A stretch of DNA of 64,000 nucleotides. It comes from Methanosarcina sp. 2.H.T.1A.6 (GTDB lineage Archaea; Halobacteriota; Methanosarcinia; Methanosarcinales; Methanosarcinaceae). The stretch spans positions 62,001 through 126,000 of the forward strand of contig NZ_JJOY01000044.1 in NCBI RefSeq assembly GCF_000979455.1, read 5' to 3'. Positions 1-64,000 of the stretch are shown here, one piece after another. The notes below the pieces were generated by a model. The model made no database searches. It was not told where the DNA came from and saw nothing but the letters and a program-made list of their open reading frames with translations. Numbering within the stretch: the first letter of the stretch is position 1; each line of letters begins with the position of its first letter. Position numbers and translations under genes: made by a program.

Positions 1-2268
1 GGTTTTGCAAAATACAAAATTGACGAACTCGAAGAGTCGCTTGCACTTTTCGGAAAGGCGCTGGAAATTAGCTGGGAGTTCTTTTCAAAAGAACCGGAAA
101 AAGAAGATTACCAGTCCTTTATAGGAGACACGATTGGAAGTATTGGAGATATACTTTCGAAGTTTGAAGATCCCGAAAAAGCAAAAGAATACATCTATCA
201 GATGAAAGGAATATTTGAAAAAGCGGTCCTGGGCTTTGAGAAATTATTGAAATCAGATCCCGAAAATCCAGATTACCTGGAAGAGTTCCTGAAAACGATC
301 GAAAACATAGGGCTCTGTTTTGAAGCCGGAGAATTAATCGAAGACTCAGTCCCACTTTTCGATAAAAGATATGATGTCATTGAGAAATTGCTCAAAAGTG
401 AAACGGAAATGTCCGAACACCTCAGCAGCCTTGATGATTCGCTTATGAACTTTGGAAGGATCTGCGATGAAGAGGGATATTTAAAAGAGGCAAAGCACGT
501 TTATGACCGGGCAATAGAGATTTACGGAAAAGTCCTCGATAAAGACCCTGAAAATTCCGAAACCAAAGTTTACCTGAGCTACACATACCGTTACCTTGCC
601 GCTCTGTATTCGGACCTGGAAAATCTCGAAAAGGCAGAGGAATGCTATAAAGAAGCATTGTGCCTGCTGGAAAGTGAGATAGAAGAGGAGCCTGAAATCA
701 TTGAAATTTCTGAAAATATTCCAGTTTCCAAAAATATTCCGTTTTCTATGGCCCTTGCAGATATGTACAAAGACACAGGTTTAATATTTTCAGATACGGA
801 AGATGCCACAAAAGCCAGGGACTACTATACGAAAGCAAGGGAAACTTTCCGGGGGCTGATGGATAAATACCCGGACCTGCTTGGAGACGATGAAAACCTT
901 GCCAGGGCTTTAGATGAACTTGCAGAGCTGTTTTCGGAGATCGGAGACCTCGAAAATGCAGAAACCTGCTATAAGGATGAACTGCAGGTCTATGAAAACC
1001 TGCTGCAAAAAGAACCTGAAAACTCTGAATACTCCCTGAAGCTTTCCGATGTATACAGGGAACTTGGAGACATTTTTGCGGAAGAGGACGGGATTGAAAA
1101 GGCAAGAGCTTATTATGAGAAGGAAATCGAAATATACGAAACCCTTCACCCCACGGACGCCGATAAGCTCATGTTAGAAGCTAATAAGGCTGATACCTGG
1201 AATCAGATCGGGAATCTCTATGCAGAAGAGGAGCCTGAAATTGCAATGCATTACCACGAAAGGGCTCTCCCCGTATTTGAAGAAGCCTTCGAATCCGATC
1301 CCGAGAACGAGTTTTTCCATGAGGGGCTTCTTGAAACCCTGACCGGTCTGGGACTGCTGTTCAAAAACAGTCGAGAATTCGGAAAAGCAATCCTTGAGTA
1401 TGAAAGGGTCCTGGAAGTCCAGAAACAGCTCCTTGAACTGATGCCTTCGGAAAGCTGCCATATGGGCCATGAACATGAACATGAACATGAACATGAACAT
1501 GAACATGAACATGAACATGACCTGGATATGGAAACTACATACTTTGAACTTGGAGTTCTGCATTCCGAAATTGGAGACGAGGAAAAAGCCAGCGGCTACC
1601 ACAGGCAGGCTCTTGAAAGATTTGATCAGATAATTGCCGAACAGTTTGAGGACCCGGAACTCATAATCCTTACATCAAGTAAGGCATTCTTTTTAGGAAT
1701 GACCCTCCTTGAAAAACTGGAGTCCGAAAATAAAGACTCAAGCATTGCCAGAAAATACTATGAACTTGCCCTCAGAACCATTGAAAAATTATATGAAGCC
1801 TACCCGATGAACCTGAAGCTTCAGGAAATGCTTGCCAGTTTTGCCGAACAAATCGGGGACATATACAGGGATGCCGATAAACTGGAAGAAACAATCCCGG
1901 AATATGAATATGCATACAGAAGCCTCGAAATCCTGTCAGAAAAAGACCCTGAAAACCCCCTGCACCTCCATCATATGCTTGGAGCTCTGAATAATATCGG
2001 GATCGGATATTCGGTTACGGATCAGCAGGAAAAAGGAAAAGAGTGCTTTGAAAAAGCCCTTGCCCTTAACGAAAGCCTGGCAAAATCCGACCCTGAAGAC
2101 CTTGATCCCCTGAAAAGAAATATTATGCTTTTCAGCAACTACGCAAATCTCCTTGAAGAACTGGGGGATTCCGAAACTGCAAAAGAATACCATAAAAAAG
2201 CTGAAGAGATCGACGCAAACCTGGCTGAAGAAGACCCGGAATGGGTTTCCCCACTTGAAGACATCTGA
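1..2268 (+). CDS. TPR-repeat protein with His-Glu run (5' end outside window)
   Basis: The frame is open from base 1 with no stop, so the gene begins before the window; the first in-window ATG is at 202. About 755 codons are visible. The protein is acidic and built almost wholly of degenerate TPR-like helix pairs, with recurring signatures such as KAEECYKEAL and LEKDPEN spaced 40-60 residues apart. Near the middle (nt 1468-1518) a hexanucleotide repeat encodes nine His alternating with eight Glu, a possible metal-binding loop between two TPR blocks. No signal peptide or membrane segment is visible in this part. TPR arrays are protein-binding scaffolds; the partner is unknown. The stop is TGA at 2266. 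The family call is safe, the role is not. Confidence 0.85.
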   Translation, partial: GFAKYKIDELEESLALFGKALEISWEFFSKEPEKEDYQSFIGDTIGSIGDILSKFEDPEKAKEYIYQMKGIFEKAVLGFEKLLKSDPENPDYLEEFLKTIENIGLCFEAGELIEDSVPLFDKRYDVIEKLLKSETEMSEHLSSLDDSLMNFGRICDEEGYLKEAKHVYDRAIEIYGKVLDKDPENSETKVYLSYTYRYLAALYSDLENLEKAEECYKEALCLLESEIEEEPEIIEISENIPVSKNIPFSMALADMYKDTGLIFSDTEDATKARDYYTKARETFRGLMDKYPDLLGDDENLARALDELAELFSEIGDLENAETCYKDELQVYENLLQKEPENSEYSLKLSDVYRELGDIFAEEDGIEKARAYYEKEIEIYETLHPTDADKLMLEANKADTWNQIGNLYAEEEPEIAMHYHERALPVFEEAFESDPENEFFHEGLLETLTGLGLLFKNSREFGKAILEYERVLEVQKQLLELMPSESCHMGHEHEHEHEHEHEHEHEHDLDMETTYFELGVLHSEIGDEEKASGYHRQALERFDQIIAEQFEDPELIILTSSKAFFLGMTLLEKLESENKDSSIARKYYELALRTIEKLYEAYPMNLKLQEMLASFAEQIGDIYRDADKLEETIPEYEYAYRSLEILSEKDPENPLHLHHMLGALNNIGIGYSVTDQQEKGKECFEKALALNESLAKSDPEDLDPLKRNIMLFSNYANLLEELGDSETAKEYHKKAEEIDANLAEEDPEWVSPLEDI
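1471..1518 (+). repeat. Hexanucleotide microsatellite GAACAT x8
   Basis: Eight perfect GAACAT units in frame inside the TPR gene encode alternating Glu-His. A six-base unit can expand or contract without breaking the frame, so the length of the His-Glu run probably varies between strains. Confidence 0.9.
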
Positions 2269-2345
2269 TGTCGAAACCAGAGAAATCTGCGGGCACTCGC
2301 TGCCCCATCCTATTTTTTTGATCAACCTCTGAAAAGAGCCGGGCT

Positions 2346-2531
2346 GTGCTGCAGGCGGTAAAGGACGGGCTTATTCCTGATGAATGGCTGGAAAGCTGTC
2401 ACAGGTTAACCGAAGAGCTCGTATTCCATTCCAAAAAATCAAAAATAGGACTGAAACGGCTTGAAAAGGAGAGATACAGGGAAATAGCGGTAACCATTAA
2501 GAAATACAGGAAATTTACGGGAAAGCCGTAA
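2346..2531 (+). CDS. Small basic ORF, possible gene remnant
   Basis: A 61-codon frame with GTG as its only early start codon follows the TPR gene on the same strand. The frame is open back to 2322, just after a TGA at 2319. The translation is rich in Lys, Arg and Glu (for example [19 protein letters not shown]) and would form helices. I see no convincing ribosome-binding site and do not recognise a family. It could be a small gene or the C-terminal remnant of a larger one. Confidence 0.3.
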
Positions 2532-3000
2532 GATGAAGCGCATTTTGAACTGTATTTTTATGCAGGCAAGGTTCATCAGGAATTCATCAGTTATTCTAAG
2601 GAACGATCACAAAATAATGTAGGCATATTATTTGCAAAGTAAAATCTTAGTTGATGACAATGATCTTGAAAATCAATACATTCAATCGAAACTATACATC
2701 GGTTGTAGGTCTGTGACAGCTCCCAAGTCTTATTTATTGACGGTCAAGTCTACCTTCGTGCACTCCACATTCACTCATTTTGATTCTTAAGTTTCAAGAA
2801 AGATCCGAGTCTTTCAGTCCCCTTTTATTATTCATCTGAATGTCTCCCTCTGAACGAAATAATACGAAGCGTATATATACTTCTTAATTTTATTGAAAGA
2901 TAATTATTACTTCTCCTTCTTGTGTGCAACTCAATACACTCAGAGTTGCTTTGAAATATATATTGAAGTCAAAAATATTTTATGACAGTGAAGGGTTCTT
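2532..3000. other. Intergenic region with promoter-like AT-rich DNA
   Basis: No credible gene. The right half is AT-rich and holds two TATA-like stretches, GTATATATAC at 2871-2880 and AAATATATATT at 2954-2964. The second would place a start site about 25 bases later, close to 2985 and just before the gene at 3001. The sequence GAAGGG at 2991-2996 can serve as its ribosome-binding site. Confidence 0.5.
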
Positions 3001-6000
3001 ATGGAAACTGGGTGGTTTGTAACTGCTAATGACATTAAACAATGGACTGAAACAAATAAACGTCAAGCTGAAGGATTATTGCCTGAATTGGTTCGCAGAT
3101 TGATTCTAGCAAGTTGCAAACCAGATCATTTGCATTTTCCATCAGGAGACAGTATAGCTATTGGAGGATGGGATGGCACTCTAGAAGTTGATGAGGGGAA
3201 TGAATTTGTTCCTTCTGGCTTTTCTGTTTGGGAATTTGGAACTAATGGAAGTATTAATAACAAATTTGAGAGTGATTATCAGAAACGATCTGATGATCCA
3301 GGCGACATAAGCCTTTCTGAAACCGCTTTTGTTTTTGTTACATCCAGAATTTGGAAAGATAAAGACAAAAAATGTTCAGAAAAAAATAAAGAAAACGTTT
3401 GGGAACAAGTTAGGGGAATTAATGCTGACGATCTGGAAAACTGGCTTCAGCAGTGTCCAAGTGTTCATCGATGGTTTGCCAGCCTTATTGGAAAACGAAC
3501 AGGTGCCATATGGGATATTGAACAGGCATGGGAATCATGGGCCTGTGGTACTTCTATTAAAGCAACTTTTGAGCTTGTATTAAATGGACGTTCAGAACAA
3601 TCAGAACATTTATTAAATAAATTAACGGGCTCCTCATTATTGATTTCTGTTAAGGCGGATTCGGAAAACGAGGCTTATGCATTCACACTTGCAACTATAG
3701 TAAAGAATGAAGATTTAGCTCCTAGGGCGCTAATTGTTAAAGATCGGATTTCATGGAATTTTTTGTTAGAAACTCAAAATTCCTTGATATTTGTTCCTCA
3801 GGGATTCACTCCAGAAAATATTGGGTACGCAAAGCAAAAAGGACACTTCGTTGTTATTCCAGTTGATTCAAGTTCACCACGAATGACTTCTAATGAAATC
3901 AACTTGGGGAAAATGTTACGAGATGATAGGATTATAGCTTTGCAGTCAATGGGAATTAGTAAAGACCAAGCAGAAAAAATATACTCTGATACTCGGGGCT
4001 TTATGGGACCAATTCGCCGACATGGAATACTCGGTCCTCATGAATGTATGATTCCAAAATGGGTTGATCACTTTGATCCAAAAGTACTGGTTGCCATTTT
4101 GATGATGACTAAATGGGATACTCGGAAATCAAAAGATAAGGAAGCCATTTCAATATTGGCCGATACTCCTTATGATCAACTTGAAAGTAAATTATACGAA
4201 CTTACTTCCTTTGAAGATACTCCTGTACGCCTTATTGGAAGTTATTGGCAGGTTATTTCAAAAAACGATCTCTGGTCACTAATTGCTCGTAAAATCAATC
4301 GTCAAAGCATTGATCGGCTAGAAAACGTCGTTTTTGATGTTTTAGGTGAATCAGATCCTTCTTTTGATTTGCCGCCTGAAGATAGATGGCTGGGAAGTAT
4401 AAAAAATGCAGTTCCAGAATATTCGGAAGAGTTAAAGTTCGGACTTGCTGATACTTTGGCATTGTTTTCAGCATTTGGAGACGATGAATGTCAGAATATG
4501 GGTGAAATTAAACTTACTGATCAAGTGACTTACTGGGTAAGAGAATTGTTGACTAAGGACATCTCTGCTCGAGGCTGGTATTCTATTGGAAGAAATTTAG
4601 TTCCTTTAGCCGAAGCAGCCCCTGACAGTTTTTTAAAATCGCTAGAAAGTAGCATGGAAGGAAGTGATCCATCCATTGGTCCGTTATTCATAGAACAGGG
4701 AGTATTTTGTGGATGTCCTTATTCGAATCTTCAGTGGGCTCTTGAAACAATATCTTGGAATTTAAACTATTTGCCTCGAGTATCTCTATCTCTAGCAAGA
4801 CTTTCAGAAATTTATCCTGGTGAGAGACATAGTAATGGTCCATTAAATTCTCTAAAAGAAATTTATTTAGGGTGGATAAATAATACCTCTGCAACACATG
4901 AAAACCGCCTGCAGATCATTGATACCGTTTTGATCAAATATTATCCAGAAGTGACATGGAAACTTCTGATTTCTCTTTTACCAGAGGACCATGGAGGTTT
5001 TTCTTCTTCTATTAATAAACCAAATTATCATAATTGGGCAGAGACTCTTAAAAAAGGAGTGATCAACAAAGATTATTATCAATATGTCAATTGTGTAGCA
5101 GATAAACTCATTGATTTAGTGGATCATGATCCAAAAACAAGATGGCTTGAGTTAGTTAAAAATGTAACTAGATTGCCGAAAAAATCTTTTTACACATTCA
5201 TTGATAAACTGTTGACAGTCAAAAGTAATGAGTTGGACGATAACGTAAAACTGGAGATCGCAAACGAACTCAGATCTATCATTTCTAGGCATAAAGAATT
5301 TAAGGGCAGAGAATGGGCTCTCCCTGAGGAGGCCACTTGTAAGCTTGAAGAGGCTTTTGATTACATTGTTCCAGATGATTTAATACTAAAAAACAAGTAT
5401 CTTTTCGATGAGTATACTCCAGAATTCATTAATCCGATAATTAGACTAAAAACCAATCATCAAGATCATGAAGAAATAATAGAAAATTATCGGAAGGATG
5501 CATTGCTGAAAATATATCAAATGAAAGAAATAGATGGAATAAAGAAATTAACTAGAGAATGTAATTTTCCTACAATAGTAGGTACTGTCATAGCCAAATC
5601 CGAGTTCAAAAGTAAGATTGAATCGGAATTGTTGAATTGGTTAGAAAGCGATGAAGAAAACTTAATAATTGCTTCACAATCTTTTATTTTTTGGTGTGCC
5701 ATCGTTGATGAAAGTTGGGTAAATTTGGTATCCAATCAGTGCAGTTATAGGAACAAAGATTGGATAGTTAACTTTCTGTTAGGTTTACCCTTTGGCAAAA
5801 ATACTTTTGAAATATTAAATCGGATGGACAAAGAAATTACAGAAGCTTATTGGAAAAAAGTTAATCGTTACTATTTAAGAGAGAACGATATGGAAATGAT
5901 CAATTGGGTAGCAGACCAGTTGCTAATAAACGAAAGACCTTTAAATGCACTTGATGCTACGCATGTTTTTTACGGTTCAAGTCATGATGTGTCTTTAGAT

Positions 6001-6819
6001 TGTAGTTTGCTAGTCAGTATTCTTAAAAAAACAGCATTTACTAGTTATTCAAATAGTGAGAAATCAACCATAAAAACTGAACTAATATCAGCTGTTCAAA
6101 CTCAAGATTATAATATCCTTAGTGCTATTGAATATATACAAGAACAAGGACAACTGTCAAGAGAAGAGGTAGCTCTCATTGAGTGGATTTACCTACCACT
6201 TTTAAAATACAATAGCCTGAAGTCAGTTAAACCATTATATCTAGAAAAAGAAATCTTGAGCAATCCAGAATTTTTTGTACAGACTCTTTCTCTAGTTTTT
6301 AAGCCTAATAATGAGGGAGATCTCACAGCTACCTCTAAAAAGATTAGGGCAGAAAATGCTTGGCTATTATTGAGTATGATTTCAGAAATACCAGGTCAAC
6401 AAGAAAATTCAATTAGTGCTGAAAAACTCAGAGAATGGATATATAAAGCTAGAAATAAACTAGAAAAGCTAGATATTCTAAAAATTGGAGATAGTCAGAT
6501 CGGTACAATTCTATCAAATTCGCCGGTCGGCACTGACGGAATTTGGCCTCATGAAGTTGTAAGAGATCTTATTGAAGAGTTAAGAAATCCTGCGTTAGAG
6601 CATGCGTTAGAGATTGGAAAGTGGAATTCGAGAGGTGCAACAACACGATTACCCTTTGATGGTGGTAAACAAGAACGAGATCTTGCCAAAGAGTATCATG
6701 ACTATGCAGAAAAGCTTGCTCTACAATGGCCTAGAACATCAGAAGTTCTGCGGAGTTTGGAAAGATCATATGGACGTCATGCTGATAAAGAAGACTGGGA
6801 TGTTGAATTGCTAGAATAA
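3001..6819 (+). CDS. Large protein with putative nuclease-like N-terminus; candidate defence protein
   Basis: This 1272-aa single-gene unit is not a family I can name. Residues about 50-170 carry GGWDG (D58), SVWEFG (E78) and a following K88...DYQKR, an arrangement resembling a PD-(D/E)XK nuclease core. Residues about 205-340 look like the NTPase region of a STAND-like protein, with hydrophobic strands (SSLLISV, SLIFVPQGF, HFVVIPVD) and a lid-like segment ending in GPIRRHG. The expected Walker A GxxxxGK(S/T) is absent; the position reads KADSENEAYAF. The remaining ~900 residues are helical and may form a repeat sensor. The gene is visibly AT-richer than its neighbours and stands alone between ordinary genes, which suggests transfer. 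Defence is inferred from architecture only. Confidence 0.6.
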   Translation: METGWFVTANDIKQWTETNKRQAEGLLPELVRRLILASCKPDHLHFPSGDSIAIGGWDGTLEVDEGNEFVPSGFSVWEFGTNGSINNKFESDYQKRSDDPGDISLSETAFVFVTSRIWKDKDKKCSEKNKENVWEQVRGINADDLENWLQQCPSVHRWFASLIGKRTGAIWDIEQAWESWACGTSIKATFELVLNGRSEQSEHLLNKLTGSSLLISVKADSENEAYAFTLATIVKNEDLAPRALIVKDRISWNFLLETQNSLIFVPQGFTPENIGYAKQKGHFVVIPVDSSSPRMTSNEINLGKMLRDDRIIALQSMGISKDQAEKIYSDTRGFMGPIRRHGILGPHECMIPKWVDHFDPKVLVAILMMTKWDTRKSKDKEAISILADTPYDQLESKLYELTSFEDTPVRLIGSYWQVISKNDLWSLIARKINRQSIDRLENVVFDVLGESDPSFDLPPEDRWLGSIKNAVPEYSEELKFGLADTLALFSAFGDDECQNMGEIKLTDQVTYWVRELLTKDISARGWYSIGRNLVPLAEAAPDSFLKSLESSMEGSDPSIGPLFIEQGVFCGCPYSNLQWALETISWNLNYLPRVSLSLARLSEIYPGERHSNGPLNSLKEIYLGWINNTSATHENRLQIIDTVLIKYYPEVTWKLLISLLPEDHGGFSSSINKPNYHNWAETLKKGVINKDYYQYVNCVADKLIDLVDHDPKTRWLELVKNVTRLPKKSFYTFIDKLLTVKSNELDDNVKLEIANELRSIISRHKEFKGREWALPEEATCKLEEAFDYIVPDDLILKNKYLFDEYTPEFINPIIRLKTNHQDHEEIIENYRKDALLKIYQMKEIDGIKKLTRECNFPTIVGTVIAKSEFKSKIESELLNWLESDEENLIIASQSFIFWCAIVDESWVNLVSNQCSYRNKDWIVNFLLGLPFGKNTFEILNRMDKEITEAYWKKVNRYYLRENDMEMINWVADQLLINERPLNALDATHVFYGSSHDVSLDCSLLVSILKKTAFTSYSNSEKSTIKTELISAVQTQDYNILSAIEYIQEQGQLSREEVALIEWIYLPLLKYNSLKSVKPLYLEKEILSNPEFFVQTLSLVFKPNNEGDLTATSKKIRAENAWLLLSMISEIPGQQENSISAEKLREWIYKARNKLEKLDILKIGDSQIGTILSNSPVGTDGIWPHEVVRDLIEELRNPALEHALEIGKWNSRGATTRLPFDGGKQERDLAKEYHDYAEKLALQWPRTSEVLRSLERSYGRHADKEDWDVELLE

Positions 6820-6960
6820 TCATCAAATAACTTTGTGAATTGAAATATTGGATGGGGCAGCATTTGTCTACTTTCCCGGACAGCGTAACACCTAAAAATG
6901 AGAAAGACTTTCTTGACTGCATAGAACGGGTAAGAGTAATAATTCGATTCTTTTTCATAC

Positions 6961-6975
6961 GGAGGGATTTGAACG
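6961..6975 (+). promoter_or_regulatory. Ribosome-binding site GGAGGG before ACG start
   Basis: GGAGGG (6961-6966) is separated by ATTTGA from ACG (6973-6975). The motif and spacing are ideal for a start at 6973, which decides between this and the internal GTG at 7165. Confidence 0.65.
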
Positions 6976-8082
6976 GCAAGCAAAGTCTATTTTGCAGACC
7001 TGAGGGCACAAAACCCCCGGGATAACAAAATAAGTAAGATACAGAGGCTTTTTGACGCTGCAGGTTTTGTAGAACTTTTAGGGGTAGACGACCTGACAGC
7101 AATCAAGATCCATTTTGGGGAATACGGAAACGACGGGTATATCAACCCGGTCTTTGTCCGGCAGGTGGTTGAAAAGATCCGGGCAGCCGGGGCAAAACCT
7201 TTTGTTACGGACACAAATACCCTTTATTCCGGGAGCCGGCATAATGCAGTCGACCACCTGACGACAGCCATTGAGCACGGTTTTGATTATTCGGTCATCC
7301 GGGCTCCTCTCATAATCTCGGACGGGCTCAGGAGCCAGAACGTCGCAGAGGTCGAGATAAGGCAGAAGCACTTCAAGACCGTGAAAATCGGATCTGACAT
7401 CGTTGCAGCCGACTCTATGATCGTGATGTCTCACTTCAAGGGGCACATCGTAGCAGGGTTCGGGGGTGCGATCAAGAACCTGGCAATGGGCTGTGCACCT
7501 GCAGCAGGCAAAAAGGACCAGCACTACCCCACAAGCCCCCACGTTGTTGAAGCAAAGTGTATCGGCTGCGGGAAATGCGTGGAAATCTGCCCTGTGGGAG
7601 CTGCATCCCTTGAAGGGGATGTCTCCAGGATCGAACCCGGCATATGCATCAGCTGCGGGCAGTGCATGGAAGTCTGCCCCGAAAGCGCCATCGACCTTAA
7701 TTGGGAGCAGGACATCCCCGAATTCCTGGAGTGCCTGACCGAATACGCATACGGCGCCGTAAAAGGAAAAGAGGGCAGGGTAGGCTATATCAATTTTCTG
7801 CTCAAAATCACCCCGGACTGCGACTGTGTGCCCTGGAGCGACGCCCCAATCGTGCCTGACATTGGAATCCTTGCATCAACCGATCCCGTGGCCCTGGACC
7901 AGGCAAGCTACGACCTTGTGAACAGGCAGAAAGGGCTTGTAGGCTCTTCTTTGCACTGCAACCATGAAGCTGGGGCTGACAAGTTCAAAGGGGCCTGGCC
8001 TAAAGTCGACGGCATCCACCAGCTTGAATATGCTGAAAAAATAGGATTTGGGAGCAGGGATTACGAGCTTGTTGAGATATGA
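6973..8082 (+). CDS. DUF362 protein with two 4Fe-4S clusters; apparent ACG start
   Basis: This is a DUF362-family protein followed by a ferredoxin-like domain, 369 aa from the proposed start. Two 4Fe-4S motifs are present, CIGCGKCVEICP (about residue 196) and CISCGQCMEVCP (about 225), so it is probably an electron-carrying or redox-linked cytoplasmic protein of unknown partner. Family-like sequence (ASKVYFADLRAQ, then IKIHFGEYGNDGYINP) runs well upstream of the first GTG at 7165, right back to an in-frame TGA at 6970. The codon after that TGA is ACG, and a strong GGAGGG at 6961-6966 sits six bases before it. The start is therefore most likely ACG at 6973, either a true non-AUG start or a mutated ATG. 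A T-rich terminator follows. Confidence 0.8.
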   Translation, partial: TASKVYFADLRAQNPRDNKISKIQRLFDAAGFVELLGVDDLTAIKIHFGEYGNDGYINPVFVRQVVEKIRAAGAKPFVTDTNTLYSGSRHNAVDHLTTAIEHGFDYSVIRAPLIISDGLRSQNVAEVEIRQKHFKTVKIGSDIVAADSMIVMSHFKGHIVAGFGGAIKNLAMGCAPAAGKKDQHYPTSPHVVEAKCIGCGKCVEICPVGAASLEGDVSRIEPGICISCGQCMEVCPESAIDLNWEQDIPEFLECLTEYAYGAVKGKEGRVGYINFLLKITPDCDCVPWSDAPIVPDIGILASTDPVALDQASYDLVNRQKGLVGSSLHCNHEAGADKFKGAWPKVDGIHQLEYAEKIGFGSRDYELVEI

Positions 8083-8113
8083 GTTAAACAATTTTTGAGT
8101 AACTCTTTCTCAT

Positions 8114-8180
8114 TATTTTTTTAATTTTTTGTCTTATTTAATTTTTTGTCTTATTTAATTTTTTTGTCTTTTTTAATTTT
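8114..8180 (+). terminator. T-rich terminator made of 17-bp repeats
   Basis: After the DUF362 gene the + strand carries long T runs in about three tandem copies of TTTAATTTTTTGTCTTA. Archaeal transcription stops on oligo-T tracts, so this probably ends the + strand transcript between two convergent genes. Confidence 0.6.
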
Positions 8181-8214
8181 TGTGCTTTAAGGGAAGCATT
8201 TAGGGAATCATAAC

Positions 8215-8577
8215 TCAACAGGTCACGTGAAACATTGCAATTACCCTGCCTTTGTCTTTGTTCCAGAGTTTGATTGCTTTCGGCGTGGGAAGGAGTTTTA
8301 CCTTGCAGTCTTTTTTCCTGAAATAGTTCTTTGCTTTTTTCGAAAGCTCTACATAGCCGGTCTGTCCAGTCCCCATGATGAGCTTCTCTGCCCCCTTTTC
8401 GTAAATATATTTCGCTTCGGCAAGCGAGATTTTATGGGATGTCCCGTAGAGTTTTTTTGAGAGCTTTTTCCTGCGCTTTTCGACCTGTCCGTCCAGGCGA
8501 ATTAGGATGTCGTGCCCGAAGGTCTTTCTTTTGACCGTAATCGAACCGAACATTGTGGAATTTATCTCTGGTTTCAT
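8215..8577 (-). CDS. Mth938-like (DUF498) domain protein
   Basis: A 120-aa protein of the Mth938-like/DUF498 fold, a small family shared by archaea and, as NDUFAF3/AAMDC, by eukaryotes. Visible family features are the opening MFGSITVKRKTFGHDILI, the central GAEKLIMGTGQTGYVELS and the late segment CKVKLLPTPKAIKLWN. It is cytoplasmic with no cofactor motif; the biochemical role of the family in archaea is not settled. A GAGG lies just upstream of the ATG at 8577. The gene is convergent with the DUF362 gene and divergent from the radical SAM gene that follows. Length matches the family. Confidence 0.85.
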   Translation of the reverse strand: MKPEINSTMFGSITVKRKTFGHDILIRLDGQVEKRRKKLSKKLYGTSHKISLAEAKYIYEKGAEKLIMGTGQTGYVELSKKAKNYFRKKDCKVKLLPTPKAIKLWNKDKGRVIAMFHVTC

Positions 8578-8792
8578 GATAATCCTCTTTCAAAACAAAA
8601 AGATCTGCTCCGGACACCGAAACAAGGGCCTCTGCAGGAAGAGAAGACGGCAGGTAATATTGTGTATGAGACCACAGGCTTATTACCCTGCAGGAAACAA
8701 ATGCACAGCACAAACAGGACACAATATTGTTACATCCATTTTGTTACGCCCATTTTCATAATCCCATAGTCTGGAACAGGGGGTTCCGTATA

Positions 8793-9869
8793 ATGATTCA
8801 AGAAGCCATGTTTTACGAAAAGCTTGCCGAAAACAAAGTCCGCTGCAGCCTCTGTGCCCACCGCTGCAAAATCAACCCCGGAAAGCGGGGGATCTGCGGA
8901 GTAAGGGAAAACTGTGAGGGAACGCTCTTTTCCCTAGTTTACGGAGCAGTTGCAAGCGATTCAGTTGCACACATCGAACAAAAGCCTCTTTACCACTATT
9001 ACCCCGGCTCCGTCGCCTATTCCATCGGGACCATAGGCTGCAACTTCAGGTGCAGGCACTGCCAGAACTGGACGCTTTCCCGGGCTTCTCCGGAAGATGC
9101 TGACCTGGGGACTCTCAGCCCCTCCCAGCTTATTAACCAGGCTAAAATGGCGGGTTGCCAGTCAGTCTCCTGGACCTATAACGAGCCCACCGTCTGGTAT
9201 GAGTATACTTACGACGGGGCAAAACTTGCAAGGGAAGCAGGTATCGGGACAAGCTATGTGACAAACGGATACATTACCCCCGAAGCCCTTGAGCAGATCG
9301 CCCCTTACCTTGACGCCTTCAGCGTGGACATCAAGGCTTTTTCCGAAGAGTTCTACCATGACGTTGCCAGTGCAAAACTGACTCCTGTACTCGAAGCTAC
9401 CCTACTTGCAAAGAAACTCGGAATCCATGTGGAGGTCGTAAACCTGGTCATCCCCAACCACAACGATTCTCCTGAAGAAATCAGGGAACTTTCCCGCTGG
9501 GTTTACGAAAATCTAGGGAGGAATACCCCTCTTCACTTCAACCGCTTCCACCCTTACTACGAGATGAAGGACCTGCCTCCAACGCCAGTGGAAACGCTGG
9601 ACAGGGCACGCTCGATTGCAATTGAGGAAGGGATGCGTTTTGTGTATGTGGGCAATGTACCCGGACACCCCCATGAGAATACTTACTGTCCCGAATGCGG
9701 GACCTTGCTGATTACAAGGGGGTTTTTTGAGGTACAGGAATACAACCTCACCTCAGAGAAGGCCTGCCCGAAATGTGGGGAGAAGATTCCTATTGTGGGT
9801 GAGTATGCCGGAAACAGGAACCATATTCCGGATGTAGAAAAGGAACCATATTCAGAATATAGAAAATAG
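8793..9869 (+). CDS. amrS: AmmeMemoRadiSam system radical SAM enzyme (copy 1)
   Basis: A 358-aa radical SAM protein of the AmrS type. The cluster-binding motif is CNFRCRHC (C83, C87, C90). The N-terminus has a cysteine-rich stretch (CSLCAHRCK) and the C-terminus a zinc-ribbon pair (CPECG ... CPKCG). Such enzymes are usually linked with AMMECR1 and Memo genes, neither of which is nearby; the substrate is unknown. An ATG at 8793 gives a start matching the paralogue at the other end of the window (IKEAMFYEKL against IQEAMFYEKL), so the longer frame from 8727 is not used. The last ~20 codons lie in a tandem repeat and end differently from the paralogue. Confidence 0.85.
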   Translation: MIQEAMFYEKLAENKVRCSLCAHRCKINPGKRGICGVRENCEGTLFSLVYGAVASDSVAHIEQKPLYHYYPGSVAYSIGTIGCNFRCRHCQNWTLSRASPEDADLGTLSPSQLINQAKMAGCQSVSWTYNEPTVWYEYTYDGAKLAREAGIGTSYVTNGYITPEALEQIAPYLDAFSVDIKAFSEEFYHDVASAKLTPVLEATLLAKKLGIHVEVVNLVIPNHNDSPEEIRELSRWVYENLGRNTPLHFNRFHPYYEMKDLPPTPVETLDRARSIAIEEGMRFVYVGNVPGHPHENTYCPECGTLLITRGFFEVQEYNLTSEKACPKCGEKIPIVGEYAGNRNHIPDVEKEPYSEYRK

Positions 9870-9897
9870 GAACCATATTCCGGATACAGAAAACAGG
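9817..9897 (+). repeat. Tandem repeat, ~25-27 bp, about 3 copies
   Basis: Three diverged copies beginning AGGAACCATATTC lie head to tail. The first two encode the last residues of AmrS copy 1; the third lies beyond its stop at 9869. Expansion here has apparently created the C-terminus of the protein. Confidence 0.8.
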
Positions 9898-10033
9898 TGA
9901 GTTAAGAATATCTTTTTAAGATCAAGTTTAGTTGACTTATCCTCAAATCTATTTTTTAAAAAGATACATATAGAAGATTCCTCCAGTTAATATATGATAT
10001 AATATTACCCAATTTTACTGGAGATGAATGTGA

Positions 10034-10219
10034 GTGACCATCTGGGAATACGATGTTAAAGAGATTAGGTTCAGTGAGTGGTCAAAGACAAAAGAAGACC
10101 TTAACCACTTTGGGGTTGAAGGCTGGGAACTGATCAAGTTTTCAAACGAGATCGATGAAAATGGCATGATTACAGCTGTTTTCAAAAGACCGGTTGATTA
10201 CGTTGATGCAGCCTTCTAA
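10034..10219 (+). CDS. DUF4177-like small protein
   Basis: A 61-aa protein beginning TIWEYDV and containing LNHFGVEGWELIKFS, the core pattern of DUF4177 (a short beta-rich domain with a conserved GWEL). The start is GTG at 10034, right after an in-frame TGA; GGAG at 10020-10023 is about ten bases upstream. It has no signal peptide and no catalytic motif. The gene stands alone and is followed by a T-rich stretch at 10224-10230 that can stop transcription. Function is unknown for the family. Confidence 0.75.
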   Translation: MTIWEYDVKEIRFSEWSKTKEDLNHFGVEGWELIKFSNEIDENGMITAVFKRPVDYVDAAF

Positions 10220-10257
10220 AACTCTTTTTTTCTTCTCATCAAAAATTCTGAAGATTT

Positions 10258-10400
10258 ACTCTTTTACTCTTAGGACTTACGCACTTGAAAAACAAAATCA
10301 AGCACATAATACGTTGTGATTAGAGGTGTGTTTTATACAGTTGAAGGTTTAATGCTATTGATTCTCAATTTAACCGCGTAAGTCCTAACTCTTTTACTCT
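10258..10400. mobile_element. 117-bp MITE with 12-bp inverted ends and 13-bp target duplication
   Basis: The element spans 10271-10387. Its ends are perfect inverted repeats, TAGGACTTACGC (10271-10282) and GCGTAAGTCCTA (10376-10387). It is flanked on both sides by the 13-bp direct repeat ACTCTTTTACTCT (10258-10270 and 10388-10400). It has no coding capacity. A target duplication of this length is known from IS4-type elements, so a related transposase elsewhere in the genome may have moved it. A partial match to one end lies at 40248-40266. Confidence 0.85.
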
Positions 10401-10672
10401 TTCGTACCCATTTCCGGTTTTCCGTAAAAGCTTCAATTACCTTCTGACTCAGGTAATTGTAGTATGTTAAAAAGAATTTGATTTTCAGCATTCAGTTATT
10501 TATTTTCAGTTCTTATTTTGAGAAAACGAGAGTAAGAAAAGATATTTTTCAGGTGAGGGCCATCTTTCAATCAAACTTACTCTTATTTTACTTCTTATTC
10601 AATTTTCATCTATTATTCTTTTTTCTTCCATCTCACCGTTTTCAGCTACTTTCACGTTTCTTCACGTTAGGC
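10401..10672. other. T-rich spacer
   Basis: No credible gene. The + strand is strongly T-rich with many TTCTT and TTTT runs. An 80-codon frame here is low-complexity Phe/Leu and is not supported. Confidence 0.5.
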
Positions 10673-10930
10673 TTAAAGTTCTTCAATTACTATTTCTTCC
10701 TCAAGGCTTGCATTTTCTAGCAGGTCCTCGAGTTCGGCCATATCAGAGTCAAGTTCCTGTATCTCAGCCTGGGAAAGTCCCATTTCCGATTCTTCTGACA
10801 TCCCATTCCCTGCCTCGGCAACATTCGGGGCTGTTTCCTCCACTACAGTTGCATCGTTTCCGACGCAACCGGATCCTGCAAGCCAGACAATTAAAGCTGA
10901 CAGTACAAGCAGGTGAGCGAATTTGACCAT
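10673..10930 (-). CDS. Small acidic lipoprotein
   Basis: An 85-aa protein with a signal sequence (LLVLSALIVWLA) and a lipobox-like AGSGC, so the Cys near residue 22 is probably lipid-modified and holds the protein on the outer face of the membrane. The mature part is short and very acidic (DMAELEDLLENASLEEE) and should be helical. It is the second gene after the repeat-rich secreted protein on the same strand, 113 bp apart, and may share its transcript. No family is recognised. Confidence 0.7.
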   Translation of the reverse strand: MVKFAHLLVLSALIVWLAGSGCVGNDATVVEETAPNVAEAGNGMSEESEMGLSQAEIQELDSDMAELEDLLENASLEEEIVIEEL

Positions 10931-11043
10931 TTTCTGCCTCCTTAATTCTCCAATCTATCCTCAGAGAAGTTTTAGGTTCTGTTCCCTGAGCCAATGTCTA
11001 TTCTCCTTTCGGAGAGGCTTTGTCCCGTTTACAGGAGTGCCAT

Positions 11044-12333
11044 TTATACAGATAAATTATTATTAGTATTGTTTATACTTGTGGTATTATTAAGTTTGGT
11101 TTCGGTGCTATTTTCGACTCCAATATTGTTAACTTCTTCAAAGTTATGTTCTTTCAGTTCGTCGAAAATTACTCTGAGTATCTGATTTGCCTTATTGACA
11201 TTATTAAGAGATTCACGCAGATAGTTGTTTGCCACTTCCAGTTTTTCCCGGGTAGCGTTCTCATCTTCATAAATAGAATCTGCAGCTTCTTTTTTATCCT
11301 GAGCAGCTTTTAGATATAAATTATAACTGGTAAGCCTTGTCTCAAGATCCGCTGTTTTAACACCAGTCTCGTTCAGGCTCTCAATTTCAGTCCCGAGTTT
11401 TTTTGAGAGATTCCCGGATTTGTCAAGGAATTCCCCTATTTTATGGCTAACCGTTTGTCCTGCGCCTGCCAGGCTGGTCTTCTGCGCATTATTCCATATT
11501 CCACGCACGGACCTGACCGTAACTACAAATTCTTGCTGGCTGGAAGCAGTTGCAACTTCGGCCTTTTCAGCCTCAAGCAGTTTTATAGTTTCATCTATGG
11601 CAACGATTCGTTCTTCAATTCCATTGCCATTTGAGTGCTGCATGTTGGTTTTTACGTTTTCCAGGTGGGCTATCATATAACTAATACTTGAGTTAAGGTA
11701 GAGTCCTGTGGCATTTACAGCTTCTTCAGAATTGGGATCAAGTTTTCCTGCTCGAATTTGATTTCTTACCTTAAGGAAGTCCCCTTTTGCTTCCCGGTAT
11801 TCGTTCTTCTGTAGCTGGAGCTCTTCATGTATCTGTTTTCTTTCAAGTTTATACGCAGAAATCTTATCTTGGTTCTGTGTTCTGACTCTGTCTTGATCCT
11901 GCATATTTTCAGGATCGGAATTCTCGGCGCCGTTAGCATCCTCTATACTATCTTTTTCGTTATTTTCTGAACCTTTATTGCCATTGGCATCCACTATACT
12001 ATCTTTTTCGTTATTTTCTGAACCTGTATTGCCGTTAGCATCCTCTATACTATCTTTTTCGTTATTTTCTGGACCTGTATTGCCATTGGCGTCCTCTACA
12101 CTGTCTTTTTCGTTATTTTCTGAACCTGTATTGCCATTGGCATCCTCTACACTATATTTATCTCTATTTCCTGAATCCGTTTCTGAACCTGTAGTACTCT
12201 CGCCTGTATACTGGATCCCACTTCCATGCTCTGACAAATCCTTGGTAGCAAGTGATCCTCCAGGCAGTACACAGAATAATATTAATATAAATGTAATATA
12301 AGCCAGATATCGAACAATTCTTGATTTTTTCAT
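11044..12333 (-). CDS. Secreted protein with five 17-aa Asn/Glu-rich repeats and coiled-coil region
   Basis: A 429-aa exported protein. Residues 1-30 are a signal peptide (YLAYITFILILFCVLPGG). Residues about 60-145 contain five copies of a 17-residue unit of the form DANGNTGSENNEKDSIE, very acidic and Asn-rich. The rest is helical and charged with likely coiled coils (about 155-260 and 320-410), ending in an Asn/Thr-rich tail. Several N-x-S/T sites could carry glycans. It faces the membrane-anchored regulator gene at 12549 across a 215-bp divergent spacer and precedes a small lipoprotein gene. It looks like a cell-surface protein. I do not recognise a family. Confidence 0.75.
   Translation of the reverse strand: MKKSRIVRYLAYITFILILFCVLPGGSLATKDLSEHGSGIQYTGESTTGSETDSGNRDKYSVEDANGNTGSENNEKDSVEDANGNTGPENNEKDSIEDANGNTGSENNEKDSIVDANGNKGSENNEKDSIEDANGAENSDPENMQDQDRVRTQNQDKISAYKLERKQIHEELQLQKNEYREAKGDFLKVRNQIRAGKLDPNSEEAVNATGLYLNSSISYMIAHLENVKTNMQHSNGNGIEERIVAIDETIKLLEAEKAEVATASSQQEFVVTVRSVRGIWNNAQKTSLAGAGQTVSHKIGEFLDKSGNLSKKLGTEIESLNETGVKTADLETRLTSYNLYLKAAQDKKEAADSIYEDENATREKLEVANNYLRESLNNVNKANQILRVIFDELKEHNFEEVNNIGVENSTETKLNNTTSINNTNNNLSV
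11930..12155 (-). repeat. 51-bp coding tandem repeat, about 4-5 copies
   Basis: Units of 51 bp, each containing CTATCTTTTTCGTTATTTTC on the + strand with slight variation, repeat head to tail and encode the 17-aa repeats of the secreted protein. Variation is mostly single bases, so the duplications look fairly recent. Confidence 0.85.
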
Positions 12334-12548
12334 CTGACTGCCTCCTTTGGCAAGTTAAGATACTGTCATATTAGGATAGGGAGATATAAGCATACTTTTC
12401 GGAATAAGACTGATTAATAACCATATATAGGCTTCCAAGCTTGATAGGATCTTTATTTTCTTGATAAAACTTTAATTTGCCTTCAGTACGTTTTAACTTC
12501 TTACAAGGAAAAGTAAAAGATTTATGCTAAAAACCCATTTAAAGCTTC

Positions 12549-13688
12549 GTGAATTTTAGAAAGCTCTGCAAAATCGCTTGCGTATTCATTTTCCTAATGT
12601 GTTTTCAGGGGAACGCACTTGCGGCGACTATTCACGGGACCGTGTATGAGTGGTACAGCTTCAAACCCCTCGAAAACTCAATAGTTGAGATCAACTCTAC
12701 TCCGGAGCAGTCCTTTGTTGCAACGGATGCTGAATACTCTTTTAACCTTACTCCAGGAACCTACTTGATAACAGCCAATTATTTTGAAGAGGATACTATA
12801 GTTTATACAACTGAAGAAGAAGTTATAGTTTCCGACGAAGGGGAATTCGTTCATGATCTTCTACTTTTCCCTACTTATCAGGAAGATCTTCTTGACCAGG
12901 GGGACTTCGAAAATGTTGACCTGGATTTTGAGGAGGCAGAGCCCCAATCTCCGGCAAGTTCGCAAAATAAGGTTAGCTCACAAAATATGGTTTTAACTTT
13001 TGCTTTACTTGCAATCTGTATCCTGCTATTGGCTGGTTATTTCGTGAAAAAGGAAAAAAGAAACCCTCCTGAAAAGACAGCAGGCTCCCTGGGGAAAATG
13101 GGACATCTAAATGCATCAGGACTAAATGCATCAGAACTAAATGCATCAGAACTAAATGCATCAGAACTAAATGCATCAGAACCTGAAAATTTAACAATAA
13201 AGGTAGAGACCTCGGAACATGCAAAACCCAATAAAACAGGTTCTATTGAAGTTTCAGAAACCGACCATGAGCTTCCCGCATCTCTTAAAGTTGAAGAATG
13301 GACTGGAAACATATCTGAGACAGAGATGCCTGTGCAGCAAACTGTAAAGCTGGCAGAAGATTCAAAGGTATCTATTAATCCCTCGGAAGAGGAATTTGAT
13401 TCATTTAGTCCCGGTGTGGAAATCCCTGAAGCAACTCTCCCTGATGATCTGAAAGAGATTATGAGTCTGATTCGAGCTAATGGAAACCGAATTACTCAGA
13501 GAGAACTTCGTAAAAAGTCTCCGTATTCGGAATCCAAAGTAAGCCTTATGCTTTCGGATCTTGAAGAACGCGGATTGGTTGAAAAGTTCAAAAGGGGTAG
13601 AGGAAACATTATCCGAATTCCTGATGGAGAGATTATCAAGCAGGGATCCCAGAGCAAGAAGGAGTCAGGAGGAAACGGTACTTTATAA
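12549..13688 (+). CDS. Membrane-anchored winged-helix regulator with exported sensor domain
   Basis: A 379-aa one-component membrane regulator. A signal peptide (about 1-25) leads to a beta-rich ectodomain (about 26-110) that looks like a carboxypeptidase-regulatory/PEGA fold (IHGTVYEWYSFKPLENSIVEI). A transmembrane helix lies at about 148-165, followed by KKEKR on the cytoplasmic side. A linker carries five LNASE repeats, and the C-terminus (about 305-365) is a winged helix (NRITQRELRKKSPYSESKVS). Such proteins let archaea sense surface signals and act on DNA. The GTG at 12549 has no Shine-Dalgarno; a TATA-like TTTATGCT at 12520-12527 would make the transcript nearly leaderless. The divergent secreted-protein gene is an obvious candidate target. 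Confidence 0.75.
   Translation: MNFRKLCKIACVFIFLMCFQGNALAATIHGTVYEWYSFKPLENSIVEINSTPEQSFVATDAEYSFNLTPGTYLITANYFEEDTIVYTTEEEVIVSDEGEFVHDLLLFPTYQEDLLDQGDFENVDLDFEEAEPQSPASSQNKVSSQNMVLTFALLAICILLLAGYFVKKEKRNPPEKTAGSLGKMGHLNASGLNASELNASELNASELNASEPENLTIKVETSEHAKPNKTGSIEVSETDHELPASLKVEEWTGNISETEMPVQQTVKLAEDSKVSINPSEEEFDSFSPGVEIPEATLPDDLKEIMSLIRANGNRITQRELRKKSPYSESKVSLMLSDLEERGLVEKFKRGRGNIIRIPDGEIIKQGSQSKKESGGNGTL
13107..13181 (+). repeat. 15-bp coding tandem repeat x5 (LNASE)
   Basis: Five head-to-tail copies of CTAAATGCATCAGAA, the first differing in the next-to-last base, encode Leu-Asn-Ala-Ser-Glu/Gly in the cytoplasmic linker of the regulator. The near-perfect copies point to recent slippage. 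Confidence 0.9.
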
Positions 13689-14305
13689 GTAAATGACTCT
13701 TTTCGTCACATCTTTTGAAAAACCATCAATAGCAAACCCCGTAAATAGCAAACTATATAACTGAATTCATCTACTAAGCAGCAGGAAATATTAATAAAAG
13801 TTTGAAAGATCTGGCACATGATATTCCTTGATACCCTTTTTGCTTATTTATACATGATTACCTTCTACATTCAATGGAATGCCATTGAATGTAAACTGTA
13901 TTATCATGGTAAAAATCAGGGCAAATATCTCTCAAAGATAAGGCTGACGGAAATTTAGTGTCAGGATAAATATCTTAAGGATCAGAATGCAGAATTACGG
14001 AATGTCAGAATAAAGAATTACAGAATAGAAGTAACGAATTATAAAATCATAACACATGAATTAAATTCATAATATAGGATTCACCAGCAGACAGGTTAGT
14101 AACAAGTTATGAAATCAGCTTTAAACAGTATAAATTGAGCCGATGTCCATATGCTGATATATTAGTATAACCTTGACAGTGAGCTGACTGAATTAGATTA
14201 CTGGATATTAAATTTAATACATTTATTAAATTGATATATTTATTTATTTGATATATTATTACTTAGACTTCATATCTAATTATTATAAATTGCATGAGGG
14301 ACAGT
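13689..14305. other. Intergenic region with 12-bp hairpin and hom promoter
   Basis: No gene. A perfect inverted repeat lies at 13866-13893 (TACATTCAATGG, loop AATG, CCATTGAATGTA). It is not followed by T-rich DNA, so it is a binding site or RNA hairpin rather than an obvious terminator. From 14200 the DNA is very AT-rich, with GATATATTATT at 14249-14259 as the likely TATA box for the downstream ACT-hom genes. Confidence 0.55.
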
Positions 14306-14809
14306 ATGCGAGTTTCCATGGACATTGAATTAAAAGATGTGCCCGGGCAGATGCTTTTAGCCCTCCAGCCTCTTTCGGAATTTAAGGCTAACCTGATAAC
14401 TGTTTTACACCACCACCAGAAGCGGACCCCCAGAAAAACAGTTCCTGTACAGCTTGTACTTGAGATAAAGCCTGAGAACATCGGAGCAATAAAAGCAAAG
14501 CTTGAGGAAAACGGGATAAAAGTCGTAAGGGTTGGAGAACACCGTTTCAGAGAGAGCATAAATGTGGTCCTTATAGGGCACGTGGTCCATACAGGGATCC
14601 AGGATACGATTGATGAGATTGACAAGACAGGGTTTGCGGAGGTAGTTGACATCTCGCTATCCATGCCGGGTATTAATCTGCTTTCTTCAGCTCTGATCAG
14701 AATCGATGCTGTGGGTAAAGAGGATCTGCAAAAGGCGCTTGATATCCTTAAAAAAGTCTCGGTAAAAAAAGACCTGCTTATGGTTCTTCCAATAGACATC
14801 CATGCCTGA
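14306..14809 (+). CDS. ACT-domain regulatory protein next to homoserine dehydrogenase
   Basis: A 167-aa protein with an N-terminal ACT-like domain ([20 protein letters not shown]) and a second ferredoxin-like half ([20 protein letters not shown]). ACT domains bind amino acids and control biosynthetic enzymes. The gene ends 23 bp before homoserine dehydrogenase on the same strand, so it probably senses Thr, Met or Ile and regulates that step in trans. I prefer ATG 14306 over ATG 14294 because GAGGG (14296-14300) then stands five bases upstream as the ribosome-binding site. Confidence 0.8.
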
Positions 14810-14832
14810 AAAAACATAGGAGATTTGAAAAC

Positions 14833-15831
14833 ATGAAAACAGTGCGCTGCTCTATTCTGGGATTTGGTGCAATTGGACAGGGTGTAGCCGAGGTACTCCT
14901 TATGAAAAAAGAGTATCTGGAAAGTATCGGGCTGGAAGTTCTGGTGGTTGCGGTTGTGGATTCTAAAGGGGCTACTGTTAACCCCGAAGGAGTGGATCTG
15001 GCCGACTGCCTTGCCCGCAAGAGGACAGGGGGCACGGTTGCCATAGATAAGCTCACAGGTGTTGAGGTTATAAGGTCCGTAGACCATGAGCTGGTAATCG
15101 AAACCACTCCTACAAATATTGTCACTGGAGGAGCAGGTCTTCAGAACATGATTGCAGCTTTCGAGACCGGCAAAGATGTTATTACCTCCAATAAAGGACC
15201 TCTTACCCTGAAGTACAGAGAACTGATGGAAGCTGCGAAAGCAGCCGGATCAAACTTCAGGTTCGAAGCTACAGTCGGCGGCTCCATGCCCATTATTAAC
15301 CTGGCAAATGAAGTCCTTGCTGGAAATAAACTCCGAAGCATCAAAGGAATTCTTAACGGGACCTGTAACTATATCCTCACCAGAATGCTCGAGGAAAGGG
15401 CAAGTTATAAAGATATTCTTGCCGAGTCCATGGAACTCGGAATTGCCGAAACCGATCCGACATATGACGTTGAAGGAATTGATACGGCCTGCAAACTGGT
15501 AATTCTTGCCAATTCAATTTTCGGGCTTGATGCGACATACAGGGACGTTGAAGTTACAGGAATCACGAAGATCACGCCTGAGGCCCTGGAAATGGCTTAT
15601 GAAAGAGGGCATGTGATAAAGCTTATAGGAGAGGTCAGCAGGGAAAGAATACATGTTGCTCCCAGGCTTGTGCCTATCAACCATCCACTCGCTGTAAAAG
15701 GCACCCTTAATGTGGCTTCTATAGACACTGAGCTTGCAGGAGAAATTACGGTTACAGGCAAAGGCGCAGGTCCGATCGAAACAGCAAGCGCAGTTCTCAG
15801 TGACCTGGTTGCAATTTACGGAAATCGATAA
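14833..15831 (+). CDS. hom: Homoserine dehydrogenase
   Basis: A 332-aa NAD(P)-dependent homoserine dehydrogenase, which reduces aspartate semialdehyde to homoserine for threonine, methionine and isoleucine synthesis. The Rossmann motif is [13 protein letters not shown] (about residues 10-22). The catalytic region shows [23 protein letters not shown] and [13 protein letters not shown], then [20 protein letters not shown], all standard for the family. Unlike many bacterial forms it lacks a C-terminal ACT domain, which fits a separate ACT protein being encoded just upstream. The TAGGAG before ATG 14833 is the ribosome-binding site. Confidence 0.95.
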
Positions 15832-15899
15832 GTACTGGAAATATCGGCCTTCAGAGACCAGAATCTGAAAAAACATAAAACGAAAAAGCTGCGTGGACC

Positions 15900-17606
15900 A
15901 TGACAAGCTTCAGGGAATTTGCAGAAACCTGCCAGACGATTGAAAAAATATCGAGCACTATAGAAACTACAAATAAGGTTGCTGACCTTCTCAAAAAGGT
16001 TGACGTCGAAGAGTTGCCTCTTGCAACTCACTTTATTATGAGTGAGGTTTTTCCTGCCTGGAGTGGGGAGCAGCTCGGGATTGGCACAAGCCTGCTTTAT
16101 GTTTCCCTTTCCAAAGCCTCAGGCATGTCTGTACAAAGTATAGAATCTCTTATCCGGACCACTGGAGACATCGGGGATACCGCACTTCTCATCCTTAAAG
16201 AAAAACGAAAGAATCAGGTTACATTTTCTTCGTTTCTTGAAGAGCAGCCAGAGCTTTCAATAACTGAGGTTTACCAGCGTTTCAAAACCGCATCAGAAGC
16301 TTCCGGCAAAGGTTCACAGGACGTTAAGGTCAGAAACCTTCAGTTTCTATTTACTTCATCAACCCCGAGGGAAGCAAAATACATCTCCAGGCTTGCACTT
16401 GAGGAACTCCGCATAGGAGTAGGGGAAGGAGTTGTAAGGGATGCCATTGCAAAAGCCTTTTCCGTCCCTGCAGATGTAGCAGAACATGCCTTTATGGTCA
16501 CAAACGACCTCGGGATAGTGGCTGCAACTGCCAAGAAAGGTGGGATAGAAGCCCTCGAAAGTCTCGGGATTGAGATTAACCGTCCCATAAAGATGATGCT
16601 TTCGCAGATCAGCCCTGATATAGATGCAGATATCAGGGATATGAAGGAAGCTGCAATTGAGTGGAAATTCGACGGGGCAAGAGTCCAGATCCACAAGAGT
16701 GGTAATTCGGTTACTCTTTTTTCCCGAAAGCTTGAAAACGTCACAAATTCCCTCCCTGACCTTGTCGAAATAGTCCGGAAACATGTAAAGGCTGAATCCG
16801 CAATCCTTGATGGGGAAGCCGTTGCGGTAGACGAAAATGGGAGGCCTAAAGCCTTTCAGGAGATCCTTAAGCGTTTCCGACGCAAGTACGATGTTGAAGA
16901 AAAAATGCTCGGAATTCCTATCCAGCTCAACCTCTTTGACATCATGTACCTGAACGGCAGAACCCTGATTGATCTCCCTCTTGTTGAGCGGCGAAAAGCG
17001 CTTGAATCCTGCGTGGAGAGCTCCGTTGAGGACTCAAAATCCATCTGCGTGGACGAGCAGGTGATAACCGGAGACCTCGAGGTTGTGGAAAAGATCTACA
17101 GGGAAGCCTTAAGAGCCGGGCACGAAGGCGTCATGGTCAAAAATCCGAACTCATTATATTCCCCCGGCAAGCGCGGTAAAAACTGGCTGAAGAAAAAACC
17201 CCTTATGGAAACCCTTGACCTTGTGATCGTGGGGGCAGAATGGGGTTTTGGGCGCAGGGCAAACCTGATAGGCTCGTATTCAGTTGCCTGCTACGATCCC
17301 GAGACTTTACGCTTCCTGCAGGTCGGCAAGGTGGGTACGGGTCTTACCGATGAGCAGCTCAAAGAACTTACAGAGATGCTCTCAGGGCTAATGGAAAGCG
17401 GAGAAGCCGGAGGGGTATTTGCCATAAGGCCAAAGGTTGTTCTGGAAATCGCCTTTGAGGAAATCCAGAAAAGCCCCAACTACGACTCGGGCTTTGCACT
17501 TCGTTTTCCCCGCTTCATCCGTATCCGGGATGATAAAGACCCCGAAGAAGCAGATACAATCCAGCGGATCGGGCGCGTCTACAGCCAGCAGCTGAAAAGG
17601 CTCTGA
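15900..17606 (+). CDS. lig: ATP-dependent DNA ligase
   Basis: A 568-aa archaeal ATP-dependent DNA ligase that seals nicks during replication and repair. An N-terminal DNA-binding domain (about 1-210) precedes the adenylation domain. The adenylated lysine is K256 in motif [14 protein letters not shown]. Later nucleotidyltransferase motifs include [24 protein letters not shown] and [11 protein letters not shown], and a C-terminal OB-fold follows ([13 protein letters not shown] to the end). Length is normal for archaea. The gene begins 69 bp after hom and may be read in the same transcript; it is convergent with engB. Confidence 0.95.
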
Positions 17607-17735
17607 AAGGCTTATCTCCACTATATTTTGAAAGATTAGTTAGAGTAAGCAAAATAATTGAGTAAAAACAGAACGGGTAAAACAGAACTGTTTAAAATAT
17701 ACTGTTAAAAATAATGTGGCCTGTTTAAGGATGGA

Positions 17736-18365
17736 TCAAACATACTTGAACAGGTCGTCCCTTTTCATTTCGTGCAGCCTATCCCGGAGAAGTCCCTTTA
17801 AGGCTTTCAAATCTCCTTTTTTAGCACTTATAGGAGCGATGATATGCTTCCAGTTCTGCCATGGAGGCTCAAGTCCGAGACGAATTGAAACCTCGTCAAG
17901 GAGATAGTCATATTCGTCTGCTTTTACTTTGTCCATCTTGTTTGTAGCAACGATTGTGTCAATCCCGATTTCCCTCATGAAATCAAACATTTCAACGTCG
18001 ATAGGAATCTGGTTCCTTGAATCCCAGCGGTCGACTACTTCCGGGAAAGCCGGGCCGTCTATTACAAGGACCCCGAGTTTGATCCTTTCAGCATTCTTTT
18101 CGATATAGCGTACTGTCTGGTCTTTTACAATATCCTGTTTCCGGTCTTTCACTCCGCTCATGAAGCCGAAGCCCGGCATATCCGTGATAAGAAGGTCTGA
18201 TGCCTGGGCGTGTATGGGACGCAGGGTAACGCCTGGACGTCTCCCAACCCTTACTTTTGCTCCGAAGATCTCCCTGAGAAGGGAGGACTTGCCCACATTT
18301 GAGCGCCCTACAAAGATAATCTCAATATTTACGCCGTTTTCAGCTGCAGTCTTGCTGGTTTCCAT
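17736..18365 (-). CDS. engB: EngB/YihA-family GTP-binding protein
   Basis: A 209-aa TRAFAC GTPase of the EngB family, whose bacterial members act in ribosome large-subunit assembly. G1 is FVGRSNVGKSSLL (about residue 20), G3 is ITDMPGFG, and G4 is TNKMDK. The length fits the family. It begins 1 bp past the stop of the DHH phosphoesterase gene on the same strand, so the two are almost certainly cotranscribed. It is convergent with the DNA ligase gene. The role in archaea is inferred from the family. Confidence 0.9.
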   Translation of the reverse strand: METSKTAAENGVNIEIIFVGRSNVGKSSLLREIFGAKVRVGRRPGVTLRPIHAQASDLLITDMPGFGFMSGVKDRKQDIVKDQTVRYIEKNAERIKLGVLVIDGPAFPEVVDRWDSRNQIPIDVEMFDFMREIGIDTIVATNKMDKVKADEYDYLLDEVSIRLGLEPPWQNWKHIIAPISAKKGDLKALKGLLRDRLHEMKRDDLFKYV

Positions 18366-18366
18366 T

Positions 18367-19350
18367 TTATTTTACCTCATTTGCTTCCCCGAGTCTGGCA
18401 TCGAAAGCCCGGAGGAAAACCTCCAGCGAATCTTCGGGGATGCGCGCTCCTGCTGCAACAGGGTGCCCGCCGCCGCTTCCTCCAAACTTAGGTGCAACCG
18501 AGCGAAGGATACGATTTACATCCACATTTCCGCGGGAACGTATGCTAAGATCATACACACCTTTTCTCTCACGGTACTCGGCTGCAATTCCCACTTCTCT
18601 CTGGCCATAGGAGGCTGCATAGATCGCTGCCTTTGAAATAGAGTTATTCGTATTTACAATATACGCACTGTTTTTCAGGACTTCCACGTTTTCTTTAACA
18701 AAAAGCCGGGTTTTCTCTTCATTAATTGCAGCTTCCCTGGCAAGCTCGAGCAGGTCAGGTATATTTGAAGGAATTACGTCCCTTGATAGGGGTTCAAGCA
18801 GGGTTCTTTTAAACTCGTATTCTTTTCCTTTCTGGAGTATTGCCTGGATCAGGGCTCCAGCCTGGAAATAGAGGCTTCTTTTGTCCCAGTCTCTTACCCA
18901 GTTCTTTATGCAGGGCGTGTTGTCACAGAAATCTCCTATAGCCCCGTAGATTGCTACTCTCCGCATTTCCGGGCTCAGGAGTTCTTCAAAGACCCGGTAG
19001 GTAAGCTCTGAGGCACATACTCCCGTATCGTGATAAAACCAGTCTTCTTTTCTGCACTTTTCCGGAAGGGGATGGTGATCTATGTAGTACAGGTTACATT
19101 CTTCCGCAAGTTTCTCAAGTGTTGAGAGGAGTTTAGAGCAGTGTCTTTCCTCGATTGCAATATCGCAGATTATGAGATTCTCAACGTCCTCAATGAGATC
19201 TAACGTATCGAGAAGGCTGACCGGACTTGTAAAGTAGACATATGAGTCAGGGTAGGCACTTTTTGCAATTGCCCCCGAACATATCCCGTCAGAGTCTCCG
19301 TGGGTCAGGATCAGGGTTTTTGCTTTAGGCTGGTTCTGGAGTTCTTTCAT
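18367..19350 (-). CDS. DHH-family phosphoesterase
   Basis: A 327-aa DHH/DHHA1 phosphoesterase. The metal-binding N-terminal motif is THGDSDGICSG (about residue 14), followed by CDIAIEERHC and the signature YYIDHHPLP (about 100). The DHHA1 substrate-binding part ends with GGSGGGHPVAAGARIP. Members hydrolyse phosphodiester bonds in short oligonucleotides, cyclic dinucleotides or single-stranded DNA (RecJ-like); which applies here cannot be told. It lies directly upstream of engB in the same direction, with the stop and next start one base apart. Confidence 0.9.
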   Translation of the reverse strand: MKELQNQPKAKTLILTHGDSDGICSGAIAKSAYPDSYVYFTSPVSLLDTLDLIEDVENLIICDIAIEERHCSKLLSTLEKLAEECNLYYIDHHPLPEKCRKEDWFYHDTGVCASELTYRVFEELLSPEMRRVAIYGAIGDFCDNTPCIKNWVRDWDKRSLYFQAGALIQAILQKGKEYEFKRTLLEPLSRDVIPSNIPDLLELAREAAINEEKTRLFVKENVEVLKNSAYIVNTNNSISKAAIYAASYGQREVGIAAEYRERKGVYDLSIRSRGNVDVNRILRSVAPKFGGSGGGHPVAAGARIPEDSLEVFLRAFDARLGEANEVK

Positions 19351-19618
19351 GTTTTGATTCCGTTTTCTTCTTTTAGAAGGTATATTTTTGTTTTGATCTC
19401 TTTGTAAGGCATCTGATTTTTGAATTTCATTCTATGGTTTTATGAAAGTTCTACGTTCTAATTGTTAATTTTATCTTTTTATTCTAATGAGGTGGGAGTC
19501 CTGATCGACTGGTTGATCTATTTCGTAATCCCTGAGGAAATCTTTCAGTTCTCTCCCCCTGTGCCGCACCGGATCTGGACCAGCCTGCCAGCCAGATAAA
19601 AAGTGCCCGACAAAACAA

Positions 19619-19746
19619 CACCGCAATTAAGAGAAACAATACATTGGAGAAATGCCCCGGGGACTGAGAGAATACTTCCCTTAATCCCGGAAACTGATTT
19701 TCAATTCACAGATAAATACAAGCGCCTCCGCCAGCTTGTCTGGCGG
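19619..19746 (+). repeat. Repeat element A (~128 bp, copy of element B at 60847-60976)
   Basis: This stretch aligns along its length with the reverse complement of 60847-60976. Shared blocks are CACCGCAATTAAGAG, GAAATGC, CTGAGAGAATAC and a terminal hairpin CCGCCAGCTTGTCTGGCGG (19728-19746) with a 7-bp stem and 5-base loop. Weaker similarity continues about 35 bases to the left and 20 to the right. It is not protein-coding in a consistent frame. It is either a small mobile repeat or a structured RNA. Confidence 0.75.
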
Positions 19747-20216
19747 CCCTGTAAAAAAAGGCAGAAAAAACAGAAAAAGAGACTTAAAAAAGTATTTTTC
19801 AGGTAGAATTTGAGTTGTTCTTTTTTGTTGGGTCTACGGTTTCCTCGATATTACGTTTTCCTTGATATTTTTTGCTTGCTGACTTTTATTTTCGATCTTC
19901 TTTTCGGGCTTTTTTGCTGGAAAGAACGCTCTTCTGCGTCGAGCGTAACAAGAAAGACATAATAAAGCAAATGACGTAGTATGGATCAGAGATATTTTAA
20001 CTTGTTCCTCTTGAGTGGAGCCCAGTAGTATAACCCATAGATTAGAACAGCAGCAATATGGCTACAAAGGAAAATGTGTATGGATTGGTTCACAGGGCAT
20101 ATAGTGGGCCATGTGGAGAATTTGAAAGACAAGTAAAAAGGATGCCATGCAAAAAAATTAATGACTGAGGATGCTGGTTTTAGCAGTCAGATAAGTGTAG
20201 TGGGCAGGGCGGAAAA

Positions 20217-20244
20217 GGATGCTCCGGAAAACCCGGAAGCATCC
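20217..20244 (-). terminator. Terminator hairpin of the PGF-CTERM gene
   Basis: GGATGC (20217-20222) pairs with GCATCC (20239-20244), with an inner CCGG/CCGG stem and a five-base loop. On the minus strand it lies 27 bp after the stop of the surface-protein gene and is followed by TTTT. Confidence 0.55.
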
Positions 20245-20271
20245 GGAATAATATTTGACTTTTTTAGTCAT

Positions 20272-21876
20272 TCAGTTGCTTCTCTTTCTCAGGAGCCCTG
20301 TTCCCGCCAGAAGCCCTGTTACAGCAAGTATGGAGCCGAAGCCAGGAGTATCTCCATAATCTTCTTCTGTCCCGCCGGTTTGTGTCTGGCTTGCAGGTTC
20401 ATTTTTCTCCTGGTTGGATCCTGTTGTCCCTTCCGGCTGTGAGCTGCTTCCTTCAAGGGCCATTGGCGTTCCGACATAAACAACAGGAGTTTCTGAGCTG
20501 ACTTCTCCAGAATATTTGTCGAGATCGAGGAAAGTTGCTTTGCAGGCAGGAAGCTGGACTTCTCCTTCTTTGTGCATCTGCAGGATGTAAGTGATTGTCT
20601 TTGAACTGCCACTTCCAAGTACCTGCTTGAAACTCGTTTCTCCGCTTATTAATTTGGCCTCGGAGGGTACGATGTCGGTTACTGTTACACTTGCATCAAC
20701 ATTTCCAGTGTTCTTTGTAGTGACCGTTACGGTCAGTTCGTCTCCGGGGTTTAGCTGCTGTTTGTCAACCTTTTTCGTAATTTCAATATAGGGCCCGTAA
20801 ATGTTTATCGTATCCGATTTCTCGGAATCCACTTTTCCGCTCAGTCCGTTTGCAAGGGTAAAAGTAGCTGCGGCTTTCGGAACGGCAAAGCTCCCTGGTC
20901 TTTCCGGAATGAGAGTATACTCAAAAACCTTTTCAGCCACTTCTCCGGCTTTCAGGGAAAGTGTCTTTTCAAGGGATACACTTTCTTTAAGGTGCATTCC
21001 GGAAACAATCTGATCTTTGAGGTCGATATTGTTTATGTCGCATATACCTGCATTCCGAACAGTGACTGAAACATATACCTGTTCTTCCATATGGCGTTCT
21101 TGTGTAGCACTCTTCGAAACGATGAGGTCCCATTTTTTTTCGACTTTTATATTTTTGGAACCTTCGCGTTCATACTTATTGCCCTTAATGTCCTCGCCTG
21201 TGGTTTTTGCAGTTATTTTGAAATCTGTGTCTTCCCAGGGAGTGGGCGTTTTCAGTGTGAGAGTAATGGGCTCAACAGTCTCACCTTTAAGTACCTTTGT
21301 GTATGTGTATTTTGTTTTTCCATTAAGTACTTCCAGCTCGCCTGTATCAACAGTCAGCACAACGTTTTTAGCCTTTGCTTCCCCGTTATTTTTAACTGTT
21401 ATGGTTACCTCGATTCTGTCATCCCCTGCAGATTTAGAATCGTATGTATTTTTGTCAGTTTCAATCTTTATGTCAAAACCTGGTTTTCCTCTTACAAGAA
21501 CATCCAGTTCAGCATATGGATTCCAATTTCCGGTTTTGAATTCCTTTCCATCTTTGGTAAGTATTTCATAATTCGGATTTACACTCTGGGCATAAACCTT
21601 TATCTCATCATTATATTCAAATTCCAGACCTGCCGTGAGAGGACATGTCTTTAATTTTTCCCCATCCTTTGAAATCGAAACGAAAACCATCTTGTCTTCG
21701 TTGAAATCCTCTGCTTTTATTTCATAGCCGTCTACGGTTATTGTACTTCCCCAAGAAAGTTTTGCCGCATTCTGTTTCTCCACCCACTCCACTTCATCTG
21801 CCGCAAAAGCGGCCATTGAGAGGCCGGAGAAGATAAAAACGGCAAGTAATACGATCAGTGCAATCCTTTTAGCCAT
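20272..21876 (-). CDS. PGF-CTERM surface protein with DUF11-type domains
   Basis: A 534-aa exported protein. A signal peptide covers about residues 1-26 (IVLLAVFIFSGLSMAAFA). The body has repeated beta-sandwich domains of the CARDB/DUF11 kind, seen as IEVTITVKNNGEAKAKNVVLTV, VYVSVTVRNAGICDINNIDL and LTVTVTTKNTGNVDASVTV. A Ser/Thr/Gly/Gln-rich spacer (about 475-510) leads to a C-terminal PGF-CTERM signal, DTPGFGSILAVTGLLAG then RKR, which archaeosortase removes with lipid attachment. It is thus probably an envelope protein outside the membrane. The AAGGAAGGT just before ATG 21876 is the ribosome-binding site. The ligand is unknown. Confidence 0.85.
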   Translation of the reverse strand: MAKRIALIVLLAVFIFSGLSMAAFAADEVEWVEKQNAAKLSWGSTITVDGYEIKAEDFNEDKMVFVSISKDGEKLKTCPLTAGLEFEYNDEIKVYAQSVNPNYEILTKDGKEFKTGNWNPYAELDVLVRGKPGFDIKIETDKNTYDSKSAGDDRIEVTITVKNNGEAKAKNVVLTVDTGELEVLNGKTKYTYTKVLKGETVEPITLTLKTPTPWEDTDFKITAKTTGEDIKGNKYEREGSKNIKVEKKWDLIVSKSATQERHMEEQVYVSVTVRNAGICDINNIDLKDQIVSGMHLKESVSLEKTLSLKAGEVAEKVFEYTLIPERPGSFAVPKAAATFTLANGLSGKVDSEKSDTINIYGPYIEITKKVDKQQLNPGDELTVTVTTKNTGNVDASVTVTDIVPSEAKLISGETSFKQVLGSGSSKTITYILQMHKEGEVQLPACKATFLDLDKYSGEVSSETPVVYVGTPMALEGSSSQPEGTTGSNQEKNEPASQTQTGGTEEDYGDTPGFGSILAVTGLLAGTGLLRKRSN

Positions 21877-22438
21877 GGTTACCTTCCTTAATTTTTATGC
21901 TGTTTATAGTGGGTCAGGGCAACGGAAACGTACATTTCGCGTTTCAGTGAAATTTGCGGCTTGGTCAATATAGTATAAATACATTTATTTTTATTTTTTA
22001 GGTGATATGATACAACAGCCGTATTATATTTATGCGCAGCATAGTCTTCGCCCCCAGCCCACTCCCCCTTAAATAATTAGTTTTAGATCCATATTTTCAA
22101 TAATAATTAGTTTTAGATCCCTATTTTCAATAATATATTATAAATATGGCTTTTATAAGTTTGTCCATCTCTTCAAAATATCTTAATTAAATCTCTATAA
22201 AATATCTTCATATATTCTATTTTAATTTTTGCTAATGATTTAGCAAATTTTGATTGAAAGGGGATCCCCTTTAGAATGAAATCTTTGTTCTGTTGATGAG
22301 CCTTTAGTTTATGAATGAAGTTTTAACTCAGGGCTGGGATTAAATGTCATAAACACTTAATCTGAATTCTGGCAATTAGAATTCTGACTGGCGAAAACCA
22401 GTACTTTTAATTTTTCCGATTTCCTGAGGTTTTTTTCC
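21877..22438. other. Divergent intergenic region with 30-bp direct repeat
   Basis: No gene. It holds promoters for the divergent surface-protein and nif3 genes. A 30-bp unit containing TTAGTTTTAGATCC is repeated head to tail at 22073-22102 and 22103-22132 with one difference. The flanks are very AT-rich. Confidence 0.6.
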
Positions 22439-23359
22439 ATGAAACTTACTGAAATTGTGCATACCCTTGAAGAGATAGCTCCACCTGAGCTTGCTGATGA
22501 CTTTGATACAGGTAGAATTGGTTTGATCCTTGGTCTTGAGGATGATGTGAACAGGATAGCAGTTGCTCTGGATGCAAACTCCTACGTTCTTAAAAAAGCG
22601 GCAGAAATGAGAGCAGACATGCTGATTACTCATCATACCCTTATCTTTCATCCGGTAAATATAATTTCAAAGCCTCTGGCAGCTTCCCTCAGGATTGCTC
22701 TTGAAAACGGGATTTCCCTTTACAGCATGCACACTAATTACGACAGAGCTGAAGGAGGAATTAATGATGTTCTTGCAGCCCGCCTGGGGCTCAAAAACAT
22801 AAGGATTTCAGGAGTCGGCAGGATAGGGGAAATCGAACCGTGTTCCTCAGCTGAACTGGCAGCCCGTGTTTCGGATTGCCTGCAGACCCCCGTAATGTAC
22901 GCCGGAGAAAAGGATGAAATCAGTAAGGTGATGGTTATAGGGGGCAGCGGCTTTCGGAACGAATATCTTGAACTCGCCAGGGAAAACGGAGTTGATGCCT
23001 TTATCTCATCCGAACTTAAGCATGACATCCTCCGGACGTACGAAGATCTCTGCCTGATTGACGCAACCCATTATGCTACGGAGAACCCGGGTATGGAAGC
23101 CCTATGTTCCAGGCTGCGCAGGCTTCCTGGAATTGAGGTGGAATTCATTGACCAGCCTTCCGGGATCAGGGCGGTTAACTGCAGGCTTGACAAAAATAAG
23201 GTTGCACTCGATATGAACGAAGGAAAGGAGGCCTGTAAACAGGAAGAACCCGGGAAGGAATCTCTTGAATTCATGCTTGAAGAACAGTCAAGAAACCAGA
23301 TACGTTCAGATTACCGACGCAGCCTTGGAAATGAATATCGCAGAAGATACCTTGAATAA
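22439..23359 (+). CDS. Nif3-family dinuclear metal protein
   Basis: A 306-aa Nif3/YbgI-family protein. Metal-ligand motifs are visible: ITHHTLIFHP (about residue 62), MHTNYDRAEGGINDVLA (about 100) and the late DATHYATENPGMEAL (about 205). Members form hexameric toroids with two metals per subunit; some are annotated as GTP cyclohydrolase I type 2, but the reaction in archaea is unproven. The ~60 C-terminal residues after VEFIDQPSGIRAVN are charged and may be lineage-specific. A GAGG about ten bases before the ATG supports the start. A 15-bp tandem repeat begins immediately after the stop. Confidence 0.88.
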   Translation: MKLTEIVHTLEEIAPPELADDFDTGRIGLILGLEDDVNRIAVALDANSYVLKKAAEMRADMLITHHTLIFHPVNIISKPLAASLRIALENGISLYSMHTNYDRAEGGINDVLAARLGLKNIRISGVGRIGEIEPCSSAELAARVSDCLQTPVMYAGEKDEISKVMVIGGSGFRNEYLELARENGVDAFISSELKHDILRTYEDLCLIDATHYATENPGMEALCSRLRRLPGIEVEFIDQPSGIRAVNCRLDKNKVALDMNEGKEACKQEEPGKESLEFMLEEQSRNQIRSDYRRSLGNEYRRRYLE

Positions 23360-23419
23360 GCTACTTCAATCAATGCTACTTCAATCAATGCTACTTCAAT
23401 CAATGCTACTTCAACCAAT
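23360..23419 (+). repeat. 15-bp tandem repeat x4
   Basis: Four head-to-tail copies of GCTACTTCAATCAAT (the last with one change) start directly after the TAA of the Nif3-family gene. Confidence 0.92.
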
Positions 23420-23546
23420 ATATCCTGTATATGTTTCAATCATAAATTTCAATGAGGTACCGTATATGGTATCTCAAATACCCCGGGCAATTTATTTCAA
23501 ACAGATTTTTTTAGGAGCTCATCTGTTTAATACTTAATTTCCGATT

Positions 23547-24359
23547 TTATGTTTTACTGTTGCCGTATCGGGTTTCTGATTCTATTGCATTCAAATAGTT
23601 TTCAAAATGCTTTCTCAAAGTGCCCGTTTCTTTTGTTTCAGGAAGTGAGGACATGATTGCCTCCAGATATCCGTACTCTTTAAGAATGGAAAAAGTTGCA
23701 GGAAAATTGATGTCAAAAATCCAGCTAAGGCGAAGAAGTTTTACATCGTTTCTGTTTTTCATATCCCCAATTTTTGCCATTCTGTTATTCAGGATCTCTG
23801 ATACTATGGGTTCCGAATACCCCTGAGCATCTGGCAGATATAGTTCAAGCGCCGGGTTCCTGCATCCCTCTTCTGCATATTCTTCACTGGCAAGCCTCAG
23901 GATGTCAATCTTGTCTGCATCCCTTATCAGCCTGGAGAAAAAATAAAGTTTACTGCAGGTCTCTACATTTTCTGGAATTTCCATCAGGTTGTGATATTCT
24001 ATAGCTTTCAGGATGAGGTTTTCTTCTTCTCCGGAAAGGCGGGAGAGAACTCTTTCTTTATTCAGAATTTTTACGCCCAGAACCGCATGATTTTCCGATT
24101 CTGAATCTCTGAACGTTTTGTATTTAATGAACTGCTCAAACCGACCCAGGTCATGAAACAGGGCTATTGCTTCGGCAAGCATGCATTCCTTTTCGCCGAT
24201 TTTCGTCGATTTTGCAAGTAAAAGGATATTTTCACAAACTCTTCCAGTGTGTTCGATCTTTAGCTCAAGATTTTCCTGGATGAAAGAGTCGGGAGAAAAT
24301 AATCTGTTCACATAATCGAGAAACCATCTCCGAAAATAAACCAGGTCTTCTTTCTGCAT
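23547..24359 (-). CDS. HD-domain phosphohydrolase
   Basis: A 270-aa HD-superfamily metal-dependent phosphohydrolase. The conserved His and Asp set is visible as KIEHTGRVCENI (about residue 34), ALFHDLGRFEQF (the HD pair, about 68), ESENHAVLG (about 90), AIEYHNLMEIP (about 118) and RDADKIDILR (about 142). HD proteins hydrolyse nucleotides or phosphoesters; the substrate here is not evident. It has no signal peptide. It is convergent with the nif3 gene. The ATG at 24359 is the natural start (MQKEDLVYFRRWF). Confidence 0.85.
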   Translation of the reverse strand: MQKEDLVYFRRWFLDYVNRLFSPDSFIQENLELKIEHTGRVCENILLLAKSTKIGEKECMLAEAIALFHDLGRFEQFIKYKTFRDSESENHAVLGVKILNKERVLSRLSGEEENLILKAIEYHNLMEIPENVETCSKLYFFSRLIRDADKIDILRLASEEYAEEGCRNPALELYLPDAQGYSEPIVSEILNNRMAKIGDMKNRNDVKLLRLSWIFDINFPATFSILKEYGYLEAIMSSLPETKETGTLRKHFENYLNAIESETRYGNSKT

Positions 24360-24952
24360 GCTTCTGCAATAAGAAATGTTGAGGTATATACTTTATGCAT
24401 ATCTTGCAGATTTTGTACTGAAAAGGTTTTTGATTAAATAATAATATTAATTACTCCGGACAATTATGAGATAATTATAGTTTCCTTCAAGATAATAACT
24501 TTGCAATTTACCGGAACCCAACCATTACCTGTAAACACCATGACTATGTGCTATAAATTCAACGTTTTCCTGTGAATTGAACAGTTATCTGCAAACCAAC
24601 CACCCAAAAAAATACGATAATGATATGAGATTTAGCAGTCTTATAAATTAGTAAAAACTGATAATTCTCATATTAAACCGGTAGTCCCCTTTTTAAACTG
24701 CATTAATTATATATGGAAGGAGCTCTTCAAATTAAATGAGTATCTACTGGAAAGTTATAGGAAGAAATCCGGTTCCAACTAGGTAAATTTTCTTCGGGGG
24801 GAACAAAAGGAATTAATACAGTGACTTTTATCTCTGGATGTTCTCGTTTACATCATTTAGGAAACTACATATCAGAGTGATCTTAGATGATACTGATAGA
24901 CTGCTTATGAAAATTTTCCACAGGAACTCATTAGAATGAATCGGGGTATTTA
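24360..24952. other. Divergent intergenic region
   Basis: No gene and no clear repeat in about 590 bp. It is AT-rich and must hold the promoters of the divergent HD-domain and TPR genes. GGGGT about seven bases before ATG 24953 can act as a ribosome-binding site. Confidence 0.5.
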
Positions 24953-27900
24953 ATGAGCTCAATTAAAAAAACTTCTTTGATCGTTTGTTCTTTCATTCTT
25001 CTGGCCTTTGTTTCATTTTTTACCTCAGGTTTTTTACCTGCAGCGGAAGCAGCTGAAAGCCAGACAAATATTGTAGGAGATAACTTACCTGCTGCTATTC
25101 CTACTCTTGAAGAGGTACTTGCGCAGCGTCCGGCTTCTGTAGAAGGCCTGTTAAGTAAAGGCGATGAACTTTATTCTCTCAATAAATATGAGCTTTCCAT
25201 AGGATGCTTTGAAGATGCACTTGAAATGGACTCTAACTCGTCAATGGCATGGTATGGAAAAGGATGTGCTCTGACTGCGTTGGAGAGATACGAAGAATCA
25301 ATTGACTGCTACGACAGGGCTATTGAAACCTTCCCGGTTTCTTCCGGGGTCTGGTATGAAAAAGGTAATGATAACCTTCTGACACAAAATTATATCGAAG
25401 CTGTCAACTGTTACGAGAAAAGTCTCGCTACGGATAATTATCTTTCCAGAGTCTGGTTCCAGAAAGCCCTTGCTTCTGAGAAACTCAGCCTTGGCCAGGA
25501 GGCTTTAGCCTCTTATGAGAGTTCAATTGAACGTGGCTCCAACTCTTCCGAAACTCTGAAAATGCAGGGAAAGGCTTATGCCGGGCTTGAAAAATACGAC
25601 GAAGCAATGAGCTGTTTTGAAAGAGCTCTTAATATTACTCCTGACGATTTTGACCTCTGGACTCAGAAAGGAATAATGTATGATATGTCCGGGGATTATG
25701 AAGCTGCAATACAGTGTTACGATCAGGCTATCTCCCTTAATCCTGACCTTGTGGAGGCCTGGTATAATAAAGGCGTAAACCTTGAGAGGATGGAGATGTA
25801 TCAGGATGCCCTGACCTGCTATGAATTTGTCCTCCTTTCAGAGCCTGAAAACTTTAGTGCCCTGCAAAAGAAAGGTCTCTGTCTCGAACAGCTTGGTAGA
25901 AATGAAGAGGCTCTGCAGTGTTATGACCAGATACTCATTTACAGTCCTGATAACTCTGAAGCCTGGCATAACAAAGGCTCTATACTTGATAAAATGGGAA
26001 AGTACGATGATGCAATAGTCTGCTATGATAGAGCTCTTAACCCCAATGCAGGAATTGCGATAGAAGAGGCTGGAGATGCTGTACTCGGAAAGCTTAATGC
26101 CTACGACTCTTCACTTGCCAGTTATTCTGAAGTTCCCGAGTTTAAATCTCCTGCAGTTAAAATCTGGTACGATAAAGGGCTGGCTTTTGACAATCTTGAG
26201 AACTACGAGTCTGCTCTTGAGTGCTATACTCGGATTCTTGAGGGCGAATCAGGGCATGCAGCGGTCTGGTACCTAAAAGGCCAGGACCTTGACAGACTTA
26301 ACAGGTATGAAGAAGCCGCTGAATGCTACGATAAAGCCCTTAAACTGGATTCAGGATATGCTAAAGTCTGGTATAGAAAAGGATATGATTCTTCAAAACT
26401 TGAACAATACAAAGATGCCGTAAAAAGTTATAATAAAGCCACTGATCTTGATGGAAATTACACACTTGCATGGTACGGCAAAGCTTTTGCCCTGGCAAAA
26501 ACAGGAGAATATGAAGCTGCTCTTGTGTGCTATGATAAAGTTCTTGCCGTTGCCCCTGATAGTGCTGAAATCTGGTACAACAAAGGTCTTCTCCTTGATC
26601 AGCTCGAAAGATACCAGGAAGCTTCAGATTGCTACAGTCAGGCTCTCCAGATAAATTCAGGGTATTCTATTGCCCGTTTCAGATTGAACAAGGATATGGA
26701 AGTATTATCCGGAAACTCAACTTCCAGGTCAGTTGAAGGTAATAGTCCGGATGTCAGCCCGCAAAGGGCAATTTCAGGAGGCTTCTGGTCTTACCTTCTG
26801 GGCTACAAGTATGTAAGTCCAGAAGAGAGCTCGGACCTTTCAGGGAGCTTTAACACCCTGAGTCCGGAATTCAGTTACGATGCCGCATGGTATGGCAAAG
26901 CTTCAACATACAGCAAACTTGAGATGTACGAGGATGCACTTTATGCTTACGAAATGACTCTTAAGATTAATCCTGTACGCACCGAGGCCTGGTATGAGAA
27001 AGGCTCTGCCCTTGACAAACTCGGAAGAAGTGAGGAAGCTCTGGAGTGTTACAAAAAAGCCCTTGATATTGACCCTCAGTCGAGCAATGCCTGGTATGGA
27101 ATAGCTTCTACATCGAGTACCCTTGGAAGATCCGAAGAAGCAGTTGCTTACTACGATCAGTTACTTGCTCTTAATTCCAGTGATCCTGAAGCCCTTCAGG
27201 GAAAATCTCTGGCCCTTGTAAGCCTTGGCAGGTACGAAGAAGCAGTTTCCTGTTTCAATCCTCTTCTTGAACTTGAGCCGGAAAATATAGAGGCTCTGGA
27301 GGGTCGAGCTTTTGCTTTAGCCAGATCCGGAAGGCAGGAAGCGGCTCTGGAGGATTACGACAGAATCATGCAACTTGACCCTGCCAATTCAAAGGTGCTG
27401 GCTGAGAAAGCCTCTTTGTATGAAGAACTTGGCAGGTATGAGGAAGCTGCTTCAACCTATGGGGAGATTCTCCGGATTACGCCCGAAAACAGAGAGATAA
27501 TGTACCGGCAGGGCAAGGCTCTGGAAGCGATGGGAGATTTCGAAGCCGCAATCGCCTGTTATGATCAGATTCTTAAGCTGGACCCGACAAATGTTGATGC
27601 GATTAATAACAAGGGCTTTGTTTTCTCTAAAATGGAGAGATATCAGGAAGCAATTGCCAGCTATGACAAAACCCTTGAGTATGCTCCAGACAATGCTGCA
27701 GCCTGGTACTTCAAAGGATGCGCTTATTTCGCAATAAGCAGTAACAATGCTGCCCTTGAATGCTTTAATAAGGTGGTACAATTAAAACCAGACTGCATAA
27801 CGGCATGGTACAACCAGGGGTATCTATACAATGTAATGGGAGACGTTAATGAGTCAGTCAATTCTTATGACGGTGCTCTTAAAATCAACCCCAATGCACC

Positions 27901-28312
27901 TTCTGCCCTTTATAACAAGCGTTTTGCCCACTACCGCATAAAGGAATACGAGGAGGCTTCGGTATATAAAGCAAGGCTTGATGCTGTTGACCCTGGCTTT
28001 GTGGCAGCCCTTCAGAATAGGGGAACCCGAATCTTCCTTCCCGAAACATACAGAGGCGACCTTAACTATCCGCTGCCTGCAAGATGGTATGGTGAAGAAG
28101 AAAATATTTCTGAAAACGTTAGTGTGAACATGACCGAAATTTATCAGCAGTTAAACAACACTTCCTCTGAACAAGGTGGGGAATATGATAACGCTGATGA
28201 AACTACTGAAGATTATGATGACACCGGGTACTGGTATATTCCTGAACCTGACGAAGATCAGAAAACTGATAATAGTGAAGACTGGTATGTTCCGGAACCC
28301 GATGAGGTTTAA
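24953..28312 (+). CDS. Exported giant TPR protein
   Basis: A 1119-aa protein with a signal peptide (about 1-34: LIVCSFILLAFVSFFTSGFLPAAEAAE), then about 28 TPR units of 34 residues of the pattern AWYGKGxAL...YEEAIECYDKAL. The array is interrupted once, at about 575-640, by a non-TPR insert (KDMEVLSGNSTS to SSDLSGSF). The C-terminal ~90 residues are acidic with a duplicated WY-x-PEPDE motif at the end. Export plus TPRs suggests a scaffold for surface protein assembly; a partner is not visible. A strong terminator hairpin follows at 28392. Confidence 0.88.
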   Translation: MSSIKKTSLIVCSFILLAFVSFFTSGFLPAAEAAESQTNIVGDNLPAAIPTLEEVLAQRPASVEGLLSKGDELYSLNKYELSIGCFEDALEMDSNSSMAWYGKGCALTALERYEESIDCYDRAIETFPVSSGVWYEKGNDNLLTQNYIEAVNCYEKSLATDNYLSRVWFQKALASEKLSLGQEALASYESSIERGSNSSETLKMQGKAYAGLEKYDEAMSCFERALNITPDDFDLWTQKGIMYDMSGDYEAAIQCYDQAISLNPDLVEAWYNKGVNLERMEMYQDALTCYEFVLLSEPENFSALQKKGLCLEQLGRNEEALQCYDQILIYSPDNSEAWHNKGSILDKMGKYDDAIVCYDRALNPNAGIAIEEAGDAVLGKLNAYDSSLASYSEVPEFKSPAVKIWYDKGLAFDNLENYESALECYTRILEGESGHAAVWYLKGQDLDRLNRYEEAAECYDKALKLDSGYAKVWYRKGYDSSKLEQYKDAVKSYNKATDLDGNYTLAWYGKAFALAKTGEYEAALVCYDKVLAVAPDSAEIWYNKGLLLDQLERYQEASDCYSQALQINSGYSIARFRLNKDMEVLSGNSTSRSVEGNSPDVSPQRAISGGFWSYLLGYKYVSPEESSDLSGSFNTLSPEFSYDAAWYGKASTYSKLEMYEDALYAYEMTLKINPVRTEAWYEKGSALDKLGRSEEALECYKKALDIDPQSSNAWYGIASTSSTLGRSEEAVAYYDQLLALNSSDPEALQGKSLALVSLGRYEEAVSCFNPLLELEPENIEALEGRAFALARSGRQEAALEDYDRIMQLDPANSKVLAEKASLYEELGRYEEAASTYGEILRITPENREIMYRQGKALEAMGDFEAAIACYDQILKLDPTNVDAINNKGFVFSKMERYQEAIASYDKTLEYAPDNAAAWYFKGCAYFAISSNNAALECFNKVVQLKPDCITAWYNQGYLYNVMGDVNESVNSYDGALKINPNAPSALYNKRFAHYRIKEYEEASVYKARLDAVDPGFVAALQNRGTRIFLPETYRGDLNYPLPARWYGEEENISENVSVNMTEIYQQLNNTSSEQGGEYDNADETTEDYDDTGYWYIPEPDEDQKTDNSEDWYVPEPDEV

Positions 28313-28316
28313 AAGG

Positions 28317-28385
28317 TTTAAAATAAGGTGAAAAAGAAAGTTTGAAATAAGCTGAAAAGAAAACTTAAAATAAGGTAAAAAAATA
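28317..28385 (+). repeat. Degenerate ~24-bp tandem repeat x3
   Basis: Three imperfect copies of the form GTTTAAAATAAGGTGAAAAA follow the stop of the exported TPR gene. Confidence 0.55.
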
Positions 28386-28391
28386 ATTATT

Positions 28392-28435
28392 CCGGTATGC
28401 ATGTAAGGTTTCAGGCATACCGGTAAACTTTTTCT
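28392..28435 (+). terminator. Hairpin terminator after the exported TPR gene
   Basis: CCGGTATGC (28392-28400) pairs perfectly with GCATACCGG (28415-28423) across a 14-base loop and is followed by CTTTTTCT, a good oligo-T stop for the + strand transcript. Confidence 0.65.
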
Positions 28436-28816
28436 AAAGAAACCAGATCAAAATTATTCCTGTCAGCAGTTTTTTGGTACCTTTTTTGTGTAACTTTAAT
28501 TCTTTTTGCTGAAGCTGATTTTTCTTCAATTAATGCAACTTGATGGTCTTTGTTGATCGGTTGATCTCATTCTCTAATCTGAGCTCCTCCCCAAAATAAA
28601 AGAGTATAATGACCCGTGTGGTCTCAGTATAGTATTCCTCACGGGCGGAGAACTCTTCCTATTTTTATGATGCGGTGGCAAGAGTGGGGTCAATTAAAGT
28701 TCTTTAAACAGATACTCCTCACAGATTAATATAGCAATTTTTTTAACAATTGAAGAAGTACTGTCAAACTAGTACACATACAGTAATTTTAAAAAAGGAC
28801 AGAAGGCGCTTTTGAA
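28436..28816. other. Intergenic region with possible structured segment
   Basis: No gene. A possible stem CCCGTG/CACGGG lies within about 28614-28643. The last 130 bp are AT-rich and hold the promoter of the following gene; GGACAGAAGG is a plausible ribosome-binding site for its TTG start. Confidence 0.4.
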
Positions 28817-29560
28817 TTGTACAACCAATCCGAGTTTGGCAACCTCGAAAATTATCTGTTAGAAAAGAAATACAGTGAAAATACCAGCTGTGAACAAAAC
28901 CCCGATGTTCATATATTTACTGGCACAGTTGAATATAAGAAACACAGGTTCAAGAGTGTTTCTCTTTTTTTAATAAACACTTTTGATGAAAAAATCCTTG
29001 AAATAATGAGCAAAATATTAGTATTTCTCTGTATAACCATAGCTCTGGTCACGACAATTAATTTCCTGGATAATGAAACTTTAGACTGGTTTTATATTCT
29101 GGGTATAATGGTATCCCTGGTTCCGCTTATTATCTCTTTATGTATACAAAATGTGCTGGAATATCATAAGGACACATTTTGTAGAAAATGTGGGAATAAG
29201 CTTGCCTGTGAGGAAATAGGCGAGCCAGTTATGAAGGAAAAAAGCAATTTCGAAGACTATACACTAACAGTTATGAGACACTGGAAGTGCAGGTACTGCG
29301 GAAATGTGGATTCAAGGGAAGGACCTGAAAATATCTTTGCCGAAAAAGGAGAAATGTTGCCCGTAATTTACCTGAAAGGTATTGAATGTAAAAAATGCAG
29401 TATGATAGGTACAGTTGAAGAATTCAAGAAACCCGATATAAAAGAGATTGGAAATAAGAGGATAATTAGAAGATATTATAAATGTACTCTGTGTGGCCAT
29501 GAGGATATCAGCGAAATTGAAAAAACGATTAACCATAGCATTTATGCCCACGGTTCATGA
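28817..29560 (+). CDS. Membrane protein with two zinc-ribbon modules
   Basis: A 247-aa protein starting at TTG 28817. Two hydrophobic helices lie at about 67-84 and 91-112 (ILVFLCITIALVTTINFL and FYILGIMVSLVPLIISL). The C-terminal half has four CxxC pairs: FCRKCGNKLAC, WKCRYCGNVD, IECKKCSMIG and YKCTLCGHED, which can fold as two zinc ribbons on one side of the membrane. I do not recognise the family. It is convergent with the next gene and separated from it by a hairpin. The start is uncertain. Confidence 0.65.
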   Translation: MYNQSEFGNLENYLLEKKYSENTSCEQNPDVHIFTGTVEYKKHRFKSVSLFLINTFDEKILEIMSKILVFLCITIALVTTINFLDNETLDWFYILGIMVSLVPLIISLCIQNVLEYHKDTFCRKCGNKLACEEIGEPVMKEKSNFEDYTLTVMRHWKCRYCGNVDSREGPENIFAEKGEMLPVIYLKGIECKKCSMIGTVEEFKKPDIKEIGNKRIIRRYYKCTLCGHEDISEIEKTINHSIYAHGS

Positions 29561-29690
29561 AGAGTAAGTTTAAAAGCAGAAAAAGAACCATTTTTACGAG
29601 CCTGCCAGATTATATCTCTGTAAAAGCACCGTAATCAAAAATGTAAATAGGAATTGCTGTTTTGCTGCCGGTTGCCCTTTATTATTTAAA

Positions 29691-29712
29691 AAAGGATTGA
29701 CATCAATCCTTT
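29691..29712. terminator. Bidirectional terminator hairpin between convergent genes
   Basis: AAAGGATTGA (29691-29700) and TCAATCCTTT (29703-29712) form a near-perfect inverted repeat, with A-rich DNA on the left (T-rich on the minus strand). It sits between two convergent genes. Confidence 0.55.
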
Positions 29713-29741
29713 CCAACAATTTTCAGGTTGCAGGAAGGATA

Positions 29742-30251
29742 TCAGGCTGTCATGAAAGAGATGCTATAATACTCATTCCCGACTTTTATTTCATAAGCCC
29801 CTTTTTCGTCAAGGAAATCAATTGTCCGTCTCCATTCCTCAGGATCCACACTAAAGTACTCTCCGGGGGATTCGACAGCTCTTTTCAATGCAGGATATTC
29901 ATCCAGTTCCTCTTCTGTCACGATAACAAATTCATCAGGTGCAAATTCCAGTTTTTCGGCTCCCATAACTTTGGAATACTCATGGCTGAGAGCTCCGAGG
30001 GCAAAGAAAGCTACGGAGATCAGGAGAAGGGCTGTAAAAGAAACAGCAAATGCTTTCAGGATAAAAACCGAAGACCTTTCCTTTGAAACTAACAGCCCGC
30101 CTGCAAAGAGGCCCACATAAATCACGAACATAAGATAAATTGACGTGGGAGGATGAATTCCTCTCAGGGCATACCCACTCAGGAAAAAAGAAAATATCCC
30201 TATGAAAAAGAAAAGAAGATATTTAAAATTCATATTTTCCGAATTAGTCAT
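29742..30251 (-). CDS. Small membrane protein, three helices plus soluble C-terminal domain
   Basis: A 169-aa protein with three hydrophobic helices at about 11-29, 39-56 and 68-88 (LLFFFIGIFSFFLSGYAL, LMFVIYVGLFAGGLLV, FTALLLISVAFFALGAL). A soluble ~80-residue tail follows with FVIVTEEELDEYPALKRAVE and a terminal EIKVGNEYYSISF strand pair. No family is recognised and no catalytic motif is seen. It is convergent with the zinc-ribbon membrane protein. Confidence 0.6.
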   Translation of the reverse strand: MTNSENMNFKYLLFFFIGIFSFFLSGYALRGIHPPTSIYLMFVIYVGLFAGGLLVSKERSSVFILKAFAVSFTALLLISVAFFALGALSHEYSKVMGAEKLEFAPDEFVIVTEEELDEYPALKRAVESPGEYFSVDPEEWRRTIDFLDEKGAYEIKVGNEYYSISFMTA

Positions 30252-30424
30252 AAATATCCCTATTAAGTAGAAATATGTAGAAGTATTTAATGTTACTTAT
30301 CTTCTAAAAGCTATAATAATGAAAAAAGAATAAAATTGAAAAAAATTCAGGGTTTAAAATAATAACTAAAAAAATTAAGGCACTTTATTACAAACAAACT
30401 TAAGCACATACCTTAAATACAGAT

Positions 30425-30517
30425 ATTAAAGCACAGACCTTAAACAAAAACCTAAAGCACAGACCTTAAACAAAAACCTAAAGCACAGACCTTAAACAAA
30501 AACCTAAAGCACAGAAC
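30425..30517. repeat. 26-bp tandem repeat, ~3.6 copies
   Basis: A 26-bp unit containing TAAAGCACAGACCTTAAAC repeats without spacers. It lies just past the 3' end of the metallopeptidase gene. Confidence 0.9.
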
Positions 30518-30541
30518 CTGAACACAGTTGAACCACAAAAA

Positions 30542-31279
30542 TTAAAGTACATATCTCCAGCCGTCTTTTTTCAGGCTCTTCCTGTGTACTTCATAGCCAG
30601 GCATAAGTTCACCTACCAGTTTCCAGAACCGGGATGAGTGATTTTTTTCCTTTACATGGCAGAGTTCATGCACAACCACATACTCAAGCTGTTCGGGCGG
30701 AGCCATCATAAGCTGGAAATTAATCCTGAGGATATTGTCTGCAGAGCAGCTTCCCCAACGCCTCTTCTGGTGCTTTACCTTAAAAGTTGGGGGAGCTATT
30801 TTCAGTTTTCCCGAATAGTCCTTCAGGAGCCTGTCAACATCTGATTCGGCACAGCCTCGGTAAATATTCCAGACAGCCTTTTTTACGAGTACTGGCTTCA
30901 GTTCCTCAGGAACGGTTTCAGGAATAAGGACAGTAAGTTCAGACCCGCTGAAGGAAGCAAGGGATTTTTTGATTCCGTCCACAGGCAGGATTTTCAGAGG
31001 ATACTCTCTGCCCAGATAGAGATACAGTTCACCGTCAGTATATCGCTTCTCCTGGTTGGGCAGCCTGTTTGCCTCAAACCAGTCAAGCTTTTCCCATACC
31101 CAGCCAGCCTTCTTCTCTACCATGTCCCTGATAGCCTCACGGCTTAACCCATTAGGAGCTCGGAACTCCACCTTTAGGTCCGGGCGGACTACGATCGCTG
31201 CTTTTCTCCTCTTTTTGCTGTAGACTATTTCGTAGTCGATTGTCCTGCCGCATGCTTTAATGCAATCATTTTTTCTCAT
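30542..31279 (-). CDS. YgjP-like metallopeptidase (DUF45/M48-type)
   Basis: A 245-aa YgjP-like metallopeptidase-domain protein. The zinc-binding motif HELCHVKEKNHSSRFW is at about residue 204, preceded by the family signature KRRWGSCSADNILRINFQL. The N-terminal half (YEIVYSKKRRKAAIVVRPDL) is typical. Cytoplasmic; in bacteria such genes often accompany restriction-modification loci, but no such genes adjoin here. The substrate is unknown. Start at ATG 31279. A short ORF may lie upstream in the same direction. Confidence 0.88.
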   Translation of the reverse strand: MRKNDCIKACGRTIDYEIVYSKKRRKAAIVVRPDLKVEFRAPNGLSREAIRDMVEKKAGWVWEKLDWFEANRLPNQEKRYTDGELYLYLGREYPLKILPVDGIKKSLASFSGSELTVLIPETVPEELKPVLVKKAVWNIYRGCAESDVDRLLKDYSGKLKIAPPTFKVKHQKRRWGSCSADNILRINFQLMMAPPEQLEYVVVHELCHVKEKNHSSRFWKLVGELMPGYEVHRKSLKKDGWRYVL

Positions 31280-31307
31280 AGCCGGTCTCGCACCCGAGTT
31301 CTGAATT

Positions 31308-31508
31308 TCATCCGTGTTTATATTTCACCCTGTTTAAACCTGTCTCTTTAATCAGAAATATTATGATCCGTATAACCATACTCTCTAGTTCCGCCTTTAG
31401 GATTTGAAAGAAAAAAGATGGCTGAAAAGTAGCCTCGAGAGGGTAACTGATTTCTTTAAATTTTATTTCAAGTTCCTTTAATTGATTTAATATCTCTGCA
31501 AGTATCAT
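31308..31508 (-). CDS. Possible small gene upstream of the metallopeptidase
   Basis: A 66-codon frame (MILAEILNQLKELEIKFKEI ...) has a good AGGAG six bases before its ATG at 31508 and ends 28 bp before the metallopeptidase start on the same strand. The protein would be a short helix followed by a hydrophobic segment. No family is recognised. The ribosome-binding site is the main support. Confidence 0.38.
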   Translation of the reverse strand: MILAEILNQLKELEIKFKEISYPLEATFQPSFFFQILKAELESMVIRIIIFLIKETGLNRVKYKHG

Positions 31509-32161
31509 ACTCGTCTCCTAAATTAGATTATAAGGACTTCAGAGGACTTATTTCAGCTTAAATTGGTTTTTAAGGTGTCTCCGAACAGATGCTTAAGTAG
31601 AGGTAAATATAACCAATTATATGTTTGGCATTGAATAAAAAAATACTAACTGAAAAGAAAGAAATTGACTATCATGAAATCCCTTAACCTTTTTTCAAAG
31701 CCGGAAAAGGCTTTTTTTCAAATAACTATTTGCCGATTTGTCCAGCATATTTCATTTGAAGCAATTTAATGTTTCAACTATTTTTCATTTTGAAAAAAAT
31801 GGATGACATTTTTGTGGCTTTCTGTTAAAAGTGAGTGAGAAGATCCATAGGCACATTAAGTACATAGTAATATTTGAAATCATAAGAGTAAGAAAATGAG
31901 TAGAAAACCAGTCTCTATGAATCCCCATAAAATGTCAAATATTGATACGGATAGAAACAGATAATCGTACTGAAAACCTAATATTTATGAAAATATTGTC
32001 AAATTAAGTAAAATTTTGAGATTTAATTTGAGATCATGTTTGTATCAGGTTAATTTAGTAATACTTTTATATATTTATATGATACTCATATGTGTTGTTA
32101 ATATCCTTATTCAGATAATCATGTGAGTTAGTAGGTAATTCACAAAAAAGGGTGTTCTGTA
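31509..32161. other. Long regulatory region before the nickel/peptide transporter operon
   Basis: No gene in about 650 bp. The right end holds the operon promoter: an AT-rich TATA region around 32065-32076 followed at once by the palindrome at 32077-32091. The rest shows no repeat or frame I can support. Confidence 0.55.
32077..32091. promoter_or_regulatory. Palindromic operator candidate ATATGA-TAC-TCATAT
   Basis: A perfect 6-bp inverted repeat around a 3-base centre lies just after the TATA region and about where transcription of the transporter operon should start. A repressor bound here would block the promoter. The half-sites resemble TATGA/TCATA of NikR operators, but the known E. coli site has a 16-base spacer. 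Confidence 0.45.
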
Positions 32162-33853
32162 ATGGAGAAAAAATTATTTGTATTATTTTCTGTTTTCCTG
32201 ACAGTCCTTATATTAATTTCAGCGGGCTGTATTGGGAAGGACAATGCTCAGGCCGAGACATCGACTGAGAAGGCATTGGCTGAGGAGACACTAACTGAGG
32301 AGACGCTGACTGAGAATACTGCTGAAGGATCACAGCATGCGGATGTTGCTTATCTTAGTGGTGGAGATTATGGCTATCCTCAGCCATTTACGATATATCC
32401 AAGGGGTCCTGGCTCATCAAAGGTCGGAATGATCTTTGACAGTCTGTTAGAAAGAGATGAAGTCGGCATAATTCCCTGGCTGGCTGAAAGCTGGGATGTC
32501 AGTGCAGATGGAACAGAATATACATTTAATCTCCGCAAAGGTGTCACCTGGAGCGATGGGGAACCTTTCACGGCAAATGATGTCAAATTTACTTTCGATT
32601 ATGAGCAGGAAAATGTACCTATCTCAGGTGGAATTGAGTCAGGGGTTATAGATAATGTCCAGGTTGTGGATCCCAATACCGTCAAATTCGTGCTGGTCCA
32701 GCCTGTTTCAACATTCCTTTACAAGCTCACAGGTTTTAATGTCATACCTGAGCATATCTACAAAAATGTCTCGGACCCTTCCAGTTTCCTTGATCCGCAG
32801 GCAGTCATCGGTACCGGCCCGTTCCTTCTTGATGAGTACAATAAAGAGCACGGATCATACAGATTTGTAACAAACGATAATTTCTGGGGACCGGAGACTG
32901 CTGTTAAGTCCGTAGAATTTATTCCGGTCAGTGATTCATTAATAGCTTTTGAACAGGGGCAACTAGATTTCACAAGTATATCCCCTGATACTCTTGATAG
33001 GTTTACATCAGACCCTAATGTAAGAGTAGTCCAGCAGCCGGCTTTCTGGGGTTACCAGTTTTATTTCAACATGAAAGAATGTCCGGAGCTTAATGACAGC
33101 AGAATAAGGCAGGCCTTTGCTTATGCCATTGACCGTGAGGAACTGGTGGAAAAGATCGCAAGAGGTGCAGGAAAATCCGGTGAAATGGGCATACTCCCGG
33201 AAGATCACATCTGGTATAATCCCAACCAGTCGGAATATAGCTATGATCCAGATACGGCCGGAGCATTGCTTGAAGAGGCCGGCTGGATTGATACGGATGG
33301 TGATGGAATACGTGATAAAAACGGGGAAAAACTGTCATATGTATTGTCCCTTGGTAGTGGCGAAGTTCGTATCGGGGAACTCATAAAAGAGAGGCTGAGT
33401 GAAGTGGGGGTTGACGTTCAGGTAAAAGCCCTTGAGAGCAAGTCCCGTGATACAAACCTGAAGAACGGAGACTTTGAACTCCTGATAAGCGGCTTTGGAG
33501 GCTGGGGACAGGATGCGGATTATCTTCGTACAAGGTACTGTGATACGGATTCACATTCATCAAACAGTGTGTCATCCGGTGCAGCAGTGTATGGTTATCA
33601 CAATGACAGCCTGAATGCTCTTGGTGCTCAGGAACTGCAGGAACTTGACGATGAGAATCGGAAAGAAATAGTCTACGACATGCAGACCGTGCTTGCAAAT
33701 GATGTGCCTGCAATCCCGCTCTATTATACTACATCGTATGATGTATGGCGCATTTCAAAATACGATGGCTGGATGAATATGTACGATCATCATGCAAGAA
33801 CACACAGCATTCTTTCATATCTTGAGAGGGATGGAATTGCAGAAAAAAGATGA
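32162..33853 (+). CDS. ABC transporter substrate-binding lipoprotein (nickel/peptide type)
   Basis: A 563-aa family-5 extracellular solute-binding protein. A signal peptide ends in the lipobox LISAGC, so it is membrane-anchored. Just after the Cys is a short repeated stretch ([14 protein letters not shown]). Family features follow: [50 protein letters not shown] and [23 protein letters not shown]. It delivers a small ligand, nickel (free or chelated) or a peptide, to the permeases encoded downstream. First gene of the cluster, behind a palindromic operator candidate. Its 3' end overlaps the methyltransferase start. Confidence 0.88.
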
Positions 33854-34691
33854 TATTAATAGCCTGATCGAATGCTGGAAAAAAGCCACGGAAAACGGGC
33901 TGATCCATGATGAGGGCAGGATGGCAGATTTCTGGAACAAACGTTCCGATAACTATGCCAATAACATTGAAAAAGATAAAAGAAAGAAAAGAACCGATGA
34001 GATTCTCGAATTTCTTGAAGAAGCCGGTTTTAATCCGGAAGGTTCCAGAGTCCTGGATATCGGGTGCGGACCAGGTACCCTTTCTCTTCCTCTTTCAAGG
34101 CTCGGAGCAGAGGTGACTGCACTTGATATCTCGTCCGGAATGCTCAACAGGCTGAAAGATGCCGTAAAAAAGGAGTCTCTTCCGGTAGATATCATTGAAT
34201 GCTCCTGGTGGACGGCAGACATAGATGAGCTTGGATTCCGAAGCGAATTCGACCTTGTGATTGCCTCCATGACCCCCGGGATAAAGGATGTTGAAAACTT
34301 TAATATGATGATGGCCTGCTCAAAAAATCTCTGTTATTACAGTAACTTCCTTAGAAGAGTTGAGGATAAGGCGTATCGTGATATCCGGAGTTCGATACTA
34401 AGGGAAAAATCCGAGAATAACATGAACGGCATAATTTACCCATTCATGTATCTTTACCTCTCAGGCTATAGTCCCTCACTCAGGATCAACCATTCCGAAT
34501 GGAAGGAAGAAACAAACTGGAAAGAAGCGGCAGAGCAGGCAATAGAGTTCATTGGAAGAGGCCGGGATTTTGATGAAGAAACAAAGGAACAAATAATGGA
34601 CTATTATCAGAATGCCTCTCCGGATGAAATCTACCGTTCCGAGTCGGATGTATATACCGGGATGATGGTCTGGGAAGTTAACGGCAGATGA
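33831..34691 (+). CDS. Class I SAM-dependent methyltransferase embedded in the ABC operon
   Basis: A 286-aa methyltransferase. Motif I is [20 protein letters not shown], followed by the acidic LDISSGM that binds SAM ribose. The N-terminus ([31 protein letters not shown]) and the C-terminal helical part (DPEEIYR-like [19 protein letters not shown]) are not from a named family I can identify. The start at ATG 33831 overlaps the preceding gene by 23 bp; an upstream ATG at 33792 would overlap more. Being between the binding protein and the permeases, it must be tied to transport, perhaps methylating a metal chelator or the ligand. Confidence 0.82.
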
Positions 34692-34730
34692 TCGGGTGTT
34701 AAAGGAGCAGATGATCGGATGGTAAAGGAC
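34685..34730 (+). repeat. 23-bp tandem duplication at the permease start
   Basis: A 23-bp segment beginning CAGATGATCGG is present twice in a row. The second copy supplies the ATG of the permease gene and the first the AAAGGAG in front of it. Confidence 0.75.
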
Positions 34731-35702
34731 AGGAATTCGTTTATTTTAAGGTTATTATCGACCCTTTTTGTAATTCTTGCCATAAATTTTTTCCTTCCGA
34801 GGATGATGCCCGGAGACCCGTTCTCAACCACTTCAGCAGATGAGGTAGGGGAAGAAATTATCGTAATGACAGAGGAGCAGCGGCTTTATTACCTGAACTA
34901 TTACGGACTTGACAGGCCACTTCATGAACAGTTTTTAGGGTATATGAAAAATCTGATGAAGGGCGACCTTGGTAGGAGCATTTATTACAAAATGCCTGTC
35001 AGGGATGTAATAATGCTCCACCTCCCCTGGACTGTGTTGATTGTCGTTGGTGCAACAATAATCAGTACAATCTCGGGGGTGGTTCTCGGAACTCTTTCGG
35101 CAAAGAACCGGAAAAAAGGGAGTGACAGACTTATGATGATGGGTATGATCTCCTTTGCGGAAATTCCCTCATTTCTGCTTGGCCTGATACTCCTTCTGGT
35201 TTTTAGTGTGCATCTCAGGCTTTTCCCGCTCGCAGGTGCTGTTACTCCCTTCGCGGACTATAACGGCCCGGCAGAACAGGCATGGGATATCCTGTACCAC
35301 GCCTCTCTTCCCATTGTGACCCTATCCCTTTCACAGCTTACCGGTGTGTACCTGCTCACCAGAAATACCCTGATTACAGTAACCACTAAGGATTATATCA
35401 GGACTGCCCGGGCCAAAGGTCTGGGGGAAAATACTGTATGGATCCGGCATGCTCTCCGAAATGCCCTGCTTCCTGTAGTGACAAGAACAGGTTTTATGAT
35501 CGGCATAATGATGGGCGGGGTTGTGCTTGTTGAGAGCGTTTTTTCTTATCCCGGCATAGGGATGACACTCCGAAGTGCTGTAGTCGGCCGGGATTATCCT
35601 CTTATTCAGGGTATTCTCCTGGTAATTGCAGTCTCCATACTTATCTGCAATCTGCTGGTTGACAAAATATACGGGAAACTTGATCCGAGAGTCGTGATAT
35701 GA
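34719..35702 (+). CDS. ABC transporter permease (NikB/DppB type)
   Basis: A 327-aa inner-membrane permease of the peptide/nickel family. The N-terminus has a membrane helix and the characteristic ARMMPGDPF-like FFLPRMMPGDPF. A periplasmic-type segment (YYGLDRPLHEQFLGYMKNLMKGDLGRS) precedes five further helices. The EAA loop that contacts the ATPase reads DYIRTARAKGLGENTVWIRH. It pairs with the next permease, whose start overlaps its last four bases. GGAG at 34704-34707 is the ribosome-binding site. Confidence 0.9.
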   Translation: MVKDRNSFILRLLSTLFVILAINFFLPRMMPGDPFSTTSADEVGEEIIVMTEEQRLYYLNYYGLDRPLHEQFLGYMKNLMKGDLGRSIYYKMPVRDVIMLHLPWTVLIVVGATIISTISGVVLGTLSAKNRKKGSDRLMMMGMISFAEIPSFLLGLILLLVFSVHLRLFPLAGAVTPFADYNGPAEQAWDILYHASLPIVTLSLSQLTGVYLLTRNTLITVTTKDYIRTARAKGLGENTVWIRHALRNALLPVVTRTGFMIGIMMGGVVLVESVFSYPGIGMTLRSAVVGRDYPLIQGILLVIAVSILICNLLVDKIYGKLDPRVVI

Positions 35703-36658
35703 TAAAGGATATTGCTGCCTCTGGAAATGCCGGAATACTCTCTTTTATTCAGGCTTTGAATATTAACAGAATTGTCAGCAGTAAGGCCAAGACATTCTCC
35801 AGGTTTAGTACTATAGCTAAGCCATTCTCCAGGTTCAGTACTGAAGGTAAAATTGGTGTCCTTGGCATTCTCTGTATCATTTTAATGGCAGTTTTTGCTC
35901 CTGTGATAACAATTTGTCCCCCTCAGAAGATCACAGGGGATTCACTTGAGCCACCGGGTCCCGGACACATACTCGGAACCGATGAACTTGGTATGGATAT
36001 CTGGTCACAGATATGTTACGGTGCAAGAATGAGCCTTACAATAGGGCTTGCAGTAGCCATTTTGTCAGGTTTTGGGGGAGGAGCTGTCGGAATACTTGCC
36101 GGGTATATGGGAGGGCACATTGACAAGGCACTGATGAGAATAATCGATGTAACAATGGCTCTCCCGAGTTTTCCTCTTCTGATTGTAATATCTGCTTTTC
36201 TCGGACCAAGTATTCTCAACGTAATTTTCATACTTGTTCTTTTCAGCTGGGCAAAACCCGCACGTATTGCACGTTCCCAGACGCTGTCATTAAAGAAGAA
36301 CAACTATATTATTGCCGCCCGGAATTACGGCGCAAAGCCATTTTACCTGCTCTGGAGGCATATCTTTCCTGAAGTTATGCCTGTTCTGCTTGTGCTTGTC
36401 ATTGGCATATCTTCACATGCGATCATAGCCGAAGCAGGGCTTGCCTTTCTGGGCCTCGGAGACCCCACTTCCAAGAGCTGGGGGATGATGCTTAATCATG
36501 CAACCGGTTTTCGTTCGATATATTTTACACCTTACTGGCAATGGTGGTTATTGCCTCCGTTGTTTATGCTCATTTTCCTCCTGCTCTGTCTTGCTTTCAT
36601 AAGCAGGGATATGGAACGAATACTTGACCCTAAATTAAAGATAAAGAAAGGTTTCTGA
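35699..36658 (+). CDS. ABC transporter permease (NikC/DppC type)
   Basis: A 319-aa permease, second membrane subunit of the importer. After a variable ~50-residue N-terminus comes the first helix (IGVLGILCIILMAVFAPVI) and the family motif GHILGTDELGMDIWSQICYGARMSL. The EAA loop is NYIIAARNYGAKPFYLLWRH, and the late GLAFLGLGDPTSKSWGMML is typical. The start ATGA overlaps the upstream stop, which indicates translational coupling. Confidence 0.9.
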   Translation: MIKDIAASGNAGILSFIQALNINRIVSSKAKTFSRFSTIAKPFSRFSTEGKIGVLGILCIILMAVFAPVITICPPQKITGDSLEPPGPGHILGTDELGMDIWSQICYGARMSLTIGLAVAILSGFGGGAVGILAGYMGGHIDKALMRIIDVTMALPSFPLLIVISAFLGPSILNVIFILVLFSWAKPARIARSQTLSLKKNNYIIAARNYGAKPFYLLWRHIFPEVMPVLLVLVIGISSHAIIAEAGLAFLGLGDPTSKSWGMMLNHATGFRSIYFTPYWQWWLLPPLFMLIFLLLCLAFISRDMERILDPKLKIKKGF

Positions 36659-36660
36659 TC

Positions 36661-38382
36661 ATGAGTCTGCTTAAAATCAATGATCTGAAATGCCACTATC
36701 TGACTGACATTGACACTGTTAAGGCTGTTGACGGCATTTCTTTTGAAATCGAAGATGGAGAAATTCTGGGCATTGTCGGAGAGTCCGGGAGTGGTAAGAC
36801 CACCGTTGCCCTCGGGATTATGGGGCTTTTGCCGGAAAATACAGCTATTTCCGGTGAAATTCTTTACAGGGATGAGTTAATCTCTTCTTTGCCTGAATCC
36901 GGGATGGATCGATTCAGATGGAAGGATATTGCAATAGTTTTTCAGAACAGTCTGGAGGTGCTGAACCCTGTAATGAAAGTAGGCGTCCAGGTAACAGAAC
37001 CAATGATAAAGCATCTTGACCTCAGCCCTTACAAAGCCCGGAGTAAATGTGCTGACCTGTTCCGGACGGTTGGCCTTGATCCTAAATGGGTGGATTCATA
37101 TCCGCATCAGCTCTCAGGGGGCATGAGGCAGAGGGTTCTTCTGGCAATGGCTCTTTCATGCGATCCTAAATTACTGATTCTTGATGAAGTTACTTCTGCC
37201 CTTGACGCGTTTACCCGAAAGGAGATCAGGGACCTGCTGGTTGACCTTCAGAAAAAGAACGGTTATACGATGTTAATGATCTCTCATGATATCACTTTTG
37301 TGTCTTCTGTGGCGTCCAGGATTGCTGTTATGTATTCAGGAAGGGTTGTGGAAACCGGCCCTGTAAGGGATATTCTTGTATCTCCCCGTCACCCCTATAC
37401 AAGGGGGCTTGTCCATTCGACCCCGGATATTTTCGTATATAAAGATTTATGGGGAATTCCCGGGGACGTGCCGGCAGGAAATGAGTTTAAGGGATGTCCT
37501 TTCAGCCCGAGATGTACGCAAAAAATCGATATTTGCAGTAAAGCTTCTCCGGTCCTGATGCCTGTAGGAGGCGGGAGGGAAATTGCGTGCCATAGAGGTG
37601 GCATAGCAGGCTTGCTGGAGGCAAAGAACCTGAATTTCAGCTATCGTCTTCCAGATGGAGAATATCTTCAGGCGGTTGATAACGTAAGTCTGGAAGTAAG
37701 AGAAGGAGAGGTTCTTGCAATTGTCGGTCAGACCGGTTCGGGCAAGTCAACCCTTGCACATATCCTTGCAAACGTAATAAGGCCCGAATCCGGAGAGGTA
37801 TTGTTTATGGATGGGAATGTTAGTGGGGGAAACTATGGAAACAGGTTCAATGGCATTCAGATAGTATTCCAGGACCCGTTCAGTTCGACCAGCAACAGGT
37901 TTACCGTACTTGATGCAGTCAAAGAGCCTCTTTATATCAATAAGATCGGGTCCAATGGAGACAGGCTGCAAATGGTTAAAAATGCCCTGGAACTTGTTCG
38001 TCTTCCCAATACTGATAATTTCCTCCAAAAATATTGCGGTGAACTCAGCGGCGGGCAGAGGCAGAGAGTTGCACTTGCCAGAGCAATGGTTATGGAGCCA
38101 AAACTCCTGATTGCCGATGAGATTACTTCGGCCCTGGATGTTTCAACCTCTGCAAATGTATTGCGTCTTTTAAAGGGTCTTCAGAACAGGAGAGGGTTTG
38201 CAATGATATATATTTCACATGACCTCTCTCTGACCCTGAAGATTGCTGACAGAATAGCCGTTATGGATTCCGGAAAGATTGTAGAGACTGGCAATTCCCA
38301 CGATGTGATGCTTTCGCCTTCCGATGAGTATACAAAAAGGCTTGTGGGTTCAAGAATAGGGCTGTGCTGTCATACTCATTAA
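36661..38382 (+). CDS. Fused double ATPase of the nickel/peptide ABC importer (NikDE type)
   Basis: A 573-aa protein joining two complete ABC ATPase domains that are normally separate (NikD and NikE, or DppD and DppF). Domain 1 has Walker A GESGSGKTT, signature LSGGMRQR and Walker B LLILDEVTSALD. It is followed by an oligopeptide-type C-terminal segment with Cys (CPFSPRC...CSKA), which can bind an iron-sulphur cluster in some homologues. Domain 2 has GQTGSGKST, LSGGQRQR and LLIADEITSALD. It powers the upstream permeases and starts two bases after the NikC-type gene. Confidence 0.92.
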   Translation: MSLLKINDLKCHYLTDIDTVKAVDGISFEIEDGEILGIVGESGSGKTTVALGIMGLLPENTAISGEILYRDELISSLPESGMDRFRWKDIAIVFQNSLEVLNPVMKVGVQVTEPMIKHLDLSPYKARSKCADLFRTVGLDPKWVDSYPHQLSGGMRQRVLLAMALSCDPKLLILDEVTSALDAFTRKEIRDLLVDLQKKNGYTMLMISHDITFVSSVASRIAVMYSGRVVETGPVRDILVSPRHPYTRGLVHSTPDIFVYKDLWGIPGDVPAGNEFKGCPFSPRCTQKIDICSKASPVLMPVGGGREIACHRGGIAGLLEAKNLNFSYRLPDGEYLQAVDNVSLEVREGEVLAIVGQTGSGKSTLAHILANVIRPESGEVLFMDGNVSGGNYGNRFNGIQIVFQDPFSSTSNRFTVLDAVKEPLYINKIGSNGDRLQMVKNALELVRLPNTDNFLQKYCGELSGGQRQRVALARAMVMEPKLLIADEITSALDVSTSANVLRLLKGLQNRRGFAMIYISHDLSLTLKIADRIAVMDSGKIVETGNSHDVMLSPSDEYTKRLVGSRIGLCCHTH

Positions 38383-38490
38383 GCACTACATACCTTATTT
38401 ATTCAATTTCTAAACTTGCACTGTTTTTTGCTAATGAAAGTGAATTTCTGATAATTGTTCAAAAATCCAGGTTTGAAGGTTTTGTTTAAT

Positions 38491-39483
38491 ATGAGTGCAA
38501 TAATTATTAAAGAGCTGACAAAAAAATTCGGGGAATTTACTGCCGTGGACAGTGTCTCATTTTCGGTTGAGCCTGGAGAGCTTTTCGGGCTTTTAGGCCC
38601 TAATGGTGCGGGAAAGACTACTATAATCAATATGCTGACTACTCTTCTTCTTCCTACGGCAGGTGATGCTGAAATCGCAGGATATGATCTTAGACAAGAT
38701 CCCGGTGAAGTCAGGAATAATATAGGAATAATATTTCAGGACCCTTCACTTGATATAGGGCTTACCGGGAGGGAAAATCTTGAATTTCACGCCATGATGT
38801 ACAACATCGGTTCAGATGAGCGGAAGAAAAGAATCCGGGAAGTGCTTGATGTTGTGGGCCTGGCTGATAAAGCTGATATTCTTGTTGAAAATTATTCGGG
38901 TGGGATGAAGAGGCGGCTTGAAATTGCAAGGGGGCTAATTCATTATCCAAAGGTCTTGTTTCTGGATGAGCCTACGCTCGGGCTTGATGCACAGACCAGG
39001 AGATCAATTTGGGACCATATCCGAAACCTTAACAGAAATTACGGGACATCTGTTATTCTGACTACTCATTATATGGAAGAGGCTGATTTCCTCTGTGATC
39101 GTATTGCGATAATTGATCATGGAAAGATAATTGCACTTGATACTCCCTCAGGTCTGAAGAACTGCCTTCGGGGTGATTGTGTCAGCCTGACTATTGAGGG
39201 GAGGGTTGATCTTATTGCTGCTGCACTTGGGGAGAAAGAATGGGTGAAGGAAATTGTTCCTAAAGGAAAAACGCTTGATGTAATTCTATCGGATTATGAG
39301 AAAAATATTCCTGATATTTTTCAGACTGCCAGCAATCTGGGTATTGAGATTAGCTCGATAAATTTCAGCAAGCCAAGTCTTGAAGATGTTTTTATCCGCC
39401 TGACAGGTTCAATAATACGAGAACAGGAAGGCAGCAGACAGTCAGTAAGGCGTGATCGGATGAGAAGGAGGATGCTCCGATGA
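38491..39483 (+). CDS. ABC exporter ATPase (DrrA type)
   Basis: A 330-aa ABC ATPase of the daunorubicin-resistance/multidrug export class. Walker A is GPNGAGKTT, signature NYSGGMKRRLEIARGL, Walker B VLFLDEPTLGLD, and the H-loop is ILTTHYMEEAD. The C-terminal ~90 residues (VDLIAAALGEKEWVKEIVPK to SLEDVFIRLTG) are the usual DrrA tail. The longer frame from 38455 adds residues without family match; I use ATG 38491. It lies 108 bp after the importer ATPase and is coupled to the next gene. It may be read with the importer operon. Confidence 0.88.
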   Translation: MSAIIIKELTKKFGEFTAVDSVSFSVEPGELFGLLGPNGAGKTTIINMLTTLLLPTAGDAEIAGYDLRQDPGEVRNNIGIIFQDPSLDIGLTGRENLEFHAMMYNIGSDERKKRIREVLDVVGLADKADILVENYSGGMKRRLEIARGLIHYPKVLFLDEPTLGLDAQTRRSIWDHIRNLNRNYGTSVILTTHYMEEADFLCDRIAIIDHGKIIALDTPSGLKNCLRGDCVSLTIEGRVDLIAAALGEKEWVKEIVPKGKTLDVILSDYEKNIPDIFQTASNLGIEISSINFSKPSLEDVFIRLTGSIIREQEGSRQSVRRDRMRRRMLR

Positions 39484-40244
39484 TTCAGAGAAAAGTTATA
39501 TATATTCTCTGGCGGCGTGAGATGATAAAGTATTTCAGGGCAAGATCCAGGATGGCAGGTGCTATTGGCATGCCGGCTTTTATGCTGATCTTTCAGGGTA
39601 TGGGCTTTAGAAGAGTGGAATTTCCGGGTCTGCCTGAATCGATAGGATATTTTCAGTATCTTGTGCCGGGTATTATTGGGATGACTCTTCTTTTTACGGC
39701 TGCTTATGCAGGTATGAGTGTCATAATGGACAAGCAGTTCGGATTTTTAAAAGAGGTTATGGTGACTCCTGCAAGCAGAGTTTCTATTGTTCTTGGGATG
39801 ATCTCCGGCAGTGCAACCACATCACTCATTCAGGCCCTGATTATTATGATGATGTCTGTATTACTTGGTTTCAGGCTGCCTTTTCTTCCTGCGGTTCTGT
39901 CCTCTTTCATGATAATGGTCCTTATATCGATGATCTTTATAAATATAGGATTGATTTTGTCCTCCGTACTGAAGGATTTTCACGGGTTCAGCACGGTTAT
40001 TAATTTTATTGCATTCCCTCTGTTTCTTTTATCCGGAGCTTTATTTCCTGTTTCAAATTTGCCTGCTTCGATAAGAATTCTGTCTTATTTTGATCCGCTG
40101 ACATATGGTGTGGATGCTCTGCGGGGAGTATTGATTGGTCATTGTGAATTCTCAATTGTTCTGGACGTATGTATTCTTTTAACACTGTCCGTCCTGATGA
40201 TCTGCACCAGCAGTTATTTTTTCCGGAGGGCAGAGACGATATAA
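39480..40244 (+). CDS. ABC-2 type exporter permease (DrrB type)
   Basis: A 254-aa ABC-2 membrane protein with about six helices. Family features are an N-terminal amphipathic segment (ILWRREMIKYFRARSRMAGA), the loop DKQFGFLKEVMVTPASR, and the late FPLFLLSGALFPVSNLP. It forms an exporter with the DrrA-type ATPase, whose stop it overlaps by four bases (ATGA). The cargo is unknown; being next to an importer with a methyltransferase, it may export a compound that the importer retrieves. Confidence 0.88.
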   Translation: MIQRKVIYILWRREMIKYFRARSRMAGAIGMPAFMLIFQGMGFRRVEFPGLPESIGYFQYLVPGIIGMTLLFTAAYAGMSVIMDKQFGFLKEVMVTPASRVSIVLGMISGSATTSLIQALIIMMMSVLLGFRLPFLPAVLSSFMIMVLISMIFINIGLILSSVLKDFHGFSTVINFIAFPLFLLSGALFPVSNLPASIRILSYFDPLTYGVDALRGVLIGHCEFSIVLDVCILLTLSVLMICTSSYFFRRAETI

Positions 40245-40599
40245 ATGTTAGGACTTAAGCAGTTGAGCAAAATGCAGAGCATGAAACACCAAACTATCTA
40301 AAGCATATTATTCATGGAAAGCTCTCAGATACCAGGTTGTACTTCTCAAGTACGTAACTAGAATAAGGAAAACCTGACTGAAAAGAAAAACACTGCCTAT
40401 TATAAAAACTCCTGAATTAGATTTCTGAAACTTATTTCAAAGTAAGGAAAGACATTATTTTTTAACTAACTATTATATATTTAGGTATTATTTTATATTT
40501 AGCAAATAAATCTGATGAATATTTCATGAATATTTCATGAATATTTCATGAAATATTCATGAACCCATTCAAGAACAAAAATCAACAGGAGCTATTCAA
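40245..40599. other. Intergenic region with MITE-end relic and long palindrome
   Basis: No gene. TTAGGACTTAAGCAGTTGA (40248-40266) matches 17 of 19 bases of the left end of the MITE at 10270, but no matching right end is seen. The region ends in AT-rich promoter DNA and the palindrome at 40534-40563. Confidence 0.6.
40534..40563. promoter_or_regulatory. 30-bp perfect palindrome upstream of the first hyuA-type gene
   Basis: Bases 40534-40563 are perfectly self-complementary (15-bp arms; left arm TTCATGAATATTTCA). Two more direct copies of TGAATATTTCA adjoin it on the left (from about 40516). The centre is 51 bp before ATG 40600, close to the expected start of transcription, so it is a strong operator candidate. 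Confidence 0.6.
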
Positions 40600-42522
40600 A
40601 TGCAGTACAGCATGGGTATTGACGCAGGCGGGACATACACCGATTCGATCATCATCCGGGATTCCGATGGCAAGGTGATGGACTCGAACAAAGCTCTAAC
40701 GACCTATCCGGACCTTCTTGCAGGAATTAAAAATTCCATTGATGGGCTGGATGAAAAATACTTAAAAGATGTGAAAATGGTATCAGTCTCTACAACTCTT
40801 GCTACAAACACAATTCTTGAACAAAATGGCTATCCTGTAGGTTTAATCCTTGTAGGGGATTACGAGATCCCGGAAAATATGAATGCTGAGTTTTATACCG
40901 TGGTAAAAGGAGGGCACGACCACCACGGAGCTGAACTGTTTTCTCTTGATATGGAAGCAGTTGAGGCTTTTGTTGGAAAGGTAAAAGACCAGGTCTCGGC
41001 TTTTGCAGTTTCTTCATACTTTAGTATCCGGAACCCTGCACATGAGCTGGCAATCAAAACCCGCATTCAGGAACTTACGGGATTTCCTGTTGTGTGCGGG
41101 CACGAGCTTTCCCTTGACCTCGGAGCGTATGAAAGGGGGGTTACAGCTTACCTGAACGCCCAGCTGATCCCTATTGCAAGCCAGTTTATCCGTTCGATCC
41201 GGGGAGAGATCAAACGCAGGGGAATGAACTCCAGGCTGCTCATGCTCAAATGCGACGGTTCTGTAGTGGGCATCAATGAAGCCCTTGAAAAGCCCATAGA
41301 ATCGATCTTTTCAGGTCCTGCCGCAAGCCTTGTAGGGGCAGCCCACCTTTCTGGGCTCGGGACCTGTGCAGTAATAGATGTGGGTGGGACGAGTACGGAT
41401 GTTTCCATGCTTGAAAACGGGCTTCCCGAACTCTGCTCGGAAGGGGCTGTGGTTGGGGGCTGGCAGACCAAAGTCAAGGCTATCCGTATGGAGACCTCGG
41501 CAATGGGAGGGGACAGCCACGTCTGGGTAAAGAGTATGAAAATCAACATAGGTCCAAGGAGAGTAATTCCACTCTGCGTTGCGGCTGTCAAATACCCTGG
41601 CTTTCTTGAAGTCCTGAGAAAAGGAAGAATCCCCGGAAACATGCACCTTGAAGAGAATGTGCAACCCACAAAGTTTTTCATAAGGACAGGGGCAGAGGCT
41701 TCAAATCTTGGAAGTTTCGAGCAGGAACTATTTGACAGTATAGGAGATACCCCAACCTCCCTTAACGATATCTTCTGGGAGACCCGGAAAACTCTGTCCC
41801 CCGGACTGCTTGATTCCCTGATAAGAAAACGCCTTATCCAGGCAATTGGCTTTACCCCGACTGACGCCCTGCATGTGCTTGGAGAATACCGGGGCTGGGA
41901 TGTGGAAGCCTCAATTGCCGGGGCAAAACTTCTCGAACGCTACACGCAAACAGACTATATTGAACTCTGCAAGCGCATAAAAAGGGATGTTGCAAAAAAC
42001 ATGGTATTAAACCTGATGTCTTTTGTCTTAAAAGACGTCTCCTCCCAGGAAATTGAAAAAATTATTCTTTCCGATAGGTTTGCACAGTTCAGGATGAAGA
42101 TACCTGTCGTGCTTATAGGAGGGCCTGTAGTCGCCTATACCGAGGAACTAAAACAGATTCTTGATGCTGACATTATAGTCCCTCAGTACTCGGAAGTAGG
42201 AAACGCCGTCGGAGCTGTTGTCGGAAAGGGCATAAAAAGGATTGAAATCCTTATCCAGAGTACCTATTCAAAAGATCGAAAAAGACTTGTCCTCCTCTTT
42301 TCCCCTAAGGGCAGGGAAACCTTCGGGAGCTATCCGGAAGCCCTGGAATATGCAGAATCTCTCGGAAGAAAACTTGTAATAGAATACATGACCGAGGCTG
42401 GTCTTGACAAAGGGCAGGTCCAGATTGAGATGAGTAGAAAAGATATTTCCCTGAGTGAGGCAGGCTCAATGCCCGTAGAATCAAAACTTGTTTTTGTCGG
42501 AGTCGGGATGCCGAAAGTCTGA
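40600..42522 (+). CDS. Hydantoinase/oxoprolinase family (HyuA-type) protein, copy 1
   Basis: A 640-aa HyuA-type protein of the ASKHA ATPase fold. The phosphate loops are MGIDAGGTYTDSIIIRD (residues 4-20) and the later CAVIDVGGTSTDVSM (about 260); METSAMGGDSH is another family motif. Characterised relatives open lactam rings with ATP together with a HyuB subunit, but no hyuB lies nearby and several methanogens have such proteins alone, so the substrate is unknown. It is clearly a duplicate of the next gene. CAGGAG about seven bases before the ATG is the ribosome-binding site. Confidence 0.85.
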   Translation: MQYSMGIDAGGTYTDSIIIRDSDGKVMDSNKALTTYPDLLAGIKNSIDGLDEKYLKDVKMVSVSTTLATNTILEQNGYPVGLILVGDYEIPENMNAEFYTVVKGGHDHHGAELFSLDMEAVEAFVGKVKDQVSAFAVSSYFSIRNPAHELAIKTRIQELTGFPVVCGHELSLDLGAYERGVTAYLNAQLIPIASQFIRSIRGEIKRRGMNSRLLMLKCDGSVVGINEALEKPIESIFSGPAASLVGAAHLSGLGTCAVIDVGGTSTDVSMLENGLPELCSEGAVVGGWQTKVKAIRMETSAMGGDSHVWVKSMKINIGPRRVIPLCVAAVKYPGFLEVLRKGRIPGNMHLEENVQPTKFFIRTGAEASNLGSFEQELFDSIGDTPTSLNDIFWETRKTLSPGLLDSLIRKRLIQAIGFTPTDALHVLGEYRGWDVEASIAGAKLLERYTQTDYIELCKRIKRDVAKNMVLNLMSFVLKDVSSQEIEKIILSDRFAQFRMKIPVVLIGGPVVAYTEELKQILDADIIVPQYSEVGNAVGAVVGKGIKRIEILIQSTYSKDRKRLVLLFSPKGRETFGSYPEALEYAESLGRKLVIEYMTEAGLDKGQVQIEMSRKDISLSEAGSMPVESKLVFVGVGMPKV

Positions 42523-42926
42523 GTTCCGGACAGTCTCCGGAACATTTATATTTTCCCGCAATAATGCAGATATTGTGTCTTGGATTACAGTGATTCAAAA
42601 GTAAAGATAAAAAGACAGATGAATAGAAAACTTTGAGTTTGGAACTGTTCTTAATCTCAAGATTTGCTTTTGAGCTCGAAATTTATTCTTTAGCTACCCG
42701 TTTACTTCCGGATTCTGATTCTAAGAAATAGTTTCAGGAGGAAACTAACTGGAATTAAGGTATTTCCTTGATTTGAGCAGGAAGCTATGGAATGAAAAAT
42801 AAATGACTTATGAATTACACAAAAATGACTTACGAATGACTCAGAGATTAAATCATATACGGGATCACAAAATGGCACCTTATGAGTGATCCGTAAATAT
42901 TAAAAATGTGTAAAAGGAGTTAAAAA
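42523..42926. other. Intergenic region between the two hyuA-type genes
   Basis: No gene in about 400 bp. A 7-bp inverted repeat GGATCAC/GTGATCC lies at about 42862-42895, just before the second gene. The palindrome found upstream of the first copy is not repeated here, so the two paralogues may be controlled differently. Confidence 0.45.
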
Positions 42927-44885
42927 ATGGCATACAGTCTAGGCATCGATGCAGGCGGGACATATACCGATTCCATATTACTCAGGAACTCGGATGGAAA
43001 GGTTGTCGACTCAAACAAGGCACTCACAACATATCCCGACCTTCTTGAAGGAATTACGAATTCTATTGATGGGCTTGACCAGGAAAAGCTGAAGCTTGTG
43101 ACCATAGTTTCGGTTTCCACAACCCTTGCTACCAATACCATCCTTGAAAAGACAGGATATCCTGTAGGGCTTGTTCTTGTAGGAGATTATGAAATCCCTG
43201 CGGATTCTGAAATTGAAAACTGCATAATGGTGCAGGGAGGACACAACAGCTACGGAGATGAGGCCGCAGCCCTCGACATTTCCACAGTTGAAAGCTTTGT
43301 ACTGAGGCTAAAGGGCAAGGTCTCGGCGTTTGCAGTCTCTTCATATTTCAGCGTCCGCAACCCTGAGCATGAACTGCGCATAAAAGCCCTGATCCAGGAA
43401 CTTACAGGGCTTCCTGTTGTCTGCGGGCATGAACTTGCCCAGTCCCTGGGAGCCTATGAAAGAGGGGTTACAGCTTACCTGAATGCTCAGCTCCTGCCCG
43501 TAGCAGAGGGTTTCCTGAAGACCGTCGTAGGCGAGATAGAAAGGAGAGGGCTTGAATCCAGAATTGCAATGCTCCGCTGTGACGGGTCTGTCGTAAGCAT
43601 GCACGAAGCCATGAAAAAGCCCATAGAATCGGTCTTTTCCGGGCCTGCTGCAAGTCTTCTTGGGTCTTCCTACCTCTCAGGGCATGAGACCTGTGCTGTT
43701 ATCGATGTTGGAGGGACAAGCACGGATGTCTCCCTTATCCATAAAGGACTTCCTTACCTCAGTGAAACCGGAGCTATTGTAGGAGGCTGGCAGACAAAAG
43801 TAAGGGCACTCAGGATGGAGACCTCGGCAATGGGAGGGGACAGCCATATCTGGGTCCAGGGCAGCAGGACAAACATAGGACCTCGAAGAGTTATTCCGCT
43901 CTGCAGGGCTGCTGTCATCTACCCTTCGTTCATGAATACCCTGAAAAAGCGCTGGATTCCTGACAGGCTGAAAATGAATGAGCATATCCAGGCAACAAAA
44001 TTCTTTGTAAGGACAAAACAAAAAGCTGTTGACCTGAGTCGGGAGGAAGAGGAGCTCCTTGCCCTTATAAGAAATGAACCGCTTTCCCTTAAAGACGTCT
44101 ACTGGGACAGAAATATCCTTCCTTCTAAAAAAGTAATGGACTCCCTGATCCAGAAGCGGCTTGTCCAGGTTATCGGCTTTACCCCAACTGATGCTTTGCA
44201 TGTCTTAGGGGAATATGCAGAATGGAATTCCGAAGCCTCGGAAATAGGGGCTACGCTGCTTGCAAATTTCACAGGAACCAGTAGGCAGGAGTTCTGTATA
44301 AACGTGAAGCAGCTTTTTGCCAGGAATATGGCAAGAGATCTTCTTTCCTTCCTTATGGAAGGAGTTGACAGGAATGAGATTGAGAAAATGCTCGAAGGCA
44401 AATTTTTCTCCCGCTTTAAGGTAGATATTCCTGTAGTACTTCTGGGAGGGCCGGTCAGAGCGTATGTGGATAACCTGAAAAACCTGGTTGATGCCGAAAT
44501 AATTGTCCCGGAATACTCCGATGTAGGAAATGCGGTGGGAGCTCTTGTGGGAAAAGGGACAAAACGCGTTGAAATCACAGTCCGTACAACTTACAGTGAA
44601 TCAAAGTATGACCTGAGGACAAAAGGGGTTTTTGTCTACACTCCTGTGGGAAGAAGGCATTTCGTCATAAGAAGTGAGGCTCTCGAGTTCGCTGAGGAGT
44701 TCGGAAGAAAGCTTGTTCTTGACTACATGGCTGAATCAGGGCTTTCTCCGGACCAGGTCACAATCACTGTAGAAAAGAAGGACATAAAGGTTCATACAGG
44801 CGATATTCCCCTTGAGACCAGGTTTATTTTCGAAGGAACCTCAAACTCAGATGTTTACGAGAAAGCGGTATCCGAGCATAAATAA
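42927..44885 (+). CDS. Hydantoinase/oxoprolinase family (HyuA-type) protein, copy 2
   Basis: A 652-aa paralogue of the preceding protein, similar from end to end; the N-terminal 50 residues are nearly identical (LGIDAGGTYTDSILLRNSDG). It keeps the second loop CAVIDVGGTSTDVSL and METSAMGGDSH, so both copies should bind ATP. It is ~12 residues longer, mainly in the tail (EGTSNSDVYEKAVSEHK). AAGGAG stands about eight bases before the ATG. Tandem duplication followed by divergence is the simplest history; whether the two form a hetero-oligomer is open. Confidence 0.85.
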   Translation: MAYSLGIDAGGTYTDSILLRNSDGKVVDSNKALTTYPDLLEGITNSIDGLDQEKLKLVTIVSVSTTLATNTILEKTGYPVGLVLVGDYEIPADSEIENCIMVQGGHNSYGDEAAALDISTVESFVLRLKGKVSAFAVSSYFSVRNPEHELRIKALIQELTGLPVVCGHELAQSLGAYERGVTAYLNAQLLPVAEGFLKTVVGEIERRGLESRIAMLRCDGSVVSMHEAMKKPIESVFSGPAASLLGSSYLSGHETCAVIDVGGTSTDVSLIHKGLPYLSETGAIVGGWQTKVRALRMETSAMGGDSHIWVQGSRTNIGPRRVIPLCRAAVIYPSFMNTLKKRWIPDRLKMNEHIQATKFFVRTKQKAVDLSREEEELLALIRNEPLSLKDVYWDRNILPSKKVMDSLIQKRLVQVIGFTPTDALHVLGEYAEWNSEASEIGATLLANFTGTSRQEFCINVKQLFARNMARDLLSFLMEGVDRNEIEKMLEGKFFSRFKVDIPVVLLGGPVRAYVDNLKNLVDAEIIVPEYSDVGNAVGALVGKGTKRVEITVRTTYSESKYDLRTKGVFVYTPVGRRHFVIRSEALEFAEEFGRKLVLDYMAESGLSPDQVTITVEKKDIKVHTGDIPLETRFIFEGTSNSDVYEKAVSEHK

Positions 44886-45174
44886 TTTTTTCAAAGTTTT
44901 GATGAACCTTAAGGATAGACATGATCTCAGGACTGCAACTCTGCAGAAGTGACTTCCATAGCTGATAATTGGACGTGAAAAGAGGGGAAAGTTCATAAAT
45001 CTCCTGTACATTTGGAACATGAAATATTGGTTATACGCCTAATCCTGATAGTTCACCTGAAACTGCAGAAAAATTTTAAATCATTTATACATAATTTATT
45101 TGTGTATTGGTTGCCCAAACAATGGAAAAATCGCACAACAGATGTATGAAGTATAGATACTTAAAGGAGTTAAC

Positions 45175-45726
45175 ATGATCCCTAGAAAAGCATTTTTGAC
45201 AAAAGGTACCGGGGTCCATAAGGACAGATTAGCATCCTTTGAACTCGCACTGAGGGCTGCAAAAATAGAAAAATACAACTTGGTGAGCGTATCAAGTATT
45301 CTGCCTCCCAACTGCAAACTTGTACCTAAAGAAGAAGGCGTCTCAGAATTGAGGCCCGGTGCCATTGTCCATTGTGTTCTTGCGAGGAACGATACTAACG
45401 AGCCGCACCGCCTGATGGCATCAGCCATAGGAACTGCTGTACCTGTGAATGAGGATAACTACGGCTATATTTCAGAACACCACTCGTTTGGAGAAGAAGA
45501 AGTAATTGCCGGGGAATATGCTGAAGACCTGGCCGCAACGATGCTGGCAACAACTCTCGGCATAGAGTTTGATGCGGAGATGGCCTGGCATGAGAGAGAA
45601 CAGGTGTACAAGGCAAGCGGACACATTTTTGATACCTTCCATATGTGCCAGACCGCAAAAGGAGACAAGGACGGAAACTGGACTACAGTAGTGGCTGCTA
45701 TGGTCTTTGTTACAAGTAAATGTTGA
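45175..45726 (+). CDS. pdaD: Pyruvoyl-dependent arginine decarboxylase
   Basis: A 183-aa proenzyme that makes agmatine from arginine, the first step of archaeal polyamine synthesis. The self-cleavage site is in NLVSVSSILPPNCK, between S40 and S41 by analogy with the M. jannaschii enzyme, where the second Ser becomes the pyruvoyl group. Further family sequence includes GAIVHCVLARNDTNEPHRLMASAIG and AEMAWHEREQVYKASGH. Length is normal. AAAGGAG lies seven bases before ATG 45175. It is 289 bp after the hyuA-type gene and probably has its own promoter. Confidence 0.95.
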   Translation: MIPRKAFLTKGTGVHKDRLASFELALRAAKIEKYNLVSVSSILPPNCKLVPKEEGVSELRPGAIVHCVLARNDTNEPHRLMASAIGTAVPVNEDNYGYISEHHSFGEEEVIAGEYAEDLAATMLATTLGIEFDAEMAWHEREQVYKASGHIFDTFHMCQTAKGDKDGNWTTVVAAMVFVTSKC

Positions 45727-45805
45727 AAAACCCACAAGAAGATGAATATTAAAAAAGATGAATATTAAAAGAAATTTAAGAAAATTTAGAAGAAATTAAG
45801 GATAT

Positions 45806-45843
45806 AGAGTTAAAAATACTCTGTAGAGTTAAAAATACTCTGT
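45806..45843. repeat. 19-bp perfect tandem duplication
   Basis: AGAGTTAAAAATACTCTGT occurs twice in a row (45806-45824, 45825-45843). Each copy can form a small AGAGT/ACTCT stem. Confidence 0.9.
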
Positions 45844-46083
45844 TTTTAAAAAAGGATAAGGGGAAGAAAATCAAAGCTTCCCCGGTCTAAAGGGCATGTA
45901 AGGCTGGAAGAATCTTGCCCACATGTCCCTGAAATATTTTTCTGAAGCTCCTGGCCGGATTGGAGTACTGTAACCAATAAGCGCAACACCTGTAAGGATG
46001 AAGAGGCACCCCCTCAATTGTGTCTGGCTGCACAGGTTCTCCAAGGAGTATGCAGCAGAAACATATACTGCTCATCGGTTCAA
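45844..46083 (-). pseudogene. C-terminal remnant of an EamA transporter gene
   Basis: This segment matches 47531-47768, the last ~65 codons and 3' flank of the intact EamA gene, at high identity. The protein reads LEPMSSICFCCILLGEPVQPDTI against LEPVSSICFCCMLLGEPVQPNTI, then loses frame through an indel near 46012. It lacks the rest of the gene. Its left end becomes the last codons and stop of the TPR gene at 46080, so the duplication breakpoint lies at about 46083. Confidence 0.85.
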
Positions 46084-47225
46084 GCATCCGAGAATATAGC
46101 TTTAATATAGTGTTCCTTTGCCTCATCAAAACGCTCAAGCTTGAAGAGGAACAGGCTGTAGTTGTAGCGGGTGTTAATGTCTTCGGGATCCAGTTCCAGG
46201 GCTTCCCGGTACATGGCCTCAGCCTGCCGGAACATTCCTAGCCGTTTCAACAGGTTGGCGTAGTTGCAGAGCGTAGAGACGTGGCATGGGTCTATTTCAA
46301 GGGTCTTTTTGTACTGGATTTCAGCTTCATGATACCGTCCAAGCTCAAAAAGGAGCTGACCGTAATTAGCCCTGGTATCCGCATCCTCGGGTTTCAACTT
46401 GAGGATAAGCCTGTACTGCATTGTTGCCTCCTCAGTCCGGCCGGATTCCGAGAGCAGGTTGCCGTAGTTGCAGAGAGCACTTATGTGACCGGGGCTTACC
46501 TTCAAAACCTCTTTGTAATGAACTTCCGCTTCCTCAACCTTTCCTTCTTCCTTGAGAAAATTGGCATAATTATAGTTGGCTGACACGTGCTCCGGCACCT
46601 GTTCAATCACCTGTACGAACTGTTCTTCTGCCTCCTCTTTCCGCCCCAGTTCGGCAAGGAGGTTGGCATAGTTGCAGCGGGTGTTTGCATTTCCAGGGTC
46701 CAGTTCAAGCACTGTCCTGAACTCGCGTTCCGCTTCCTGCAGTTTCCCGAGCTCAAAAAAGAGGTTTCCATAGTTGCAGTGGGTGCTGACATGCCCCGGC
46801 TCAAGTTCAAGAGCCCGCTTGTACCGGCTCTCTGCTTCAAGTTTCCGTCCAAGCTCGGCAAGGATAATTCCCTGGTTGCAGAGCGAGTTGACGTGTCCGG
46901 GATCAAGCTTCAGGGCTTCATCGAATTCCTGAAGAGCGGTTTCCTTCCACCCTATGAAATAAGCAAGAACTCCCGAAAGGAAATAAGCCTCAACCCGCTG
47001 TCCCCCTTCTCCCAGGAGGGCGCAAGCTTTCATGAACACGTATTCTTCCCTGAACATCCCCTTTGAGTCGCATATTTTTGCGATGTTCAGGAGATAATCG
47101 GGAGAAATCCCGTTTTTCCTTGAAAACTGGACTGCAAACTCAACTCCTGCACCGGGTTCGTTCTCATTTTTCCTGACCGATTCCACAACATCAAAAACAA
47201 GTTTATTGATCATGTCCAGATCCAT
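46080..47225 (-). CDS. TPR-repeat protein, 3' end formed by duplicated DNA
   Basis: A 381-aa protein with an N-terminal helical domain (about 1-95) and nine regular TPRs (about 96-381) of the pattern HVSTxCNYxNLLxELGRxxEAExxYKxxLELDPG. It has no signal peptide, so it is probably a cytoplasmic scaffold. I use ATG 47225 (MDLDMINKLVF), with GGAG 11 bases upstream, rather than TTG 47243. The array stops abruptly after one helix pair (EHYIKAIFSDA), and the last codons and TGA lie in the EamA remnant, so the gene may have lost its original end. Confidence 0.82.
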   Translation of the reverse strand: MDLDMINKLVFDVVESVRKNENEPGAGVEFAVQFSRKNGISPDYLLNIAKICDSKGMFREEYVFMKACALLGEGGQRVEAYFLSGVLAYFIGWKETALQEFDEALKLDPGHVNSLCNQGIILAELGRKLEAESRYKRALELEPGHVSTHCNYGNLFFELGKLQEAEREFRTVLELDPGNANTRCNYANLLAELGRKEEAEEQFVQVIEQVPEHVSANYNYANFLKEEGKVEEAEVHYKEVLKVSPGHISALCNYGNLLSESGRTEEATMQYRLILKLKPEDADTRANYGQLLFELGRYHEAEIQYKKTLEIDPCHVSTLCNYANLLKRLGMFRQAEAMYREALELDPEDINTRYNYSLFLFKLERFDEAKEHYIKAIFSDA

Positions 47226-47583
47226 AAAAATCAATTCTCCCAAAAATAATTCCCAGAGAAAAAGCTTCAGCTTCCTCCTTATTTATCCACGGTTTTCAGC
47301 CGATAAATACTTTATTATATAATTCGGACTAAAGGAAAAAGTTTTCAAAAAAGTTGTCCTGAAATGCAGTATATTTTACCGAGAAATCAAAAGAAGAAGA
47401 GGGAGAAGACTAGAGAAGTAAAAAAGAAGAATGAGAATAAGTTAAAGAAGAAGTTAAAGAAGAAGTTAAAGAAGAAGTTAAAGAAGAAGTTAAAGAAGAA
47501 GTTAAAGAAGAAGTTAAAGAAGAAACTGTTTTTTTAAAAGGATAAGGGGAAGAAGATCAAAGCTTCCTCGGTCTAAGGGGTAT
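47226..47583. other. Intergenic region with 12-bp repeats
   Basis: No gene. A run of about seven GTTAAAGAAGAA units lies at 47439-47525. To its right (47531-47583) the DNA is duplicated at 45844-45896 as part of the EamA remnant. Confidence 0.7.
47439..47525. repeat. 12-bp tandem repeat, ~7 copies
   Basis: Seven near-perfect units of GTTAAAGAAGAA follow one another. They lie downstream of the EamA gene and read as T-rich DNA on its transcript strand, so they may also serve as terminator. Confidence 0.92.
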
Positions 47584-48531
47584 TTAAGGCTGGAAGAACC
47601 TTGCCCACCTGTCCCTAAAATATTTTTCTGAAGCTCCTTGTCGGATTGGGGCACTGTAACCAATAAGTGCAGCACCTGCAAGGATGAAGAGGCAGCCCCC
47701 AATTGTGTTTGGTTGCACAGGCTCTCCAAGGAGCATGCAGCAGAAACAGATACTGCTCACAGGCTCAAGCAGGGAGAGCACAGCTGCAGTTTGTGCTTTT
47801 ATATGTATCACACCTCTCAGGTACAGAAGGGATGCAAGAGCCGTAGCTATAAAACCTAGAGGTATTAGCAGCTTCAGGTTTACGAGCAGGATTGGCACCG
47901 ATACAGAGACCCCGAAAGGCAGGAGCAGGATGAGGCTGACTGCTGTTGACCAGAACATCTGCTCGACAGCCGAATAGGTTTCCTTCAAGTAGTTCATGGT
48001 CATGATCGAACAGCCGTAAGAAAGCCCGGAAAGCAGCCCAAAAAGGATTCCTGTGATGTAGTTTCCATTTTCGGAACCTGTGCTCCCGTAAATGTTTAAA
48101 GGATTGACAGCAAGCAGTATACCCGAGATAGACAGGGTAAGTGCAAGCATATCCCGAAGAGTTATGTGCTCTTTAAGGAGTAAAGGAGAGAGCAGTGTAA
48201 CATATATTGGTGCTGTGTACAGGAGAAGCACAGCTACAGGAATGCCAGTATGTTTGATTGAGGAGAAGTATGTAAACATCGTTACTGTGTTAAGAACTCC
48301 AAGCAAAAGCATATAGAATTTCTTCTGCTTCAGTTCTATTTTCTTTATCCCTCCGGACACTACAAGATACACCAGAATGACCGAAAATCCGAAAAATAGC
48401 CGGTAAAACAGGATAGAACCTGCGTTCATATCTCTGATCTCTTTTACAAATATGCCTATCATCCCAAAAAGGATACAGGACGTGATAACTGCTGCAAATG
48501 GTTTGTTATTTTCTTTAACTGTTATGGGCAT
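47584..48531 (-). CDS. EamA-family (DMT) transporter, copy 1
   Basis: A 315-aa drug/metabolite exporter with ten membrane helices in two EamA repeats. Repeat 1 includes GSILFYRLFFGFSVILVYLV and HTGIPVAVLLLYTAPIYVTLLSPLLLKE; repeat 2 includes LSYGCSIMTMNYL and LSLLEPVSSICFCCMLLGEP. The substrate is not predictable. Start at ATG 48531 (MPITVKENNKPFAA). A partial copy of its 3' end lies 1.7 kb away at 45844, and a second full EamA gene stands beyond the helicase gene. Confidence 0.9.
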   Translation of the reverse strand: MPITVKENNKPFAAVITSCILFGMIGIFVKEIRDMNAGSILFYRLFFGFSVILVYLVVSGGIKKIELKQKKFYMLLLGVLNTVTMFTYFSSIKHTGIPVAVLLLYTAPIYVTLLSPLLLKEHITLRDMLALTLSISGILLAVNPLNIYGSTGSENGNYITGILFGLLSGLSYGCSIMTMNYLKETYSAVEQMFWSTAVSLILLLPFGVSVSVPILLVNLKLLIPLGFIATALASLLYLRGVIHIKAQTAAVLSLLEPVSSICFCCMLLGEPVQPNTIGGCLFILAGAALIGYSAPIRQGASEKYFRDRWARFFQP

Positions 48532-48741
48532 AATTGCCGGAGAGATATTAGAGCCAGGATATATAACTATTTGAAAATAAATAATTATGACAAATTATGA
48601 AAAATAAAAGAGTTAAAAGGGGGTTAAAGCAAAAAGCTCAATGAAAACTTAAAAATAATAATATGTGTAAAAGGAATAAATATTCAACTAAAAAAGAAAA
48701 ACTGTTTTAAACAGGGTTAATAAATTAATTATAATCTTCAT

Positions 48742-51700
48742 TTACTCTACAAAATAAATCATTTCATTGGGGTTGCGGGTCAGTTCGTTGCTTTCTATCC
48801 CTGACTGAATAAGTTTCTCGATTCTGTCCCAGGTATTTTTGCGGGTTGTTTTAATCCCCAGTACCCTTGATGTCCGGATAATCAAATCTTCCATAGGGGT
48901 TGAGTACTGGTTGTTAAGGACAAAACGGACAGCCTCTTTTATTTCCTCATCGCAGATCCATTCAATCTTTGCATATGCATCAGCATCGCGCCTGCGCAGG
49001 AGATATTCAGGTTCCGAGAGCGGCCAGTAAAATTCCCCTTTTGCCAGGATTTTTCCAGAATTTTCAGCCGCTGACATGGAGTCAAGTACTCTCTGTTTGA
49101 TTTTGCCGAGCATGCGTGAGAGTCCTGTATGGGATTTTATCCTCTGGAGTATTTCCTCTGAGTGAACAGGACCTTCGCATTCCACAATTCTTACAATTGC
49201 CTCTTCGATCTGCTCATCGGAAACTTCAGAAAAGTCTCCTGACTGCGGAAGTCTGGAGGAGAGGCAGGTTTTGTAGAGAGGCACAAGAGCCTCCAGAGAA
49301 TTCCCTTTCCCTGACAGTTTTTCATCTCCGTCTTTCATATTCTCGGGAGCATGAGGTTCGATAATTCCGGGATAGTTAGTCTCAAGCCCTGATTTGATGT
49401 CGGTTTTTACCTTCGATTCGGTGTAAGATTCAGCTTTAGCTCCTGTTTCTGTTTCTGTTTCTGGTTCTGGTTCTGGTTCTGGTTCGGGTTCAGGTTCAGA
49501 ACTCCATTCCGGGTCAGGATAATCATCTTCATCAGGATCTTCAGGTTCAAAGGATCCTCCGGAGCCGTAGATGTAAGCAAACTCATTAATTTTCCTGCCC
49601 TTTCGTTTCTTTTCCGGACCTGCACTGAAATCGATCTCCGGGTAAGCCTGAAAGAAGTTTATTCTTTCAGATTCAGGCTCAGGAATGGGATCTGATCCTC
49701 CGTCAATATCCGTTTCGAAATTAGAGCGTGGGTCAACACTGAATTTAAGAAGCTTTGATTTCTTTAACCTTCTGACAGGTTCCTTTCTGGAGTTTTCGTC
49801 AGCGAGAGTAGCCATGGACTCGGCTTTTAAAGTCATTTCAGGAAGGAAGTCCGGCCCTGAATAGGTTGAGAATCCTCCTTCAAGCGTGGGGAAAGCAACA
49901 GTAAAGGATTCTTCATCTTCTGCTTCGTCTTCATATTCCACCTCGTCTTCCAGTTCCTCTTCATCTGCTTCTTTTACTTCCTCTTCGTCTGCTTTTTCTT
50001 TTTCTTTTTCTTTTTCTTTTTCTTCTTCTACTTCTTCTTCTTCTTCATATGCCGCTTCAAAGGAAATCTGTTCAATAGATTTCTTATCAGGGGAATCTTC
50101 GACCAGGAACTCCATTTCAGATGAGTTTCCCGAACGGTTTTCTGAAAGGAACTCGACTTCAGGGGAAACTTTTGTCGGGGATGCCGTTTCAAAGGGTCTT
50201 ATTTCAGTCTCGTTAAAGTTTTTTACAGGCTCTTTAAAGGCTTTGCTTTCTAAAGGTGAAAACAGGCTTGCGGCAGGACCGGCATTTACCTCATAAGTTC
50301 CGGCTATCTCATAAGTTGTGGCGATCCCATTAGTTTTGGCGGATTTTGCCCAGGCAGGAGGTTCGTTTATTATCACAACTTCGGGTTCAGGTTCGGATTT
50401 TGCCTGCAATTTTGCCTGTCTAACAGCTGCCTTTACGGTATCAAGCAGTTTTTCCCTGCAATCTTTCGGATGGAGGTACCAGTCCGTAGACCAGACCCTG
50501 TAGATTTTCCAGCCCAGCCCTCCGAGAACCTGCTGGCGCAGGCGGTCGCGATCCCTTGCAACAGGAGAAGAATGGTAGCTTGCCCCATCGCATTCGATCC
50601 CGAGCACGTACCTGCCCGGATGGCGGGGATCAGGGACTGCAAGGTCGAGCTTGTACCCGGCACATCCGATCTGCCTGTGCACCTCACACCCGTTTTCGGT
50701 CAGGAAATCGGAGACCGCTTCTTCGAAAGGAGATTCAAGCTCCTGCCTGCCGCATAATGGAGCCGGAAGCGTGCCGCTCTCGGCAAACTCAAGGAAGACT
50801 TTGAGAGCTTTGAGCCCGAAAGAGGAGTTTTCGTTAAGGGGCAGGTCTCTTGAAGTAAAGTTGGAAAAGACAACGCATTTTTCCCTTGCCCTTGTGATAA
50901 GCACATTCAGACGCCGTTCTCCCCCTTCCCGGTTAAGAGGTCCGAAATTAAGGGAAAGTTTCCTGTTATTATCAAAACCGAAACCCACACTCAGCAGAAT
51001 GACATCCCTCTCGTCGCCCTGGATGGTTTCGAGGTTCTTTACGAAGAAGTGTTCGCCCCTATCATTCTCTGAGTTAAGGTCAACGCCCGGGTTTGCTTTC
51101 AGGAGAACTTCGATCTCTTCCTGGATAGCCTCCTGCTGTTTTACATTGAAGGTGCCGACCCCCAGGCTTTTTCCAGGATACTTCTGGAAATGCTCGAACA
51201 CTGCCCTGGCAACAGCTCTTGCCTCGATCCTGTTGGCTCCACTCTTGCCCCTGTCATAAGCCGCCTCAGGGAGGTGAACGAACTTCAGCCCCAGGCTTTC
51301 ATCTTTTTGCATGGGGGATGGGTAAACATAGAGGCGGTTGTCGTAAAACTCCTGGTTTGAAATCGCAATCAAGGACTCATGCCTGCTCCTGTAGTGCCAG
51401 CGCAGGGTCTTTACCGGGAAGCTGCGCTTGCAGACATTCAGGATGCTTTCCATGTCCCCTGTGGAAGCATAGTCATCAGGCTCGCTTTCAGGAGAATCGA
51501 CAACAGTATCGAAAAAGTCGGTTGGAGGAAGCTGTTTTGAGTCTCCCATTACCACTGCCTGTTTTCCGCGCAGGAGTGCGCCGACAGCATCTTCCGGCCT
51601 GACCTGGCTTGCCTCGTCAAAGATAATCACATCAAACCTTGTACTCCTCGGGTCCAGGTACTGCGCAATGGAAAGCGGGCTCATCAGGAAGCAGGGCTTT

Positions 51701-54528
51701 ATTTTCTGTACAAGGCTGCCCGCCTTTTTCATCAGGGTACGTATGGGCATGTGCCCGCGTTTGCGGTTGAATTCGTTGAGTAGAATTCCGGCTTCGGAAG
51801 CTCTTGATGCTCCAGAGATCAGCCTGGGTGCTTCCTCATAAGCAGAACAGACAATTCTCTTCCTGTTCTCAAGCAGGACTTTTTTGTCAAGCTCGGTGAA
51901 CTTGCTTATCTTGCCTTCATGAAGTTCCCGGATAAAAGCAGAGAGTTCCGGCCTTTCCCTGAAAGCCCTGTGCAGCATGCTTTCGGCATAGTTTCCCTCA
52001 AAAGCCGGGATCATGTCCTCTGGCTCTATTTTCCCGGCTTCCAGCTCCTCCATCATAGGGGAAGCAAGCGTTTCAAGGCAAGCCTGCCTGTATCCAAGGT
52101 ACTGGCTCCAGAACACGAGGGAAGAAGTCTCATCTTTCCATCTGGTTACACGGGACTTTAACTGGCTGAGCTTTACAGCTTCCATATCGTTTCCGAACAT
52201 TTTCCCGAAATCTGCCCCTACAAGGGAGCCAAGTTTTTCCAGGGAGGAAAGAAAAGCCTGTTTTGCTGCCAGGACTTCATTTATAGCAGACTCAAGGACT
52301 GCTGCATCAACCCCGCCTTCTACCAGCCTGAATGACCTGTCAGTTAGAGTACCTTGCTTGATTTGCCTGCGGAAGGAGATCATCCACCTGCAATGTTCTT
52401 CCAGGGAGGTGGGGTCGCTTTCAAGGCCCTTCCAGTACTCCCAGAAGAACTTTTTGCCAGGTATCTCAGCGTCCTCAAGCTCCAGCCTGTGCGCCTTGCA
52501 CTCGGAAACGCAGGCGAGGTCGAGAAGGATTTTGCTGTCTTTTGAAGGCGCCCCTGAGATATAGCACGCTGAAATCTCCTTTTTTAGTTTCCTGTACCTG
52601 GAGTTTAAAATACTGAACAGCTTGCCGGATACGTCCTTAAACTCGGAGGTGTCAAGGTCAAAAACCGACGGGTGGAAAGTCCTGTCCACAAAAGTTTTCA
52701 GTTCCCTATACTGCCTGATTTTTGAGACCAGGGCTTCAGCTTCGGATATTGAAGCTTCGGAGTCCCATTCAGGGTTCTGGAGTATTTTTTCAGGTAGGGG
52801 GTTTGATTTGCTTATAAGTTTTGCAGCTTCGGCTATGCCTATAATATCTTTAAGTGTTTGGGGTTTTGAGGTTGCAGAGAGGTCATTAAGGGTTTTTATT
52901 GTCTTCTCAAGGTTTTCAAAAACAGAAGCGCATTCATCTGCAATAGATCCGATTTCCCCCAGGTCAGAAGGCAGCACAAGCCCGGGTTCGCAGCCGTACC
53001 AGGGATTTTTCCTGACAGGGCCGAGAGCAGGAAGTACCTGCCCGATTTTTTCCAGAACAGATTCAGCTTCTACCCAGGCTCTGGTTTCCCAGGTATCAGG
53101 GTCCTTAAACTTAAAATTGGGTATTTTCAGGCCATTTGACTCAAAGTAAGTCCGGGTCTTTTCCTTTACCCCGTAAAGTGCATAGAGGCTGGGGTAGATA
53201 TTTCCTGCAGGTTCCCGGAGTGTCTCTGCATACCCGTTGAGTTCCTGTTTAAGCTTTTCAAGTTCGTTAAGATCTCTCTCAGCACTGATAGCAGGAGGAG
53301 CAGCCCGGTTAAGGGCTTTTTCCAGTTCTTCAAGCACGGCTTTTTTTCTAGTCTGGTGGCTGTGGACCTCGAGGCAGAGCTCTCCCAAACCCGCATTATC
53401 AAGCCTGCTCTTTACAACCTGAAGGGCAGCCATCTTTTCGCTCACAAAGAGCACGCTTTTGCCCTGTGCGAGAAGTTCTGCAATTGTGTTTGCAATCGTC
53501 TGGGACTTGCCTGTGCCGGGAGGCCCTTCCACAACAAGGTCTTTTCCGGCTTTCACATCCTCAACGACTGCGATCTGCGAGGAGTCGGCATCCATTATAT
53601 GGTAGGTATCTTTTGCCGAAAGCTTCAGGTCGACCTCCTCTTCCCGAAAGCCCTGGATCTCGCACTCAGGCTCTTCAGGGTTGAAGACCTTCCGGATCAG
53701 GGGGTGCTCTGCAGGAGACATGTCCTCAGGCCAGGTTGCAGGGTCCAGGTCTTTGTACATGACAAATTTCCTGAAGTTGAAAAGGTCAAGGCAGACTTCC
53801 GGAATGATCTTCCAGTTCGTTTTATCCCGGATTGCCCCGAGCACTTTCCTGAAGTATTCCTGTATCCCGGAAGCGTCCTCAGGCATTTCAAACTCAGGGA
53901 CCTCGATCCCGAACTCTTTCATCTTTGCCTGAAGGGTAATGGAGGTAAAAATCTCGTCCCCGGTCCACTGGATGCTGAAGTTCCTGCCTTTTCCCATCCT
54001 TTTGAGTTCGACCGGGACCAGGACAAGGGGAGCCCTCGGGTTCTTTACCGAAGACTTGTTCTCACTCCACTGCAGAAAGCCCATTGCAAGATAGAGGACA
54101 GGATAGCCCTGCTCTTCAAAAATAGAATTTGCCTGGTTGTAGACGTAAAAAAGTTTCCGATCAAGAGTCTCGCTGTCATCGGGAGTTTCAAGAAAAGGTT
54201 CAAAACGAGAGTTATGGGGCTTATTCTTTTCTTCGGAAGTAAGGATTCTTCCTATTGTTTTCAGAAGCTTGCTTTCATTTTCTGCATCATCATCTTCCCC
54301 TTCCTCTCCATTTTCGGCCTTCCTGCCTTTTTTGGGCCTGGTTTTTGCTGCCCTGAATTTCATTGATTTTTCCTGGAGAACAAAAAGGTCATAGACCTCC
54401 TCCGGGGTTCTGCCCGTAATTGAGATTGTCCTTCTCAGGGAAGGACGGTAATTGAGAAGGTTATTACGAAGGGATAGATCAAGCAAGTTTTGCCTTAGTG
54501 TTTCCAGTTCCTTAACTATGTCTACCAT
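48742..54528 (-). CDS. DUF4011 / superfamily 1 helicase / Vsr-like nuclease / DUF3320 protein
   Basis: A 1928-aa helicase-nuclease. The N-terminus is DUF4011 (LRQNLLDLSLRNNLLNYR, residues 11-28). Walker A is EGPPGTGKSQT (about 335); the DEAD-like box is IIFDEASQ (about 968); then GDSKQLPPT (about 995) and motif VI LITRAREKCVVFSNF (about 1207). A Vsr/MTES_1575-type endonuclease follows at about 1275-1380 (GYKLDLAV, GIECDGASYH, IYRVWSTDW). A low-complexity acidic linker (about 1380-1760, Glu/Lys and EPEP runs) leads to DUF3320 (about 1770-1928). Such proteins are thought to act in DNA repair or phage defence; neither is shown for this one. It stands alone between two EamA genes. Confidence 0.9.
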   Translation of the reverse strand: MVDIVKELETLRQNLLDLSLRNNLLNYRPSLRRTISITGRTPEEVYDLFVLQEKSMKFRAAKTRPKKGRKAENGEEGEDDDAENESKLLKTIGRILTSEEKNKPHNSRFEPFLETPDDSETLDRKLFYVYNQANSIFEEQGYPVLYLAMGFLQWSENKSSVKNPRAPLVLVPVELKRMGKGRNFSIQWTGDEIFTSITLQAKMKEFGIEVPEFEMPEDASGIQEYFRKVLGAIRDKTNWKIIPEVCLDLFNFRKFVMYKDLDPATWPEDMSPAEHPLIRKVFNPEEPECEIQGFREEEVDLKLSAKDTYHIMDADSSQIAVVEDVKAGKDLVVEGPPGTGKSQTIANTIAELLAQGKSVLFVSEKMAALQVVKSRLDNAGLGELCLEVHSHQTRKKAVLEELEKALNRAAPPAISAERDLNELEKLKQELNGYAETLREPAGNIYPSLYALYGVKEKTRTYFESNGLKIPNFKFKDPDTWETRAWVEAESVLEKIGQVLPALGPVRKNPWYGCEPGLVLPSDLGEIGSIADECASVFENLEKTIKTLNDLSATSKPQTLKDIIGIAEAAKLISKSNPLPEKILQNPEWDSEASISEAEALVSKIRQYRELKTFVDRTFHPSVFDLDTSEFKDVSGKLFSILNSRYRKLKKEISACYISGAPSKDSKILLDLACVSECKAHRLELEDAEIPGKKFFWEYWKGLESDPTSLEEHCRWMISFRRQIKQGTLTDRSFRLVEGGVDAAVLESAINEVLAAKQAFLSSLEKLGSLVGADFGKMFGNDMEAVKLSQLKSRVTRWKDETSSLVFWSQYLGYRQACLETLASPMMEELEAGKIEPEDMIPAFEGNYAESMLHRAFRERPELSAFIRELHEGKISKFTELDKKVLLENRKRIVCSAYEEAPRLISGASRASEAGILLNEFNRKRGHMPIRTLMKKAGSLVQKIKPCFLMSPLSIAQYLDPRSTRFDVIIFDEASQVRPEDAVGALLRGKQAVVMGDSKQLPPTDFFDTVVDSPESEPDDYASTGDMESILNVCKRSFPVKTLRWHYRSRHESLIAISNQEFYDNRLYVYPSPMQKDESLGLKFVHLPEAAYDRGKSGANRIEARAVARAVFEHFQKYPGKSLGVGTFNVKQQEAIQEEIEVLLKANPGVDLNSENDRGEHFFVKNLETIQGDERDVILLSVGFGFDNNRKLSLNFGPLNREGGERRLNVLITRAREKCVVFSNFTSRDLPLNENSSFGLKALKVFLEFAESGTLPAPLCGRQELESPFEEAVSDFLTENGCEVHRQIGCAGYKLDLAVPDPRHPGRYVLGIECDGASYHSSPVARDRDRLRQQVLGGLGWKIYRVWSTDWYLHPKDCREKLLDTVKAAVRQAKLQAKSEPEPEVVIINEPPAWAKSAKTNGIATTYEIAGTYEVNAGPAASLFSPLESKAFKEPVKNFNETEIRPFETASPTKVSPEVEFLSENRSGNSSEMEFLVEDSPDKKSIEQISFEAAYEEEEEVEEEKEKEKEKEKADEEEVKEADEEELEDEVEYEDEAEDEESFTVAFPTLEGGFSTYSGPDFLPEMTLKAESMATLADENSRKEPVRRLKKSKLLKFSVDPRSNFETDIDGGSDPIPEPESERINFFQAYPEIDFSAGPEKKRKGRKINEFAYIYGSGGSFEPEDPDEDDYPDPEWSSEPEPEPEPEPEPETETETGAKAESYTESKVKTDIKSGLETNYPGIIEPHAPENMKDGDEKLSGKGNSLEALVPLYKTCLSSRLPQSGDFSEVSDEQIEEAIVRIVECEGPVHSEEILQRIKSHTGLSRMLGKIKQRVLDSMSAAENSGKILAKGEFYWPLSEPEYLLRRRDADAYAKIEWICDEEIKEAVRFVLNNQYSTPMEDLIIRTSRVLGIKTTRKNTWDRIEKLIQSGIESNELTRNPNEMIYFVE

Positions 54529-55089
54529 AAAATACCACCCACTTTCCGTAGATGTCCGTACAATTTACACAAGTTTTCATGCTATCGTTTTTTGGAACAC
54601 CCCTGGTTACTCAAACATGTATTTTTGAAATTTTCCTACATTTTCAACCTTTTGCCTTCATTGAAACTTCCGGCAGCCATTTCCCGAAGCTTAAGTTGAG
54701 ATAAAACTGCAGATTTTTCGGACAATTCTCCAAAAACGATAACAAGAATTATGTTATTTTTTTGAAGACATCTGCGGAAGGTCGAATACCATGTCTGTTT
54801 CAAATAAATCAATAAAATATATTTATGATACAGATAAGAACACAGGATATTCTTTACTAAATTTTGTAATGTTTTGCCGGAAAACAAGACTTCAAAACGG
54901 GAAGAAATTCTACAAAATGGAAAAAGAATTTCTCTGAAAGTCTCTTCAGGCTCTGAAATAATTCAACTCCGTAAATGTATAACTATTTAATATTAGTTAC
55001 GGAGTATAAAATGTTATTCTAAGAGGCTGTCTTAATATAAAATAATCCTTCTACCTTGATTATGAACCAGCGTATTTTTAATTCGTCCG

Positions 55090-55315
55090 CTTGAGCGAAC
55101 GGAGCTCACTGCTAAAACCCATATATTAGCTCTCTTGAGCGCAGCGAAAAGGGCAGCGTATCTGCAGAGCCGCAACTCTGCTGAAACGGACCGCGTACTG
55201 TTGCGATTACATCGCAACTCCCAGTGAATCTTCGATTTACTGTGATCCCAAGACGCAATTCGGGAAATAAAGCCTGTTATTTTGTAGCTTAGTCCTCTTG
55301 AGCGGAGCGAAAAGG
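55090..55315. repeat. Repeat/hairpin block with CTTGAGCGGAGCGAAAAGG copies
   Basis: A motif like CTTGAGCGGAGCGAAAAGG occurs at 55134-55152 and 55297-55315, with a looser form at 55090. Between them are three successive stem-loops: GCAGAG/CTCTGC (55164-55181), GTTGCGAT/ATCGCAAC (55200-55218) and CAGTGAATC/GATTTACTG (55222-55242, one G-U pair). This looks like a structured RNA or a palindromic mobile repeat. Confidence 0.7.
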
Positions 55316-55328
55316 ACTGCGTCCTCCC

Positions 55329-55382
55329 GAGGCGCAATTCGGGCGAGGCGCAATTCGGGCGAGGCGCAATTCAGGCGAGGCG
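55329..55382. repeat. 16-bp tandem repeat, ~3.4 copies
   Basis: GAGGCGCAATTCGGGC repeats at 55329, 55345 and 55361 (third with one change) with a partial fourth copy. A related AGACGCAATTCGGG lies at 55251. Confidence 0.92.
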
Positions 55383-55391
55383 AATTTTACC

Positions 55392-56279
55392 TTAGGCCTT
55401 GCTTTCTTTTTCCAGGCTCATAAGGAGAGAGCTTGAAAGAATAAGGACGCATCCGAGCAGTGTGGTCCTGGATACCGGGTCGTTTAAGATCAGATAGGCA
55501 AAAAAGATAGCACTTACGGGTTCAAGCAGGGAGATTATGCTCGCATTCTGGGCTTTTACATGCTCAAGCCCTGTGAAATAGAGAATGGAGCCAAGGGAGG
55601 TTATCATTACCCCGAGGAAGAGAAGGACAGGCAGGTTCTCAAGCAGGGCTGCGGGAGATATTTGCAGCATAAAGGGAAAAAGGATCACAAGGGTCACGCC
55701 TGTTGAGATAAAAAGCTGTTCCATGCCTGAATATTCGTCTCTGAGGTAGCGGGAGGTCAGAATAATGCAGGCATAGAAAAAACCTGAGAAAAGCCCCATC
55801 AGCACACCATAGAGATATCCTGATCCGGCTTCTGCCGTGCCGGAAACGAGACTCTCCGGACCCACAACCACCACCACACCTATAAGGGAGAGTGCAAGAG
55901 CAGCAAGGTTTTTTGTGCTGATTTTTTCTTTAAGGATGACAGGGGCAATCAGCAGGACATAAAGAGGAGCCGTATAAAGCAAAAGTACAGACATCGAGAC
56001 GTTTGTAAAGTTTACAGCCGTGTAATAGGAAAGCATGACTCCGGCGTGCCAGGCCCCGAGCAACAAAAGGGCTTTTCTTTTTCCTCTCAGCTGTATCCCG
56101 GATAGCTGTCCCGTGGCTGCCAGATAAACTGCAAGGGCAAGAAAACCTAAAAGGAGCTGGTAAAAAACAACAGGACCTGCAGCCATGTTTTTTATGTACA
56201 GGAAAAATATTCCTGCAAACCCATAGATGACTGATGCGGCAACTACCTGGGCACTTGCTTTTATGTGCTTTGGCTCCAT
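55392..56279 (-). CDS. EamA-family (DMT) transporter, copy 2
   Basis: A 295-aa ten-helix EamA transporter. Family segments are VASVIYGFAGIFFLYIKNMAAGPVVFY-like opening helices, VNFTNVSMSVLLLYTAPLYVLL, and the second-repeat SIISLLEPVSAIFFAYLILNDPV. It resembles the EamA protein on the other side of the helicase gene but is well diverged from it, so the duplication is old. The substrate is unknown. Start at ATG 56279. A nested hairpin lies upstream at 56553-56643. Confidence 0.9.
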   Translation of the reverse strand: MEPKHIKASAQVVAASVIYGFAGIFFLYIKNMAAGPVVFYQLLLGFLALAVYLAATGQLSGIQLRGKRKALLLLGAWHAGVMLSYYTAVNFTNVSMSVLLLYTAPLYVLLIAPVILKEKISTKNLAALALSLIGVVVVVGPESLVSGTAEAGSGYLYGVLMGLFSGFFYACIILTSRYLRDEYSGMEQLFISTGVTLVILFPFMLQISPAALLENLPVLLFLGVMITSLGSILYFTGLEHVKAQNASIISLLEPVSAIFFAYLILNDPVSRTTLLGCVLILSSSLLMSLEKESKA

Positions 56280-56839
56280 GACCTCTGCAAATAAGGGGGC
56301 TGCTTAAATAAGACTTTCCCGAGCAAACTGAAAATATTCCGGGGCATTTCGGATGATCTTCAGAACATGAAGGGAAGACGGCACATGAAGCGAGAAACAG
56401 GTACATCATTCCTTAATGCCTCACTATATTCTGGTGTGGTGTATCAGTCTTCCTGCAAGGGATTCGGGTGGAAAAAAACAAAAAAATAATTTTATAATCC
56501 ATGTTAGATAATATTAAATAATGTCAAAACAAAAATATCAATAGATAGGCGAGTGCGGAAAAAGAATTGCTAGAGGCGTGTTTGGGTTCATTTATCACCA
56601 TCATTACATTACCCCAAACACGCCCACACCCTTCAATCCGCACACCTCCGTTCAGTGCGCCTTTTTTCTTTTACATCCCTCTTAATTCCTATTTTTTCCT
56701 TCTTCCCTTTTCTCTCCTTCGTCCCTTTTCTCTTCTTCTTCCTTTTTCACATCTTCTTCTTTCCTTTTGCCCGATTCTTTCCCTAAAAAACTCGCTCAGC
56801 AAACTTTTTTAGCCTCAGGCAAGTAAGAAATTTCATGCT
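56280..56839. other. Intergenic region with nested hairpin and pyrimidine-rich tract
   Basis: No credible gene. It holds the hairpin pair at 56553-56643 and then a long pyrimidine-rich stretch on the + strand (56660-56790). Confidence 0.6.
56553..56643 (+). ncRNA. Candidate structured RNA: two nested stems
   Basis: An outer stem GTGCGGA (56553-56559) / TCCGCAC (56637-56643) encloses an inner 12-bp perfect stem GGCGTGTTTGGG (56575-56586) / CCCAAACACGCC (56613-56624). On the + strand a T run (CTTTTTTCTTTT, 56661-56672) follows, and AT-rich promoter-like DNA precedes. This could be a small RNA with its own stop. On the minus strand it would instead lie in the leader of the EamA transcript or past tatC. 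Confidence 0.45.
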
Positions 56840-57592
56840 TTAAGAAAGTTCAGGTTGAGGTACCTTATTCTTCACGCCAAGTACCCTTACAACAACCATG
56901 CTGATCTCAAAAAAGATTATCATGGGCACTGCAACCATGACCTGACTGAGTACGTCTGGAGGGGTAATTACAGCTCCTATCACCAGGAAGACGATATAAA
57001 TATGCTTGCGGTAGGTCACAAGGGTACTGTACTGTATAAAGCCGTTCCTTGTCAGGAAGGTGAGTACTATAGGAAGTTCGAATATCAGCCCGAAAAGAGC
57101 TGTGCCTGCAGCTGCAAACGAAATGAACTTGAAGATCGAGTAGGTAGCAGTTACCCCTGAACCTGCTGCGTTCAGGTAGAGATAGTCCAGAAAGAGGGGT
57201 AGCATGAAGAAATAAGCATACGAAGCCCCGAGGGCAAACATTACGAGAGCAGCCGCGCTCAGGAGTACAAACTGGTTTTTTCCGACCTGTATCGGATTTC
57301 TGATCGAAAAACGCCTCGATACAGCCCGGTAAGCATAGAATGCAATCACAGGAATGGCAAAGAGCAGCCCTACTATAAATGAGAGCTTGAGCTTCAGCAT
57401 CATTACTTCAAGAGGGGATATGTACACCAGCTTTGCACCCTCAGGCAAGAGGTCCTCTTTCATCCTCTCAATCAGTGGACCTGTAAACTGGAAAGAAAGA
57501 GCAACGCCTGCAAAAAGGACTGCAGCAACTACAATCAATTTCTTTCGCAGGGTCAGCAGGATTACACTTAAGTTTTCAATTGCTTCAGACAT
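56840..57592 (-). CDS. tatC: TatC-family protein, copy 1 (lacks signal-binding Glu pair)
   Basis: A 250-aa six-helix TatC protein, the receptor core of the twin-arginine export system. The second half is canonical, with LPLFLDYLYLN, LIFELPIVLTFL (E172, matching E. coli E170) and GAVITPPDVLSQ (D213). The N-terminus reads ILLTLRKKL where TatC normally has HLxELRxRL, so the first signal-binding Glu is Thr14. The first cytoplasmic loop (SIRNPIQVGKNQ) also lacks the second conserved Glu. It is divergent from the other tatC gene across 423 bp. It may be a specialised subunit. Confidence 0.88.
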   Translation of the reverse strand: MSEAIENLSVILLTLRKKLIVVAAVLFAGVALSFQFTGPLIERMKEDLLPEGAKLVYISPLEVMMLKLKLSFIVGLLFAIPVIAFYAYRAVSRRFSIRNPIQVGKNQFVLLSAAALVMFALGASYAYFFMLPLFLDYLYLNAAGSGVTATYSIFKFISFAAAGTALFGLIFELPIVLTFLTRNGFIQYSTLVTYRKHIYIVFLVIGAVITPPDVLSQVMVAVPMIIFFEISMVVVRVLGVKNKVPQPELS

Positions 57593-58015
57593 ATGGAGTA
57601 CCTATCCGGCAAATAATATGAACTGGTTATCTTTCAGGAACTGATTATTTCGTTATATGTTTTGTTATGCTTGGGATGGCAAATACAAGATTCCAGATCA
57701 AAGCATAATATTTCAAGCTTTGTGTTTTTCGGTATTATATTGTAGCTATAAGGCTACTGTAACTGTAACTGTAACGGATAATGGGGATATCCGAATAAAT
57801 ACTGTAAATATTGATGACGGTAAATATATATCATGGATATATGATTTTAGAGTATCCCTACTTCAGAATATCCAGAGCATGCGGGATATCATCGAGGTCT
57901 GGGATATAAGTGTAATCAGATGTTCCGATATTAATATATTTATTAAAATGCAGTGTAAGACAGAGAAAACAGATCGCAAACTCAACAGAAAAACAGATAA
58001 TAACAGATAAAAACC
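57593..58015. other. Divergent promoter region between the two tatC genes
   Basis: No supported gene; a 117-codon + strand frame here lacks family sequence and a good start. Short repeats of CTGTAA occur at 57753-57775, and AT-rich DNA with GTAAATATATATC at 57821-57833 could serve as promoter. Confidence 0.5.
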
Positions 58016-58795
58016 ATGACCTCTCATAATACCGGAAACCAGCTCCCTGATACAGGAAACAAAACTAATGGAAACGCTTGTTCTTCCGGAGTTCCCGGGG
58101 ATATAGAAGAACCCCTTATGGCTCACCTGTATGAGTTCAGGAACCGGCTTGCTGTAGTCTTTGTCTGGCTCTTTCTGGCTATGCTGGTCGCATACCCCTT
58201 CTCTGAAAAAGGGATGATGCTTGTCTGGAAAGAATTCATAAGCCCGGGACTGGATATGGCAGTATATTCGCCTCTTGAATGGATCTTTGCCCGCCTCAAG
58301 CTCTGCCTGGTCTTTGCACTTGCAGTATCAATTCCGCAATTATTCTATCAGCTCTACAGGTTTGCAGGGAAAGGGCTTTATCCGCATGAGAAACGCTTTT
58401 TCCTGAAAGTTGTCCCTGTATCTTTTCTCCTGTTTATCCTGGGAGCTGCCCTGGGCTATTTCATTGTCCTGCCTGTGATGTTCAGGTACGTTATCTTTTA
58501 CTCAGGGGATGTGGCTTCAGCCCAGCTTTCCGTGCAAAACACTTTCTCAGCCGTGACAACAATACTTGCAGGCTTCGGAATTGTGTTCCAGGCTCCCCTT
58601 CTTGTAATATTTGCCGTGAAAATGGGGCTTGTAAAGTATCAAACCCTCAAGAAACAGCGGATACTGGTTTACAGCGCAATTTTAACGCTATCCCTATTCC
58701 TTTCGCCGGACCCGACTTTCATTGCCCAGATATTGGTCGCGCTTCTGCTTGTAGTCCTCTTTGAGTTCAGCCTGCTGCTGGTCAGGTTGTTTTAA
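58016..58795 (+). CDS. tatC: TatC-family protein, copy 2 (keeps signal-binding Glu pair)
   Basis: A 259-aa TatC protein with a ~30-residue polar N-terminal extension. The signal-peptide-binding residues are present: AHLYEFRNRL (E40, E. coli E15) and YPHEKRFF (E125, E. coli E103). In contrast the fourth-helix Glu is replaced by Gln (VFQAPLL, Q192) and the usual TPPD loop reads SPDP. Six helices are evident. It is followed by two tatA genes on the same strand, so this locus encodes a complete Tat system. It complements the losses seen in copy 1. Confidence 0.9.
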   Translation: MTSHNTGNQLPDTGNKTNGNACSSGVPGDIEEPLMAHLYEFRNRLAVVFVWLFLAMLVAYPFSEKGMMLVWKEFISPGLDMAVYSPLEWIFARLKLCLVFALAVSIPQLFYQLYRFAGKGLYPHEKRFFLKVVPVSFLLFILGAALGYFIVLPVMFRYVIFYSGDVASAQLSVQNTFSAVTTILAGFGIVFQAPLLVIFAVKMGLVKYQTLKKQRILVYSAILTLSLFLSPDPTFIAQILVALLLVVLFEFSLLLVRLF

Positions 58796-58936
58796 GGCGA
58801 GTTTGGGAATTTAACGTAATCTGCCAGTCAAAAAAGCATAAATATAAAAAATAAACAGACAGTTGATTCCGCGTAAAACCTGCCTGCCCTGCTTGTTGCA
58901 AGAATTTTTATATTTGATCGTCGATAATAGCCGACA

Positions 58937-59284
58937 ATGATAGGTTCCACTGAAGTGCTTGCAATCCTGATCGCTGCGCTTTTTCTCTTTGGGCCAAGGA
59001 AGCTCCCCGAACTTGCCCGGTCTCTTGGAAGTGCGGTAGGAGAGTTCAAGAAAGCACAGAGAGCCGCTGAACTGGAGCTCACGACCTTCGATTCATATAC
59101 CAGGAAACCAGAATATGGGGCCGTTCCCGGGGTAAAAGAGGACGAAAAGGATATAAAAAATGAAGCCCCGAAAACTAAAATCGGGACAGACAAGAGCCTT
59201 AAAAATTCACTGGAAGCCAGATCTTCCATTCCAGATATAGAAAATCAAGAAGCTTCCGGTACCAATGGAAAAATCCCGGAATAA
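58937..59284 (+). CDS. tatA: TatA-family protein, copy 1
   Basis: A 115-aa TatA/E protein that forms the translocation pore. Residues 1-20 are the membrane helix (STEVLAILIAALFLF), followed by the hinge FGPRKLPELARSLG and the amphipathic helix AVGEFKKAQRAAELEL. The charged tail (about 50-115) is long and likely disordered. The ATG is very close to AT-rich DNA with little leader; no clear ribosome-binding site is seen. It lies 141 bp after tatC copy 2. Confidence 0.9.
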   Translation: MIGSTEVLAILIAALFLFGPRKLPELARSLGSAVGEFKKAQRAAELELTTFDSYTRKPEYGAVPGVKEDEKDIKNEAPKTKIGTDKSLKNSLEARSSIPDIENQEASGTNGKIPE

Positions 59285-59618
59285 TAAAGCTTATTGTATA
59301 TGGGTTCAAAGCTTCAGTTACTGATTATAAACAAAAATAGCATAAGTTCTTAAGAGTTGACATAATAAACAAGTAAATATACAACTAAATAAATAACTAA
59401 TTTAATAAATAAATACATAAGTAACTAAATAAATATATAAAAATACGACAGATAATAAATATAAAATAAAAGGTTTATATAGTAGAAGTAAATCCTCATT
59501 CTCTGCTAAACAGCAGTTTTTCAGAATAATTTTTGTTCTACTAAAAGTATTATAATCTACTTAATTTACTGATAAGCTTAAAAACACCAGAAAAAAGGTA
59601 AAGATTCGAGGTATAGAT
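59285..59618. other. AT-rich spacer between tatA genes
   Basis: No gene in 334 bp. It is extremely AT-rich, with many degenerate ATAAATAACTAA-like repeats at about 59375-59470. It probably contains a separate promoter for the second tatA. Confidence 0.55.
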
Positions 59619-59933
59619 ATGGTTGGCATGCCAGGTCCCACAGAACTGATACTTATATTAGCAGTAGTTATGCTCCTGTTTGGGGCAAGTAAACTCCCTG
59701 AACTTGCACGGTCCATGGGAAGTTCGGTGGGAGAATTCAAAAAAGCCCAGAAAGAATCCGAACAGAACCTGAAGGATTTTGAGAAATCCTTAAAGGAACC
59801 CATAGCTCCAAAGACCAAGGTACAGGAAACTGCTGAGAAGCTCGGGCTTGACATAAAAGGCAAGACTGACGACCAGCTGCTTGAAGAGATCCAGAGATCC
59901 GCAGAGAAGCCAAAAGAGGTCTCAGAACCCTGA
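59619..59933 (+). CDS. tatA: TatA-family protein, copy 2
   Basis: A 104-aa TatA protein. The membrane helix is TELILILAVVMLLF, the hinge FGASKLPELARSMG (Ala in place of the usual Pro after FG), and the amphipathic helix SVGEFKKAQKESEQ. The tail has a short ordered-looking region (VQETAEKLGLDIKGKTDDQLLEEI). It is closely related to copy 1 in the first 45 residues and unrelated in the tail. GAGGT six bases before ATG 59619 supports the start. Confidence 0.9.
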   Translation: MVGMPGPTELILILAVVMLLFGASKLPELARSMGSSVGEFKKAQKESEQNLKDFEKSLKEPIAPKTKVQETAEKLGLDIKGKTDDQLLEEIQRSAEKPKEVSEP

Positions 59934-60067
59934 AAGCGCTCGAAAAATAAAATATTCTTTTTTCATATCATTTCATTTTTTAATTTTATTTCTCGGAATT
60001 TCTTTTTATTGTCTTTCTAATTCTGCAGTATCCGTGTTAAAGATCAAAGTTAATCCGGAGGTCCCCT

Positions 60068-60589
60068 GTGACAGAGTTGATCAGTGAAGTTGACAGAAAT
60101 GATAACTTTCTCGGACTGCGCCCGAGGGAGGACTTTTACTCGGGAAACCACATCCACAGGGCCTCCCATCTAATCCTGCTGAATACAGAAAACAAAATGC
60201 TTATCCAGAAAAGGGCATCTCAAAAGAAATGGTATCCGAACCGTTACACATACTCCGTAAGCGGCACTGTCGCAGACGAGTCCTACGAAGCCTGCATTGC
60301 GCGGGAGATGCTTGAGGAAATAGGAATCTCAGTCCCTTTCGGAAAATTGTTCAAAATCCCCTGCATCTTCGAAAACAAAGGAGCCTACCATACGGTATTT
60401 TCAGGCAGATGTTCGGAAGAAACAGCAAGCCTTATCCGGCATGACCCTGAGGAAGCCGTTTCCATTGAGTGGGTGGAACTTGAAGACCTGCACAGGGCTG
60501 TTAAAATCGAACCTGGCAAATATACGCCTTCCCTGAGGGCAGGGATAATAAAAGTCTTTGAAGAAGGGTACGGAAAATACCTTTTCTGA
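60068..60589 (+). CDS. NUDIX hydrolase, Idi/YfcD-like
   Basis: A 173-aa NUDIX protein starting at GTG 60068, with GGAGG six bases upstream. The opening ISEVDRNDNFLGLRPREDFYSGNHIHRASHLILLN is like type 1 isopentenyl diphosphate isomerase and YfcD. The NUDIX box is GTVADESYEACIAREMLEEIGI; the REMLEEIGI part is canonical, but the leading Gly is four rather than five residues from the first Glu. It probably hydrolyses a nucleoside or organic diphosphate. Type 1 isomerase is a weaker alternative, since its other catalytic residues are not obvious. It stands alone after the tat genes. Confidence 0.82.
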   Translation: MTELISEVDRNDNFLGLRPREDFYSGNHIHRASHLILLNTENKMLIQKRASQKKWYPNRYTYSVSGTVADESYEACIAREMLEEIGISVPFGKLFKIPCIFENKGAYHTVFSGRCSEETASLIRHDPEEAVSIEWVELEDLHRAVKIEPGKYTPSLRAGIIKVFEEGYGKYLF

Positions 60590-61099
60590 CATTTAAGAGG
60601 ACTAAAAAAGGACTAAAATTACAATATTTCTGATCCGTACAACCTTATTCGCTTTATCACGTCTTTTTTGTCCCGCTCGACGCAGGAGAGCGGTCTTTCC
60701 CAAAAAGACGAAAAGGAAGAAAAAAGGTATAATAAATGCGGTTGAGGGCTCTTTTGAGTTAGAACGAGAACCCGACAGCTCAAATCTGCATAAATTTCGG
60801 TCTAAGTTCTCTTTCAAATCTGTTTTTTCTTTCTTTTTTTGTAGAGCCGCCAGACAAGCTGGCGGGGGCGCTTATATTTACCTTGTAAATCGGAAATCGG
60901 TTTTTGGAAGTTAAGGAACGTATTCTCTCAGCCCGGGGAGCATTTCTTCAGCATATAGCCCCTCTTAATTGCGGTGCCTATTTTCTCGCTTTTTTCTTGT
61001 GAGCAGGCCAGCCATAACCCCCCGCGGAGCAGGGAGAGAAAACCGAAATATTTCATTCGGGATTCCGGAATAGATAAATCAGTTAATCAGGAACCGCTT
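60590..61099. other. Intergenic region holding repeat element B
   Basis: No gene in about 510 bp. It contains repeat element B (60847-60976) between the convergent NUDIX and AmrS copy 2 genes. Short inverted segments such as AAAAAGAC/GTCTTTTT near 60660-60710 may help stop transcription. Confidence 0.6.
60847..60976 (-). repeat. Repeat element B (~130 bp, inverted copy of element A)
   Basis: The reverse complement aligns with 19619-19746, sharing CACCGCAATTAAGAG, GAAATGC, CTGAGAGAATAC and the hairpin CCGCCAGCTTGTCTGGCGG (here 60847-60865 on the other strand). Length is conserved to within two bases, with scattered substitutions elsewhere. Confidence 0.75.
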
Positions 61100-62164
61100 T
61101 CAATATTCATCTTCATTTAATACCTGCTTTGAGCCTGAGTATTCTCCAACTATAGGGATATTCTCCCCGCACACGGGACAGGTCTTTTCAGGAGTGATTT
61201 CGTACTTTTCGATATCAAAAAAACCGCGAGAGATCAACACTTTACCGCAGTTCGGGCAGAAGGTATTGTTGTATTCCTGCCCCGGAACATTCCCTACATA
61301 AACATACTTCATTCCTTCTTCAGTTGCGATCTTATGGGCGGTCACGAGGGTCTCTACAGGTGTCGGATAGAGGTCCTGCATCTGGTACTGGGGGTGGAAG
61401 CGCGTGAAGTGGAGGGGAGTATCAGGCCCGAGGTTTTTGTAGATCCACTTAGAAAGTTCCCGGAGCTCTTCGAGAGAGTCATTGTGTTTCGGGATGATGA
61501 GGGTCGTGATTTCCACATGAATCCCGAGCTCCTTTGCAAGGATGGAGGACTCAAGCACTGGAGCCAGTTTTGCGCTGGCAACGTCATGATAGAACTTTTC
61601 AGTGAAAGCCTTGATGTCGATGTTGGCAGCATCCAGCCGGGGGGCAATGTGCCTGAGGGCTTCCGGGGTCATGTAGCCGTTGGTCACGTAGACGGTCGCA
61701 AGGCCCGCGTCCTTTGCCAGCTTTGCGCTTTCGTATGTATACTCGTGCCAGATCGTGGGCTCGTTATAGGTCCAGGCAACTGACCTCGAACCCGATATAA
61801 GCGCCCTTTCCACCAGCTCTTCCGGAAGTATATCTGTTGTGTAAGAGTCTTCTACACAGGTCTGGGAAATGGTCCAGTTCTGGCAGTGTTTGCAGCGGAA
61901 GTTGCACCCGACAGTCCCTACCGAGTATACATAGGAACCCGGATAGAAATGATAAAGCGGCTTTTTTTCGATAGGGTCCACAGCTTCGCTGGAAACCGTA
62001 CCGTAAATAAGAGAATAAAGATTCCCTCCCCTGTTTTCCCGCACCCTGCAAAACCCTCTCTTTCCAGGGGCGATTTTGCACCTGTGGGCGCAGAGCCCGC
62101 AATGTACTTTATCAGCTTCGAGTTTCTCGTAGAACATGGCTTCTTTTATCACAACAATCCCCAT
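61100..62164 (-). CDS. amrS: AmmeMemoRadiSam system radical SAM enzyme (copy 2)
   Basis: A 354-aa paralogue of the protein at 8793, colinear along its length. The radical SAM motif is CNFRCKHC (about residue 86); the N-terminal CGLCAHRCK and the C-terminal CPNCG ... CPVCG pairs are kept. No AMMECR1 or Memo gene adjoins it either. The first ATG is 62164; by alignment with copy 1 the GTG at 62152 (MIKEAMFYEKL) is an equally good start, with GGGG six bases before it. The two copies lie in opposite orientation 52 kb apart. Confidence 0.88.
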   Translation of the reverse strand: MGIVVIKEAMFYEKLEADKVHCGLCAHRCKIAPGKRGFCRVRENRGGNLYSLIYGTVSSEAVDPIEKKPLYHFYPGSYVYSVGTVGCNFRCKHCQNWTISQTCVEDSYTTDILPEELVERALISGSRSVAWTYNEPTIWHEYTYESAKLAKDAGLATVYVTNGYMTPEALRHIAPRLDAANIDIKAFTEKFYHDVASAKLAPVLESSILAKELGIHVEITTLIIPKHNDSLEELRELSKWIYKNLGPDTPLHFTRFHPQYQMQDLYPTPVETLVTAHKIATEEGMKYVYVGNVPGQEYNNTFCPNCGKVLISRGFFDIEKYEITPEKTCPVCGENIPIVGEYSGSKQVLNEDEY

Positions 62165-62482
62165 AGAATGATTGTTTTTTTGGGTAATAACGTTGCCGTT
62201 AGAGATTTTATTCAGTCCGGTACGGGAAAAGAGGTAGGCTCTTTGATTTGTTCCAATCAGGATTTTTGAGTTATCCGTTTTTCCTGCCGGAAAATACGTG
62301 CTTCATGAAATTAGAAACAGGTTCATTAACAAGTATCCCTAACGGGATTACGGTGTCCATATCAAAAAAGTGTTTTCTTCAAGTTCCATGCTTAAACCGA
62401 TATCGGCATTTTCAAGCCTGTAAGTAGCCCCCCAGCGGCGGAAAAAAATTGCAGGGGAATTACTGTGCTTACCCTGCAAAAT
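62165..62482. other. Intergenic region, possible degraded coding remnant
   Basis: No supported gene. On the minus strand, in frame with the methyltransferase past its TGA, about 40 codons stay open and read like protein (RRWGATYRLENADIGLSMEL), ending in TAA. It may be a decayed remnant or chance. Confidence 0.35.
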
Positions 62483-63649
62483 TCAGTCTATTTTCCAGGC
62501 AAACACGATCCTTGATCCGTCCTTCATGTCAAGGGCACGGAAGACTTCAAGCCCGTAGCTGCCCAGCATTTCTATATATTCGGTAAAGGGGACGCTGTTT
62601 TCGAAACTGTATCCCGACCCTCCTTTTTTTACATCTTCAAAAGTCCAGAGGTTCCAGTCAAGGCTGAGAAGAGGGCTGGATTTCATTTTTTCATCCTGGA
62701 CCTGCCTGGTCACAAAAACGCCTCCGGGGGTCAGGGCTTCGGAAATCTTAGGGATAAGGGAAGGCACTTTTCCTCCGGGATTAAAGGACGAAAAGATAAC
62801 GTCGTATCCGCCTCCGATTTCATCATTAAAAAAGTCCCCGGGAATTATATCCACTCTTGAAGCTCCATACTTTTCTATGAAATCTTTTGTCTTTTGCGTA
62901 ACAGGCGGAAGGTCGAAAACAAAAGCCTGAAGGTTTTCATTCAATTTTGCAAAAGCGATTGCATAGAGTCCGTGTCCTCCCCCGAGGTCAAGCAGCTTTT
63001 TGACATTTGTAAAATCCACATTTTCCTGGACAACCCGGACCGTTTCCTGAAGCAGCCCACATCGAGCGTTTTCAGCCATACATTGGACGACCTCCCCGAA
63101 AAAAGGCCCTTTCTCGACAATCTCAGGTCCACTCTTCATAATCTGCGGAAGGCGGACCCAGAGTTCAACATTCCTGAGCCTATCGGCGAGGTAATGCTGC
63201 TGAGAAAACGGAGAGTTTTCCAGAAGATACGTTGCACTGAGTTCCGAGACCAGGTACACCGCCCCACTATTTTGTTTTCCGGGATCAGGATTTTTGCCCT
63301 CAGACCCGTCTTCTGATTCGCCTTCGCTTTTTTCCTTCATCTGCGCATTTTCTTCTTCCTCATGTGCCCCTTCCTCAAACCTATCGAGGAAACCGAGACT
63401 GTGGAGGGACTCGCAAAAGTGGGGCATAAGCACAGGATCACAGCCAAGCTTTTTAGCCAGAACTCCTGCTGATAAGGGAACTTTAAGAGCTTCAAACACT
63501 CCAAGCTCAAAGGCCGCAGCAATGAGCTTGCACTCTCTCAGACCCTGAACAGAGGAATCAACAAGCTTGAAAAATCGGTCTGAATCTACCACAGGTTTTT
63601 GCATTAAGTCAACAGACGTTTCAGTTTGATTTTGAGCTTTACTTTCCAT
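62483..63649 (-). CDS. SAM-dependent methyltransferase with dimerisation domain (Methyltransf_2-like)
   Basis: A 388-aa O-methyltransferase-like protein. A winged-helix dimerisation domain (about 18-150, VQGLRECKLIAAAFELGVFEAL) contains an acidic low-complexity insert (EEEENAQMKEKSEGESEDG). The SAM-binding motif is KKLLDLGGGHGLYAIAF (about 215), then FDLPPV and IIPGDFF. I choose ATG 63649 because AGGAG lies seven bases upstream; the frame is open back to 63727. It follows a nickel/peptide-type ABC ATPase gene on the same strand, which suggests a link with transport. Substrate unknown. Confidence 0.85.
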   Translation of the reverse strand: MESKAQNQTETSVDLMQKPVVDSDRFFKLVDSSVQGLRECKLIAAAFELGVFEALKVPLSAGVLAKKLGCDPVLMPHFCESLHSLGFLDRFEEGAHEEEENAQMKEKSEGESEDGSEGKNPDPGKQNSGAVYLVSELSATYLLENSPFSQQHYLADRLRNVELWVRLPQIMKSGPEIVEKGPFFGEVVQCMAENARCGLLQETVRVVQENVDFTNVKKLLDLGGGHGLYAIAFAKLNENLQAFVFDLPPVTQKTKDFIEKYGASRVDIIPGDFFNDEIGGGYDVIFSSFNPGGKVPSLIPKISEALTPGGVFVTRQVQDEKMKSSPLLSLDWNLWTFEDVKKGGSGYSFENSVPFTEYIEMLGSYGLEVFRALDMKDGSRIVFAWKID

Positions 63650-63864
63650 ACCATTTCTCCTATTTTCTATACGATTTCTCTTATTCATTACTTCTTCTAC
63701 ACATCTTTCTGGTCCAACAGGACACAATTTACAGTGTATTATAAAGTCGGACAGTTTATAATAATATTTTATATATTATATTAATGTAAAATTAAGCTAA
63801 GTAAAATGAATTAAGTAAAAACAGGTAAATCGGGTACGGGGTTACAAATTCTTGCCCCGCACCA

Positions 63865-64000
63865 CTACCTGAAACCGACAATTTTTCCTTCCTCCATGAA
63901 AGCGATTTCATCACTCATCCATTCCACTACCTGCATATCGTGGGAGATGAATAGAAAACTGATCCCGTACTCAGTTTGCAGTTTTTTGAGAAGGGAAAGG
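63865..64000 (-). CDS. ABC transporter ATPase, C-terminal end (gene runs off window)
   Basis: The last 45 visible codons on the minus strand read LSLLKKLQTEYGISFLFISHDMQVVEWMSDEIAFMEEGKIVGFR with stop TAG at 63865-63867 (given here in two parts: LSLLKKLQTEYGISFLFISH and DMQVVEWMSDEIAFMEEGK). The H-loop FISHDM and the following pattern are those of peptide/nickel-type (DppF/NikE) ATPases. Most of the gene is outside the window. It lies 215 bp upstream of the methyltransferase on the same strand. Confidence 0.8.
   Translation of the reverse strand, partial: LSLLKKLQTEYGISFLFISHDMQVVEWMSDEIAFMEEGKIVGFR

What the first reader, a model, noticed from the sequence alone, without database searches (positions are those of the whole stretch)
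3001..6819. Lone 1272-aa protein with nuclease-like N-terminus and a P-loop-less NTPase-like region
Seen: D58 / E78 / K88 spacing in GGWDG ... SVWEFG ... K resembles a PD-(D/E)XK core. The next region has the strand order and lid-like helix of STAND proteins but no GxxxxGK(S/T). About 900 helical residues follow. The gene is AT-richer than its neighbours and has no operon partner. Known: many single-gene anti-phage proteins join a nuclease effector, an NTPase and a large sensor. Inferred: a defence protein in which the NTPase fold is kept without a canonical P-loop.
Basis: partly seen in the sequence, partly recalled or inferred. Interest (0 to 1): 0.75.

Follow-up and report, generated by a model that had tools for sequence, protein, structure and literature searches.

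The report
Mobile P-loop-less nuclease–STAND-like defence protein
A single large gene that hops between methane-making archaea and unrelated bacteria encodes what looks like a virus alarm: a DNA-cutting-type domain and a large sensor joined by an ATP-switch domain that has lost its ATP-binding site, so it would have to fire in a different way from known relatives such as Avs proteins.

Summary
The ORF (3001-6819, 1272 aa) is real. It belongs to a sporadic, horizontally moving family that no Pfam, PADLOC, NCBIfam or PDB sequence model covers beyond a fused HTH. Predicted structure: an N-terminal PD-(D/E)XK-type fold, a P-loop-NTPase-like module, a winged helix and a ~850-residue alpha-solenoid. 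The best PDB fold match of residues 1-360 is the STAND defence protein Avs4. Profile alignment to a previously unlinked sister family (another Methanosarcina; bacterial plasmids) covers nearly the full length (E 4e-23) and shows what changed. Walker A GLSGLGKT became KADSENEA, Walker B is gone, and the nuclease QxK became an invariant E-x-G with a new invariant Lys88. D58, E78 and K88 are invariant in 21 of 21 members; no member has a Walker A in the NTPase-like region. The same C-terminal core also carries other N-termini: a different predicted nuclease, or a short tag encoded beside the anti-phage gene gapS6a. Relatives lie among Abi, restriction and SIR2 genes on plasmids and prophages. The window gene is a ~4.3-kb insertion absent from the same site in six Methanosarcina genomes. 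Verdict: new variant of the nuclease-STAND-repeat defence kind. Defence and nuclease activity are inferred, not shown.

The parts
3001..6819 (+). single-gene defence candidate, 1272 aa
   Evidence: ORF; family; dN/dS 0.21-0.27
3013..3495 (+). residues 5-165, PD-(D/E)XK-type nuclease domain
   Evidence: AF2 topology; Foldseek Avs4; hhalign to the sister family's D..QxK domain, prob 95.6%, E 1.1e-8
3172..3174 (+). D58 codon (GWDG; aligns with the Asp of GGEDG in the sister family)
   Evidence: 21/21 invariant; alignment
3232..3240 (+). E78-F79-G80, at the position of Q-x-K in the sister family; canonical Lys replaced by Gly
   Evidence: E78 and G80 21/21; alignment
3262..3264 (+). K88 codon, candidate relocated catalytic Lys at the start of helix 85-98
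   Evidence: 21/21 invariant; AF2
3526..4035 (+). residues 176-345, NTPase-like module without P-loop or Walker B
   Evidence: AF2; hhalign to the P-loop sister family, prob 91.5%, E 8.5e-7; no Walker A here in any member
3652..3675 (+). residues 218-225 KADSENEA, in place of Walker A (GLSGLGKT in the sister family)
   Evidence: column counts
4129..4254 (+). residues 377-418, winged-helix-like unit that opens the core shared by all architectures
   Evidence: AF2 H377-387, H391-401, E409-412, E415-418; alignment of all architectures
4261..6816 (+). residues 421-1272, HEAT/karyopherin-like alpha-solenoid, presumed sensor
   Evidence: AF2; Foldseek matches to SF3B1, importins, exportin
2538..6867 (.). 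inserted segment (about 4.3 kb) absent at the same site in other Methanosarcina
   Evidence: empty-site alignments L062, L063, L065, L067
2823..6847 (.). unit shared at 82% DNA identity with another genus at a different genomic site (L064)

Best explanation
It is a horizontally mobile, one-gene antiviral sensor-effector built like Avs proteins (nuclease - STAND module - repeat sensor) but with a dead nucleotide switch. Likely working: the C-terminal alpha-solenoid binds an invader's protein or a damaged host target; the winged helix and the P-loop-less NTPase-like scaffold pass on the change and hold the N-terminal nuclease domains together; the nuclease, with a rearranged active site (D58, E78, K88), cuts nucleic acid and stops infection, probably killing the cell. 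Since nucleotide binding cannot be canonical, activation must be nucleotide-independent in the archaeal lone-gene form; in some rhizobial plasmids a P-loop-intact relative encoded next door could supply the switch. Shown: domain order by prediction, homology to a P-loop nuclease-STAND family, invariance of the active-site set, loss of the P-loop, mobility, swapping of N-terminal domains on a common core, defence-gene neighbours. Inferred: antiviral role, nuclease activity, trigger, order of events.
For: Top PDB fold match of residues 1-360 is Avs4 bound to a phage portal, then CED-4 and AAA+. hhalign to the P-loop sister family: prob 99.5%, E 4.2e-23, 965 columns. The sister family has GGEDG..FQxKAT, GLSGLGKT and LLVVDxC. 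D58/E78/K88 21/21. Same core with other N-termini: a TDDL..QxK domain (L024, L031-L036), which also precedes intact P-loop STAND-like modules, and a short tag next to gapS6a in E. coli P2-like prophages. Neighbours: AbiE, Abi, SIR2, Shedu, R-M. Horizontal transfer: gene dS 0.20 against flanking-gene dS 2.09 between the window and UBA293; empty sites.
Against: No functional data. The catalytic Lys position of the nuclease is Gly in all members, so the domain could be inactive. The PADLOC set of 2023 convincingly matches only the fused HTH. The immediate archaeal neighbours in the window are not defence genes. The pairing with Avs4 rests on Foldseek with TM 0.31 over the whole stretch (domains placed differently). 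Many members carry an XRE/HigA/MerR-type HTH, which could mean a regulator.
Confidence: 0.66

Rival explanations
1. A pseudo-enzyme: both the nuclease and the NTPase are dead, and the protein is a sensor or regulatory subunit that works only with an active partner, such as the P-loop paralogue encoded next to it in Rhizobium plasmids (an NLR-pair-like arrangement).
For: QxK became ExG and the P-loop is lost together; tandem pairs in L111 (64-bp gap) and L016, and neighbouring matches in R. gallicum R602sp.
Against: The window genome has no P-loop relative, and most loci read have none nearby. D58, E78, K88 and D92 stay invariant, and the nuclease domain is the best-conserved part (dN/dS 0.12-0.15). 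When the N-terminus is swapped, another nuclease-like domain takes its place.
Confidence: 0.2
2. A DNA-binding regulator or toxin-antitoxin-like addiction protein, as public annotation ('helix-turn-helix transcriptional regulator', 'HigA family') suggests.
For: About half of the members carry an N-terminal XRE/HigA or MerR-type HTH.
Against: The HTH is an optional add-on of a few types and is absent in archaeal and several bacterial members; the conserved part is nuclease + STAND-like + solenoid.
Confidence: 0.07
3. A cellular (DNA repair or housekeeping) protein of Methanosarcinaceae.
For: Intact and under purifying selection.
Against: Sporadic in its genus, empty sites, dS far below a flanking core gene, plasmid and prophage distribution.
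Confidence: 0.03
4. A mobile-element competition (for example anti-plasmid) system rather than an antiviral one.
For: Frequent on conjugative plasmids; some copies sit next to partition genes.
Against: Also on chromosomes and in prophages, where competition with phages is the usual role.
Confidence: 0.1

Closest known systems
Avs4 (AVAST type 4) STAND defence protein, PDB 8dgf
   Same: Best PDB fold match of residues 1-360: nuclease-type N-terminus followed by NTPase module, large C-terminal repeat sensor
   Different: No detectable sequence match; no Walker A or Walker B; the solenoid matches HEAT/karyopherin-like proteins best; trigger unknown
Avs5 (AVAST type 5), PMC12931631
   Same: N-terminal effector, STAND module, C-terminal repeat sensor
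   Different: In PaAvs5-1 the Walker A Gly and Lys are essential for immunity (PMC12931631); here that motif does not exist
P-loop-intact nuclease-STAND sister family, unnamed as far as I can tell (Methanosarcina G422, L108; Thalassobaculum L109; Pseudanabaena L110; Rhizobium L111)
   Same: Homologous over nearly the full length, including nuclease, NTPase and the LLWALE solenoid segment
   Different: Canonical D..QxK, GLSGLGKT and Walker B; of these the window family keeps only the Asp
GAPS6 anti-phage system (GapS6a/GapS6b)
   Same: In E. coli and Buttiauxella the core protein with a short N-terminal tag is encoded right after gapS6a
   Different: The NCBIfam GapS6b model does not match the core proteins; the window has no gapS6a
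TDDL..QxK N-terminal domain before STAND-like or TPR-PIN proteins (Azospirillum, Hymenobacter, Burkholderia plasmids)
   Same: Occupies the same slot on the same core in L024 and L031-L036, so the slot looks like an effector slot
   Different: No detectable sequence relation to the window's nuclease domain (hhalign prob 0.1%)

Membership tests
Avs / STAND NTPase defence proteins | P-loop NTPase module with Walker A and Walker B | tested here: not met
   KADSENEA in place of GLSGLGKT; Walker B acid lost
Avs / STAND NTPase defence proteins | NTPase-like fold followed by a winged helix | tested here: met
   AF2 and Foldseek; homology to a P-loop family
Avs / STAND NTPase defence proteins | N-terminal effector domain | tested here: met
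   PD-(D/E)XK-type fold; swapped for another nuclease-like domain in relatives; activity not tested
Avs / STAND NTPase defence proteins | C-terminal repeat sensor | tested here: met
   alpha-solenoid 421-1272; sensing itself not tested
Avs / STAND NTPase defence proteins | match to catalogued AVAST models | tested here: not met
   no PADLOC hit for the window protein; relatives match only HTH-type models convincingly
Avs / STAND NTPase defence proteins | recognition of portal or terminase and defence in vivo | not testable with these tools
   needs experiment
PD-(D/E)XK nucleases (Mrr-like) | a-b-b-b-a-b core with acidic residues | tested here: met
   D58 and E78 21/21
PD-(D/E)XK nucleases (Mrr-like) | Lys two residues after the second acid/Gln | tested here: not met
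   Gly80 there in 21/21; invariant K88 ten residues after E78 instead
PD-(D/E)XK nucleases (Mrr-like) | sequence match to the Mrr catalytic family | tested here: inconclusive
   hhalign aligns only the downstream b-a-b (VTPR..W..DVR.IDA..L), E 0.015 for one comparison
GAPS6 | adjacent gapS6a | tested here: not met
   absent in the window; present beside E. coli and Buttiauxella relatives
GAPS6 | match to the GapS6b model NF047936 | tested here: not met
   no hit for the window protein; no hit for the core proteins of L069, L040 and L031

The most novel reading that the evidence does not exclude
A widespread class of STAND-derived immune receptors that has given up nucleotide binding altogether and transmits detection to its nuclease without an ATP switch, sometimes paired with a P-loop-intact sister protein as a two-receptor unit.
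Probability: 0.45. Interest if true: 0.8.

Novelty: new variant of a known kind. Interest (0 to 1): 0.62.

Why it matters
In a known Avs protein the Walker motifs are required for immunity (PaAvs5, PMC12931631). A family that keeps the whole architecture across archaea and several bacterial phyla while losing Walker A and Walker B, with a P-loop sister family for direct comparison, makes it testable whether an NLR-like receptor can work without a nucleotide switch. The shared ~900-aa core with three kinds of N-terminus also marks a sensor module that the family and defence libraries searched here do not cover, and links it to the gapS6a locus type in E. coli.

Tried and rejected
Direct HMM and PDB sequence searches of the window protein and of sub-alignments gave nothing but the fused HTH; weak hits to ribosomal uS13, de novo designs and others were judged chance. 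hhalign of the NTPase-like region against a small nSTAND3 set gave no signal (prob 0.2%); the P-loop sister family was needed to show homology. hhalign to Mrr was only suggestive. Searching plasmids with the nuclease domain alone found only family members. The type-ii N-terminus is not in Pfam. The 'pseudogene' reading was rejected by dN/dS.

Full report
The ORF at 3001-6819 (+) is intact and encodes 1272 aa. It is GC-poor (35.9% against 43.0% for the window), stands alone, and has no Pfam, PADLOC, NCBIfam or convincing PDB sequence match. In the genome searched as its own it is single-copy.

Family. tblastn and genome searches found close orthologues in Methanosarcina sp. UBA293 (88% aa) and in another genus of the family (78%), distant members in two further genera of the phylum, 23 plasmid records, mostly of Proteobacteria with one Actinobacterium and one Bacteroidota member, 14 IMG/VR contigs, and, with partial matches counted, 14-15 of 5426 E. 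coli genomes (7 with a full-length match of each of two sub-types). It is sporadic: 6 of 393 Halobacteriota genomes. In the family Methanosarcinaceae 5 of 112 match, one of which proved to be the P-loop sister described below.

Mobility. The neighbours, a TPR gene (202-2268) and a DUF362/ferredoxin gene (open frame from about 6973 to 8082), are adjacent, 0.5-0.7 kb apart by their matched stretches, in G295, G237, G139, G431, G424 and G340. Alignment places the insertion between about 2538 and 6867. The copy in the other genus lies at a different site, next to a phosphoenolpyruvate-synthase-like gene and a fragmentary N6-methylase, with DUF4325, PIN and HNH genes nearby, and shares window 2823-6847 at 82% DNA identity. 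Against UBA293 the gene has dS 0.20 while the flanking DUF362 gene has dS 2.09; dN/dS is 0.21-0.27 overall, lowest in the nuclease domain (0.12-0.15) and highest in part of the solenoid (up to 0.40 in residues 651-950). So it is a transferred gene under purifying selection whose presumed sensor changes faster than its presumed effector.

Context elsewhere. Bacterial copies lie near AbiE pairs, an Abi-family protein and super-infection exclusion B, SIR2 and abortive-infection genes, a Shedu-domain protein, restriction-modification genes, and directly after an XRE/ImmA/PDDEXK set whose nuclease PADLOC calls PDC-S02. E. coli copies are in prophages: at the ogr-tail region of P2-like prophages, directly after gapS6a (NCBIfam NF047935, 136 bits against a cut-off of 90), or beside phage and tail-fibre genes. 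P2-like phages carry anti-phage hotspots (PMC9122126).

Architecture. All members share a ~900-aa core starting near residue 350. Three N-terminal arrangements occur: (i) the window type, with or without an extra XRE, HigA or MerR-like HTH; (ii) a different domain, FExxxQAxF...TDDLIV...LLGQxK, with no NTPase-like region (L024, L031-L036), which also precedes intact P-loop STAND-like modules in Azospirillum (GDAGCGKS) and Hymenobacter (GGAGVGKS) and a TPR-PIN protein in Burkholderia; (iii) a short tag (G-x-GHN), beside gapS6a. Swapping of one nuclease-like domain for another on a constant core is the usual sign of an effector slot.

Structure. AlphaFold2 of residues 1-360 (10-row alignment, pLDDT 80.6, pTM 0.82) gives a-a-b-b-b-a-b-a-b-a for 9-151 and an alternating a/b domain for 198-331. 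Foldseek against the PDB ranks Avs4 bound to a phage portal first (E 8.1e-6, prob 1.00, 344 columns), with CED-4 and many AAA+ proteins following. TM-scores over the whole stretch are low (about 0.3), as expected for two domains in a different relative placement, so the match is one of domains and order. Residues 346-1272 (pLDDT 80.8, pTM 0.59) form a winged-helix-like unit (377-418) and a long alpha-solenoid that matches HEAT/karyopherin-type solenoids.

The sister family. A weak profile hit in another Methanosarcina (G422) proved to be a protein of the same build with an intact P-loop. Its relatives occur on 44 plasmid records. A five-sequence alignment of that family against the 20-member alignment of the window family gives hhalign prob 99.5%, E 4.2e-23 over 965 columns; separately, nuclease prob 95.6% (E 1.1e-8), NTPase region 91.5% (E 8.5e-7), core 95.5% (E 1.4e-8). 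These E-values are for single comparisons. The alignment shows the changes directly: GGEDG corresponds to GGWDG (D58), FQ(A/C/N)KAT to WEFGT (E78, with Gly80 where the catalytic Lys should be), GLSGLGKT to KADSENEA, and ILVVD to LIFVP. In the window family D58, E78, G80, K88 and D92 are invariant in 21 sequences, and no member has a Walker A in the NTPase-like region. K88 may replace the missing lysine from the neighbouring helix; from memory the Uma2 family has a comparable E..K arrangement, but that was not tested.

Tandem pairs. In R. leguminosarum (L111, 64-bp gap) and R. gallicum (L016) the P-loop-less gene is followed by a P-loop member in the same direction; R. gallicum R602sp shows neighbouring matches to both families. 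The window genome has no P-loop member.

Mechanism. The most likely reading is an Avs-like sensor-effector with a dead nucleotide switch: solenoid recognition, relay through the winged helix and the NTPase-like scaffold, nuclease firing. The main rival is a pseudo-enzyme that depends on a partner. Which is right turns on nuclease activity of the D58/E78/K88 site and on nucleotide binding; neither can be settled by sequence.

Novelty. It is not a member of the canonical Avs families by the tested criterion (Walker A/B absent), but it works like one in anatomy. I rate it a new variant of a known kind.

Noticed in passing
window 2336-2538: Apparent remnant of the C-terminal end of an RsgA-like GTPase gene just upstream of the insertion; UBA293 (L001 7772-8179) has a recognisable RsgA GTPase piece at the matching place.
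   Followed up: partly
window 6973-6975: The start position of the DUF362/ferredoxin gene reads ACG directly after an in-frame TGA, where UBA293 has ATG; the window gene may use a non-standard or downstream start (GTG 7165).
   Followed up: partly
L069 9675-10180; L025 6588-7060: The C-terminal end of GapS6a (QNHSGTGDNIGGNKI) resembles the N-terminal tag of the downstream core protein (SQNHTGTGHNVAGNLIVYN), suggesting a shared docking or assembly motif.
   Followed up: partly
L111 1648-9675; L016 6719-14679: Tandem genes: a P-loop-less HTH-fused family member followed by a P-loop-intact relative on Rhizobium plasmids; could be a paired receptor.
   Followed up: partly
L006 / L008 (G267): A family copy whose reading frame breaks between residues 94 and 106, while its sister copy L005 (G316) is intact: a probable frameshifted copy.
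   Followed up: no
L072, L073, L074: An uncatalogued N-terminal domain (FExxxQAxF..TDDL..QxK) that sits before STAND-like modules, TPR-PIN or the present core; no Pfam model.
   Followed up: partly
window 2954-2963: TATA-box-like run AAATATATAT about 40-50 bases before the start codon of the target gene.
   Followed up: no

Follow-up and report, generated by a model that had tools for sequence, protein, structure and literature searches.

The two divergent TatC proteins encoded in a 64,000-nucleotide stretch of the genome of Methanosarcina sp. 2.H.T.1A.6 (the whole stretch is called the window below) are probably, with a likelihood that we put at about 0.72, two subunits of one hetero-oligomeric Tat core complex, in which copy 2 (S-type) would be the sole reader of the twin-arginine signal and copy 1 (N-type) a structural subunit; the proposed arrangement is a trimer of one S and two N. 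We infer the joint membership of N and S in one complex, its trimeric state and the 2:1 ratio from the distribution of the two types, their conserved residues and solved bacterial complexes. The genes and their layout are listed in Table 1.

Table 1. Features of the tat locus in the window (positions are those of the window)
Feature	Position	Strand	Remarks
tatC copy 1, N-type (predicted non-signal-binding)	56840..57592	-	250 aa, ORF intact
Intergenic region of the divergent tatC pair, 423 bp	57593..58015	.	from ORF coordinates
tatC copy 2, S-type (predicted signal-binding)	58016..58795	+	259 aa, ORF intact
tatA paralogue 1 (MIGSTEVLAI...FGPRKLPELARSLG)	58937..59284	+	ORF, 3' of copy 2
tatA paralogue 2 (MVGMPGPTEL...FGASKLPELARSMG)	59619..59933	+	ORF, 3' of copy 2

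Both copies belong to the TatC family. In a profile search of the whole 4.07-Mb genome they were the only matches to PF00902 (E 8e-43 and 147.6 bits for copy 1, E 1.9e-49 and 169.3 bits for copy 2; cut-off 25.1 bits), and phmmer matched them to TatC structures with E-values of 1e-26 and 1e-22, respectively. The AlphaFold2 models (pLDDT 80.7 for copy 1 and 73.7 for copy 2) have the six-helix TatC fold, the top Foldseek matches being TatC structures (E 8e-9 and 1e-8) with 4b4a the best match of both. Partners of the TatA family are present as two ORFs near the tatC pair, both downstream of copy 2 and none by copy 1 in the ORF map, and two TatA ORFs were found in 39 of the 47 Methanosarcinaceae loci (L032-L078). 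The divergent layout of the tatC genes recurs in 91 of the 99 loci with both types (some of these loci represent one genome from two sources), and the intergenic stretch would be the expected place of both tatC promoters. Purifying selection acts on both genes (against four orthologues each from the genus Methanosarcina, copy 1 has a dN/dS of 0.09-0.15 and copy 2 one of 0.08-0.10), and copy 1 is therefore no duplicate in decay; its reading as a pseudogene is ruled out by dN/dS together with the invariant columns in the N-type alignments A1 and A2.

Cargo with a twin-arginine signal is encoded in the same genome. The two proteins that exceed the PF10518 cut-off resemble [NiFe]-hydrogenase small subunits (we take them to be VhoG/VhtG), and their twin-arginine motifs are DRRTFMKA and DRRTFLKA. 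Across the family, a relative of this hydrogenase and TatC were found together in 52 genomes, TatC only in 5, the hydrogenase only in 9 and neither in 45 (Fisher p 2e-16, uncorrected for shared ancestry). The nine genomes with a hydrogenase relative and without a TatC match fall in groups g7 and g13 (e.g., G018-G020 and G074), and the matches listed to the hydrogenase relative in these groups are shorter (about residues 10-343).

Residue equivalences were set by alignment to E. coli TatC (PDB 9dzz) and other solved TatC chains. In the MdoD-bound E. coli structure, E15 is water-bridged to the first Arg of the signal and E103 salt-bridged to the second, and the signal Phe is held by F94, L9, H12 and L13, plus Y100 (PMC13323110), which bears out the role of signal binders that a preliminary description of this locus had assigned to E15 and E103. 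The same description had credited copy 2 with both of these Glu and copy 1 with neither, and the alignment agrees: E40 and E125 of copy 2 correspond to E15 and E103, T14 of copy 1 aligns with E15 (the Glu of HLxELRxRL), and copy 1 has no Glu at the position of E103 in the first cytoplasmic loop. The two Glu are indeed gone from copy 1, but the extent of its loss had been understated, as His12, Phe94 and Tyr100 are gone as well. Copy 1 thus has none of H12, E15, F94, Y100 and E103 that make up the signal-peptide receptor (Q217, the equivalent of Q215, is kept), and copy 2, with H37, E40, F116, L121, Y122 and E125, has the full set.

The preliminary description had allowed that the residues might merely be shifted in the alignment. 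This is not so for the pocket: the TM2-TM3 loop (E. coli residues 91-107) is free of any acidic residue in 67 of the 130 N-types, versus none of the 113 S-types and none of the 48 other sequences, and displacement by misalignment is ruled out by these acid-free loops and the joint loss of H12 and F94. A shift does account for the supposed loss of D211 in copy 2. S230-P-D-P-T lies at the TPPD site, as the reported SPDP implied, but the Asp (D232) is displaced by one position rather than gone and is invariant in all 19 S-type rows of alignment A3. The remaining assignments stand, namely Q192 of copy 2 at the helix-4 position of E170 and, in copy 1, E172 at that position and T210-P-P-D213 at T208-D211.

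The split recurs throughout the phylum. The typing tree comprised 291 rows and was built with 26 named trait positions and the stretch 206-215 left out; typed loci were drawn from 102 genomes of the phylum, and the typed counts exclude 17 ORF fragments and 46 duplicates. The TatC sequences of the phylum formed two clades, N (130 domains) and S (113), next to 48 others (bacteria, references and a few archaea). The S-type keeps H12 and E15 (112/113, with one gap at each), F94 (112/113) and E103 (113/113), and its TMH4/TMH5-6 region is altered, with Gln170 (113/113), PDP[T/S] and no Pro221. In the N-type, H12, F94 and E103 are absent from all 130 domains, which leaves each of them without the receptor set; E15 is retained in 17, and the docking positions are kept (T/S208 in 130, Q215 in 114 and P221 in 129 of the 130). 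E15, E103 and E170 occur jointly in 43 of the 48 others, a figure to which the selection of comparison loci contributed, because the first scan pattern for the bacterial loci demanded Glu or Asp at residue 170 (E15 and E103 were not required), so their Glu170 is partly there by construction. The residue pattern at the pocket positions and at Gln170 is not a matter of chance, being fixed across 130 N-type and 113 S-type relatives. That the S-type would read the tag and the N-type would not is solid at the sequence level, and we regard as real an ancient, phylum-wide split of TatC into a putative signal-reading and a putative signal-blind subunit.

The N and S trees are broadly matching in shape, and the pairwise distances of the two types correlate with r=0.94 over 73 pairs (the best of 999 permutations reached 0.19), a correlation that would be expected for any two vertically inherited genes. 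A single archaeal duplication giving N and S was neither demonstrated nor rejected by a tree test (p=0.38). Some N-types carry inserts in the first periplasmic loop, of about 150 aa in two Methanosarcinaceae groups (g6/g8; L061, L062, L065 and others) and of about 55 aa in Methanoperedens-like genomes (f5; L082, L083 and others), which recall the periplasmic inserts of Myxococcus and Nitratifractor TatC described in PMC13323110. The sample held 29 congeners of the source genome. One of them (L079, G081:C1:2593000-2600500) has a third, very divergent TatC outside both clades, with E15, E103, Cys at 170 and TPPD, and in some N-types of the genus (L033, L035, L039, L047 and others) TPGAD, TPGTD or TPGPD stands for TPPD, one residue longer and with the Asp kept.

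Residue 170 limits how far the pair can be described as complementary. The preliminary description had proposed complementary losses, which fits the pair in the window (Q192 in copy 2 versus E172 in copy 1) but is not general: the N-type residue is Glu in 101 domains, Gln in 20, Asp in 4, Asn in 3 and Leu and Met in 1 each, and since the N-type is thus also without Glu170 in 29 of the 130 domains, several genomes have no TatC seen with this residue. Glu170 therefore does not always sit on the pocket-less partner, and N would supply the E170 function at most in the lineages that keep Glu170, the source genome included. The divided roles that the description drew from the pair survive in the loss of the N-type pocket, but the Glu170 side fails in general and the D211 side reduces to the one-residue shift. 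Nor is Gln170 alone a sign of a missing partner, because G582 and G583, two genomes from the phylum of Methanofastidiosum (outside the studied phylum), have a single TatC with E15, E103 and Q170-TPDPT; with such lone TatCs in existence, the idea that copy 2 is crippled by Gln170 is unsupported. In E. coli, E170A causes a block after signal binding and TatA assembly (PMC10092561), so that by analogy the Glu170 of the N-type could act here in this later step, but 29 N domains lack the residue.

TatC was present in 57 of 111 genomes in the family-wide scan (56 of these had at least two matches), in 97 of 237 genomes class-wide and in 214 of the 392 genomes drawn phylum-wide. The class and phylum scans combined gave 279 genomes with a match, 262 of them with two or more (two in 173, three in 83, four in 6 and one in 17); this tally counts PF00902 matches and not types, and some of the threes are due to fragments (G015, G133-G135, G287). 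Among genomes of at most five contigs with a TatC match, 78 of 79 have two or more, the sole exception (G411) being a partial match of 19.8 bits, below the cut-off. With many relatives aligned, the losses co-occur as the preliminary description had anticipated, both types being found in 99 of the 102 genomes opened (90 directly and nine after a second contig was added). G429 has one ordinary TatC with E15, E103 and E170 in a genome that is 73% complete, G468 has an S-type and the cut start of its neighbour at a contig end, and the second TatC match of G184 lies outside the loci opened. Genomes with one type only would speak against the pairing, and four drafts at 95-99% completeness show a single full TatC (N-type in G163 and G384, S-type in G165 and G448). 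These are multi-contig assemblies, about six (6.1) such losses would be expected from incompleteness by a crude binomial estimate, and it is possible that they are true singles; both subunits are found in nearly all genomes opened that have the system.

The tatC genes lie apart in Archaeoglobaceae, Methanoperedens and the f15 genomes (presumably Methanocella), so their linkage is not required. Nor is a TatC pair a general requirement, as 15 of 18 genomes from beyond the phylum have a single-TatC system. In one genome of the family (G058; L070, L071) a complete N+S pair occurs twice, at separate places, and the pair may therefore duplicate or move as a unit. Co-occurrence, the mirrored trees and the mostly divergent adjacency suggest that N and S likely form an obligate hetero-oligomer, although co-inheritance and mirrored trees would also be expected for any two vertically inherited genes that the same cells need, e.g., for parallel translocases.

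The stoichiometry is addressed by twelve genomes (G304, G349, G386, G394, G418, G434, G442, G485, G489, G503, G531 and G533), apparently mostly haloarchaea, in which one S gene stands beside a gene for two tandem TatC domains. Both fused domains fall in the N clade (fused group SH-aLRT 98%), none of the 24 has a pocket residue at 12, 15, 94 or 103, and the N-N fusion is accompanied by an S gene in 12/12 genomes; the loci examined contained neither S-N nor S-S fusions. One fusion (G349) represents a sister lineage and is shorter (618 aa). The other eleven look by their make-up like haloarchaeal TatCt, and we presume this identity. As in the TatCo/TatCt pair of Haloferax, the same two clades are involved, with the single gene S-type and the tandem fusion twice N-type, and the divergent gene layout is common to both systems; unlike the Methanosarcina N, which is encoded singly and retains Glu170, the haloarchaeal N is a covalent dimer that has mostly lost this residue. 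Both haloarchaeal tatC genes are reportedly essential (attributed to Dilks, 2005). If the archaeal complex, too, is trimeric, an N-N fusion and one S would make up a set of three TatC that has a single signal site. The fusion argues for a 2:1 ratio of N to S in the lineages that have it; to Methanosarcina we extrapolate this ratio with less confidence.

A trimer is what the solved bacterial complexes would lead one to expect. TatC of E. coli is obligately oligomeric, and full activity has been reported for a covalent TatC dimer (PMC5102672); in work from 2026 E. coli TatC is a trimer, with TatB or TatA placed between TMH5/TMH5-6 of one TatC (T208, Q215) and TMH1 of the next (PMC13323110). The authors of that work infer TatA1B2C3 as the composition of the E. 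coli core complex, take one of its signal sites to be relevant and call for further work; two of the three TatC sites would therefore be dispensable. The archaeal proteins resemble E. coli TatABC in the TatC fold, the signal pocket, the polar-cluster docking site and the one signal site inferred to be used per trimer; unlike the archaeal pair, E. coli has one TatC gene, and its asymmetry comes from TatA versus TatB and not from TatC. In the proposed mechanism, the S-type (copy 2) would be the sole reader of the twin-arginine signal through H12, E15, F94, Y100 and E103, and the N-type (copy 1), itself not binding the signal, would serve as the structural subunit, offering the TMH5/TMH5-6 docking site for TatA- or TatB-like helices (T208, Q215, P221) and, in the source genome, also a retained Glu170 in TM4. 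If the arrangement follows that of the solved (TatBC)3 trimers, the TatC trimer would consist of one S and two N. It would then offer a single site for the signal, in line with the asymmetric TatA1B2C3 model (PMC13323110), and each core complex would take one cargo in one orientation.

A second, pocket-less TatC was also found in two bacterial genomes (G560, G561; L245, L246). We searched 247 genomes of the phylum of G560 (Desulfobacterota; Syntrophorhabdaceae record L227) and typed the best 30 of many matches (L269-L298), the remainder being mostly weaker; L269 is the L245 gene again, so L245, L246 and L269-L298 give 31 distinct sequences. None of the 31 has H12, F94 or E103, and all but one have Glu170; in the best 30 loci, E15 is present in 1 and Glu170 in 29. 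Re-searching 15 of the genomes gave a partner with H12, E15, F94 and E103 in every case (15/15). The situation is like that of the archaeal N, a pocket-less TatC accompanied by a pocket-bearing one; unlike the archaeal S, the Desulfobacterota partner keeps Glu170 (14/15), and, unlike in Methanosarcina, the second tatC is on a different contig or at a different place from its TatC partner. In L245 (3211-3918) and L246 (3083-3790) the pocket-less tatC has the same neighbours, both genes for membrane proteins: one of 204-207 aa upstream and one of 190 aa downstream (the latter presumably DedA-like). Inspection by eye of the ORFs listed for these two loci showed no TatA. In the tree, archaeal N, archaeal S and bacterial N each form one supported group, the bacterial pocket-less TatC being a clade of its own with support of 100/100. 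Joining archaeal N and bacterial N cost 17 log units (AU p 0.052), on which basis an independent origin of the two appears favoured but is not proven.

The strongest alternative is a neutral ratchet, in which a homotrimer needs one intact site and duplicates degenerate into an interdependent pair with no functional gain. It is an account of origin and as such compatible with the hetero-oligomer, it fits the single-site TatA1B2C3 model, and no consistent gained residue was noted in N; the uniform Gln170 and PDP[T/S] of the S-type, however, look like positive constraint and not just loss, and the second, possibly independent bacterial case suggests some advantage, so that we consider a purely neutral history conceivable but somewhat improbable. 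Two parallel translocases, in which each TatC forms homo-oligomers and works with a TatA paralogue of its own, the cargo of copy 1 being recognised in some other way, would be in keeping with the presence, at most Methanosarcinaceae loci, of two tatA genes next to the tatC pair, and the TatCd/TatCy systems of Bacillus, which likewise have two TatC paralogues per cell, are a precedent for separate substrates (PMC3827258). Those paralogues are isoforms that each direct particular substrates, neither being described as pocket-less in PMC3827258. Against parallel systems, the pocket-less N is never the sole TatC in the near-closed genomes opened, near-closed genomes with a match almost always have two or more, both tatA genes of the window follow copy 2, the two clear TAT-signal proteins of the genome carry an ordinary RRTF motif and the N-N fusions are always accompanied by S, which together make this reading unlikely. 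Least probable of all is an accessory or regulatory role outside translocation, in which the N-type would be no stoichiometric subunit but would either help in assembly or act as a brake, poisoning S oligomers and so adjusting capacity. Divergent transcription would permit independent dosage, and the large periplasmic inserts of some N-types hint at added functions; against this, few parts of N are as well conserved as the positions at which TatA/TatB dock, and N domains exceed S 2:1 at the gene level in the fused lineages.

The hetero-oligomeric core complex proposed for Methanosarcina may extend to the whole phylum, as a TatC heterotrimer with one reader and two blind subunits, the blind pair being fused in some lineages; this would be a natural version of the asymmetric single-site E. 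coli machine, with a comparable and perhaps independent blind TatC in Desulfobacterota, and we put it forward tentatively, as a generalisation with slightly less than even prospects. In open-access titles and abstracts we found no report of archaeal TatC types that complement each other; parts of the split may have been noticed earlier in the subscription literature on the haloarchaeal Tat system. For the annotation of these genomes, one of the two proteins called TatC should not be taken as a signal receptor. How many signal sites a Tat core complex has and why TatC must oligomerise are long-standing questions. With the roles placed on different genes, the stoichiometry, the orientation and the roles of the pocket, the polar cluster and Glu170 become testable by single-gene swaps, and the split into a reading and a blind TatC would thereby offer a genetic handle on the number of Tat sites in a tractable archaeon.
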